Shown here piece after piece: positions 1 through 35,950 of a stretch of DNA of 35,950 nt. The notes under the pieces were generated by a model that was not told the origin of the DNA, made no database searches, and worked only from the letters and a program-made list of their open reading frames with translations. Source of the DNA: a virus; IMG/VR virus record IMGVR_UViG_3300026479_000027, positions 1 to 35,950 of that record; one strand, given 5' to 3'. Made by a program: the position numbers and the translations under genes. Position 1 is the first letter of the stretch, and each line of letters opens with the position of its first letter.

Positions 1-197
1 CACCACCAAAACTTATTTGTCTTGTAAGACCTATGCGAGAATAGCCTATGGAAACCCGCAGAAACGCCTGTGTTAAATACAATCCAAACGGCTAAAGCGG
101 TAGCTAACCCCCACCAAGAAAAGTAGAAGGTTAGCCCTAATATACCTACCAAGTTAGTAGTAAACAATGTAAGTTTTACTTTGTGGTAAAAATTCAT
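1..197 (-). CDS. Fatty acid desaturase (acyl-CoA/acyl-lipid type), N-terminal part, cut by window edge
   Basis: Reading the minus strand from the ATG at 197 gives 65 codons with no stop before the window edge. A hydrophobic stretch (about residues 15-45) is followed by GVSAGFHRLFSHRSYK. This is the first histidine box (HxxxxH) of membrane delta-9 type desaturases, usually written GxTAGxHRLWSHRSYK. Such enzymes use a di-iron centre held by three histidine boxes to put a double bond into acyl chains; boxes two and three would lie outside the window. The start has AGGT six bases upstream, overlapping the stop of the preceding gene, so it is the next gene of the late operon. The family assignment is firm on the motif; activity and intactness cannot be judged. 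Confidence 0.85.
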   Translation of the reverse strand, partial: MNFYHKVKLTLFTTNLVGILGLTFYFSWWGLATALAVWIVFNTGVSAGFHRLFSHRSYKTNKFWW

Positions 198-204
198 ATG
201 TTAC

Positions 205-741
205 CTATTGTTTGTAAAACACGGCTAAAACGGCGGGCTCTTGACCTGCTTTAACGGTTACAGTGTCAACAGTGTCACAAAGAATAACCTCGTTCTTTTT
301 ATAAGCAATACCGTTTATAGAAATCCCATTGCTTGCTAAAAATAAACGTTTATCTTTAACTTCACTAATGTTTGCAGATTCCCCAGGGATTAAATTGATT
401 ACTTCACCGTCCCAAAGGGAATCGCTTCCTGTAATACAATAATATCCGCCGTCTTCAGTTGCAGCCATATTAATTATCCTTTCACCACATTCAGTTAGCG
501 TTTCATTTTCCCCTAACGGTGGAACTAATATTTTACCGTCTTCGTAACTGTGTTGGACTCTTAAATCCATATTAACATCATAAGCGTTTATAGAGCCGGA
601 GCTTAAAAATGTTAATCCCCCAGTAGAATTTTGGTTCACTGTCTGCGCACTAAAAATATCACCTTTTTTAAATTGCGCTCCAATAATATTAAATCCTAAA
701 CTTTTTGAAGAATAAATATTTTTTGTAACCCAAATAGACAT
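205..741 (-). CDS. Unknown protein near the tail fiber genes (178 aa)
   Basis: I do not recognise this family. The product is soluble, without signal peptide or membrane segment, and looks beta-rich with many short Gly/Asn/Ser turns; Cys occurs only in isolated positions. The start is secured by GGAGGTG eight bases upstream, and its ATG overlaps the stop of the gene before it (TAATG), implying coupled translation. It lies after the fiber and Gly-rich adhesin and before the desaturase, so a minor tail or receptor-binding role is possible. A host-takeover protein is equally possible. Confidence 0.7.
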   Translation of the reverse strand: MSIWVTKNIYSSKSLGFNIIGAQFKKGDIFSAQTVNQNSTGGLTFLSSGSINAYDVNMDLRVQHSYEDGKILVPPLGENETLTECGERIINMAATEDGGYYCITGSDSLWDGEVINLIPGESANISEVKDKRLFLASNGISINGIAYKKNEVILCDTVDTVTVKAGQEPAVLAVFYKQ

Positions 742-1013
742 TATAAAAGCACCTCCTCTGAAGCCGAATCTTGGTTAGTATCTTGTAAAATTGAACCATT
801 TGTTCCAATTAAAGGAGGGCTTAGTTTTTTTTCTAAATCTAACCACTGTTGAATCGGAGCATAATTTTTTATAACCTCTTCTAGAACTTCACCTTCAAAG
901 GGTGTAGGTATGCCCATTAAAACTTTTTCTCGCCCTGGAGAAATGTACTCAACCGTCATAGATCTTGATTCTTCACCAACATCTATAATTTTGTATTCAT
1001 ATGATATTTGCAT
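741..1013 (-). CDS. Small acidic protein downstream of the adhesin (90 aa)
   Basis: The product starts with an alternating pattern (MQISYEYKIIDVGEESRSMTVEY) that looks like a small beta domain. A run IGTNGSILQD sits near its acidic C-terminus. Small proteins of this look often sit beside fibers in marine phages, where a fiber-assembly role has been suggested; I cannot prove it here. AGGAAATTAAA precedes the ATG, and the gene fits between the adhesin stop (10 bases away) and the next start (1-base overlap). No catalytic motif is visible. Confidence 0.7.
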   Translation of the reverse strand: MQISYEYKIIDVGEESRSMTVEYISPGREKVLMGIPTPFEGEVLEEVIKNYAPIQQWLDLEKKLSPPLIGTNGSILQDTNQDSASEEVLL

Positions 1014-1022
1014 TTTAATTTC

Positions 1023-1919
1023 CTATACAATTGTGCCTAATCTGCTGCCTGTATTAATCCAAGTTATGTTTGAGTTGCCGTTTACTGCTTGTCCCGCAGC
1101 ACCACCGGAACCGATAGACGCCATCCCTGCATGCCCTAACCCGTCACTACCCGGAGCACCAACATTGCCACCGTTACCACCAGGATTAGCAAGAATGCTG
1201 CCAGCAGGAACTGCACCACCAGCACCTGCTGAAGCTAATGTTCCAGGCGCACCCGCTGATGCGCTAGCACCGCCAGGTGCACCACCTGCAGAATTTATAT
1301 TACTGGAACGGCCGCCGCCGCCACCGCCGCCAACACACTCAGCATTGTTACAACTTTTAGTTGGACCACTACCACCGCCACCGCCGCCACCAGCCCAAAT
1401 GTTTCCTTGGTTATCTATAGAAGCTGCGACAGTAACCCTTAAGGCTCTACCACCTTTGCCACCGTTTCCCGATGAACCATTATGAAAAGAGCCGTTACCC
1501 CCGTTACCACCACGACCTCGTATTTGCCCGTTATTAATTAGGGTTACACCACCAGGGAAAGAGCCATTTATTGTCATAGCCGCAGTGCCGTCGCCAGCAG
1601 TATTGCCTGATATAATAACACCGCTATTAATAGTACAAGTGACAAAAGCGCCTCCGCCCCAGCCAGCCGCTAAAGCTAATGTGCGAAGGTTTGCATTGGT
1701 TGTGTTTGTTGTAATATTAAACGTAAACGCATTGGTTGAGCCATAGAAGTCACTAATTGAAATAGCACCAGAAGAAGGGATTGGGCCATTAGTCCCTGAA
1801 GCGCCAGAGGGTACATAAGGCCCACCAGCGTAGTATTCAGAAAGACTAATGGGATTACTACCACCAAATTCAGTCTGTAGGTCGGTTAGGCTTAAAGGGC
1901 CAGAAGTAGGCAAAGCCAT
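1023..1919 (-). CDS. Glycine-rich tail adhesin (polyglycine-helix type)
   Basis: The N-terminal 60 residues hold repeats common at the base of phage fibers (SLTDLQTEFGGSNPISLSEYY, then ISISDFYGSTN). A middle beta domain (about 65-130) leads into a C-terminal half very rich in Gly, with blocks such as GRGGNGGNG, GGGGGGGSG and GGGGGGGR. This is the composition of Gp38-like adhesins of T-even phages such as S16, where stacked polyglycine II helices present receptor-binding loops. Two Cys lie between two Gly blocks (SCNNAEC) and could form a loop disulfide. The gene overlaps the long fiber gene by one base (TAATG), as expected for an adhesin capping that fiber. Codons for Gly make this the most GC-rich gene in the window. 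Confidence 0.75.
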   Translation of the reverse strand: MALPTSGPLSLTDLQTEFGGSNPISLSEYYAGGPYVPSGASGTNGPIPSSGAISISDFYGSTNAFTFNITTNTTNANLRTLALAAGWGGGAFVTCTINSGVIISGNTAGDGTAAMTINGSFPGGVTLINNGQIRGRGGNGGNGSFHNGSSGNGGKGGRALRVTVAASIDNQGNIWAGGGGGGGSGPTKSCNNAECVGGGGGGGRSSNINSAGGAPGGASASAGAPGTLASAGAGGAVPAGSILANPGGNGGNVGAPGSDGLGHAGMASIGSGGAAGQAVNGNSNITWINTGSRLGTIV

Positions 1920-3280
1920 TACACTGTACCAAATGCTGTGACTTCTCCAACAACCGTAAGGTTGCCTGAAGCGTCTAGTTTCATTTTGTTAGTACCGCCT
2001 GTAGCAAACACTAAGTCTGTGCCTGATTGCGTTACTGACCAGTTACCTAAAGTTACTGAGCCTGTTACAGAGATTCCTGATGATGTAGCACGGATTATTT
2101 CTGAACCACCTATATTAAATATCATCCGACTAGAGGCAGCATTAAGCGTTAGCCAACCGTTATCACCAATAATTTGAGACTGTGTCGAAGTGTCTGTGTC
2201 TGTTAAATATATTCTAGGAAGTGTTCCAGATAAATGTAGTAATGCACTAGGCGAACTCGTACCAATACCTACGTTACCACTGCTGTCGATACGCATACGT
2301 TGTGTAGAATTAGTACGGAAATCTAAAGCGCCAGTAGAAGTTTCATTTCCAATGTCAATATCTCTATTACCATTTGAGGAAAACTGAAATACTCCTGCGT
2401 TTTGTCCATCGGCTCCTCTAATTTCTAAACCGCCAATTAAACCATCTGTATCAGCATTATTGTCACTATCTTCTATTCTTATAAAAGCATTAGTTGTTCC
2501 TGCTATATGCAACGGTCTTTGGGGACTACTCGTACCAATACCTACGTTGCCAGTTACAGAAACGCCTGAAGAAGTTGTAGCTAGTTTTGCGTTATTTTGA
2601 TGTGATAAAGTTACACCACCAGAACCGCTAACTATATTTAAGCCAGTTCCAGTAGTAATGATTCTACCATCATAATCATCTGATGCAGGGGCTTTTAAAT
2701 CAATATAACCACCAGACGGGCCACCAACCTCGATATTACCAAAACCACTAGAACTAGTTACATTTAACACTGCGGGCACAGTTACGTTACCACTACCGTC
2801 TACAGTAATGTCATCGTGATTAGCTATGCCCAAGTTAGTAAGGGCAGTTGATGCACTATCTAAATCAGATAAGTTGTTACTTTTTGTTACAAAGCTACTA
2901 ATGTCTATACCTAGGTTAGTTCTAGCAGTTGCTGCATCGGCAACATCTAACAAATTGTTATTAGATGTTAGAAATTCATTAATGTCATTCGATGTAAGAA
3001 CCAAGGAAACTGTTTTTTCGCCTTCTCCCCAGTTAACTGCGTTACCGGAATTGCTTGAAGAAAGAATTGTGTCGCGAGATAAAGTGTCTGTAGCGCCAGA
3101 TGATATAACACCCTCAGAAACTTCCCATTCAATACCATCTGTTACTGAATAGCGAACAGTTTCTCCGCTGCCTACTGCGCTAATAAAAGTTCTAAACCCT
3201 ATTGCAGCACCTTGTAATTCATAAAATAGTATGCCCGTGGTGAGCGATGTTTCTTTTGTAAAATCAGCTTTAGTTGTCAT
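1919..3280 (-). CDS. Tail fiber protein (453 aa)
   Basis: The N-terminus (about 1-105) has the pattern of fiber bases that attach to the baseplate. Next come repeats of the form NNLxDxxxAxTAxTNLGI (about 105-150), typical of phage fiber shafts. Two copies of SSGNVGIGTSSP-like repeats (about 245-345) follow; these often precede trimeric fiber tips. No S74 intramolecular chaperone domain is seen at the C-terminus, which ends in a repeat-like GTNKMKLDASGNLTV. The likely role is a trimeric fiber with the next gene as its adhesin. AAGG lies about 10 bases before the ATG. It follows baseplate J by 11 bases. Confidence 0.85.
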   Translation of the reverse strand: MTTKADFTKETSLTTGILFYELQGAAIGFRTFISAVGSGETVRYSVTDGIEWEVSEGVISSGATDTLSRDTILSSSNSGNAVNWGEGEKTVSLVLTSNDINEFLTSNNNLLDVADAATARTNLGIDISSFVTKSNNLSDLDSASTALTNLGIANHDDITVDGSGNVTVPAVLNVTSSSGFGNIEVGGPSGGYIDLKAPASDDYDGRIITTGTGLNIVSGSGGVTLSHQNNAKLATTSSGVSVTGNVGIGTSSPQRPLHIAGTTNAFIRIEDSDNNADTDGLIGGLEIRGADGQNAGVFQFSSNGNRDIDIGNETSTGALDFRTNSTQRMRIDSSGNVGIGTSSPSALLHLSGTLPRIYLTDTDTSTQSQIIGDNGWLTLNAASSRMIFNIGGSEIIRATSSGISVTGSVTLGNWSVTQSGTDLVFATGGTNKMKLDASGNLTVVGEVTAFGTV

Positions 3281-3291
3281 AAATCTATGCC

Positions 3292-4836
3292 TTAAAATGT
3301 AATGTTTCCAAGAGTACCGATTTCCCCTTGTAATATAGTAATGTCCGAAGTAGGGGATGAAAGACTAAAAGATTTTATACTTAAACCCGTATCCGGGTCA
3401 ACAGAATTAAAAATAGCTGCCCTGTAGGCATCTTGGTCTATATTTACCCCTACAGTAGTGCTTTCCCTAAAAAACTGTTCTAGGTTTGCAATAATTGCGG
3501 ATCTCATTCCAGAAGAAGTTGGGCTTAAATCACTAAATACAAAATCTACAGAAACTGCGGAAGGTGCTGCAACTAACAGATTATCTTCTGAGGTGTTAGC
3601 CGGTAATATTTCTAGAATTTTATTTTTAACAGTTATAACTTCTGAGCCTGAAGGAATTAAGCTTTCGCTATTATCGGTTGTAAAATAAACGTTAACTTTT
3701 CCTAAAGGTACAACGGATTCTAATGTTATAGTTCCCGTTGCAGGTGTAGCTGGTGATCCGCTAACCATATAATAAAAAACATTGTCATCTTCTACTATAA
3801 GTGGAAAAGTACCATTATATTCTGGTTCAGTTGCGCCGCTTATAGTTACTTCACTACCGCTTCCTAAACCATGTGTAGGAGCAGTAACTGTTGCGACGTT
3901 GCCGGATCTTGTAATAGAAGTAACAGAAATTGTGCCGTTTAATACTGTACCTGAGCCTTTAACAAAAACTCGTGTAACACCCGGAACCTCTCGTGCTTTA
4001 TCTACTATATTAAAAGCATTAAATTGGGCTAAGGGATTTCTAATTCTTTCTAGTAATCTTTCTCTTAGGGAATCTTCCGTTTCTATATCGGTAGCACCAC
4101 CAAGAGTATTAAAGTCAACACTAACCTGGCTATTAACTCCCGCAATGGGGCTTTGCAATCTAAGATTAGTTCCCGCATCTAAGTTTTTATCTAAACCAAA
4201 TTCGTCGGATTCTACTGGTATAGATGCGGAAGTATAGGTAGCCAAGATTGTACCTGTAGCGGGGCTAACTGGCGTACCTTGTATTTGGTAAGTAAATTCG
4301 TTAGGGCTTATAATAGTAATTTCAGTATTTGCAACATTATATTCGGATTGGTTAGCACCTAAAATGGTAACAGGAATGTTGTTACCTAACCCGTGGTCCT
4401 CGGTAGTTGTTGCTGTAGCAGTAGATCCAGAGGTAACTAAAGATGATATTGAAATTTCATTTTCTGAAATCGTACTTAAAAAAGTAGATGTATAAGTAGC
4501 ACTGGTTATAACAAAAGTTGTACCTGCAGGGATTGTATGCCCACTCGTACCAGTACCAACAACATTGCCTGAGGCTTTTGTTGCAGGGTTTAAGCTTTTA
4601 CCAAAAATAGCTGCCCATCTAGTTAAATATTGACCGTACGTTGTGTCTGGGAATAAAGCTAAAATTGCTTGCTTTAATTGTAAATAAAAATCAAATACGC
4701 GATTAGAATTAGCCGTTACAATAGCTAACAGCCAGTGATTTTTTACGAAGGGGTCGGACTGATTAAGCTCACGTTGGACGTCAACTTTTGATCGGGAAAT
4801 AACCTCTTTCGCTGATTCGGGAAGATTTAGTGCCAT
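3292..4836 (-). CDS. Baseplate J-like protein (Mu gp47 family)
   Basis: The N-terminal 110 residues (DPFVKNHWLLAIVTANSNR, TYGQYLTRWAAIFG, HTIPAGTTF) match the start of baseplate J/gp47 wedge proteins. The core continues at about 205-300 (DTEDSLRERLLERIRNP, REVPGVTRVFV). The protein is longer than usual because two copies of a roughly 70-residue beta domain are inserted at about 133-203 and 304-374. Each has the pattern TxxHGL-G-VxI-GA-YN...F-Y-V...PATGTI. The same domain occurs in the tail terminator of this phage. It follows gp46 with a one-base overlap, as in Mu. The role is the baseplate wedge that links hub and fibers. Confidence 0.92.
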   Translation of the reverse strand: MALNLPESAKEVISRSKVDVQRELNQSDPFVKNHWLLAIVTANSNRVFDFYLQLKQAILALFPDTTYGQYLTRWAAIFGKSLNPATKASGNVVGTGTSGHTIPAGTTFVITSATYTSTFLSTISENEISISSLVTSGSTATATTTEDHGLGNNIPVTILGANQSEYNVANTEITIISPNEFTYQIQGTPVSPATGTILATYTSASIPVESDEFGLDKNLDAGTNLRLQSPIAGVNSQVSVDFNTLGGATDIETEDSLRERLLERIRNPLAQFNAFNIVDKAREVPGVTRVFVKGSGTVLNGTISVTSITRSGNVATVTAPTHGLGSGSEVTISGATEPEYNGTFPLIVEDDNVFYYMVSGSPATPATGTITLESVVPLGKVNVYFTTDNSESLIPSGSEVITVKNKILEILPANTSEDNLLVAAPSAVSVDFVFSDLSPTSSGMRSAIIANLEQFFRESTTVGVNIDQDAYRAAIFNSVDPDTGLSIKSFSLSSPTSDITILQGEIGTLGNITF

Positions 4837-5276
4837 TAGTTAACGCCTGTGTTCTGCCAAAGGGGTAAATAAAGATTTTCAGCTACGTCGTTAGTATACC
4901 GAATTTTAGCCCTTAATAACACCCGTCCCTCAATAATTTCAGTGGTTACATTATCTATGGAATAGGCATAATTATCTTCTACTAACCATGAAAGAGCTAA
5001 CTCGGCCTCATTGGCAATTCTATTTAAATTTGTTCTAGTTAACCTTGCTTGGCTATATAGCCATAACTTAGAACCGTTTTCAAAAGTTTCGTCATTTCCA
5101 ATCCATCCCCTTCTTAAGTTAGGTTCAATAACCTCGTCGGCTGACGCCCGCTTTTCGCCGTAAAGGGACCTTAGAATAGAAGTATCGAAAGACTCTGTGA
5201 TTCCTATTTGGCCATTAGAATCAATTTCAAAATCCCAATAGCCATTAAAATTATTTATTTTTGCATCGGTTGTCAT
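4836..5276 (-). CDS. Baseplate protein, Mu gp46 family
   Basis: The 146-aa product has the family hallmark RRGWIGN...GSKLWLYSQAR (about 55-80), followed by the helical AExALxWLVED segment and a C-terminal strand. Size and order (gp45, gp46, gp47) match Mu and related contractile-tail phages, where this protein joins the wedge to the hub. Its ATG overlaps the spike gene stop (ATGA), so translation is probably coupled. Confidence 0.9.
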   Translation of the reverse strand: MTTDAKINNFNGYWDFEIDSNGQIGITESFDTSILRSLYGEKRASADEVIEPNLRRGWIGNDETFENGSKLWLYSQARLTRTNLNRIANEAELALSWLVEDNYAYSIDNVTTEIIEGRVLLRAKIRYTNDVAENLYLPLWQNTGVN

Positions 5277-5740
5277 ATAGGATTACCTGTATTGCTTGGA
5301 CCGGAATCAACTCCGCTATGTTTGTGGTCGCTACCAACATTAACGCCTGAGTCAGTTTGCCCATCGGTTGTGGAAAGGCTTCCGTTAATGGTGACATTGC
5401 CGTTAATAATCGTATCACCAGTAACAACAATTGTGCCGTCGTTTTTAAACAGGATTTGCTGCGAAGGGTTTTCCGAATGATAGATAGCCACTTCACCTTG
5501 TTCAATTTCGGGTCTAAATTCCGTACTTAAAGGCATAATTACCCTGTTTTCTGAGTTACCATTAACAGACATCATTAATGATAAAGTTTGGTTCGGGGCA
5601 TTAGAATGGAATCCTAAGGGGTAATAAACAAAGCTATTCGCCGTTTTGCCAAGGTAACTTACTTGTTGCTCTGGGAATTGGGTTTCTAATTTTTCTGCAG
5701 CAGATGTAAGCGCCCATCTTATTAAGTTTCTTAAAGTCAT
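5273..5740 (-). CDS. Baseplate spike / puncturing protein (Mu gp45, P2 gpV-like)
   Basis: The N-terminal part (about 1-95) resembles the OB-like domain of gp45. A repetitive beta tail (GTIVVTGDTIINGNVTINGS, about 103-122) would form the trimeric beta-helix needle. Near the tip is HKH (residues 139-141); an HxH motif at this place binds an iron ion in the P2 and phi92 spikes. Known members are about 200 aa, so at 155 aa this is a short version. AGGAAACGATA precedes the start. The gene lies between hub and gp46, as in Mu. Confidence 0.88.
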   Translation of the reverse strand: MTLRNLIRWALTSAAEKLETQFPEQQVSYLGKTANSFVYYPLGFHSNAPNQTLSLMMSVNGNSENRVIMPLSTEFRPEIEQGEVAIYHSENPSQQILFKNDGTIVVTGDTIINGNVTINGSLSTTDGQTDSGVNVGSDHKHSGVDSGPSNTGNPI

Positions 5741-5749
5741 TATCGTTTC

Positions 5750-6838
5750 CTAATTAACTAAATTAATAGCTACATCCCCTTCAGTATCTTCAAGGGATAA
5801 CGTGTAAGAGTAAGGGTCAATAAGTTCTAAAGATGTAGTGCTTCCCCCCTCGCTGCTTAAAGAGTATTGTACACCATTACAAAGCAAAGATATGTTTTTT
5901 CCAACGAAATCATCTTTAACTTTATAAAGGCGGTTAATTTGCCAAAGTTCTCCCAAATTACCTTGGATTCTAAATAGGGGCAGTTGTACATTATAAGTCT
6001 GGCTTCTTGCCCTTCTTATATCCGCCTCCCATTTTGCCCGTTTAGATAAGTCGCCACTAGAATAGGATGTTTCTGATATAATAACAAGTTGTCTTCCTTG
6101 TGATATATTATTATCAAAAACCCCACCCTCCTGGTTTACTAATGCGGCGAGGTCTGTACCGTTAGCAAAGTTAAGGGGGGTGGGATTTAACTGGGAAGCG
6201 ACACGATAAAGATTAAATCTGCCTGTAATATCATAATTGTAGCTGGAAGAAATAACATTATTGTTATCGCTATTTAATATGTGTTGGATAGAACCTTCGG
6301 AACTTATTCCTGAATTCCTGTCTATAACGATGCCCCCGTCAGCAGAGGGGCGTAATAAAACCTGCCTTTTTCTAGCATATTCTTCTACAAACTTAAAAGC
6401 ATTATCACCTGGCTCAGGGGCTGCTATGTCTTCGGATAAATTAAAAGGCTCGGGGTTAACATTGTCATAAACCGGAATTTGTAAATTAATGTGTTTTAAC
6501 ACGTTTTTAATTAGGGCCTTAAGCGTTAAGCCTTCCCCTATAACGTCGTCAAAAATTCCTAAGGTACTATCTAATAGTTTAGACGATAAGCTTCGCCCCT
6601 GAATACTAATTATGTGGTCACCTGAGTCGTAGCTTAAATTAATAACTTCTATTGTCCCCGTTAAAACTACTTCGTCGTCAATACTAACTCTACACGATTC
6701 GCCACCTTTAAAAGGTAATTCTGTGCCATTGGGATTTGTTGCAGTAAAAGCAAAAGTAGAAGCAATAGAATCTAGACGTATTGTGCATTGGGCCGATATA
6801 AAGTTGCTATAAGTAATACCGTTCACTTCTAAATTCAT
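5750..6838 (-). CDS. Baseplate hub protein (Mu gp44/gpP, gp27-like)
   Basis: The 362-aa product begins MNLEVNGITYSNFISAQCTI, with strand-rich segments including SCRVSIDDEVVLTGTIE and DHIISIQGRSLSSKLLDS. These match the phage late-control D/gp27-like hub family. The hub trimer sits on top of the spike and below the tube. It overlaps the DNA-circularization gene by four bases (ATGA) and precedes the spike gene, the canonical order. No lysozyme domain is fused to it. Confidence 0.88.
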   Translation of the reverse strand: MNLEVNGITYSNFISAQCTIRLDSIASTFAFTATNPNGTELPFKGGESCRVSIDDEVVLTGTIEVINLSYDSGDHIISIQGRSLSSKLLDSTLGIFDDVIGEGLTLKALIKNVLKHINLQIPVYDNVNPEPFNLSEDIAAPEPGDNAFKFVEEYARKRQVLLRPSADGGIVIDRNSGISSEGSIQHILNSDNNNVISSSYNYDITGRFNLYRVASQLNPTPLNFANGTDLAALVNQEGGVFDNNISQGRQLVIISETSYSSGDLSKRAKWEADIRRARSQTYNVQLPLFRIQGNLGELWQINRLYKVKDDFVGKNISLLCNGVQYSLSSEGGSTTSLELIDPYSYTLSLEDTEGDVAINLVN

Positions 6839-8115
6839 TGTCTTAATATCTCCACTTGCCCCTCAACAAAAGAAACGTTTTTAAAACTATTTAGATCACA
6901 AATTGCTTCACCTAATTCATCCGACCCGTAATAATTAAAGGCAATTAATCGCGCAGTGGTTAAATTTGTTTCAATACTAATAACTGTGCTAGTTCTAACT
7001 CTAACCTCTTGCAATGCCTGCGTTACCAATAAACGGGTTTCACTAATTTGGTCTTTTGTAATTTGGTCTATTTCGCTTTCCATTACTTCTAAATACTGGT
7101 TATCTAATTCAAAAGCTACCGAATCAATTTCATTTGTAGTGGCATAATCTATACTGATAGCAGCTAGTTGGGCATAGCTAAAAGACGAGGCTTTAACATA
7201 CGAATTTAAAACTTCACGATTATATTTTCTTTCTTTTAAAATGGGCGTGGTGGTTTTAAATTTTTTATCATCGTTTCCAAATTTAAAAAGATTTTTAAAT
7301 ACATTATAAGTTGACAAAGGAGATTTATAAAGCCCGTTTATTTCCCGGAAAGTTAAATTTAAATAATTAGATAATGAGCCTTCTAACCCTGCAGGATTTA
7401 AGACTGCACTAACTACATTAATTCGGAATTTGGCCAATGTAGCATTAAAGACATTAAAAGCATTGCTAGCATTAACTGTACCAATAGCATCGCTTACAAA
7501 AGCCGTACTATCATTAACAAAATCTGTAAGTGTGCCAATGGCGCCGCCTACAAAAGATGTAGCAGATTCTGATGAATCAATAATATCATTAACTTTATTT
7601 GTAGCGTCATTAATATTACTAACAACATTGTTGCTAACTTTAAAAGAATCCCCAATAAAAGATTTTAAGCTATCTTGGACCTTATTATTCGAAGATATAA
7701 CTTTAGAACTTAATAAACCCGAGTCTTGCGGAATACCTATATTTTCAGTTATTTCAAAAGATACAGAAATAATGGCACTACCAAATTCACCAAAGCTTTC
7801 GTTTAAATTGTAAGTTGTGCTAACTACATTGTCAATTCTGCCATAAAACGGATGGATTAAAGTTCCAGGTGCAGGGTTTTCAAAAGAAGCCAGTAGCTGT
7901 TTTCTGTAACCAAAATAATCGCTGGCTTGCGAATCGCTTAAAATTATTTCTAATTTATACTTTCGGGGAATAGCACCCATATCTTCAACACTTTGGGTGT
8001 TTTTATTTGGGAACAGTTTTATAGCTTTTCGCCTACCCCCTTCTAAAGATCCACCCGAAATCCGGATGGGGATTTCTTTATAGGACCCTAAAAATATTTC
8101 ATTTTCATTAGCCAT
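6835..8115 (-). CDS. DNA circularization / tail-baseplate protein (Mu gpN family)
   Basis: The N-terminus shows the DNA_circ_N pattern: GSYKEIPIRISGGSLEGGRR, then ARKYKLE-like and HPFYGRIDNV at about 85-93. Despite the old name, Mu gpN is a tail component near the hub. Residues about 135-300 are Asn/Ser/Val-rich and probably helical, and the C-terminal 130 residues are helical with strong charge. Position directly after the tape measure gene (8-base overlap) and before the hub matches Mu gene order. Confidence 0.87.
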   Translation of the reverse strand: MANENEIFLGSYKEIPIRISGGSLEGGRRKAIKLFPNKNTQSVEDMGAIPRKYKLEIILSDSQASDYFGYRKQLLASFENPAPGTLIHPFYGRIDNVVSTTYNLNESFGEFGSAIISVSFEITENIGIPQDSGLLSSKVISSNNKVQDSLKSFIGDSFKVSNNVVSNINDATNKVNDIIDSSESATSFVGGAIGTLTDFVNDSTAFVSDAIGTVNASNAFNVFNATLAKFRINVVSAVLNPAGLEGSLSNYLNLTFREINGLYKSPLSTYNVFKNLFKFGNDDKKFKTTTPILKERKYNREVLNSYVKASSFSYAQLAAISIDYATTNEIDSVAFELDNQYLEVMESEIDQITKDQISETRLLVTQALQEVRVRTSTVISIETNLTTARLIAFNYYGSDELGEAICDLNSFKNVSFVEGQVEILRQ

Positions 8116-9595
8116 TAGATGATTCCCTCATATTAATTCCTGCATTTAAACCCGACGTTTTTGCAGTCATTGCCGTTGATTTAACTTCAGCATTACCTGT
8201 AGCAGAAACTGAAATTTCACCATTAAGATCAATAGATTGGTTTTGCAGTGGAGTCGAAGTGCTAATAGGGCTAATATTTATATCGCCGAAGCCTAACATG
8301 CTAGAAACATCATTTAATGGTGCAATTATTTTATTTAATCCTGCAATTACAAAGTTAATAAATGAAACGAAGCCAGTTTTTATTGTAGACCATGCATTTT
8401 TAAATGCCAATACTAAAATGTTAGAAACATTAGCTATAGGAGTAATTACTTTGTTTAAACCTGCCATCATAAAGCCAATAAAAGAGTTAAAGCTATTTTT
8501 TACGGTTATGCAAGCGGTTTCAAATGTTGATACTAAGGATTCAACAATGTCGTCCCAGTAAACTATTAGTGCGCCAATAGCAGCTATAGCAGCGGTTACA
8601 CCCGCAGCAACTAATACCATTGTTCCCGTTATTGTTGCTGCAACAAATACAAAGGCAGAAAGTAATAACAATAATGGCCCAACAACTGCAATTAAACCGC
8701 CAAACATTAACACTGCCTTTTTTACCCCGGGGGATAGGTTGCTAATAGCATTAACAATTTCAATTAGTGCATTGGTAACTTTAACTGCTAAAGGAAGCAT
8801 TAGTTTACCAAATGTCTCGGATAAACGCTTAGTGGCTTCTTGTGATTTCCGTGAGACGTTAGCATAAGCCTCACTAGTTCTAGCGTAATCGCCAATAGCT
8901 GCAGTGTTTCTTTCCGTAACTATTTGCAGTGTTGCTATAGCTTTAGCTTGTTGATCGGTTAATCTGCGATCTTTGCGCTTAATCCCGATCATTTTTTCTT
9001 TAACTTCGGCTTCTAAAACAGCAGTTTTAAAAGTATCTTTTAGCATTTCCCGCTCACCGAGGAGAGCTTTTGTTAAGGCGTTAGCTGCCCTTGCCGCTCC
9101 TCCCTCAACGTTTTTAAAACTAGCAACATCCGATGATAAAGCCACAACAGATTCGGATAACTGCAAGGCTTGTTCCGACGTCATACCTAACCCGGTTAAG
9201 AGATCACCAGTATTAGCTAGTAATTCCTGAACAGTTGAATCAGCTAAGTCAAACCCCTGGGCAAGCCTTTGGGTTGCTGCTGATGATTGGGAATCAATGC
9301 CTTTAAAAACCTCCCCAAACTTATTCGCAGTTTCTTCGGCGTCACTGGCGGCGTTAATCATACTTTTGCTCATAAGAACAAAAGGCGTAGTAACAGCCGC
9401 ACTCATAACCGCACCGGATCGCGCTAACGATCTGGATGTGTTTTTAAGTTTTTCGGTGTCCCTAGTAAGCTTGCGGATTTCAGTTGAGGTTTGTCTAGCC
9501 TTAGATGCCACTGTACCCATAGAGCGGCTAACCTTGTTAGCTACGCCGGAGAATTGATCTTTTAGCTTTATTAAATAGCTAACTTTATTTACCAT
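8108..9595 (-). CDS. Tail tape measure protein
   Basis: The 495-aa product has a charged helical N-terminus (about 1-65) and a TP901-like core at about 70-270, with the pattern EETANKFGEVFKGI, STVQELLANTGDLL, LTKALLGEREMLKD. A long hydrophobic stretch follows (about 290-350), then a C-terminal duplicated unit: SFIGFMMAGLNKVITPI is repeated as SFINFVIAGLNKIIAPL. Tape measures span the tube lumen and set tail length; at roughly 0.15 nm per residue this predicts a tail near 75 nm (inference). It starts inside the end of the frameshift extension, an arrangement normal for this gene pair. Confidence 0.92.
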   Translation of the reverse strand: MVNKVSYLIKLKDQFSGVANKVSRSMGTVASKARQTSTEIRKLTRDTEKLKNTSRSLARSGAVMSAAVTTPFVLMSKSMINAASDAEETANKFGEVFKGIDSQSSAATQRLAQGFDLADSTVQELLANTGDLLTGLGMTSEQALQLSESVVALSSDVASFKNVEGGAARAANALTKALLGEREMLKDTFKTAVLEAEVKEKMIGIKRKDRRLTDQQAKAIATLQIVTERNTAAIGDYARTSEAYANVSRKSQEATKRLSETFGKLMLPLAVKVTNALIEIVNAISNLSPGVKKAVLMFGGLIAVVGPLLLLLSAFVFVAATITGTMVLVAAGVTAAIAAIGALIVYWDDIVESLVSTFETACITVKNSFNSFIGFMMAGLNKVITPIANVSNILVLAFKNAWSTIKTGFVSFINFVIAGLNKIIAPLNDVSSMLGFGDINISPISTSTPLQNQSIDLNGEISVSATGNAEVKSTAMTAKTSGLNAGINMRESSNG

Positions 9596-10198
9596 GTTTG
9601 GCTTTCCCCATTTCAGCTTTTCGTTCGGATGCCAACTTGTTTGCTTCTTGAATAAAGCCTACGAATTCATCCATTGGCATATCTGACAAATCCGAATAAC
9701 TTAACCCGCCTTCAAAAAAGGCCATTAACCTGGCCATTTCACTTCTATGTTTTAATCTAGTCCATCCATCAGGGACTTGGCTATAAAATTTGAGACATAC
9801 GTACCCAATAAGCCCTCCACATCACGGAAATCCATTTTTTCTAACATAGGTGATGTGAACTTAGTTTCACCTTCTACTAAAGCAGAACCGTTTTTAAACA
9901 GTGCTTCAGCATGTAAAAAAACTTTAGATGTATCGCCAGACCAGTTGTACAACACATGCATCACTGATTTTAAATCGATTTCCCCTGCAGCTTCATCCGA
10001 ACTACTTTCATTAGTAGCTTCGGATAAAGTGCCGTGGGATAGCTCTGAAATTGCCGAAGTAAAAGCTTGCTTAATTGGAGCAAAGTTTGCAACGGATTTA
10101 TAGGTAGGGGCAATTAGTGTAATAAAACTTGCCTCGACTTGTTCACCCTTTAAAGCATACTTAAAGGGTGTTTCTAATTGATAAATGACCTCATTCAT
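9585..10198 (-). CDS. Tail assembly chaperone, -1 frameshift product (P2 E+E'-like)
   Basis: A second reading frame, -1 relative to the chaperone gene, stays open to a TAA at 9585-9587. It has no good start of its own. If ribosomes slip at 9785-9791, the first 138 residues of the chaperone join 66 extension residues (204 aa in all). The extension contains WTRLKHRSEMARLMAFFEGG and MPMDEFVGFIQEAN, which fit the helical E'/GT-type extensions that contact the tape measure. Tail phages use a ratio of short and long chaperone, and the gene sits directly before the tape measure as expected. Slippage itself is inferred. Confidence 0.78.
9752..10198 (-). CDS. Tail assembly chaperone, short form (Mu gp41 / P2 gpE-like)
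   Basis: The 148-aa acidic protein begins MNEVIYQLETPFKYAL, the usual opening of tail assembly chaperones just after the tube gene. An Asp/Ser/Glu-rich linker (about 62-73) separates N- and C-terminal helices. AGAGGTC precedes the ATG; a second ATG one codon on would change little. It lies between tube and tape measure, and its end carries a slippery site for the longer form. It is not expected in the finished virion. Confidence 0.83.
   Translation of the reverse strand: MNEVIYQLETPFKYALKGEQVEASFITLIAPTYKSVANFAPIKQAFTSAISELSHGTLSEATNESSSDEAAGEIDLKSVMHVLYNWSGDTSKVFLHAEALFKNGSALVEGETKFTSPMLEKMDFRDVEGLLGTYVSNFIAKSLMDGLD
9785..9791 (-). promoter_or_regulatory. Programmed -1 ribosomal frameshift site
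   Basis: On the minus strand the heptamer A_AAT_TTT is in exact X_XXY_YYZ phase with the chaperone frame (TCA AAT TTT). The -1 frame is closed by a TGA about 45 bases upstream and open from there through the extension, so the slip must occur in a short window, and this is the only canonical heptamer I see in it. The zero-frame stop follows 10 codons later. Confidence 0.78.
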
Positions 10199-10218
10199 TT
10201 TTTAGACCTCTTATAGAA

Positions 10219-10608
10219 TTATACTGCCGGCTCGGAGCTAAACTCTAATGTAATACTTCCATCAGTAGCAGCACTCGTTTCCGGGTCTTCCAGTAGCGCA
10301 GCACCCTGAAAAACTTTAGCATAACCTGTACCAAGTGAGCCAACTAGCTCTATTACGTTTTGGTCTTTGTTTGTTTTCCAGGCTCTCTTAAGAGATTCGT
10401 TTTCAGGCGTAGAGGGCATAGTAAATTTAACCATTCCCATTTTAGTGGATAGGTCTTCACTAAAGATTCTTTCAGTTTGACCCCCACCTACGACTGCGCT
10501 TCGCATTTGGTATTCACCTAAGCCGTCTTTCCAACTTAGTGAATCTGCGTCATAAGCTATTTGGCTATCATTAACCAAAATAGTAATATCATTTAATTGT
10601 GTTGCCAT
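10219..10608 (-). CDS. Tail tube protein (Mu gpM-like)
   Basis: The 129-aa product has the small beta-barrel composition of contractile tail tubes. Hallmarks are a strand-rich opening (NDITILVNDSQIAYDADSLS), a central GMVKFTMPSTPENE segment and SITLEFSSEPAV at the end. It directly follows the sheath gene (12 bases) with AGGGGATAAACA before the ATG, and precedes the chaperone. Tube genes sit next to sheath genes in nearly all myoviruses. Confidence 0.87.
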   Translation of the reverse strand: MATQLNDITILVNDSQIAYDADSLSWKDGLGEYQMRSAVVGGGQTERIFSEDLSTKMGMVKFTMPSTPENESLKRAWKTNKDQNVIELVGSLGTGYAKVFQGAALLEDPETSAATDGSITLEFSSEPAV

Positions 10609-10620
10609 TGTTTATCCCCT

Positions 10621-12171
10621 TTAATCGTTAGTTGAGAAAGCGATTTGGATTATTCCCGCAATTTCTCTATATTGGGTTACTAAAATTACTTTCATTTGAA
10701 TGCTAACTTTGCCTAATGCTTTATCAATAGAAATAATTAGGTTTTCGTCAAAGTAATTCAAAGAAGTTTCACCAGCTTCTAATAAAACGTAATCAGCGCC
10801 GGTAAGATCTTGGTAAAGTCTTTTAGAATAAGATCGAATTACAGGCTCATTTGCCATATCACGACCTTTAATAATGTCGCCTTCGGTTAAACGGGATTGA
10901 GCAAAACGTTTACGGTTATTATTGTAGAAATACTCCCTAACTTGGCTAGAGGTATCTACGTAGTTTAAAAACTTAAAGCTAATATCAGCATTGCCTGCAG
11001 TATCAGTTTTGTAAGTAGTATAGACTTCACCTGCTACAACTGCTGTTCCTGCAGGATTAGATCCAACAACAGTAACACCGGCATTAGATAAAGTTTCAAT
11101 TTCTAAATCATCAAAGCCTCTTCCTGTTTGGCTAGGAATTAAATCAGAAAAAGGGGTATTGAAATAAGGCTTAGAAGCTAAAGCCGGTCCGCCTAAAGCA
11201 TCTAATGCTCCATTTGAACTAATTACTAAATCTGAAACTGCAAAGCCTTCAACGTCAAGCCTTAGTGCTCTATAACCTGCAAAAGCAGAGGCTTTCATCA
11301 TAGGTGTTTCAACGATGTCGCCGCCTTTGTAATTAGTTTCTGATTCTAATTTACCTCCAAAAATAACTAGGGATTGGCTATTAAGCCCGCTAGCTAAAGT
11401 TGTTAAATTACCAACGGTATCGTTAACAGCGGTAAATGCTACGCCATCTTGAACCTTGCCGTCTGCATTAAATCGTGCATCTAATAAACTTAGCACTTCA
11501 GTTGTTGCGGCAGGGTAAGGCCAAACAATCGCTTGGTAGCGAGTTTCGCCAATAACGTCAAAAATACCTGTTAAAACAGGATCTGTTGCGCCAACAGTAG
11601 AAAGGTTAACCGAACTGCCCAGGCCTGCAATAGAACCTCTAACTTCTACAGGAATGCTGTCACCATAAGTACCACCATTAGCTGCGGTAATAGTTACTGT
11701 ACCTGCGTTATTAGATGCGGTAGCTTGTACAGTAGGATCTGCAGTGATTGCAGCTTCAACTGCATCACCTATAACAGTAAGCGAGTCGCCTGAGCTAATA
11801 GCTATACTATATTTATGATTTTTTTCAGAGCCAACGATAACCGTTAGTGTTCCGGATTCAGTTGGGGAACCAGCAAAGATTACACTAATCTCACCCTTAG
11901 TAGCTGTGCCGTTATCGCCTAACGGAATAGCATCAACTTGAACTTGTTGGTTTCTAGATTTGTTAGCGCGAACTAATCCTGCTAACATTGAACGTGGGCC
12001 AAATAAAGCGTCTTCCGCTCCGCCATTAGCTATATTTTGAACTAGTTGGCCCGGGGTAGCTGTACCTGTTAGCATTTGGCCAACAATTAAAATTTTCTGT
12101 TCTGTGTTTAACGCCGTCCGTGAGGAAGGGCTAATCACAAAGTTTGTTTTTGGCTGTCTAATAATAGTCAT
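10621..12171 (-). CDS. Tail sheath protein (Mu gpL family)
   Basis: The 516-aa product starts with the extended N-terminal arm and VGQMLTGTATPGQLVQNI, and contains FGPRSMLAGLVRANK (about 58-72), both typical of the Mu-like sheath. Variable beta insert domains lie at about 95-190. The conserved C-terminal part holds the RDMANEPVIRSYSKRLY-type segment that makes the tube-facing core and linking arm. Its ATG overlaps the DUF2635 gene stop (ATGA). It shows that the virion has a contractile tail. Confidence 0.94.
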   Translation of the reverse strand: MTIIRQPKTNFVISPSSRTALNTEQKILIVGQMLTGTATPGQLVQNIANGGAEDALFGPRSMLAGLVRANKSRNQQVQVDAIPLGDNGTATKGEISVIFAGSPTESGTLTVIVGSEKNHKYSIAISSGDSLTVIGDAVEAAITADPTVQATASNNAGTVTITAANGGTYGDSIPVEVRGSIAGLGSSVNLSTVGATDPVLTGIFDVIGETRYQAIVWPYPAATTEVLSLLDARFNADGKVQDGVAFTAVNDTVGNLTTLASGLNSQSLVIFGGKLESETNYKGGDIVETPMMKASAFAGYRALRLDVEGFAVSDLVISSNGALDALGGPALASKPYFNTPFSDLIPSQTGRGFDDLEIETLSNAGVTVVGSNPAGTAVVAGEVYTTYKTDTAGNADISFKFLNYVDTSSQVREYFYNNNRKRFAQSRLTEGDIIKGRDMANEPVIRSYSKRLYQDLTGADYVLLEAGETSLNYFDENLIISIDKALGKVSIQMKVILVTQYREIAGIIQIAFSTND

Positions 12172-12359
12172 TTCTCAACCTTCCTCGCTTTGGGTTTTGG
12201 TTTTGGTTTAGGTGGTACTGGTTCGACACAATTGTCGGTTTGTGCATCTTTTAATCTCTGTCTCCAAAACTTAGACAAGGGTTTGCCGTATGCATCCGAG
12301 TCTATTATAACAAATCCTGAATAGTTTTGAACATTATTTATTTTCAATTTAATTTTCAT
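12168..12359 (-). CDS. DUF2635-like small protein (Mu gp38 position)
   Basis: The 63-aa product has the short beta start and the segment GKPLSKFWRQRLKDAQTDNC. This fits the W-x-R-RL-x-DG pattern of DUF2635 proteins, which precede the sheath gene in Mu-type phages. The C-terminus is a Pro/Lys tail (PPKPKPKPKARKVEK). Its exact role is unknown. It overlaps both neighbours by four bases. Confidence 0.72.
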   Translation of the reverse strand: MKIKLKINNVQNYSGFVIIDSDAYGKPLSKFWRQRLKDAQTDNCVEPVPPKPKPKPKARKVEK

Positions 12360-13438
12360 AAAGGCTCTTCATCTAAGTTTATTGAAGCAATTAAGTTTTC
12401 ACTTCCATGACTTATACCCATATCTATAGAAATATCTCTGAAAGCCACGTCTATATCGGGAATAAATACATCTGTTGGTCCCATTTGTAAAGTACATTCA
12501 AAAGCATATTGGTGTACGTAAAATGCGGAATTGTATGTTTGAAACCCGTGGCCAGTTATCATTAACGGGTTATTATTGTTTTCAACTAACGAAGGAAATT
12601 TGTACGTCAGAATGCTATTACAAATAGGCTTTAATAATTCTTCGCACCTGTCGCGTGCTTGCCTAGCTGCAATTTGTTCGTTAGTAGGTAAAAACAAATA
12701 CAAAGAAAAAGACTGCACCAACCTTTGGTTGAAATAATTTCCTGACTGGATATTATCTGTGCTGTCCGTTTCAATCTTTCGGCTTTTATCTGCAATGCTA
12801 TCGCCTAGCACTACAAATAGCCACGCTTTATCTTGTCCTTGTTTAGTATAAGCCTCTAATAGCCTTTCAAAATCTACCGAAGCAGAAATGCGGGGATTGG
12901 ATTTGGCTATTATTGCTCCCTCTGCAGGGCTATATAAATTGCTAGGAACTAAATACTGAAAAGTGTTTTCACTAGGCGTAGACGTAATTTGGACTAACCC
13001 GTTATAGTTATTAAAAGGACTAGAGCCGTTTAATAAAAGGGCTGGGCCAGTAGAATTAGTTGGGCCGGAATCTGAAACGGTAAATTTTAAAGTTCTTCTA
13101 TTTGGTACCTTAAGTAAAACAAAGCTTCCATTAAATTCCGATTGGTCTGACCCGTTAATTTGTACATTAAATCCTGCGTTTTCGGTTATGTCGTGGTCCG
13201 TTTGGGTAATCATTGTTGCAATACTGCCTAACCGAGAAATGCTTAAAATTTCTATAGGAGTTTGTGCACCAGTAATAATAATTTGTCTTCCTGCTATTAA
13301 ACCGTGCGGGCTATTTGTAGTTGCTGTAGCTACACCCGAACTTTGTACAATAGAGGAAACAGGGACTTGATCCGTAAAGTCGTCTACAAGGGAGGGTAAA
13401 ACTGTAGCCAACTGATTTACAATATCTGAGGATCTCAT
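12356..13438 (-). CDS. Tail terminator-like protein (Mu gp37 position) with nested beta-domain insertions
   Basis: The C-terminal half (about 185-360) looks like the Mu gp37/tail-terminator family: AWLFVVLGDSIADKSR, a middle FNQRLVQSFSLYLFLPTNEQ strand, then an RDRCEELLKPI helix. The N-terminal half contains an HGL-type beta domain (TNSPHGLIAG...NTFQYLV...PAEGAI). This is interrupted by a second copy of the same fold at about 64-138 (DHDI...INGSDQSEFNGSF...LKFTV). The family is normally 150-200 aa, so the size difference is explained by these inserts. It lies between the neck gene and DUF2635/sheath, as in Mu. Confidence 0.75.
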   Translation of the reverse strand: MRSSDIVNQLATVLPSLVDDFTDQVPVSSIVQSSGVATATTNSPHGLIAGRQIIITGAQTPIEILSISRLGSIATMITQTDHDITENAGFNVQINGSDQSEFNGSFVLLKVPNRRTLKFTVSDSGPTNSTGPALLLNGSSPFNNYNGLVQITSTPSENTFQYLVPSNLYSPAEGAIIAKSNPRISASVDFERLLEAYTKQGQDKAWLFVVLGDSIADKSRKIETDSTDNIQSGNYFNQRLVQSFSLYLFLPTNEQIAARQARDRCEELLKPICNSILTYKFPSLVENNNNPLMITGHGFQTYNSAFYVHQYAFECTLQMGPTDVFIPDIDVAFRDISIDMGISHGSENLIASINLDEEPL

Positions 13439-13914
13439 TTAATTAATCCTCCCCGTCCTTCTAACCTTTTTCCTATCTCTCTTTGGAAATTCTTTTGGAA
13501 GTTTCTAACCTGGCTGTTTATGCCGTTAGATAAAGAGGGCCTAGCTTTTATTCTACTGCTACCAAATTCTATTGCACTTGCATAGTCTGGGGCAGGGCTT
13601 TTACTTTGTACGCCATAACCAAATTCAAGGGAATTGGCGCCGTTAACTTTATAGCCTAGCGACCTTCTAAGCGCTCCAGTAAGGTTTGCATGAGTTTCAC
13701 CTGGCGCAGAAGCTACGTGGCGCCTACGGCGGCCAGACGGCGTTCTATAGGTATAAGTTCTTCCGCCCTTTGGCTTAATTAAAATCTCATCGCTAGTAGC
13801 TTTACGTAAGCCTACTGCAGAAGTGTAGAAAGCGTGCTCGATACCGCTTTTTGTAAGCTTTTTAATAGACTTAATATTAATAATAGCACTTCGGCTGTTT
13901 TTATCTAAAATCAT
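13435..13914 (-). CDS. Neck / tail completion protein (HK97 gp10-like)
   Basis: The 159-aa basic protein ends with PDYASAIEFGSSRIKARPSL, the hallmark of HK97-gp10-like neck proteins (Y-A-x-x-xE-FG...ARPFL). A basic run SGRRRRH lies mid-protein. It overlaps both neighbours by four bases. Known members sit between head-closure and tail-terminator proteins, which is its place here. Confidence 0.82.
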   Translation of the reverse strand: MILDKNSRSAIINIKSIKKLTKSGIEHAFYTSAVGLRKATSDEILIKPKGGRTYTYRTPSGRRRRHVASAPGETHANLTGALRRSLGYKVNGANSLEFGYGVQSKSPAPDYASAIEFGSSRIKARPSLSNGINSQVRNFQKNFQREIGKRLEGRGGLIK

Positions 13915-14270
13915 GCTTTTGATGCCTCACCTAAACCACGTTCGCTGCTTCTAAGTATTAGACAGTTGTCTTTTTCGCAACAGTTTTCAACGTCAATTAT
14001 ATTAAACTTACGGCCTTTAAAGGTAATCCAAGTTTCTGCCGTAACCCCATCTACATATTTTATGCAAAACTGATGGGTAATAGGTGTATCTGTAGCAATG
14101 CCGTCAAATAGGGTTTTACCCCTTTCGGTTTTAATAATGGCCGTTACGGTTTGGTCACCTGTAAATTCTTCATCAAAATCTACTTCGCCAAACAAGGGAG
14201 GGCTAATATCTCTATTGTGTAGGGTTATGCTTTGCCCGTATTTTGCTAAGTTTCTGTCTAATAGGCTCAA
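13911..14270 (-). CDS. Head closure / head-tail joining protein
   Basis: The 119-aa product is strand-rich with a C-terminal GRKFNIIDVEN segment, which resembles the (F/Y)xIxxVxN strand of SPP1 gp16/HK97 gp9-type head closure proteins. Two adjacent Cys (ENCCEKDNC) form a small Cys cluster that is unusual for the family. Position after the connector and before the gp10-like protein supports the call. Confidence 0.68.
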   Translation of the reverse strand: MSLLDRNLAKYGQSITLHNRDISPPLFGEVDFDEEFTGDQTVTAIIKTERGKTLFDGIATDTPITHQFCIKYVDGVTAETWITFKGRKFNIIDVENCCEKDNCLILRSSERGLGEASKA

Positions 14271-14653
14271 TGTAAATTGCCTATAACAAACATATTAACG
14301 GGGGTTTTGTCAAATTGCATTAAGCAACCGGAAGACAAAGTGTTGGCTAATTGGCCAAACGGAGTTCCCATTATGCCTTCGCCAAATTTAAAGCTATATG
14401 TAACTGTGCCCCCGCAAGACGGATTAGTTTCTGAGGATAAAGATAAACTGTTTTCTGTAACGGCACAATTGTGCGCAGACAAATACAGTTCAACTTGTTT
14501 TAAACATTCTGCGGTTAGGTCCGATCCGCAGCTTCCGTAAACCATATCAACAATACAAGTTGAAGCATTAATTGCTGCTGTGATTTGGTCATCGGTTAGG
14601 ATACTCCCCGTAGGCAGAATAGTTCTAACTTCTGCAATTGTAACTCTAGCCAT
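14267..14653 (-). CDS. Head-tail connector / adaptor protein
   Basis: The 128-aa product opens with a helical VRTILPTGSILTDDQITAAI segment. It continues with a helix around LTAECLKQVELYLSAHNCAV and a Gly-rich loop (FGEGIMGTPFGQLA), the layout of gp6/gp15-like adaptors that dock on the portal. Seven Cys are present, more than in its neighbours. It is the first gene after a hairpin terminator, so its expression may be lower than that of the capsid genes. Confidence 0.66.
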   Translation of the reverse strand: MARVTIAEVRTILPTGSILTDDQITAAINASTCIVDMVYGSCGSDLTAECLKQVELYLSAHNCAVTENSLSLSSETNPSCGGTVTYSFKFGEGIMGTPFGQLANTLSSGCLMQFDKTPVNMFVIGNLH

Positions 14654-14674
14654 TGGTTTCCCCTAAAAATTATT

Positions 14675-14700
14675 AGAAAGCCGCCCGAAAGCGGCTTTCT
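14675..14700 (-). terminator. Hairpin terminator between head and neck genes
   Basis: A perfect 10-base-pair stem (AGAAAGCCGC with GCGGCTTTCT) has a 6-base loop. On the minus strand it is followed by AATAATTTTT. It lies in the 59-base gap between the small head protein and the connector gene. The T-run is imperfect, so partial termination that lowers neck and tail expression after the capsid gene is likely. Confidence 0.75.
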
Positions 14701-14712
14701 GGTTTTACAAAG

Positions 14713-14910
14713 TTATTTTGATTTAGCAACCTTTTCAGGTTTTTCATCAATAACTTTTTTGCTCTCTTTTGGAGTTACCAGCTTTTGGCTTAGTTCTTCG
14801 GATTGCTCCTGAGAAATAACGATTTCGCTACCTTCAGGAATAAGCTCTAATTTGCCTTTAACTGCTAAATACAATTTTTTATGAGCAACTACGCGTTTAA
14901 CATTAGCCAT
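14713..14910 (-). CDS. Small head-region protein (65 aa)
   Basis: The frame is open further upstream, but GGAGGG lies 6 bases before the ATG at 14910, so I take MANVKRVVAHKKLYLAV as the N-terminus. The first half is a small beta unit (LYLAVKGKLELIPEGSEIVI); the second half is a Lys/Glu-rich helix ending KPEKVAKSK. Function is unknown. It follows the capsid gene by 14 bases and ends at a terminator, so it may be a minor head or capsid-associated protein. Confidence 0.75.
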   Translation of the reverse strand: MANVKRVVAHKKLYLAVKGKLELIPEGSEIVISQEQSEELSQKLVTPKESKKVIDEKPEKVAKSK

Positions 14911-14924
14911 GTTAATGCCCTCCG

Positions 14925-15971
14925 TTAAGAAGCGTAAAGTGCACAAGTTTTACCTGCGAAATCCGTGCGGACTTCAAAACCAACTGCGCCCCAAACTACA
15001 AATTCATAGTTTGAGTTATAAACTGGTCTTGGCATAGCAACAGTGTTAACACCCATACCTACGATAGGACGGACTTTGTTGCTATCTAATGGGAAAGCCA
15101 TTAGTTGGTTACCGGTTAATTTTGAGCTAGTTTTAACAGCGGCTACGCCCATAAGATCAGCTAATTCTTGCATAATGATCTTACTGTCGTATGAAGTGCT
15201 GAACTTACGTTCTAAGTTAGCAGCAATTTCACGTGATACATAGTAAACAGCATCGTATTCGCAGTTGTTGTCAATCCATAAAACGTTACGGACTTGGACG
15301 AAAGCAGCTTTAATTTCGTCACCAGTTTTACTAGTGTCGGTAAAGTTAAAGTTAACGCCACCACCACCTAGGCTTACTTGAGCAACACGTGCGTCGTTAC
15401 GCATACCGCCCCAGCTTAAGCCATCAATTACAATAGATTGGCCGTTAGCATCAACATGCCCATCTAAAAATTGATCTGCCATGTGGCGACGTAATGTAGC
15501 AACAGATTCACGTTGGTCGTCAATTAATGCATCGAAGCCTTCTGAGCTTTGAGCATTCCATTCACGCCAGTTGCGAGAAAAACCTGTGTCATGTACAGGA
15601 ATGATTGAACCATCGTAGCTGTATTCAACTTGGTCTAGTTTAGCACCAATTTGGCCAGTCATTGAAGTTTGAGCATTACCTGCGTCAGAAGCTTGGCGGA
15701 ACTTGTGAACAAGTTTACCAATAGAAACTGAACGTGATAGTGGTAAAAGGTCGTTTAGGAATGTGTCACCGTCGTCTGAACGCATACGTTCAACTGTTAC
15801 GGAATCAAATTCTTGATAAACGTCTTGAGGGATAATGCCCTCGTTAGTAACCATACCTTGGTTAAAGAACATTTGCTCTTGACGGTTTGCACCAGTACGA
15901 GCTGAAACTACTTCGTTCCATTGTTCTTTAGCTGCGCGGCTGTTACCAATAATTTTCTTTTGAAAAAGCAT
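14925..15971 (-). CDS. Major capsid protein
   Basis: The 348-aa product lies between a decoration-protein gene and the neck genes, the place of the major capsid protein. It has an N-terminal helical arm (SRAAKEQWNEVVSART) and an E-loop-like region at about 75-115. The later half has the alternating strands and spine-helix pattern of the HK97 fold, ending VWGAVGFEVRTDFAGKTC. Codon use (many CGT, GGT, GCA) is more regular than in its neighbours, fitting high expression. AGGGGAATAACCG precedes the ATG. Confidence 0.85.
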   Translation of the reverse strand: MLFQKKIIGNSRAAKEQWNEVVSARTGANRQEQMFFNQGMVTNEGIIPQDVYQEFDSVTVERMRSDDGDTFLNDLLPLSRSVSIGKLVHKFRQASDAGNAQTSMTGQIGAKLDQVEYSYDGSIIPVHDTGFSRNWREWNAQSSEGFDALIDDQRESVATLRRHMADQFLDGHVDANGQSIVIDGLSWGGMRNDARVAQVSLGGGGVNFNFTDTSKTGDEIKAAFVQVRNVLWIDNNCEYDAVYYVSREIAANLERKFSTSYDSKIIMQELADLMGVAAVKTSSKLTGNQLMAFPLDSNKVRPIVGMGVNTVAMPRPVYNSNYEFVVWGAVGFEVRTDFAGKTCALYAS

Positions 15972-15983
15972 CGGTTATTCCCC

Positions 15984-16436
15984 TTATGCTACACGTACAC
16001 GCACTAACTGAGTGCCTGTAGTAGTTACGATTTCATCGGCATAAGCCAACACCTGTTCTGAACCATTGGTTGCAGAAATCTTTAGAACGCCAGAACCATT
16101 ATGTGATAAAGCAGTTCCTTTCGCAGTAATAGCTTGGCCAGTTGCTACTAAGACGTTTAGGAATTCACCTGAACGACCTTTAATAGCCACCATGTTTTCG
16201 CTAATAGTCCAAGCATCATCAACACTTTTAGAACGTTGCTGATCTTTATCCGCTATAAGTAATTCTGAACCAAATTCAGTATGTACTTTTGAGTTAGCTT
16301 GTAAGCCAGTAGCAGCTTGAGTCAATAATGTGCCAGGTAAAATAGCTGCTAAAGCAACACCTTCAACATTTAATGGCTTGCTGTTATCTTCACCGGCAGG
16401 GCCAACGTAAATTGTTCTTTTTGAAATTGTAGACAT
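15984..16436 (-). CDS. Capsid decoration / stabilization protein
   Basis: The 150-aa strand-rich protein sits between scaffold and capsid genes and starts with a flexible arm (MSTISKRTIYVGPAGEDN). It contains the LPGTLLTQAATGLQANS motif often seen in decoration proteins beside DUF2213/DUF1073 head modules. It probably clamps capsomers on the outside of the mature shell, like lambda gpD in role. AGGGGGACTAACTA precedes the start. Confidence 0.72.
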   Translation of the reverse strand: MSTISKRTIYVGPAGEDNSKPLNVEGVALAAILPGTLLTQAATGLQANSKVHTEFGSELLIADKDQQRSKSVDDAWTISENMVAIKGRSGEFLNVLVATGQAITAKGTALSHNGSGVLKISATNGSEQVLAYADEIVTTTGTQLVRVRVA

Positions 16437-16449
16437 TAGTTAGTCCCCC

Positions 16450-16878
16450 TTATTCAGGCATGTCAACAGGAGCTAAAACAACGACGTCATCGTCGGCGTT
16501 AACTACTGGTGATACACCGTATGATTGGCCACAGTTGCTAGCAAATTCTTTCAATTTTTCAATTGGAAGTAATTTAGCAGTTTCTGCATCAAGGCCTGGA
16601 TATGTAGCACTATTACCAACAAGCTCTGCCATTGTAGAAATTTCATCGTCTTGTTTAGCACCAATTTTTGCTTTTAATTCTGCTAGTTCGTCAGTAACGG
16701 GTTTAAGCGCATTAGCAACAACATCGGCTAGTTTGCCTTCGCTGTCTGCGCCTTCGTCGTCGCTGGTGTCACTATTAGAATGAAGCCCATTGTACGCTTC
16801 TAAAATCTGATCTTCTGTTGCATTATCTGCAATTTCGATACCAGCTTCTTTTAGCGCGTTTAAAATGAGATCTTTCAT
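16450..16878 (-). CDS. Scaffold protein from an internal in-frame start
   Basis: Within the protease gene, codon 302 is an ATG at 16878 preceded by AGAGGG with seven bases between. This is a better ribosome site than that of the full gene. It would give 142 aa: an acidic, helical protein (isoelectric point clearly low) with a coiled-coil-like LKPVTDELAELKAKI. Many phages, lambda C/Nu3 being the classic case, make a free scaffold from such a nested start. Inferred from the sequence; not proven. Confidence 0.68.
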   Translation of the reverse strand: MKDLILNALKEAGIEIADNATEDQILEAYNGLHSNSDTSDDEGADSEGKLADVVANALKPVTDELAELKAKIGAKQDDEISTMAELVGNSATYPGLDAETAKLLPIEKLKEFASNCGQSYGVSPVVNADDDVVVLAPVDMPE

Positions 16879-17781
16879 TTCGTCACCCTCTGAGTTGGTT
16901 TTTGGAATAGATTGGACATTGCTGTCCACGAGTAGTGGAGTTCCCACCGTTGCTACTGAGCCCGTATTTATAGAATAGGGAACGGTAAACAATTCTTTAT
17001 TAAAAAAGTAAGTAACGGATTTTTCCGACACTTCTTTAATATAATCTGCTTTTAAAGGCGACTTATTTAGGGCTTTAAAAAGTAATTCTTCGATTTCTTT
17101 ATCGGAATAGCTTTTAGATTCCTCTGGCGAGTTTATTTCTTCATCATTTAATTCTAAGTGATGAATGTCAATCTCAGAGCCATCGGAATTTACTGCCATG
17201 CCTACGCCTTGTTCAGGAGTAGCTGCGCCAATGCTGTCTAATAATATAGCATCATGATCGAAAACCATTTCACTAGCTATCATTTTATATTCTTGACCTT
17301 TTCCATTTCTTTCTGCAAATTCTAATTCTTCGACGGTTAAAAAAACGCCAGTAGAAGTATGGATAGGCCGTGGGGTTTCTGAATTTTCTAGTTCTGAAAT
17401 ACGATCAAGAAGTCTTTTGCCTCTGTCCGTTTTCACAGCTTCAGAAACATTAATTACTTTATCCAAATGGATCCTATTCCCGACCTTTTTAACGTTTTCA
17501 TTATAGGCACCGGCATAATAATTATGGATTGAATCAGGGTCGTTGGCAGAAATAGCCTTTCCTTCGTTATTAGTAGGATGTTCTATAGGGGCTAAAGTTC
17601 TTTCTAATGTTTTGTAGCTTTTATTTATTTCTGTTGAAGGATATAAAATTCCGTTCATAACAACGTCATCTGGCAAAGTGTAGCTACTAACAATAATGTG
17701 TTCTATCCCTTCACGCATTTCTCTATAGATAGACGACTTGTTAATAGCAGTTGAGCATTGGACCATTATTTTATTTAACAT
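16450..17781 (-). CDS. Prohead protease-scaffold fusion (DUF2213-like)
   Basis: Residues about 1-210 match DUF2213-type head maturation proteins (MNGILYPSTEINKSYKTLE, APIEHPTNNEG, YAGAYNENV, PIHTSTGVF, DHDAILLD). The rest is a linker and an acidic helical C-terminus (about 302-443) with LADVVANALKPVTDELAELKA, typical of scaffolds. The protease would cut the scaffold and itself during head maturation. The start at 17781 has only a weak ribosome site; a later Met (residue 6) is possible. It follows the MuF-like gene by 79 bases in which I see nothing else. Confidence 0.8.
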   Translation of the reverse strand: MLNKIMVQCSTAINKSSIYREMREGIEHIIVSSYTLPDDVVMNGILYPSTEINKSYKTLERTLAPIEHPTNNEGKAISANDPDSIHNYYAGAYNENVKKVGNRIHLDKVINVSEAVKTDRGKRLLDRISELENSETPRPIHTSTGVFLTVEELEFAERNGKGQEYKMIASEMVFDHDAILLDSIGAATPEQGVGMAVNSDGSEIDIHHLELNDEEINSPEESKSYSDKEIEELLFKALNKSPLKADYIKEVSEKSVTYFFNKELFTVPYSINTGSVATVGTPLLVDSNVQSIPKTNSEGDEMKDLILNALKEAGIEIADNATEDQILEAYNGLHSNSDTSDDEGADSEGKLADVVANALKPVTDELAELKAKIGAKQDDEISTMAELVGNSATYPGLDAETAKLLPIEKLKEFASNCGQSYGVSPVVNADDDVVVLAPVDMPE

Positions 17782-17860
17782 ATAATCTCAACTATCCTAA
17801 ACGATTTTAAACTGTAGGGCCATTTCACCGTATTTTTGCCTTTTTGAGAACCCCCCTTGA

Positions 17861-18772
17861 TCATTTTATTTTTTCTTGCTGGGGTGTTTTAATAGGATTA
17901 CCCTTAGAATCTATTAAAACTGTTTCAACAGAACATTTGCAATTAATCCTGTTTGCTCCTTGGTCCCACCACTCATTTTGGTCTGAAACACTATAAGCAT
18001 TCCCGTGTCGATCTGCATGTGTAGTTCTAGTAGTAGGGGTTAATGCTGAATAATGAATTACACCAGCTTCTAATCCTGTTTCCCGGGATATAGTTTTAGC
18101 CGCGTTACTTTTAGCGTCATTATAAGCCTTATTAACTTCTGTATAAACTATTCTTTTGGCATTAGACTTAGAAACATCGTATCTTTCTACAATCTGGCTA
18201 ATAATTTGCTTTCTAGACAAATTAGAATTTAACCCGTCGTTTATAACATTAAAAATTTGGCTAGATGTTTTTTGGGATAACCCTTTAACTACATTAAAGC
18301 TACTAATATATAGGCCTTGAAGCTTTTCACGGTATGCTCGGGATAAAACCATCGATTCAGGTGCAACTTTTTCTGCAGGCATATCGAATTTACCCGTTAT
18401 GCCTAAAATTGCAGCAAAAGCTATTAGCTGATTAAAATGATTGGTTTCTTCCAAAGTGCCTTGACGGTAGGGCTGTTCTATTTCGCCTTTATACCACCAA
18501 TTGGGAGTAACTTGGTCATTATTAGTTTCTAGCAATTCGGAATTAAGGGTTAATTCTATTTGTTTACGGATTTGGTCTAATTCAGTAGGGCTAATCCTAT
18601 AATCGTAAACTACACCTTCCTGATTAATTACCGTTTTTTCAACTTTTATAGAATAGGGTATAGACTTAAATAGTTCTAAAACCGTTCTTTTGGTAGAATC
18701 CAGTCTTTGGTTAATTTTCTTAGTGGTTCTTCTACGGTTTCTATATTGGCCCGTAGGATCCTTTCTATTCAT
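17861..18772 (-). CDS. Head morphogenesis protein (MuF / SPP1 gp7 family)
   Basis: The 303-aa product carries the MuF domain in its C-terminal half: SKSNAKRIVYTEVNKAYNDAK, then TPTTRTTHADRHGNAYSV and a closing RINCKCSVE. MuF proteins are minor head components bound to the portal and some are ejected with DNA. The N-terminus is basic (RNRRRTTKKINQR). No toxin domain is fused. It overlaps the portal gene by 8 bases. A short 79-base gap follows. Confidence 0.88.
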   Translation of the reverse strand: MNRKDPTGQYRNRRRTTKKINQRLDSTKRTVLELFKSIPYSIKVEKTVINQEGVVYDYRISPTELDQIRKQIELTLNSELLETNNDQVTPNWWYKGEIEQPYRQGTLEETNHFNQLIAFAAILGITGKFDMPAEKVAPESMVLSRAYREKLQGLYISSFNVVKGLSQKTSSQIFNVINDGLNSNLSRKQIISQIVERYDVSKSNAKRIVYTEVNKAYNDAKSNAAKTISRETGLEAGVIHYSALTPTTRTTHADRHGNAYSVSDQNEWWDQGANRINCKCSVETVLIDSKGNPIKTPQQEKIK

Positions 18773-20165
18773 TAACTGAACCTGATTCTTCTATTTCGTC
18801 TATGTCATCTAGCTCTTCCCCTTCAACCTCTTCCTCGAAGTCTTCTGTTTCGTATCCTGCTTCTAAACGGATTTCTTCGCCTGTAAAAGGTAGTGTGCCG
18901 CCTGACATATATTGCTTTTGGTTTGTCTCTGACATTTTAATAGCATTTTCTAGTTTTTCATTTGCAGATAAAGCCAATAGGTCTGACCAAATAATTTCAT
19001 AATTGCTAACAGCTATAACGCCGTTCTTCATAAACCAATCTATAACTTTTGAAACAATTTCCGTTTGGAAGTCGTTTCTTCGGCTATTAATCCCCGAAAG
19101 GAATTGCTTACTGTCTTGATCCGACGCCAAACGCCCTGTTTGTTTACCAGAAATAATTGTTGCAGGGATTCTAGATGCTGCCGCAATATCACTTAGGGCA
19201 GAATTAAAAAAGCCTTCAGGATTAGTTAAATTGCTATCTAACACTTTTGGCTCTAAACCGGGTGTCCACAAAGATCGGTTGTTTCTGTTGCGAATAAATT
19301 CATTATATTTTTCATTAAATTTATCTAAAAGCGTTTCGTTGGCCTTAGCACTGGCGCCATCTACTAATTGGAAAATAATAGATTGGGCTGCGTTTTTGTA
19401 AAAGCCTTCACCGCCTGCCCCTATAATCTTACGTAAATCCATTAATGAATTGTAACAGGCTTCTAGAACCGAAACACCGTATATTCCCCCATCGTCTGCA
19501 CCTTCTGCAGCAATAATAATCCTATCAGGGTGGATGTTAAAGCTATTGGCCTCTTTATCGTTTTTATCACCTGCCCCACCGCTTGTGTACTGATACATTG
19601 TAGGTAAGCCGTAGTTTTCACTAGCGGGATTGGTGTCTGTTTCTAAAACTTTTAATTGCCCTTCATACATTGGCGTCATAGAAACTAATGCGCCCTGGCC
19701 GCTACCTTTTGTTTGAATAGGTTGTTCTGGTTGTAGTCCATCCCTGAATCGCATAAACAAACCAGCATAGCGGCCAACCCTTTGTCTATTGTCTAAAGAT
19801 TTTAGTCTCTGCCAAAGTTTAGTTCTTTTGCATAGTATTTCGAATTCAGCAGAAACACCTTCAACACGGGGATTATCTGTCCATCCTGTTATAACGGGAA
19901 GTTCTGCAATATTTTTAGCTATACCGAATCGCCGGTACATGTTCCAGGTGTTTTCAAAAGTAACTTTTTGCGGATAGCCATAATCTATAAAAACATTATG
20001 TAAAGTGTCCGCCTGATCATAGCCTCCTGAAACTGCACTAGCAAGCCTGGAACGAAGATCCTGAGTTTCTATTGAATTAGAAGCTAATTCTTGGGATAGC
20101 TTACTAACTTCTTGTTCTAAAACTTTGGGATCGGATTTATTTTTTCGCCATGGATTTATATTCAT
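18765..20165 (-). CDS. Portal protein (DUF1073 family)
   Basis: The 466-aa product lies directly after the large terminase. It has family features: FIDYGYPQKVTFENTWNMY, GIAKNIAELPVITGW, the IHPDRIIIAAEG segment, and SRIPATIISGKQTGRLASD in the C-terminal half. It ends in a very acidic tail (EEEVEGEELDDIDEIEESG). The portal is the dodecameric DNA gate of the head. The family also goes under an anti-CBASS name because some members are fused to Acb1; no Acb1 domain is present here. Its ATG overlaps the terminase stop (TAATG). Confidence 0.9.
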   Translation of the reverse strand: MNINPWRKNKSDPKVLEQEVSKLSQELASNSIETQDLRSRLASAVSGGYDQADTLHNVFIDYGYPQKVTFENTWNMYRRFGIAKNIAELPVITGWTDNPRVEGVSAEFEILCKRTKLWQRLKSLDNRQRVGRYAGLFMRFRDGLQPEQPIQTKGSGQGALVSMTPMYEGQLKVLETDTNPASENYGLPTMYQYTSGGAGDKNDKEANSFNIHPDRIIIAAEGADDGGIYGVSVLEACYNSLMDLRKIIGAGGEGFYKNAAQSIIFQLVDGASAKANETLLDKFNEKYNEFIRNRNNRSLWTPGLEPKVLDSNLTNPEGFFNSALSDIAAASRIPATIISGKQTGRLASDQDSKQFLSGINSRRNDFQTEIVSKVIDWFMKNGVIAVSNYEIIWSDLLALSANEKLENAIKMSETNQKQYMSGGTLPFTGEEIRLEAGYETEDFEEEVEGEELDDIDEIEESGSVNE

Positions 20166-21424
20166 TAATTTTGTCCTAATGCCATTTCCAACAGTTCGCC
20201 GAGGTTTTCGCCCTCATTACTGAGCTCAGTTAGGGCGTATACTACCGCATCTATGCGGTTTGGAGAATCTTTTGTATTAAAAGGAACCCATTCCATCATT
20301 TCCGATTCCAAATCTTGGAGTTCATCTTCATGGGCTATTCGATTTTGTTCATATAATGCTACTATAGGTTCTGCCCTTAAAGCTTTACCTTTTTTAGCAT
20401 GTACTTTAATCACTCTGCCTTTAAAGCCGTTAAGCCTTAAAACATTTTCAACTAAATCCCCGCCTTGGTTGGTTTCTACAATAACCGCATCGGCTTCATG
20501 CTTATCGTAAGCAAGAATAACCCGGTTTGCCCAGGTTTGTGTTGATTCTTTACAAGTATAGTCTGCTAAAACTTTAAAGTCTTCTCCATGTTTAGAAGCT
20601 GCAACTATACCTGTTTCGTCAGAGTTTTCGTTATTTGTTACTGCAGGATCTACCGCGATTATTGTTCTGTCCGGATCAGATGTTATTGTTTTCGATTGGG
20701 CAGACAGAATCATTTCGTAATCCCATAAAGCCCCTACCGTATCCAAAGTAAATTTACCAGACAAAAATCGGTCCCGTTGCTTTTGTGGTAGCCTTTCTAG
20801 CCGGGAAATGTAACTGGTAGGCAGGTTGTCTACGTTATCCCTTGGGTTCATTAAAAGGTAAGGCACTGCGTTAGCCAAGGGTTTTAGGCTTACTGGGTCA
20901 CGGTTTTCAACAAAATAGAGATAAGTCCAATGCTTTTTTGTTGGCGGGTTAAAATCAAACCAGAATCTTAGGGTTAATGCAGAATTTTCCGCTAAACGTG
21001 TTTGTAACATAAGTATTGCATCATAAGAAACCTGACTGCACTCGTTTACATATATAGTACTGTACTCATTACCCAGGATCTTTTCAACTCTTTCTTTATC
21101 ATCAATACCACCAAACCAAATTTCTGATCCATTGGGAAATATAACAAACCAATCGGATTTATTATATTTAACCTCTACATCAGGGAAGCATATAGACAGG
21201 ACTTTTGGGAAAGTGTCGTACCAGATTGACGTTTTAACATGATTAAACCTAAATCTAGTAATTAAATGCCTAGATTTAGTTTTGCATGCCCTAATAATTA
21301 TAGATCTAATAATTATAAAGGTTTTACCGGACCTACTTCCCCCAAAAAGACCACTTTCTTCATTGGAAGCTAATATCTGACTAGCTTCTTTTTGTTTTGG
21401 GGTACGTTTAAAGATCTGATTCAT
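20165..21424 (-). CDS. terL: Terminase large subunit
   Basis: ATPase motifs are clear: Walker A GGSRSGKT (about 28-35), Walker B TIYVNECS (about 123-130, Glu 128) and a coupling motif FWFDFNPP. The C-terminal RNase H-like nuclease has TIIAVDPAVTNNENSDETGI, DAVIVETNQGGD and PNRIDAVVYAL with the acidic metal ligands. It packages DNA into the prohead through the portal. I take ATG 21424; a TTG three codons upstream is also open. It overlaps the small subunit by 17 bases, without a clear ribosome site, so translation is probably coupled. Confidence 0.94.
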   Translation of the reverse strand: MNQIFKRTPKQKEASQILASNEESGLFGGSRSGKTFIIIRSIIIRACKTKSRHLITRFRFNHVKTSIWYDTFPKVLSICFPDVEVKYNKSDWFVIFPNGSEIWFGGIDDKERVEKILGNEYSTIYVNECSQVSYDAILMLQTRLAENSALTLRFWFDFNPPTKKHWTYLYFVENRDPVSLKPLANAVPYLLMNPRDNVDNLPTSYISRLERLPQKQRDRFLSGKFTLDTVGALWDYEMILSAQSKTITSDPDRTIIAVDPAVTNNENSDETGIVAASKHGEDFKVLADYTCKESTQTWANRVILAYDKHEADAVIVETNQGGDLVENVLRLNGFKGRVIKVHAKKGKALRAEPIVALYEQNRIAHEDELQDLESEMMEWVPFNTKDSPNRIDAVVYALTELSNEGENLGELLEMALGQN

Positions 21425-21884
21425 CTGCAGCAATGCTTATAGTTAAGTTGCCCTTTACATCTACATCGCTTTGGATTCTGTCGCCGTATTGTTTATGATT
21501 AAGTTTGCTCATAATCCATTTTCTTGTATTAACCCTAAGATTAGATCTTTGAATGTTTTCATTATTCGCCACAATTATAGATTCACCTGATTTTAGCTCT
21601 TTTTCCATAAAATCATTTCTTGAATCATCGGCTATTTCTAATAGTTCTTCGGCAAGGTAGTCCATCTGACGCCGCTTAGCTTCGCGAAACCGTTCCGCGA
21701 TTTCTACGTCTGCACTAATCCAACGGGATACGGTGCTAACACTTGGGGGATCAAAAGGAGCAGATTCTAAAATCCTGCCCATACCTAACGAAGTTTCAGG
21801 AATGCGTTCAAGTAAAAAATCCATGACTTGTTTTTTGTCATGTTTTTTATTGTAATTTATTTCCGCCTTTTTACTCTTAGCCAT
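21408..21884 (-). CDS. terS: Terminase small subunit
   Basis: The 158-aa product has an N-terminal HTH-like segment (KKQVMDFLLERIPE...PPSVSTVSRWISADVEIAERF), a central helix (RRQMDYLAEELLEIADD) and a C-terminal SKLNHKQYGDRIQ, a typical small-terminase layout. It recognises phage DNA and recruits the large subunit. ATG 21884 is preferred because AGGTG lies six bases upstream; the frame is open 12 codons further. A strong promoter lies 36-64 bases upstream, making this the first gene of the late block. Confidence 0.85.
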   Translation of the reverse strand: MAKSKKAEINYNKKHDKKQVMDFLLERIPETSLGMGRILESAPFDPPSVSTVSRWISADVEIAERFREAKRRQMDYLAEELLEIADDSRNDFMEKELKSGESIIVANNENIQRSNLRVNTRKWIMSKLNHKQYGDRIQSDVDVKGNLTISIAADESDL

Positions 21885-21919
21885 ATTTACACCTATTTTA
21901 CAAATACAATCTTTTAACA

Positions 21920-21948
21920 ATTATAAACTTAGTTGGCCATAATGTAAA
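21920..21948 (-). promoter_or_regulatory. Promoter of the terminase and late operon
   Basis: On the minus strand: -35 TTTACA (21948-21943), a 17-base spacer, -10 TATAAT (21925-21920). This is close to a perfect sigma-70 promoter and points into the small terminase gene. The GTTTAC core is shared with the other promoters of this phage, but the preceding GGG block is absent. Confidence 0.75.
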
Positions 21949-21965
21949 CAAGAGTTCTACGGTTT

Positions 21966-22264
21966 AAAGGTTACTAAATAGCCATTTACTAAAAACCCCT
22001 TGTGTAACCACCTAAGCTATTAAAATATATAGCTTTATTCCGTAAAGGTTACAAAGACACGGCATTTGCTCCTAAACCCTTTTTATACAGGGAGAGAGAG
22101 ATAAACTTATAATTATATACATTTTAATTCTTCTATCATTACCAATTATACTATTGTAACTCTGTAACCTTTAATATTATAGTATATATAAATGTATATA
22201 AATTAACAACTTATAAGAGTTACAGTAAAAAGCTACAATATAGGTTACATTAAGCAAAGGTTAC
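21966..22264. repeat. Iteron-like GGTTAC repeats (six copies)
   Basis: AAAGGTTAC occurs on the plus strand at 21966-21974, 22044-22052 and 22256-22264, and reversed (GTAACCTTT) at 22164-22172. Shorter GGTTAC cores lie at 22243-22248 and, reversed, at 22004-22009. Two copies extend to AAAGGTTACAAAG. Spacing is irregular (about 35-115 bases). Confidence 0.7.
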
Positions 22265-22290
22265 AAAGTTTTAACCTGCTTAATGCAACC
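22243..22290. repeat. Long imperfect inverted repeat downstream of the primase gene
   Basis: GGTT-a-CATTAAGCA-aa-GGTTA pairs with TAACC-TGCTTAATG-c-AACC around an 8-base loop. That is about 18 pairs with one mismatch and one 2-base bulge. Two iteron copies are part of it. On the minus strand no T-run follows, so it is a poor intrinsic terminator; an origin hairpin or RNA-stabilising structure is more likely. Confidence 0.65.
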
Positions 22291-22297
22291 GTAAATT

Positions 22298-24586
22298 TTA
22301 GTCTTTAGAAAGAACCTCTCTAATCTCTGCATTAGTCATTGGCTTCACTGTCCAAATTCTTCTGGATTTCCCCTCCCATTTAACTACTTTAGGATGCTGG
22401 GTATATCCTAATCTTTTATAAATGCCATTAATATGGTTAACTGCTAGCTTATTAATTATCATGTCCAGCTCATTTTCTATTGCAGTAGCCAAGCTATGGG
22501 AATCAAAAGCTTCTTTGCAATAACCATGTCCGCCTTGTTCTAATAGCATTTTGGCTTCGTTATAGCCTTGGTGGTTAGCATTTTCCGTATGGATTACAGT
22601 TCTTTTAGCCCAGGAATCCGGAGCGCCCCTTAAATTCCTAAACTCCTCACTTATTTCATGATCTTCTAACCACTTCCTAATATCCCCGGGTTCTTCTAGT
22701 AGGTCAAAAATACGATCAAAATAAGCAGTTTTGTCTTTAATCTCAGGTGCTTTAGCAAAAACTATCCACCATCTGCGATCTTCTTCATCGATAGGAATAG
22801 CGTCTTTAAAGTTAGTGGTTGCTAAATAATTAGTATGGTTCCTTATAGTATAAGGTCTAATGCCTTTGTCATTAATAGAAACTTTTCTATCAGTAATTAG
22901 CGGCTTTAAATTATTTAAAGTTTCGTATCTGTTATGTCCTGCAACTTTTAATTCGTTTAAAACCGTAACCAATTTGCCTTCTGCCCAAGAATTAAAATTA
23001 GAGCAAACAGCCACTGGTCCTACAGAATCAACATTGTGATCGCCGAGAGCTGCATTTAAAAGTCTTTCTATAAAAGTTTTGCCTATTCCGTATTTACCCT
23101 GAATAACCGGAGCCCAAAGTAATAATTGCCCTGGGTGTTGTACCTGCCAAGCTAACCAATCGAACATTATTTCTGAATCTTTTTCGCCCAATATGTTTCT
23201 AAAGTGGTCCAAAATAGGGGTAATGTCATTAACATATTCCTCATTTGCTTTTGGCGTTTTGTTATGATTAAAAAGGTTATAATATTCGGTTTGCTCTTCT
23301 ATATAAATAGCATCCTTACTTAAAGGATTATATCTACAAGCCCCTACTATTCTTACATAACCGTGATCAGCAACAAATTTAGATGCCGAAGGTTTTCCGC
23401 CTCCTTCGCTTTCAGGAACATATTTTCCACATATAGCATTAAAAGCCGGGGACGAAACCATTAGCCCCGTTTCCATATTTACATATCTATCTTGACTTGA
23501 ATCAAAAAGCCAAGGTTTGCACCATTCAGGGGTATGGTTTTCGTGACCAAATTCAAATGTGGGCATAATTAATGAACGCATCATAGAAATAGGAGGAGCG
23601 AAACCCGTTAATTCTTTCATTCTAATTTTTAATGCGTTGGCTGCGGTATTAAAATCTACACCCTTTAGATTCATTTCTTTAACCTTAGGCACAACTTCTA
23701 ATTCCAAATCTTTTTTATTACTGGAAGACCGGATTATTTCAACCGCTTCATCTATACTTTTGCCATAAGAAGCATCACGCGATAGGTGCACCAAGGTTCC
23801 TAAGCTAATCCCTTGGTCACTAAAAGTGGCCCATTTAGCCTCGCATTCTCCTTCTTTGTATTTGGAACCTTGGCTTGACCATTTATCAAATAGTTCTAAA
23901 CCTTTATCTTTGTCCCAACTATATAAAGCCATTCCTACGCGGTACCAAGTGTCGTATTCCACGTCACTATCAATTTCCCATAGCCATTTTTTAACCTGCT
24001 CTGGCTCTGCTTGGCTAAAGCCTGACGAATTAACCAGTTGCTCTAATTCCTGAAAAGCGTTCCCGTCTTCAGCATCGGTGTTTTTTATAATAGTTAAAGA
24101 ACTATCTAAAAGTTTAATTAGTTCACTGGGTGCTTGCTGCTGGATAAATTCGTTATGGGTGTTGTCCTTATCCCAAATATAAAATTTTCCATTAACCTCT
24201 GAGCCTGGTATAACGCACTGTTTACCTCGGGTTAATATGTCTATTCCTTTATATTTACCCCGCGGCTTTCTAAGCTTTCCTACAGAATCGGAATCATATT
24301 TAAAGTAAATGTGCCACCCGTTGCCAGCTGTTTTAACTGTTTTAACTAACTCGTAGCCTAGGTCGTGACAAAGTTCTTGGTAGCCTTCATTCCCGCCGTT
24401 GCGAGGATCTATATCTATAACCAAGTCGTTCTTTCCTAAAACCCAACCGTAATTTCCTTCGTGGTTTAAAAGAGCTTTTTGGTTTAGTACTTCGGACGGC
24501 CAATTGTTAATTAAAGGCTTTTTTCCGTCCAAAATCGTTAAATGTTTTCTTTTTTCTAAAAATTGTGATATTATTGCATTTGACAT
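22298..24586 (-). CDS. Primase-polymerase / SF3 helicase (NrS-1 polymerase-like layout)
   Basis: Residues about 20-165 form an archaeo-eukaryotic Prim-Pol domain: VIDIDPRNGG (Asp58, Asp60), GNGWHIYFKY (His92) and GIDILTRG (Asp116). A PriCT-2-like segment follows at about 195-260 (VKKWLWEIDSDVEYDTWYRV). The C-terminal half is a DUF5906-type SF3 helicase with Walker A GKYGIGKT (497-504), Walker B VTVLNEL (540-546) and sensor segment ATTNFKDAIPIDEEDRRWW. It would prime and unwind at the origin. GAGGAG precedes the ATG. The same domain order is known from the deep-sea phage NrS-1 polymerase. Confidence 0.9.
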   Translation of the reverse strand: MSNAIISQFLEKRKHLTILDGKKPLINNWPSEVLNQKALLNHEGNYGWVLGKNDLVIDIDPRNGGNEGYQELCHDLGYELVKTVKTAGNGWHIYFKYDSDSVGKLRKPRGKYKGIDILTRGKQCVIPGSEVNGKFYIWDKDNTHNEFIQQQAPSELIKLLDSSLTIIKNTDAEDGNAFQELEQLVNSSGFSQAEPEQVKKWLWEIDSDVEYDTWYRVGMALYSWDKDKGLELFDKWSSQGSKYKEGECEAKWATFSDQGISLGTLVHLSRDASYGKSIDEAVEIIRSSSNKKDLELEVVPKVKEMNLKGVDFNTAANALKIRMKELTGFAPPISMMRSLIMPTFEFGHENHTPEWCKPWLFDSSQDRYVNMETGLMVSSPAFNAICGKYVPESEGGGKPSASKFVADHGYVRIVGACRYNPLSKDAIYIEEQTEYYNLFNHNKTPKANEEYVNDITPILDHFRNILGEKDSEIMFDWLAWQVQHPGQLLLWAPVIQGKYGIGKTFIERLLNAALGDHNVDSVGPVAVCSNFNSWAEGKLVTVLNELKVAGHNRYETLNNLKPLITDRKVSINDKGIRPYTIRNHTNYLATTNFKDAIPIDEEDRRWWIVFAKAPEIKDKTAYFDRIFDLLEEPGDIRKWLEDHEISEEFRNLRGAPDSWAKRTVIHTENANHQGYNEAKMLLEQGGHGYCKEAFDSHSLATAIENELDMIINKLAVNHINGIYKRLGYTQHPKVVKWEGKSRRIWTVKPMTNAEIREVLSKD

Positions 24587-24665
24587 TTGTAAACTCCTCT
24601 TTCATATGTCATAGTGTTATAACCACTCCACTTATAATACTTTTTTGTTTGTTCATATCGTGTCG

Positions 24666-24708
24666 TTAAAATGGGATTTGCTTTCTCCGGAGCAAGTCCC
24701 ATTTTTTT
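24666..24708 (+). terminator. Hairpin with T-run in the divergent control region
   Basis: AATGGGATTTGCT pairs with AGCAAGTCCCATT (13 pairs, one G-U type), with CTCCGGAG in the loop region, then seven T on the plus strand. As a plus-strand terminator it has no visible gene upstream. On the minus strand it lies in the primase leader and is followed by TTTTAACG, so it may act as an attenuator there. Confidence 0.55.
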
Positions 24709-24766
24709 AATGAAACCTGACCTTTTAAATCCCTCCTAAGCTATCGTTTTTCAATAGCCACAGATA

Positions 24767-24795
24767 ATAGTAAATTAACTGTGGCTTAAAGTAAA
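24767..24795 (-). promoter_or_regulatory. Promoter for the primase-helicase gene
   Basis: On the minus strand: GTTTACTTT with -35 TTTACT (24795-24790), 17-base spacer, -10 TACTAT (24772-24767). It belongs to the same TTTACT-17 family as the right-arm promoters but faces left. An inverted repeat, AGCCACAG (24756-24763) and CTGTGGCT (24779-24786), brackets the -10, a likely operator. The leader of roughly 180 bases to the primase start holds no convincing gene. Confidence 0.7.
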
Positions 24796-24864
24796 CATAA
24801 ATTGTATACAAAATTATTGTTATAACTTAAAATTAAATCCTAATTAATAAAAAGGAAAAATATA

Positions 24865-25986
24865 ATGGCCCACGCTAAACTTTCACCATCATCTGCCCAG
24901 CGGTGGATGTCATGCCCCGCATCGGTAAGAATGCTAAAAGACGTTCCCAACAGTCCTTCTAGTATATACGCCAACGAAGGATCCATTGCGCATTTGTTAG
25001 CGGAAATTTATTTAAAGAAGGAAGAAAGGGTTCCCGAATCATCTATTGGTAACACATTAAATCTTTATAACGGTTTTAATATGAAAATTACTGCCGAAAT
25101 GAGAATTGCAGTAAACCAATATATTAATTATGTTTTAGACCATTATGATAATTGTAGTAGTTCTGCAATTCTTAGGATAGAAAAAAGAGTTAGCTATAGT
25201 GAATTAGTCCCAGACGGTTTCGGTACAGCCGACGCTATTATTATTGACGGCGACGAGGTTTCTGTTTTTGATTTAAAGTACGGCGTAGGCGAAAAAGTTT
25301 ACGCTAAAAATAATAGCCAAGCGCAACTGTATGCTTTAGGGGTATTACAAAGCTATCCTAATTATAAGTTCCAAGAGGTTAGTTTACACATATGCCAGCC
25401 ACGTTTAGACCATATGGACGCTTGGTGGTTAAGTGTGGGTAAGTTAAGAGAATTCGGCGAAGTAGTTAAAAAGCAAGCTGCGTTAGCTCTAACGGACGAT
25501 GCACCTTTTGGTCCTAGTAAAAAAGCTTGCAGATGGTGTGGAGTATCTAGTACCTGTAATGCTTTAGCCAAACATTCTTTTGAAAAAATAGTAGATGGCT
25601 TTGACACATTAGAAGAAGTCTTGGAAAATGACACAAAGCTAGTACCCCCTGAAAACTTATCCCCCGAGCAAGTTTCCATAGTTTTGGATAGAATACCTTT
25701 AATTGAAAAATGGTGCAAAATAGTAAAAGAAAAAGCTTTGTCCGATTTAAAAGAAGGCAAAGAGGTTATTAACTACGACCTAAAAGAAGGCCGCGGGGTT
25801 AGAGTTTGGAATCAAAAAGGCGAAAATGAAATTGTAAAATTTTTAGAAGAAGATGAAGCTTGGTCAGAACTAAAATTAATTTCCCCAGCACAAGCCGAAA
25901 AGATTCTAAAATTAAAGGAAATGAAACTACCTGAATCTTGGACAGACAAAAAACCAGGAAGTTTAGTTCTAAAAAAAGTAAAATAG
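24865..25986 (+). CDS. DUF2800 nuclease (RecB/Cas4-like, PD-(D/E)XK)
   Basis: The 373-aa product begins LSPSSAQRWMSCPASVRM, with ANEGSIAHLLAEIYL (His43), DGFGTADAIIIDGDEVSVFDLKYG (Asp123, Asp136, Lys138) and SQAQLYALG, the RecB-family nuclease core. Cys17 together with Cys222, Cys225 and Cys231 (CxxC-x5-C) gives the four-Cys pattern of iron-sulfur Cas4/AddB-like nucleases. It lies upstream of the DUF2815 and polymerase genes, a grouping seen in many phages, so it probably processes DNA ends in replication or recombination. AAGGA precedes the ATG. I saw no clear promoter directly upstream. Confidence 0.88.
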   Translation: MAHAKLSPSSAQRWMSCPASVRMLKDVPNSPSSIYANEGSIAHLLAEIYLKKEERVPESSIGNTLNLYNGFNMKITAEMRIAVNQYINYVLDHYDNCSSSAILRIEKRVSYSELVPDGFGTADAIIIDGDEVSVFDLKYGVGEKVYAKNNSQAQLYALGVLQSYPNYKFQEVSLHICQPRLDHMDAWWLSVGKLREFGEVVKKQAALALTDDAPFGPSKKACRWCGVSSTCNALAKHSFEKIVDGFDTLEEVLENDTKLVPPENLSPEQVSIVLDRIPLIEKWCKIVKEKALSDLKEGKEVINYDLKEGRGVRVWNQKGENEIVKFLEEDEAWSELKLISPAQAEKILKLKEMKLPESWTDKKPGSLVLKKVK

Positions 25987-25989
25987 GTG

Positions 25990-26018
25990 TTTACTTTTAG
26001 TTTTACATAATCTATTAT
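25990..26018 (+). promoter_or_regulatory. Promoter before the ssDNA-binding protein gene
   Basis: TTTACT (25990-25995), 17 bases, TATTAT (26013-26018). Downstream, GTCTACTTTTAGAC forms a small inverted repeat (about 26026-26039), and ACATTAATAAAATC resembles the ACATTAAATAAAAC leader box of the other promoters. Confidence 0.68.
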
Positions 26019-26075
26019 AGTCAGTGTCTACTTTTAGACATTAATAAAATCTTTAAATTATATAAGGTAAAAACC

Positions 26076-26582
26076 ATGGCTCAATTAAAATTAAAAAACG
26101 TTCGTCTTTCTTTCCCATCTGTTTTTCAAAGAGCAAAATTCAACGAAGTTGAAACTAAGTATGAAGCTACTTTTTTGCTAGACAAAAAGAAAAACAAAAA
26201 AGAAATTCAGGAAATTGAAGAAGCTATTGACGCAGCTATTAAAGAAGCCAACATTAAAGTTCCTTCGGATAAGCGTGCATTGCGAGATGGCGAAGATTCG
26301 GAGTACGATGGCTATGAAGGCTGTATGAGTTTTAAGTCTTCTGCTAACAAGCGTCCAATCGTAATAGATAGAGACAAATCACCTCTCATAGAAGAAGATA
26401 ACAAAATCTATGCGGGTTGTTATGTAAATGCTATCGTTGATGTTTGGGTTCAAAATAATAACTACGGCAAAAGAGTAAACGGTAACCTATACGGAATTCA
26501 ATTCGTAAAAGATGGGGAAGCGTTTGGTTCTGGTCCTACTGATGTTGGCGACAACTTTGACGATCTAGACGAGTTAGACTAA
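26076..26582 (+). CDS. Single-stranded DNA-binding protein (DUF2815 family)
   Basis: The 168-aa product opens with LKLKNVRLSFPSVFQ and contains YEATFLLDKKK, DGYEGCMSFKSSANKRPIVIDR and YAGCYVNAIVDVWVQ, the DUF2815 OB-fold signature. The C-terminus is strongly acidic (DNFDDLDELD), as in ssDNA-binding proteins that recruit partners through their tail. It has its own promoter and ends in a strong terminator, so it is probably made in excess of the polymerase. AAGG precedes the start. Confidence 0.88.
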   Translation: MAQLKLKNVRLSFPSVFQRAKFNEVETKYEATFLLDKKKNKKEIQEIEEAIDAAIKEANIKVPSDKRALRDGEDSEYDGYEGCMSFKSSANKRPIVIDRDKSPLIEEDNKIYAGCYVNAIVDVWVQNNNYGKRVNGNLYGIQFVKDGEAFGSGPTDVGDNFDDLDELD

Positions 26583-26590
26583 ACTCTGTA

Positions 26591-26620
26591 AAAGGCAGCC
26601 TTATTTAGGCTGCCTTTTTT
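26591..26620 (+). terminator. Intrinsic terminator after the ssDNA-binding protein gene
   Basis: AAAGGCAGCC pairs with GGCTGCCTTT across a 7-base loop (10 pairs), followed by a T-run to 26620. It lies 9 bases after the stop codon and 20 bases before the polymerase start, so polymerase expression depends on read-through or an unseen start signal. Confidence 0.9.
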
Positions 26621-26640
26621 ATTGGACAGTAGGAAAAAAT

Positions 26641-28389
26641 ATGACAACCAACCAAATGCAAATAGCTTACGATGTAGAATGCTATCCTAATTATTTTCTC
26701 GCAGCATTTAAAAATCCGGACAACGGAAAAAGCGTATCTCTAGAAGTTGTAGGGGAAAACAATTCTTTAAGCCAAAAAGATCGCAAAAAACTTTTGTCTT
26801 TAATGGTAAAACGCACAACCTTTGGCTATAATTCTAATCGTTATGATTTACCAATGATTCTTGCAGCAATGAAAGGTTTAACCTGCAGGCAGCTAAAAAT
26901 TATATCCGACGAAATTATAGAAAAGGATATGCAGCAATGGCAAACACTAAAGAAATTTGATCTTGTTTCTGAGTACCCAATTACCACTATAGATTTAATG
27001 CAAGTTGCACCAGGTGTATTTACTTCATTAAAATTGTACGGCGGCAGAATGAATAGCCCCCGCCTCCAAGATTTACCCTATCCACCTTATACTGTTTTAA
27101 ATAAAAACCAAATTGAAAAAGTTAAGGATTATTGCGTTAACAATGATTTAGATACTACGATCGATTTGTATAATAATCTGCAAGAGGATTTAAACCTAAG
27201 AGTTTATATGTCTAAAGAGTACGGCTTAAACCTTATGTCTAAAGGTGGTGCACAAATCGCAGAAGCAATTATCCAAAAAAAGTTTAACGTTGGGTCTAAT
27301 AAAAACCCCCCGCCTAATAAAGTAAGATATAAGGCCCCCAGTTACATTAAGTTTAAAAGCCCCCAACTTAATAACATTTTAGAATTCGTAAATAATTATG
27401 AATTTAATGTTGATAAGTCAGGATATGTTAAACTCCCCGCTAAGCTAATAGAACCTATTACTATTAACCAAACATCTTATAAAATGGGTTTGGGCGGCCT
27501 TCATGACACAAGTAAAAATCTAACATTAAAGAAGGTTATTGATAGCGACGTAGTTTCTTATTACCCTTCCATTATGATTAATGACAGGATTTCCCCGCCT
27601 GTAATTGGACCAAAATTTACACCTTACTTTAGGTCTATTTTTAATAAAAGAATAGAAGCAAAAAGCAAAGGGGAAAAGTTAAAATCTAATTCTTTAAAAC
27701 TAATCCTTAATTCCACTTTTGGTAAATTGTCAAACAGGTGGTCGTGTATGTATGACCCCGAAGGTATGTTAGCCGTAACTATTACCGGGCAATTGGCGTT
27801 ACTAATGCTAATCGAAACTCTTGAAGATGACGGATGCAGAGTTTATTCTGCAAATACCGACGGCATTGTGCATGAGCCAGGGGAATTAAGCTTGCTAAAG
27901 GATTGGCAAAAAATAACCAACTTTAAATTAGAACACACACTTTACGACAAATTCTATTCGAGGGATGTTAATAACTACTTAGCCCTTCAGAACAACGGCC
28001 AAGTTAAAACCAAAGGCGTTTTTGCTAAGCCCGGTTTAAATAAAAACCCTGCTATGCCGATAGTTTATGAAGCTGTAGTAAATAATTTAACCCAGGGCGT
28101 TAACATTAATGAAACAATTATTAATTGCCAAGACATTACTAAGTTTTTAACTGTTAGAACAGTAAAAGGCGGAGCAGAATGGAAAGGCGAACCTCTTGGG
28201 AAAGTCGTTAGGTGGTACCAATCTACTAATGGTAAAAGAATTAATTATATTACCAATGGAAATAAGGTTCCTAAGTCTGACGGCGCCGTTCCTATGATGC
28301 AAATTAATAACGGCATTCCCAAAGATCTAGATTTTGCATACTATATAGAAGAGGCAAACTCCGTTTTAGAACTTTTTGTAGATGGGTAA
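26641..28389 (+). CDS. Family-B DNA polymerase with 3'-5' exonuclease
   Basis: Exonuclease motifs: AYDVECYP (Asp11, Glu13), FGYNSNRYDLPM (Asn64, Asp69) and NNDLDTTIDLY (Asp171, Asp175). Polymerase motif A is DSDVVSYYPSIM (Asp303) and motif B KLILNSTFGKL (353-363). Motif C reads SANTDGI, so the first Asp of DTD is Asn405 while the catalytic Asp407 is kept. At 582 aa it is compact, near the size of phi29 polymerase, but a primase-helicase is present, so protein priming is not implied. AGGA precedes the ATG. It overlaps the next gene by 8 bases. Confidence 0.9.
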   Translation: MTTNQMQIAYDVECYPNYFLAAFKNPDNGKSVSLEVVGENNSLSQKDRKKLLSLMVKRTTFGYNSNRYDLPMILAAMKGLTCRQLKIISDEIIEKDMQQWQTLKKFDLVSEYPITTIDLMQVAPGVFTSLKLYGGRMNSPRLQDLPYPPYTVLNKNQIEKVKDYCVNNDLDTTIDLYNNLQEDLNLRVYMSKEYGLNLMSKGGAQIAEAIIQKKFNVGSNKNPPPNKVRYKAPSYIKFKSPQLNNILEFVNNYEFNVDKSGYVKLPAKLIEPITINQTSYKMGLGGLHDTSKNLTLKKVIDSDVVSYYPSIMINDRISPPVIGPKFTPYFRSIFNKRIEAKSKGEKLKSNSLKLILNSTFGKLSNRWSCMYDPEGMLAVTITGQLALLMLIETLEDDGCRVYSANTDGIVHEPGELSLLKDWQKITNFKLEHTLYDKFYSRDVNNYLALQNNGQVKTKGVFAKPGLNKNPAMPIVYEAVVNNLTQGVNINETIINCQDITKFLTVRTVKGGAEWKGEPLGKVVRWYQSTNGKRINYITNGNKVPKSDGAVPMMQINNGIPKDLDFAYYIEEANSVLELFVDG

Positions 28390-28669
28390 GCTTCTAGAAA
28401 AGCACATTGAAAAATATCTAAAAGACAGAGTTAAACAGCTAGGTGGTTATAGCTTTAAATGGGCCTCGCCTGCTCACAGGGGCGTTCCGGACCAGATTGT
28501 ATTTATTAACAAACAGGTTTGGTTAATCGAAGTTAAAAAGCCAGACGGAAAGCTATCCGAACTGCAAAAGTTTGTCGGGCGCCAAATCCGGGAACATACC
28601 CCCAATTACAAAGTTGTTTATTCCAAAGAAGAAGTAGATAGCTGGCTAATTGAAGTTAATTCAGATTAA
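28382..28669 (+). CDS. VRR-NUC domain nuclease
   Basis: The 95-aa product is a stand-alone VRR-NUC domain: Glu10 in the first helix, GVPDQIVF (Asp37), LIEVKKPDGKLSELQ (Glu50-x-Lys52, Gln62). The family cuts branched or replication-intermediate DNA and often sits beside polymerase and SNF2 helicase genes, as here. Start overlaps the polymerase end, so translation is coupled. Its final codons lie inside a 37-base sequence repeated at the end of the DenV-like gene. Confidence 0.9.
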   Translation: MGKLLEKHIEKYLKDRVKQLGGYSFKWASPAHRGVPDQIVFINKQVWLIEVKKPDGKLSELQKFVGRQIREHTPNYKVVYSKEEVDSWLIEVNSD

Positions 28670-28690
28670 TTTTGATTAGGGGGTTTACTT
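28655..28690 (+). repeat. Repeated gene-end/promoter junction, copy 1
   Basis: Starting GTTAATTCAGATTAATTT, then GATTAGGGGG and TTTACTT, this stretch matches 35692-35728 with one mismatch and one indel. It covers the last VRR-NUC codons, the stop and the -35 region. Confidence 0.85.
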
Positions 28691-28712
28691 CAGATGTCAT
28701 AGTGCCCATAAT
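28684..28712 (+). promoter_or_regulatory. Promoter before the 73-aa gene
   Basis: TTTACT (28684-28689), 17 bases, CATAAT (28707-28712), preceded by GGGGG. The leader has CGTACATTAAATAAAAC, shared with the promoter at 35722. Confidence 0.78.
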
Positions 28713-28752
28713 TATAACCGTACATTAAATAAAACTAAACGGGGATATTAAA

Positions 28753-28974
28753 ATGGCTAATCTTTCAAACGATCAAAAAGCTGAATTAGAAACAATTATT
28801 AATAGCTTAATCGTAAGCTCTAGATTTCAGGAAAATGCATTCGAAACAAAAGACTGGGAAGGGTTTGACCTTTATCTTAAAGATTACTACAAATATGTCG
28901 TAGAATTAGACGATAAATTCGGGGTTAAGCTACCTGCACTAGACATTGCTAAAAATTATAAAGCAAACTTTTAA
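28753..28974 (+). CDS. Unknown small acidic protein (73 aa)
   Basis: I do not recognise this family. The product looks all-helical (SNDQKAELETIINSLIVSSR, EGFDLYLKDYYKYVVELDD) with several aromatic residues and no Cys. It has its own TTTACT-17 promoter, a GGGG ribosome site, and another promoter directly after its stop, so it is a single-gene unit. Such cassettes in phage early regions often encode small host-takeover or anti-defence proteins; that is inference only. Confidence 0.75.
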   Translation: MANLSNDQKAELETIINSLIVSSRFQENAFETKDWEGFDLYLKDYYKYVVELDDKFGVKLPALDIAKNYKANF

Positions 28975-28979
28975 GGGGG

Positions 28980-29008
28980 TTTACTTTATATACCCCATGT
29001 CCCATAAT
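28980..29008 (+). promoter_or_regulatory. Promoter before the 99-aa gene
   Basis: TTTACT (28980-28985), 17 bases, CATAAT (29003-29008), with GGGGG upstream and the leader box GCACATTAAATAA. Confidence 0.78.
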
Positions 29009-29046
29009 GCAAACGCACATTAAATAATTTAAACGGAGAAAATAAA

Positions 29047-29346
29047 ATGAAACACAAATGCAATCTTTATTTAAACGGGGATCGTTTAGATCCTACCCAA
29101 GCTATTTCGATAACCATTTTAGAATCTGTAATTATGGATAAGCTTAAAGAATACGGAAATGGCAGTTCATCAGAAGACTATGCCCACAAAAGAATGTCTG
29201 GCGAAATAAATTTTAGTATTTTTGAAATTACAGGTGCTTTGGGCAGCTTAAAATTAAAACATTTAGTAACGCAAACCGCAGATGGCGACTTTAAAGTTAG
29301 TGCTGGCGCTATTAATTTTTCTATTGAATACAACTTGCCAAAATAA
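29047..29346 (+). CDS. Unknown protein (99 aa)
   Basis: No family recognised. A strand-like start (KCNLYLNGDRL) is followed by a helix (ESVIMDKLKEYG) and a C-terminal half of alternating strands (FSIFEITGALGSLKLKHLV, GAINFSIEYNLPK), suggesting a small alpha/beta fold. ACGGAG lies 10 bases before the ATG. It shares a promoter with the following 109-aa gene and the helicase, so it may be part of the replication operon. Confidence 0.72.
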   Translation: MKHKCNLYLNGDRLDPTQAISITILESVIMDKLKEYGNGSSSEDYAHKRMSGEINFSIFEITGALGSLKLKHLVTQTADGDFKVSAGAINFSIEYNLPK

Positions 29347-29360
29347 CGGAGAGAAACAAA

Positions 29361-29690
29361 ATGAACACATTTGATGAAATTGTATGGGAAAACTCTTACT
29401 TGTCTGAACACGAGGCAACCTTAGAATATTTAACTGATTGTATTTTTTCGGGTAGATCGTTTTTTGACGGGATAAACATCCACGATTACTTTGACCTGGT
29501 TCAATTTATAGCGGACAATGCAACTTATCAAGTTGAATATGACAATTTAATTTTGGCGACCCTAAATCCAAAAAGTAATTTAGAAAAATCTCACAAAGAG
29601 CTTTTAGATTTTATGACTGACAGGTCTTACGAGTGGCTAGAAAATGGTATTGTTAACGCATACCTCTATTACAACAAAGAGGAACGTTAA
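29361..29690 (+). CDS. Unknown acidic protein (109 aa)
   Basis: No family recognised. The product is helical, acidic and rich in aromatic residues (FDEIVWENSYLSEHEATLEY, DYFDLVQFIADNATYQVEYD, MTDRSYEWLENG). CGGAGAGAAACAAA precedes the ATG. It lies one base before the helicase start, whose ribosome site AGAGGA is inside its last codons, so both are probably translated together. Confidence 0.72.
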   Translation: MNTFDEIVWENSYLSEHEATLEYLTDCIFSGRSFFDGINIHDYFDLVQFIADNATYQVEYDNLILATLNPKSNLEKSHKELLDFMTDRSYEWLENGIVNAYLYYNKEER

Positions 29691-29691
29691 A

Positions 29692-31047
29692 ATGGCCCAG
29701 GAGTTTATCCCGCACAGCTATCAAAAAGAAGCAATTAATCATATTGTTTCTAATAAGCATGCGGGATTGTTTTTGGGTACGGGGTTAGGGAAAACCTCAA
29801 TTCTTTTGTCAGCAATTAGGGCCCTTAAGCATAAACGGGAAATAGATAGGGTTTTAATTGTTGCACCTCTTAGGGTTTGCCATTTAGTTTGGCCAAACGA
29901 AATAAAAAAGTGGGAGCAATTTAATAACCTAACAATTGAAGTTGCCCACGGTAAAAATAGGGAAAAGGCTTTCCAATCCAAAGCGGATATTGTTGTAATT
30001 AATCCGGACGGGCTATCAGCAATGTCTGCTATGGTAGGTAGCAAAAAATTTACTTTCCGCGATAAAAATTGGATGTTAATTGTTGACGAGTCATCTAATT
30101 TTAAAAATCCAAAAACTTCACGATTTAAAACCTTAAAAAGGGCACTAGGTGTTTTTGGCCGTACAGTTATAGCTACGGCAACCCCGGCTCCTAACGGCCT
30201 ATTGCAGCTTTGGTCCCAAGTTTACTTACTTGACAAAGGTGAAAGGCTAGAGAAAAACTTTACAGCTTTTCGAAATAGGTACTTTTACCAAAGCGACTAT
30301 ATGGGCTACACTTACTCGCCTCACGATTGGACTGAAAAAGCAATCTATGAAAAAATTAAAGATATTGTAATTCATAAATCTTCTAATGAATTAGATTTGC
30401 CGGAAAGACTAGATAATTTTATTCCCGTAGAATTAGATTCAAAAGCCCAAAAGCTTTATAAGACTATGAAAAAGGAAATGGTAATAGAGCTAGAGGATAG
30501 TGAAATAACAGCCGTAACGGCTGCCGTAGTAGTCAATAAACTTAAGCAAATTTCTAATGGCGGTATATATAACGAAGAAGGCGAGTCTATAGTTATTCAC
30601 AACGAAAAAACCAAAGCTATAGAGGAAATAGTAGAAAGCTTGGGCGGAAAGCCCCTAATGGTTTTTTATGAATATAAGCACGACTTAGAAAGGCTTCGCA
30701 AAGCTTTTCCCCAGGCAAAAATCTTAGGAGAAGAATTCGAGCCTACTGAAAAACTAGTAGAAGACTGGAACAACGACCAAGTCCCAGTATTTTTAATTCA
30801 AGTGCAAAGAGGGTCACATGGCCTTAATTTACAAGGTGGGTCTTGTACAGATGTTGTGTGGTATAGCATCCCTTATGATTTAGAACTTTATATCCAAGCT
30901 TGTGGTAGGGTCCATAGGCAAGGCGTTAAAAATACAGTAATAATCCACCATATAGTTTGCCAAGAAACTATCGATGAAAAAATTATTGGCCTCCTTAAAA
31001 ATAAAACAAAACTCCAAGACAAGCTATTAGAAAGCTTATTGGTTTAG
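29692..31047 (+). CDS. SNF2-like DEAD/DESH-box helicase
   Basis: From the ATG at 29692 (AGAGGA upstream) the product is 451 aa. Motifs: Q-like FIPHSYQKEAI, Walker A GTGLGKT (29-35), motif II VDESSNF (DESS, about 131-137), motif III TATPAPN (162-168) and C-terminal QACGRVHRQGVKNTV with Arg fingers. This is the short phage version of SNF2/SF2 ATPases that often accompanies DUF2800, VRR-NUC and polymerase genes; role likely in fork restart or recombination. An earlier in-frame start 16 codons upstream lacks a ribosome site. Confidence 0.9.
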   Translation: MAQEFIPHSYQKEAINHIVSNKHAGLFLGTGLGKTSILLSAIRALKHKREIDRVLIVAPLRVCHLVWPNEIKKWEQFNNLTIEVAHGKNREKAFQSKADIVVINPDGLSAMSAMVGSKKFTFRDKNWMLIVDESSNFKNPKTSRFKTLKRALGVFGRTVIATATPAPNGLLQLWSQVYLLDKGERLEKNFTAFRNRYFYQSDYMGYTYSPHDWTEKAIYEKIKDIVIHKSSNELDLPERLDNFIPVELDSKAQKLYKTMKKEMVIELEDSEITAVTAAVVVNKLKQISNGGIYNEEGESIVIHNEKTKAIEEIVESLGGKPLMVFYEYKHDLERLRKAFPQAKILGEEFEPTEKLVEDWNNDQVPVFLIQVQRGSHGLNLQGGSCTDVVWYSIPYDLELYIQACGRVHRQGVKNTVIIHHIVCQETIDEKIIGLLKNKTKLQDKLLESLLV

Positions 31048-31051
31048 TGGG

Positions 31052-31080
31052 TTTACTTTATTATAGAAATAATGCATAAT
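31052..31080 (+). promoter_or_regulatory. Promoter of the nucleotide-metabolism operon
   Basis: TTTACT (31052-31057), 17 bases, CATAAT (31075-31080). It starts a run of seven genes with overlapping or closely spaced ends. Confidence 0.78.
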
Positions 31081-31120
31081 TTAACTGCAAAACAAACTTA
31101 AAATAACCGGAGAAAATATA

Positions 31121-31861
31121 ATGCAAATCCAAGGTAGAAATATAGCAGAGGCTATTCAAGCTTCTCTAAGGGCTTTAGAATGCTACGGGGAGGTTAGCGT
31201 AACTGAATCATGGCAAGGTAGGAACGACGTAGACTTTTCATTTTTAGAATTAATCAATCTTAGTTTAAAGTTCCCGATGTCTAATAATTTAGCAGAACTT
31301 GAAAGATTATCTAAACCAACTATGCCTTGGGCAGAAGATCATTTTAGGGAAAGAGTTAGTGGCCAACCACTTAATCCCCCGCCAAGCCACAAACAATGGT
31401 TAACAAAAACTGAGGATTACTTAAGCGACTCTAAAAAGTTTTCCCACAGTTACCCAGAAAGGCTTTGGCCTAAAGGTTTAACAAAAGGAATTCGTTTCGA
31501 CACCGCAGACTTACATGATGCGGTTAAACTGCTAAAGGCAAATCCTACTACCCGCCAATGTTTTGTCCCAATCTATTTTCCAGAGGATTTAACGGCTGCA
31601 TTGCAAAATGAAAGGGTACCATGCACAATTGGCTGGCATTTTATAATTAGGCAAAACCAGGTGCATGTATTTTATCCTATGCGAGCCTGCGATGCTTTAC
31701 GCCATTTCCACAATGATTTATATTTTGCAAACCGTTTGGCAATCTGGATTAAAGATCAAGCAGGATTAGACGAAGTTGAAATGGGCCATATGCATTTTTC
31801 TTGTACTTCGTTCCACTGCTTTGTTAACGACAAATATGCTTTAAACAAAGCAATTAAATAG
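31121..31861 (+). CDS. Thymidylate-synthase-fold enzyme, possibly dCMP hydroxymethylase-like
   Basis: The 246-aa product aligns with the C-terminal two thirds of thymidylate synthase: VPCTIGWHF holds the nucleophile (Cys168), YPMRACD matches QRSCD (Arg188, Asp191), and SFHCF matches the DTHLY region (His232). Counting without gaps from Asp191, the residue that is Asn177 in E. coli TS is Asp199 here (Asn198 is next to it). Asn-to-Asp at this place is the feature of dCMP hydroxymethylases. It is followed by kinase, amidotransferase, MazG-like and dCMP deaminase genes. CCGGAG precedes the ATG. The fold is sure; the exact reaction is not. Confidence 0.78.
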   Translation: MQIQGRNIAEAIQASLRALECYGEVSVTESWQGRNDVDFSFLELINLSLKFPMSNNLAELERLSKPTMPWAEDHFRERVSGQPLNPPPSHKQWLTKTEDYLSDSKKFSHSYPERLWPKGLTKGIRFDTADLHDAVKLLKANPTTRQCFVPIYFPEDLTAALQNERVPCTIGWHFIIRQNQVHVFYPMRACDALRHFHNDLYFANRLAIWIKDQAGLDEVEMGHMHFSCTSFHCFVNDKYALNKAIK

Positions 31862-31870
31862 GAAATTTTT

Positions 31871-32386
31871 ATGATTATTATATTAGAAGGCCCTGACGGC
31901 TCTGGAAAAACAACTTTGGGGCATAGTTTATCTAAAGAGCTAGGAATAGACTACGATGGTCCTAAAATACTACAAACAAATCAGCAGATTATTAACCACA
32001 TTGACCATCAAGAGGACCTAGCAAATTCCAACAAAGTAACCTTGGTAGACCGGTGCCCCTGGATTTCAGAATTAGTCTATTCGCCGGTAAGGCGCCAGGT
32101 GATTAGAATTAATTTGGCCAAAATTCAATACTATTGGGCTTTACCCCAAATCGTTATTTATTGCTGTCCTACCGGGATTACCAAATTAGATATTAGCCGG
32201 GAATACAAGGAGCACAAAAATCAGGATTTAATGGATTCGGTTTTAAAAAACCACGAAAAAATTATTAACCAATATGAAAAGCTTTTTGATACTAACAAAA
32301 GCACGTTTTCGGGTTTTTACCAATACAACTGGAAAATGCCAGGCGAATATGACAAATTAGTTAAATATTTAAAGGATAGAATCTAA
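31871..32386 (+). CDS. P-loop deoxynucleotide kinase (thymidylate kinase-like)
   Basis: The 171-aa product opens IIILEGPDGSGKTTLG (Walker A, residues 7-15) and has VDRCPWISELVY (Asp60-Arg61), the DRx motif of thymidylate kinase-like enzymes. A C-terminal helical region (NHEKIINQYEKLF) follows. It could phosphorylate dNMPs, including a modified one made by the upstream enzyme; kinases acting on hydroxymethyl bases in DNA are another possibility. AGGAAATTTTT precedes the ATG; its stop overlaps the next start (TAATG). Confidence 0.82.
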   Translation: MIIILEGPDGSGKTTLGHSLSKELGIDYDGPKILQTNQQIINHIDHQEDLANSNKVTLVDRCPWISELVYSPVRRQVIRINLAKIQYYWALPQIVIYCCPTGITKLDISREYKEHKNQDLMDSVLKNHEKIINQYEKLFDTNKSTFSGFYQYNWKMPGEYDKLVKYLKDRI

Positions 32387-33714
32387 TGTGCGGCTTAATT
32401 ACATCGTTAGACACTAGGGTTAGCTACGAAGATATTAAAAAAGCTATAGACAAAATGAGTTATCGCGGGGACGTTCCTCCGGTAGTTACCCCCTGTGAAG
32501 AAGGCTTTGCTGCCCACGTTTCTTTACCCCTTTGCTCTTTAGATCCCTATGCATATTCTCAACCGGTTAATGGCTTCTCTTTTGTCGGGGAAATATTTAA
32601 CTACAAAGAAATTGACCCTAGTGCAGTTAATGATGTCCATATGATCAGGGATTTAATTATAGAAAAGGAAAACGAAAGCCAATTTTCCTGGATTAAAGAC
32701 CTCCACCGTTTGGATGGCTTTTGGGCTATTAGTTATATAAACAAAGAAAACCAGCTTATAGCTATTAGTGACTACTTATCACAAAAGCCAATTTATTATA
32801 GAACAGACCGAAACGTTGTTGCTTCTGAAATAGATTGCCTTTTAGATCTTGCTAAGGTTACCGAAGACAAAGTCTATATGAGTAACATAATGAAATGGGG
32901 TTACGATCCTACAGGCAGAACACCTTATAATGAAATTAAACAAATGCCACCAGGAAGCATATATAAGGACGGAATAATCGAAACTTACTGGGATTGGTCG
33001 CTAATACAGGCTCAAGATTTAGTTTTAGACAACCTAACTAAGGCTGTAGCCAATAGAATTGACGCTAGCAGGCCCATATCTTTGTTATTATCGGGGGGTT
33101 TGGACAGTTCAATTATTTACGAAATAGCTAAAAGGTTCATTCCAGACATTAAGGTTTTCCATGTAGAAAATGATGAAAGCCAGTATGCCGATTTAATAAC
33201 AAAAAACAGAACCAACGTTAAGCTAGATAATGTTACAGATGAAGAAGCAGTGGCAATTCACCAAACCCCCGTAGATCTGGGTAGTGTTAAACCACAAATA
33301 GCTTTAGCAAAAGCAATTAAAAAAGAAAAAGGTTATCAAATAGTGTTAACCGGTGACGGCGCAGACGAGCTTTTTGGAGGCTATAGAAGAAGCCAGGACT
33401 ACGATAGCCAAATGTCCGATGTATTTTTGGAACTACCTTATTACCATTTGCCCAAATTAGATAGGGTAATGATGCATAGTACAACCGAAGTAAGAAGTCC
33501 TTTTCTTGCCCCCTACATGGTTAAGTTCGCTATGTCGCTGCCGTATTCCGAACGGATTAACAAAAAACATTTAAAGGAAGCTGTTTCAAGGTTTATTCCC
33601 GAAGAAATTATTAACCGTAAAAAAGTACCACTTAAAACCAAAGAAATAGCATTGGGTCTTTTAACCAATACTAAAAACAACATTAACACTTTTAGGAGAT
33701 TAAAAAATGATTAA
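32386..33714 (+). CDS. Asparagine synthetase-like glutamine amidotransferase
   Basis: The 442-aa product keeps the class II glutaminase (Cys2 as nucleophile in MCGL, MSYRGD at 24-29, GEIFN with Asn72) and the AsnB synthetase domain (PP-loop SGGLDSS 236-242, LTGDGADELFGGY about 321-333). It is about 100 aa shorter than E. coli AsnB; the C-terminal part is reduced. AsnB makes an AMP-activated carboxylate and transfers ammonia to it. Here it sits inside a pyrimidine-nucleotide operon with one-base and 8-base overlaps, so its substrate may be a nucleotide or a base in DNA and not aspartate. That is inference. Confidence 0.88.
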   Translation: MCGLITSLDTRVSYEDIKKAIDKMSYRGDVPPVVTPCEEGFAAHVSLPLCSLDPYAYSQPVNGFSFVGEIFNYKEIDPSAVNDVHMIRDLIIEKENESQFSWIKDLHRLDGFWAISYINKENQLIAISDYLSQKPIYYRTDRNVVASEIDCLLDLAKVTEDKVYMSNIMKWGYDPTGRTPYNEIKQMPPGSIYKDGIIETYWDWSLIQAQDLVLDNLTKAVANRIDASRPISLLLSGGLDSSIIYEIAKRFIPDIKVFHVENDESQYADLITKNRTNVKLDNVTDEEAVAIHQTPVDLGSVKPQIALAKAIKKEKGYQIVLTGDGADELFGGYRRSQDYDSQMSDVFLELPYYHLPKLDRVMMHSTTEVRSPFLAPYMVKFAMSLPYSERINKKHLKEAVSRFIPEEIINRKKVPLKTKEIALGLLTNTKNNINTFRRLKND

Positions 33715-34087
33715 ATCTATTGAAACGTTTAACCGCAAAATTATAGGCGTTAAAGAAACTAAGCCATGCAGACTAAAAGACAATGATCGGGCATGGCTTA
33801 TTGCAGCATTAGACGAAGAACTTCAAGAGTTTATAGATTCCCCTTCTTTAATAGACGATGCAGATGCACTTTTGGATCTGTGTTATTTTGCTATTGGCGG
33901 GTTGGTTCGTTCTGGGTTATCGGCAAAACAAATAGAAGAAATTTTTAATGTTATCCATAATGCTAATATGAATAAAGATGCGGGGATTAAATCTACCCGG
34001 AAAGGCTACGACGGGGTCACAGATGCAATTAAACCCGAGGGATGGATGCCCCCTGAAGACCAAATTAAGGATATAATATATGAATAA
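33707..34087 (+). CDS. MazG-like nucleotide pyrophosphohydrolase
   Basis: The 126-aa product has the metal-binding pattern EExxE (Glu37, Glu38, Glu41) and DDADALLDLCY (Asp51-Asp57) of the all-alpha NTP pyrophosphohydrolases. The NANMNKD segment and KGYDGVTDAIKP near the C-terminus are common in phage members. Substrates could be dCTP or dUTP, as for the T4 dCTPase, or others. It overlaps the AsnB-like gene by 8 bases and the deaminase gene by 8. Confidence 0.82.
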   Translation: MIKSIETFNRKIIGVKETKPCRLKDNDRAWLIAALDEELQEFIDSPSLIDDADALLDLCYFAIGGLVRSGLSAKQIEEIFNVIHNANMNKDAGIKSTRKGYDGVTDAIKPEGWMPPEDQIKDIIYE

Positions 34088-34502
34088 AAACGTTTTGTTA
34101 ATGGAAACCGCAAAACTTTGGTCTAAAGCTTCCCATGCAAAAAGACACAAGGTAGGGTGCATTATTGCTAAGGATCACAGAATTCTTAGCACGGGCTACA
34201 ATGGAACCTTACCGGGAAGAAACAACTCCTGTGAAAAGGACGGGGTGACATTAGACGAAGTTATGCACGCAGAGCAAAATGCTTTAATTTTTTGTTCTAA
34301 GCACGGTCTTTCCACCCAAGGGTGTAGCATTTACGTAACCCTAAGCCCCTGCATGGCTTGCAGCAAAATGATAATAATGAGTGGGATTAAAGAACTATTT
34401 TACGCTGAAAGCTATCGGGATTTATCACCTTTGGATTTGCTACGTTCCGAAGGCGTTAAGGTTACCCAAATTAAGGAGGAACTTTCTAATGAAAGCAAAT
34501 AA
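34080..34502 (+). CDS. dCMP deaminase
   Basis: The 140-aa product has the zinc deaminase motifs HAEQNAL (His63, Glu65) and PCMAC (Cys91, Cys94), plus the early GCIIAKDHRILSTGYNG segment typical of the ComEB/T4 Cd family. It turns dCMP into dUMP, feeding pyrimidine supply. AAGGA precedes the ATG; the end overlaps the start of the small regulator gene. Confidence 0.92.
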   Translation: MNKNVLLMETAKLWSKASHAKRHKVGCIIAKDHRILSTGYNGTLPGRNNSCEKDGVTLDEVMHAEQNALIFCSKHGLSTQGCSIYVTLSPCMACSKMIIMSGIKELFYAESYRDLSPLDLLRSEGVKVTQIKEELSNESK

Positions 34503-34698
34503 AGATTATCGCGGTAAATATTCACGGGATGTAATCCAAACCCTACTAAACAAAGGAAATATGCACAGTCATAACAAAGAAAAAATGATTCAGTACTTTT
34601 GCGAAGGTATTAGAATTAAGGACTTAGGTATTTCTAAGCAATTGGCTACAAAACAAATTAACAAAGTAATTCTTATATTAGATCCTAACAGAGGTTAG
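34489..34698 (+). CDS. Small putative HTH regulator (69 aa)
   Basis: The start at 34489 is preceded by AAGGAGGAA. The product has a helix-turn-helix-like end: MIQYFCEGIRIKDLGISKQLATKQINKVI resembles PapB/TrfB-type DNA-binding segments (shown here in part: CEGIRIKDLGISKQ). It ends DPNRG, and the DNA for this end is nearly identical to part of the neighbouring HNH gene. It could control the TTTACT promoters, which is a guess from position and size. Confidence 0.68.
   Translation: MKANKDYRGKYSRDVIQTLLNKGNMHSHNKEKMIQYFCEGIRIKDLGISKQLATKQINKVILILDPNRG
34680..34697 (+). repeat. 18-base direct repeat shared with the HNH gene, copy 1
   Basis: AGATCCTAACAGAGGTTA here and AGATCCAAACAGAGGTTA at 35047-35064 differ at one base and are read in the same frame (DPNRG) in both genes. 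Confidence 0.8.
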
Positions 34699-34699
34699 T

Positions 34700-35209
34700 A
34701 TGGATAGAAAAACTCGTGTTTGTTTAGTTTGTAATAATCCTATAAGCACTAGCAAAAGGATAGATGCTAAGTATTGTTCAACTAAATGCGGAAATCGGGC
34801 CCGATGTAAAAAGTTTTCTGACCTTAACCCGAAAAAGATGGCTGAATATAGAGTCACTGAAAATAACAAAGTTCAATCCCGAATTTATAGTAGAATTAAG
34901 TCGCGATCTAAAATTAGGAACATACCATTTGATTTAGAAATAGAGGACATAGTCGTTCCCGATTTTTGCCCTGTTTTAGGCATTAAGATAAAAAGTGTTG
35001 CAGGGTCCGGCACAAACTTTAAAAACTCCCCCTCCGTTGATAGAATAGATCCAAACAGAGGTTATACTAAGGATAATATAAGAATTATATCTAACAGGGC
35101 AAACCTTCTCAAGAGTAATGCAACAGTCGAAGAGATGGAAAAAATTTTAGCTGACATTAAAAAGATTAGGCTTGAAAAAACACTAAAAGGCCTAAGTAAT
35201 CTAATTTAA
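34700..35209 (+). CDS. HNH / endonuclease VII-like nuclease with N-terminal zinc finger
   Basis: Residues 8-30 hold a four-Cys zinc finger (CLVC...CSTKC). The C-terminal half has FCPVLGI, then SVDRIDPNRGYTKDN (about 111-126) and IISNRANLLKSN, the pattern of phage HNH endonucleases related to recombination endonuclease VII, many of which are free-standing homing enzymes. It starts one base after the regulator stop with AGAGG upstream. A role in DNA branch cutting or as a selfish homing gene are both possible. Confidence 0.85.
   Translation: MDRKTRVCLVCNNPISTSKRIDAKYCSTKCGNRARCKKFSDLNPKKMAEYRVTENNKVQSRIYSRIKSRSKIRNIPFDLEIEDIVVPDFCPVLGIKIKSVAGSGTNFKNSPSVDRIDPNRGYTKDNIRIISNRANLLKSNATVEEMEKILADIKKIRLEKTLKGLSNLI
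35047..35064 (+). repeat. 18-base direct repeat, copy 2 (inside HNH gene)
   Basis: Matches 34680-34697 at 17 of 18 bases; encodes DPNRG of the conserved HNH motif. Confidence 0.8.
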
Positions 35210-35235
35210 GGGTTTACTTTATATAAAGTAAACCC
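35210..35235. promoter_or_regulatory. Perfect 26-base palindrome (operator candidate)
   Basis: The half-site GGGTTTACTTTAT is followed directly by its exact reverse complement. It contains the -35 hexamer and the whole spacer of the next promoter. The half-site equals the conserved upstream box of the other promoters, so it could be a full site for a dimeric regulator. Confidence 0.8.
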
Positions 35236-35241
35236 TACAAT
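35213..35241 (+). promoter_or_regulatory. Promoter before the DenV-like gene
   Basis: TTTACT (35213-35218), 17 bases, TACAAT (35236-35241). The palindrome fills it up to the -10. Confidence 0.77.
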
Positions 35242-35278
35242 ACCCATAGTAAAAACTAAAATTAACTTGGAAATTGCT

Positions 35279-35716
35279 ATGACTAGAATTAATACTATAG
35301 ACCCCTCCCTTTTAACAGATAAGCATTTGCTAGCAGAATATAAGGAAATTACTAGGCCCTTTAATAAGGTTATTAACCGCATAGAAAAGCACGGAATAAA
35401 CGACGCTTTAACCAACTGCAAAATACCCGAGAGATATACCTTAGGATCGGGACACGAAACTTTTTTCTTTAATAAACTAGAATGGCTATACAATCGTTAC
35501 TTAAGCTTGTATAGGGAGTTGAAGTCTAGATCATTCAATGTTAACAGCGAAGCATTTAAAGAAATCTCTACTGCTTTTCTTAAGCTAGCCCCTACACCCT
35601 ACTGGAATAGCTATGAGCCCTCCCCCGAGGATCATTACTTAAATATGGTCCGAATCTGTATTCGATCTAATTTAGATACTGTTAATTCCGAGTTAATTCA
35701 GATTAATTTCGATTAG
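35279..35716 (+). CDS. denV: Pyrimidine dimer DNA glycosylase (T4 endonuclease V, DenV family)
   Basis: From ATG 35279 the product is 145 aa. MTRIN gives the N-terminal Thr2 that acts as nucleophile after Met removal, and AEYKE puts the catalytic Glu at position 23, exactly as in T4. IPERYTLGSGHETFFFNKLEWL matches the T4 ILGAGHVTFFYDKLEFL segment (shown in part). It removes UV-induced dimers. A TTG four codons upstream would hide Thr2, so the ATG is the right start. The C-terminus (PTPYWNSYEPSPEDHYLN) differs from T4. It stands alone between two promoters. Confidence 0.92.
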   Translation: MTRINTIDPSLLTDKHLLAEYKEITRPFNKVINRIEKHGINDALTNCKIPERYTLGSGHETFFFNKLEWLYNRYLSLYRELKSRSFNVNSEAFKEISTAFLKLAPTPYWNSYEPSPEDHYLNMVRICIRSNLDTVNSELIQINFD

Positions 35717-35728
35717 GGGGGTTTACTT
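35692..35728 (+). repeat. Repeated gene-end/promoter junction, copy 2
   Basis: Matches 28655-28690 with one mismatch and one indel, but here the same bases are read in another frame (LIQINFD stop in place of VNSD stop). Confidence 0.85.
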
Positions 35729-35750
35729 TATATCCCCTAGGGCCCATAAT
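35722..35750 (+). promoter_or_regulatory. Promoter at the right edge
   Basis: TTTACT (35722-35727), 17 bases, CATAAT (35745-35750). GGGGGG precedes it and CGTACATTAAATAAAAC follows, as at 28684. Confidence 0.78.
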
Positions 35751-35787
35751 ATAATCGTACATTAAATAAAACCAACCGGAGAATAAA

Positions 35788-35950
35788 ATGACACATACAG
35801 AAATTAAGTTAAACGGCTACCTTTATAACACTGCTGCACTGATCAACGATTTAACTGGCACTGTCGACCTAGACACACTTAAAAGCCTAACAGATGATTC
35901 GATAGCCATATCAGGGGCGACTAAGGCAGAGATTAACAGGGCAATGTTTA
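35788..35950 (+). CDS. Unknown protein, N-terminal 54 residues, cut by window edge
   Basis: An open frame starts at ATG 35788 with CCGGAG 7 bases upstream and runs to the window end. It begins MTHTEIKLNGYLYNTAALI and continues with DLDTLKSLTDDSIAISG. No family recognised. The promoter and leader match those of the other single-gene units, which supports a real gene. Confidence 0.7.
   Translation, partial: MTHTEIKLNGYLYNTAALINDLTGTVDLDTLKSLTDDSIAISGATKAEINRAMF

Follow-up and report, generated by a model that had tools for sequence, protein, structure and literature searches.

The observations presented here indicate that a compact phage gene cassette, which couples a TS-fold enzyme to an AsnB-like enzyme and a dCMP deaminase, likely swaps the cytosine of phage DNA for a C5-modified, nitrogen-bearing cytosine. 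The cassette was analysed in an uncultured phage, IMG/VR record IMGVR_UViG_3300026479_000027 (35,950 nt; this whole stretch is hereafter called the window), where it forms an operon at positions 31121-34502. The preliminary description of this DNA had listed a TS-fold enzyme, a kinase, an AsnB-like amidotransferase, a MazG-like enzyme and a dCMP deaminase, and all five were located on the + strand:

31121..31861, + strand: TS-like protein, a predicted TS-fold dCMP-type C5-modifying enzyme (246 aa)
31871..32386, + strand: P-loop nucleotide kinase, dNMP-kinase-like (171 aa, phrog_761)
32386..33714, + strand: AsnB-like amidotransferase/amide ligase (442 aa; GATase_7 and Asn_synthase domains)
33707..34087, + strand: PRA-PH/MazG-type all-alpha NTP pyrophosphohydrolase, candidate dCTPase (126 aa)
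34080..34502, + strand: dCMP deaminase (140 aa; zinc motifs HAE and PCxxC)

The five genes are arranged head to tail with neighbours overlapping or 9 bases apart, so that they are probably translationally coupled, and a GGAG immediately precedes the ATG of the TS-like gene, the first of the operon. Matches to PHROGs were obtained for the TS-like gene (phrog_160, 3.7e-24), the kinase (7e-18) and the deaminase (phrog_174, 5e-51), and domain matches for the AsnB-like protein (Asn_synthase 3e-38, GATase_7 2e-6) and the pyrophosphohydrolase (PRA-PH 2e-7). Since the TS-like gene matched the Pfam TS family at only 9e-5, under the curated cut-off, its product is divergent. Furthermore, a kinase homologue is also found 5' of AsnB in loci L002 and L040, and PRA-PH/MazG homologues are present in the loci of most relatives.

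The co-occurrence of AsnB-like and TS-like genes in other phages had been put forward as a check. We inspected AsnB relatives taken from viral contigs (39-62% identity), counting loci as distinct when they shared less than 95% identity with each other. The set of TS, AsnB and dCMP deaminase was found again in at least 48 distinct AsnB loci: wherever the flank was long enough, a TS-like gene lay within 4.5 kb of AsnB (42/42 distinct loci) and a dCMP deaminase downstream of it (47/47). Bacterial AsnB neighbourhoods held a TS in 0/80 cases and a dCMP deaminase in one of 80. Given this repetition in distinct loci and the absence of TS from the bacterial neighbourhoods, the arrangement is not due to chance, and its conservation across viral loci bears out the earlier suggestion that AsnB belongs to the same pathway as the TS-like enzyme and the deaminase. 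The linked loci carry three types of DNA polymerase (a small phage polymerase in the window, a family B polymerase accompanied by a T4-like UvsX in L074, and a family A polymerase in L002). The literature searched yielded no report of a phage AsnB neighbouring TS and dCMP deaminase.

It could be argued that the modified cytosine (hydroxymethyl-, methyl- or hydroxycytosine) is made without AsnB, and that the latter serves another step, such as the formation of a small amide or a change to a protein or the nucleotide pool. TS relatives with the same cytosine-type active site (described below) are widespread without AsnB, which makes TS independent of it, and the acceptor of AsnB is not readable from its sequence. 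We nevertheless regard this explanation as unlikely, since AsnB of this clade was not observed without TS and deaminase neighbours where the flank was long enough to show them, and phage AsnB-like proteins are found in two other base-modification clusters, those of TurkishDelight (with CmoX/CmoA homologues) and Motura (with 7-deazaguanine genes).

The active site of the TS-like protein points to cytosine as the target. In the window protein the catalytic cysteine is Cys168, while Thr169, Asp191 and Asp199 occupy the positions of E. coli His147, Asp169 and Asn177, respectively. Asp stands at position 177 (E. coli numbering) throughout the family (66/66 AsnB-linked copies, 14/14 others), as it does in T4 gp42; position 147 is Thr or Ser in the family, and Cys146, Arg166, Asp169 and His207 are retained. 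In the MetaGPA study (PMC8670742), 147 and 177 were the two positions that distinguished TS proteins found on modified-cytosine contigs from other TS proteins. As a control, the source contig of L082 holds two adjoining TS genes, a canonical one (H147/N177) and one of the present type (S147/D177). Separate dTMP production is indicated by ThyX, encoded in 11 of 15 long relative contigs. The window protein lacks Asn177, by which ThyA recognises uracil, and combines, in sequence and model, the features of a T4-type dCMP hydroxymethylase (TS fold, catalytic Cys, Asp177 and a residue other than His at 147). Judged by its sequence, then, it is not a dUMP methylase; its proving to be a plain dUMP methylase is what the preliminary description had named as fatal to its proposal. 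The alignment-derived place of E. coli Glu58 is not reliable in this protein, and an invariant Glu77 on the same helix is a candidate for its counterpart. A neighbour of TS, phrog_13667 (found in actinophages and others, and once annotated as a pyrimidine hmase synthase), looked by eye like a second TS-like protein but found no support in profile comparison.

Structure prediction, also proposed earlier, recovered the expected fold for both enzymes. The TS-like model (pLDDT 82) matched TS folds with Z 18-20, and in both structure and profile comparisons the family came closest to structures 9iqu and 9iqc of AfhB (Z 20.2; E 1e-11), a flavin-dependent phage dCMP hydroxylase that is likewise short (234 aa). 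One may thus suppose that the TS-fold enzyme makes 5-hydroxy-dCMP, which AsnB would decorate. We consider this quite improbable: AfhB has Asn in place of Asp169, a residue that 80/80 family members share with T4 gp42, and both the CMP hydroxymethylase MilA (Z 18.6) and the N229D variant of L. casei TS score nearly as high. Asp169 of E. coli TS contacts the pterin of folate, and its retention is consistent with folate use by the TS-like enzyme.

The AsnB-like protein comprises a class II GATase domain with N-terminal Cys and an ATP pyrophosphatase synthetase domain, and its model (pLDDT 90.9) matched E. coli AsnB best (Z 38 over 401 residues). Although the clade retains Cys1, Arg30, Glu76, Asp98, the PP-loop (SGGLDS), Asp351 and Lys449, it departs from asparagine synthetase B in the glutamine pocket, where Arg49 is lost in 27/28 and Asn74 in 28/28 members (Ser and Val in the window), both residues being invariant in 79 bacterial relatives. 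Their roles in glutamine binding have been described (PMC6748925). Compared with asparagine synthetase, Glu348 is replaced by Asp, the acceptor loop DVTTIR by VDLGSV, and a unique YDSQxSDVF insertion is present; the window protein is moreover shortened at its C terminus and scores 166.9 bits against the NCBIfam model TIGR01536, for which the cut-off is 267 bits. With these two residues lost, the use of ordinary glutamine by this clade appears doubtful, and the nitrogen may come from another donor. The substrates adenylated by known AsnB-family enzymes are carboxylates, unlike a hydroxymethyl group.

We therefore retain only part of the modified, perhaps amidated, pyrimidine proposed at the outset: a modified pyrimidine is upheld, and Asp177 together with Thr/Ser147 narrows it to cytosine, whereas an amide product and the addition of ammonia are weakened by the loss of Arg49/Asn74 and by our finding no carboxylate-making enzyme. 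The search for TET/JBP dioxygenases as carboxylate makers gave no match in 15 records, in which the equal silence of the positive control makes the result uninformative. Carbam_trans_N was detected in two of the 15 (the two largest, tens of kb from TS) and in none of the other 13; in the window, which lay outside this search, annotation recognised no carbamoyltransferase.

A published precedent exists for AsnB-type ligation to a modified cytosine of phage DNA: in vitro, the asparagine synthetase homologue CmoY joins glycine to 5-carboxymethylcytosine in DNA, and phage DNA contains the resulting base (PMC12783734). The idea is for this reason less new than was first assumed, although none of the papers searched describes the present pairing of TS with AsnB. 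By analogy, AsnB could amidate a 5-carboxymethylcytosine made by a Cx-SAM-dependent C5 methyltransferase, all the more so as TurkishDelight unites homologues of CmoX and CmoA with a GATase-type AsnB, and a C5-methylase is present in L002. This appears very improbable: across 23 possibly partial records including the window, no CmoA (Cx-SAM synthase) match exceeded the cut-off (two short matches fell below it), and the sole C5-methylase, that of the L002 record, has the motif PEC instead of SPPC. In addition, the AsnB linked to CmoX retains Arg49/Asn74, and hhalign aligned CmoY with the window AsnB over 36 columns only, at the PP-loop, for which reason CmoY of phage S-B43 was not retained as its orthologue. 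Ordinary nucleotide salvage (dUMP methylase, kinase and deaminase) beside an unrelated asparagine synthetase, the plain alternative raised earlier, is scarcely credible, for although every enzyme class is known from phage salvage and the first gene carries a thymidylate synthase label in Pfam and PHROGs, it is contradicted by Asp177/Thr147 throughout, by coexisting dTMP-making enzymes (ThyX or canonical TS) in relatives, by the conserved TS-AsnB-deaminase unit and by the lost glutamine and acceptor residues of asparagine synthetase.

On the reading that we prefer, replacement by a nitrogen-bearing cytosine, the TS-fold enzyme would add a one-carbon group, most likely hydroxymethyl, to C5 of dCMP, and the kinase (a candidate for phosphorylating the modified dCMP) would, with host enzymes, yield the triphosphate. 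The PRA-PH/MazG enzyme, acting as a putative dCTPase, would remove plain dCTP, and the deaminase would turn plain dCMP into dUMP for dTTP, leaving the polymerase to insert modified cytosine. The AsnB-like enzyme, on DNA or on the nucleotide, may then form an adenylate of the C5 group, or of a small acid destined for attachment to it, and couple this to a nitrogen nucleophile, so that the base would bear an amide or amine (compare CmoY with glycine on 5-carboxymethylcytosine). The cytosine-type TS site, the AsnB fold with its catalytic residues and the linkage of both to the deaminase appear well supported by the sequences, and phages with the cassette probably carry chemically altered cytosine in their DNA. 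That the base is an undescribed one, formed when this AsnB clade converts a one-carbon substituent, installed at C5 of dCMP by the TS-fold enzyme, into an amide or amine, perhaps with a donor other than glutamine and in phages with varied replication modules, has in our view an even chance of being true.

Base modification lets phages escape restriction and CRISPR nucleases, and enzymes for DNA reading or editing have come from each known base chemistry. The gene pair is compact and found in many environmental phages, with no AsnB of this clade among the cultured phages of the INPHARED copy searched, and the predicted route merges two known logics (modification at the dCMP level and AsnB-type ligation). 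It raises the question of which nucleophile and C5 group AsnB uses; the key residues to test are Asp177 of TS and the missing Arg49/Asn74 of AsnB.

In T4, the replacement of cytosine by hmC involves gp42 (dCMP hydroxymethylase), gp1 (dNMP kinase), gp56 (dCTPase), dCMP deaminase and glucosyltransferases. The cassette shares with it a TS fold bearing Asp177 and Thr147, accompanied by a kinase, an all-alpha NTP pyrophosphohydrolase and dCMP deaminase, in support of the T4-like logic assumed from the start; unlike in T4, an AsnB-like enzyme takes the decorating position, T4-type beta-glucosyltransferase is absent from 15 related records (the T4 positive control matched), and the TS sequence is very distant from gp42. 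The 5-glycylcarboxymethylcytosine system of Synechococcus phage S-B43 (CmoA/CmoX/CmoY, PMC12783734) resembles ours in having an asparagine synthetase homologue act on a C5-modified phage cytosine, but its CmoY (271 aa) is without a glutaminase domain, its handle is made in DNA by the Cx-SAM-using methyltransferase (here a C5-methylase occurs in L002 only), its cluster is without TS, and its pyrophosphatase gave no match to the window MazG-like protein. The fold of the AsnB-like enzyme is that of E. coli and human asparagine synthetase over the whole chain (Z 38 and 34). In the MetaGPA cassette, a dCMP-type TS and a carbamoyltransferase lead to 5-carbamoyloxymethyl-dC, and PRA-PH, TS and dCMP deaminase co-occur on modified-cytosine contigs (PMC8670742); no AsnB-like enzyme was found in the main text of that paper. 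In both cassettes an Asp177 TS, PRA-PH and dCMP deaminase accompany a decorating enzyme, which is a carbamoyltransferase there and an AsnB-like enzyme here.

The 35,950-base virus record reads as a tailed phage, with a minus-strand arm of ORFs that, judged by eye, resemble head, tail and baseplate genes, and a plus-strand arm of replication genes (among them those for an SNF2-type helicase and a phage DNA polymerase), which also carries the operon considered here (its five genes identified with Pfam, PHROGs and NCBIfam):

31121-34502, plus strand: five genes, after the helicase, nearly touching or overlapping, for a thymidylate synthase (TS)-like enzyme, a kinase, an asparagine synthetase B (AsnB)-like enzyme, a PRA-PH/MazG-like protein and dCMP deaminase

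A TS/kinase stretch identical to that of the window is present in a second viral contig (L003, L004). Downstream of the operon, the window holds an HNH/endonuclease-VII-like protein (34700-35209) and a DenV-like pyrimidine-dimer glycosylase (35267-35716).

The TS-like protein is divergent (Pfam 22 bits, below the Pfam cut-off), and its structure model predicts a TS fold. Aligned to T4 dCMP hydroxymethylase (gp42) and E. coli ThyA, the family retains Cys146, Arg166, Asp169 and His207 (E. coli numbering), has Thr/Ser, not His, at position 147, and replaces Asn177, the residue deciding between uracil and cytosine, by Asp in all 66 AsnB-linked and all 14 other members, as in gp42. In MetaGPA, positions 177 and 147 distinguish the TS of modified-cytosine contigs from other TS (PMC8670742), and work cited there has N177D converting TS to dCMP use (PMC8670742). 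Furthermore, one related contig encodes a canonical TS (His147/Asn177) alongside one of the present type, and 11 of the 15 long contigs encode ThyX; the purpose of the TS-like gene is therefore not dTMP synthesis, and a plain dUMP methylase, a finding that by the preliminary description would overturn its reading, is not what Asp177, Thr/Ser147 and the separate ThyX or canonical TS suggest. As regards the reaction, the solved structures nearest to the model are the phage dCMP hydroxylase AfhB, then MilA and ordinary TS within two Z units, and in profile comparison AfhB, N229D L. casei TS, other TS and MilA all score alike; we would favour hydroxymethylation, since the present family shares Asp169 with gp42 but not with AfhB.

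An AsnB-alignment scan of viral contigs reported 140 stretches with relatives, of which the best 80, together with earlier loci, gave 48 distinct AsnB proteins (<95% identity). Within this set (best 80 of 140 plus earlier loci), TS lay within 4.5 kb at all 42 distinct loci with at least 1.5 kb of left flank, bearing out the co-occurrence that the preliminary description had proposed to seek in other phage DNA, and dCMP deaminase lay downstream at each of the 47 whose right flank spans 1 kb or more; a MazG/PRA-PH homologue was found within 7.5 kb at 34 of the 48 loci, an N6_N4-type methyltransferase-like gene at 18 and ThyX at 17-18. Taken together, TS site and linkage indicate that these phages are likely to carry a modified cytosine, supplied along T4-like lines; the modified pyrimidine first proposed is thus supported, whereas the product may be an amide, as then suggested, or an amine or another compound, formed on either DNA or nucleotides.

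The conserved N6_N4_Mtase-like protein (PF01555, 285-310 aa, motif NPY/NPPY) adjoins or lies near the TS-AsnB pair in related loci, was not seen in the window, and might target the modified base:

L005-L017: N6_N4_Mtase-like gene, upstream of TS
L040:1527-2456: N6_N4_Mtase-like gene
L002:11542-12429: N6_N4_Mtase-like gene

In a few contigs (L074:3973-4674, also L078 and L084), a gene a few kb upstream of the pair encodes another PP-loop protein, of 233 aa, which matches Asn_synthase/QueC weakly, and a TauD-type dioxygenase gene is located at L074:11841-12758.

The cassette is paired with a small phage polymerase (phrog_1252) in the window group, with a family B polymerase and UvsX in L074, and with a family A polymerase in L002. 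In the TS tree, all AsnB-linked proteins except that of L002 (on a long branch, its position unsure) form one supported group. The 80 AsnB relatives recovered from bacteria are all distant (their best segments are no more than 33% identical), and TS occurred in none of their neighbourhoods. In INPHARED, AsnB of the present clade was not found, and cytosine-type TS relatives occur in many Gordonia, Mycobacterium, Streptomyces and Serratia phages. Next to such relatives without AsnB, the adjoining slot often holds an unknown protein of 250-380 aa (phrog_13667 and weakly related groups):

L033 (Muddy), L034, L035, L036 and L020-L032: unknown protein, often in the slot beside TS

Cultured actinophages are among these loci, making modified cytosine testable.

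Structure prediction of the AsnB-like gene, likewise proposed at the outset, yielded a complete two-domain AsnB fold (pLDDT 90.9; Z 38.1 across 401 residues against E. coli AsnB). Comparing 28 phage members with 79-80 bacterial relatives, we observed that the phage clade retains Cys1, Arg30, Gly75, Glu76, Asp98, the SGGLDS loop, Asp351 and Lys449, that two residues invariant in 79 aligned bacterial sequences are replaced (Arg49 by Ser/Ala/Val/Met in 27 of 28, Asn74 by Val/Ser/Thr in 28 of 28), and that acceptor-side residues are clade-specific (e.g. VDLGSV, YDSQxSDVF). The network by which human ASNS recognises glutamine and stabilises the thioester includes Arg48 and Asn74 (PMC6748925). With its catalytic residues kept and its glutamine and acceptor sites altered, the phage protein looks like an active adenylating amide-former, whose donor and acceptor pockets, as judged from residues, differ from those of asparagine synthetase.

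On linkage and precedent, AsnB is likely the enzyme decorating the modified cytosine. A difficulty for this role remains, in that the known AsnB-family enzymes act by adenylating a carboxylate, and a step that would make one was not identified in the records examined. Gene content, residues, folds and linkage are observed, and every reaction of the route is one that we infer. Either the TS product would bear or gain a carboxylate, or AsnB would activate the hydroxymethyl oxygen directly or else a small acid.

The precedent is Synechococcus phage S-B43, in which CmoA and CmoX produce 5-carboxymethyl-C in DNA and the asparagine synthetase homologue CmoY attaches glycine to it, a reaction demonstrated in vitro, with the product detected in phage DNA (PMC12783734). 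S-B43 CmoY (271 aa) lacks a glutaminase domain, and its alignment to the window AsnB family is confined to the surroundings of the PP-loop. A second cluster of such ligases retains the glutaminase domain (PMC12783734). Across 23 records, CmoA had no credible match and a C5-methylase was found only in that of L002, without the SPPC motif. Two further phages, Streptomyces phage TurkishDelight (L208) and Achromobacter phage Motura (L209), place AsnB in other gene clusters:

L208 3544-6972: successive genes for ParB-like proteins, a CmoX homologue (37% identity), an AsnB of the glutaminase type and a CmoA homologue
L209 4344-9095: AsnB-like gene amid 7-deazaguanine genes (QueC, tRNA-guanine transglycosylase-like, QueE)

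The former is likely a 5-carboxymethyl-C amidation cluster, and in the latter the AsnB-like gene possibly supplies an amidation during the modification of DNA with 7-deazaguanine. There are thus at least two other settings of phage base modification in which an AsnB-type enzyme appears. Both of these AsnBs retain Arg49 and Asn74, unlike the present clade, which is an additional such setting, set apart by its pairing with TS and by the changes in its glutamine pocket.
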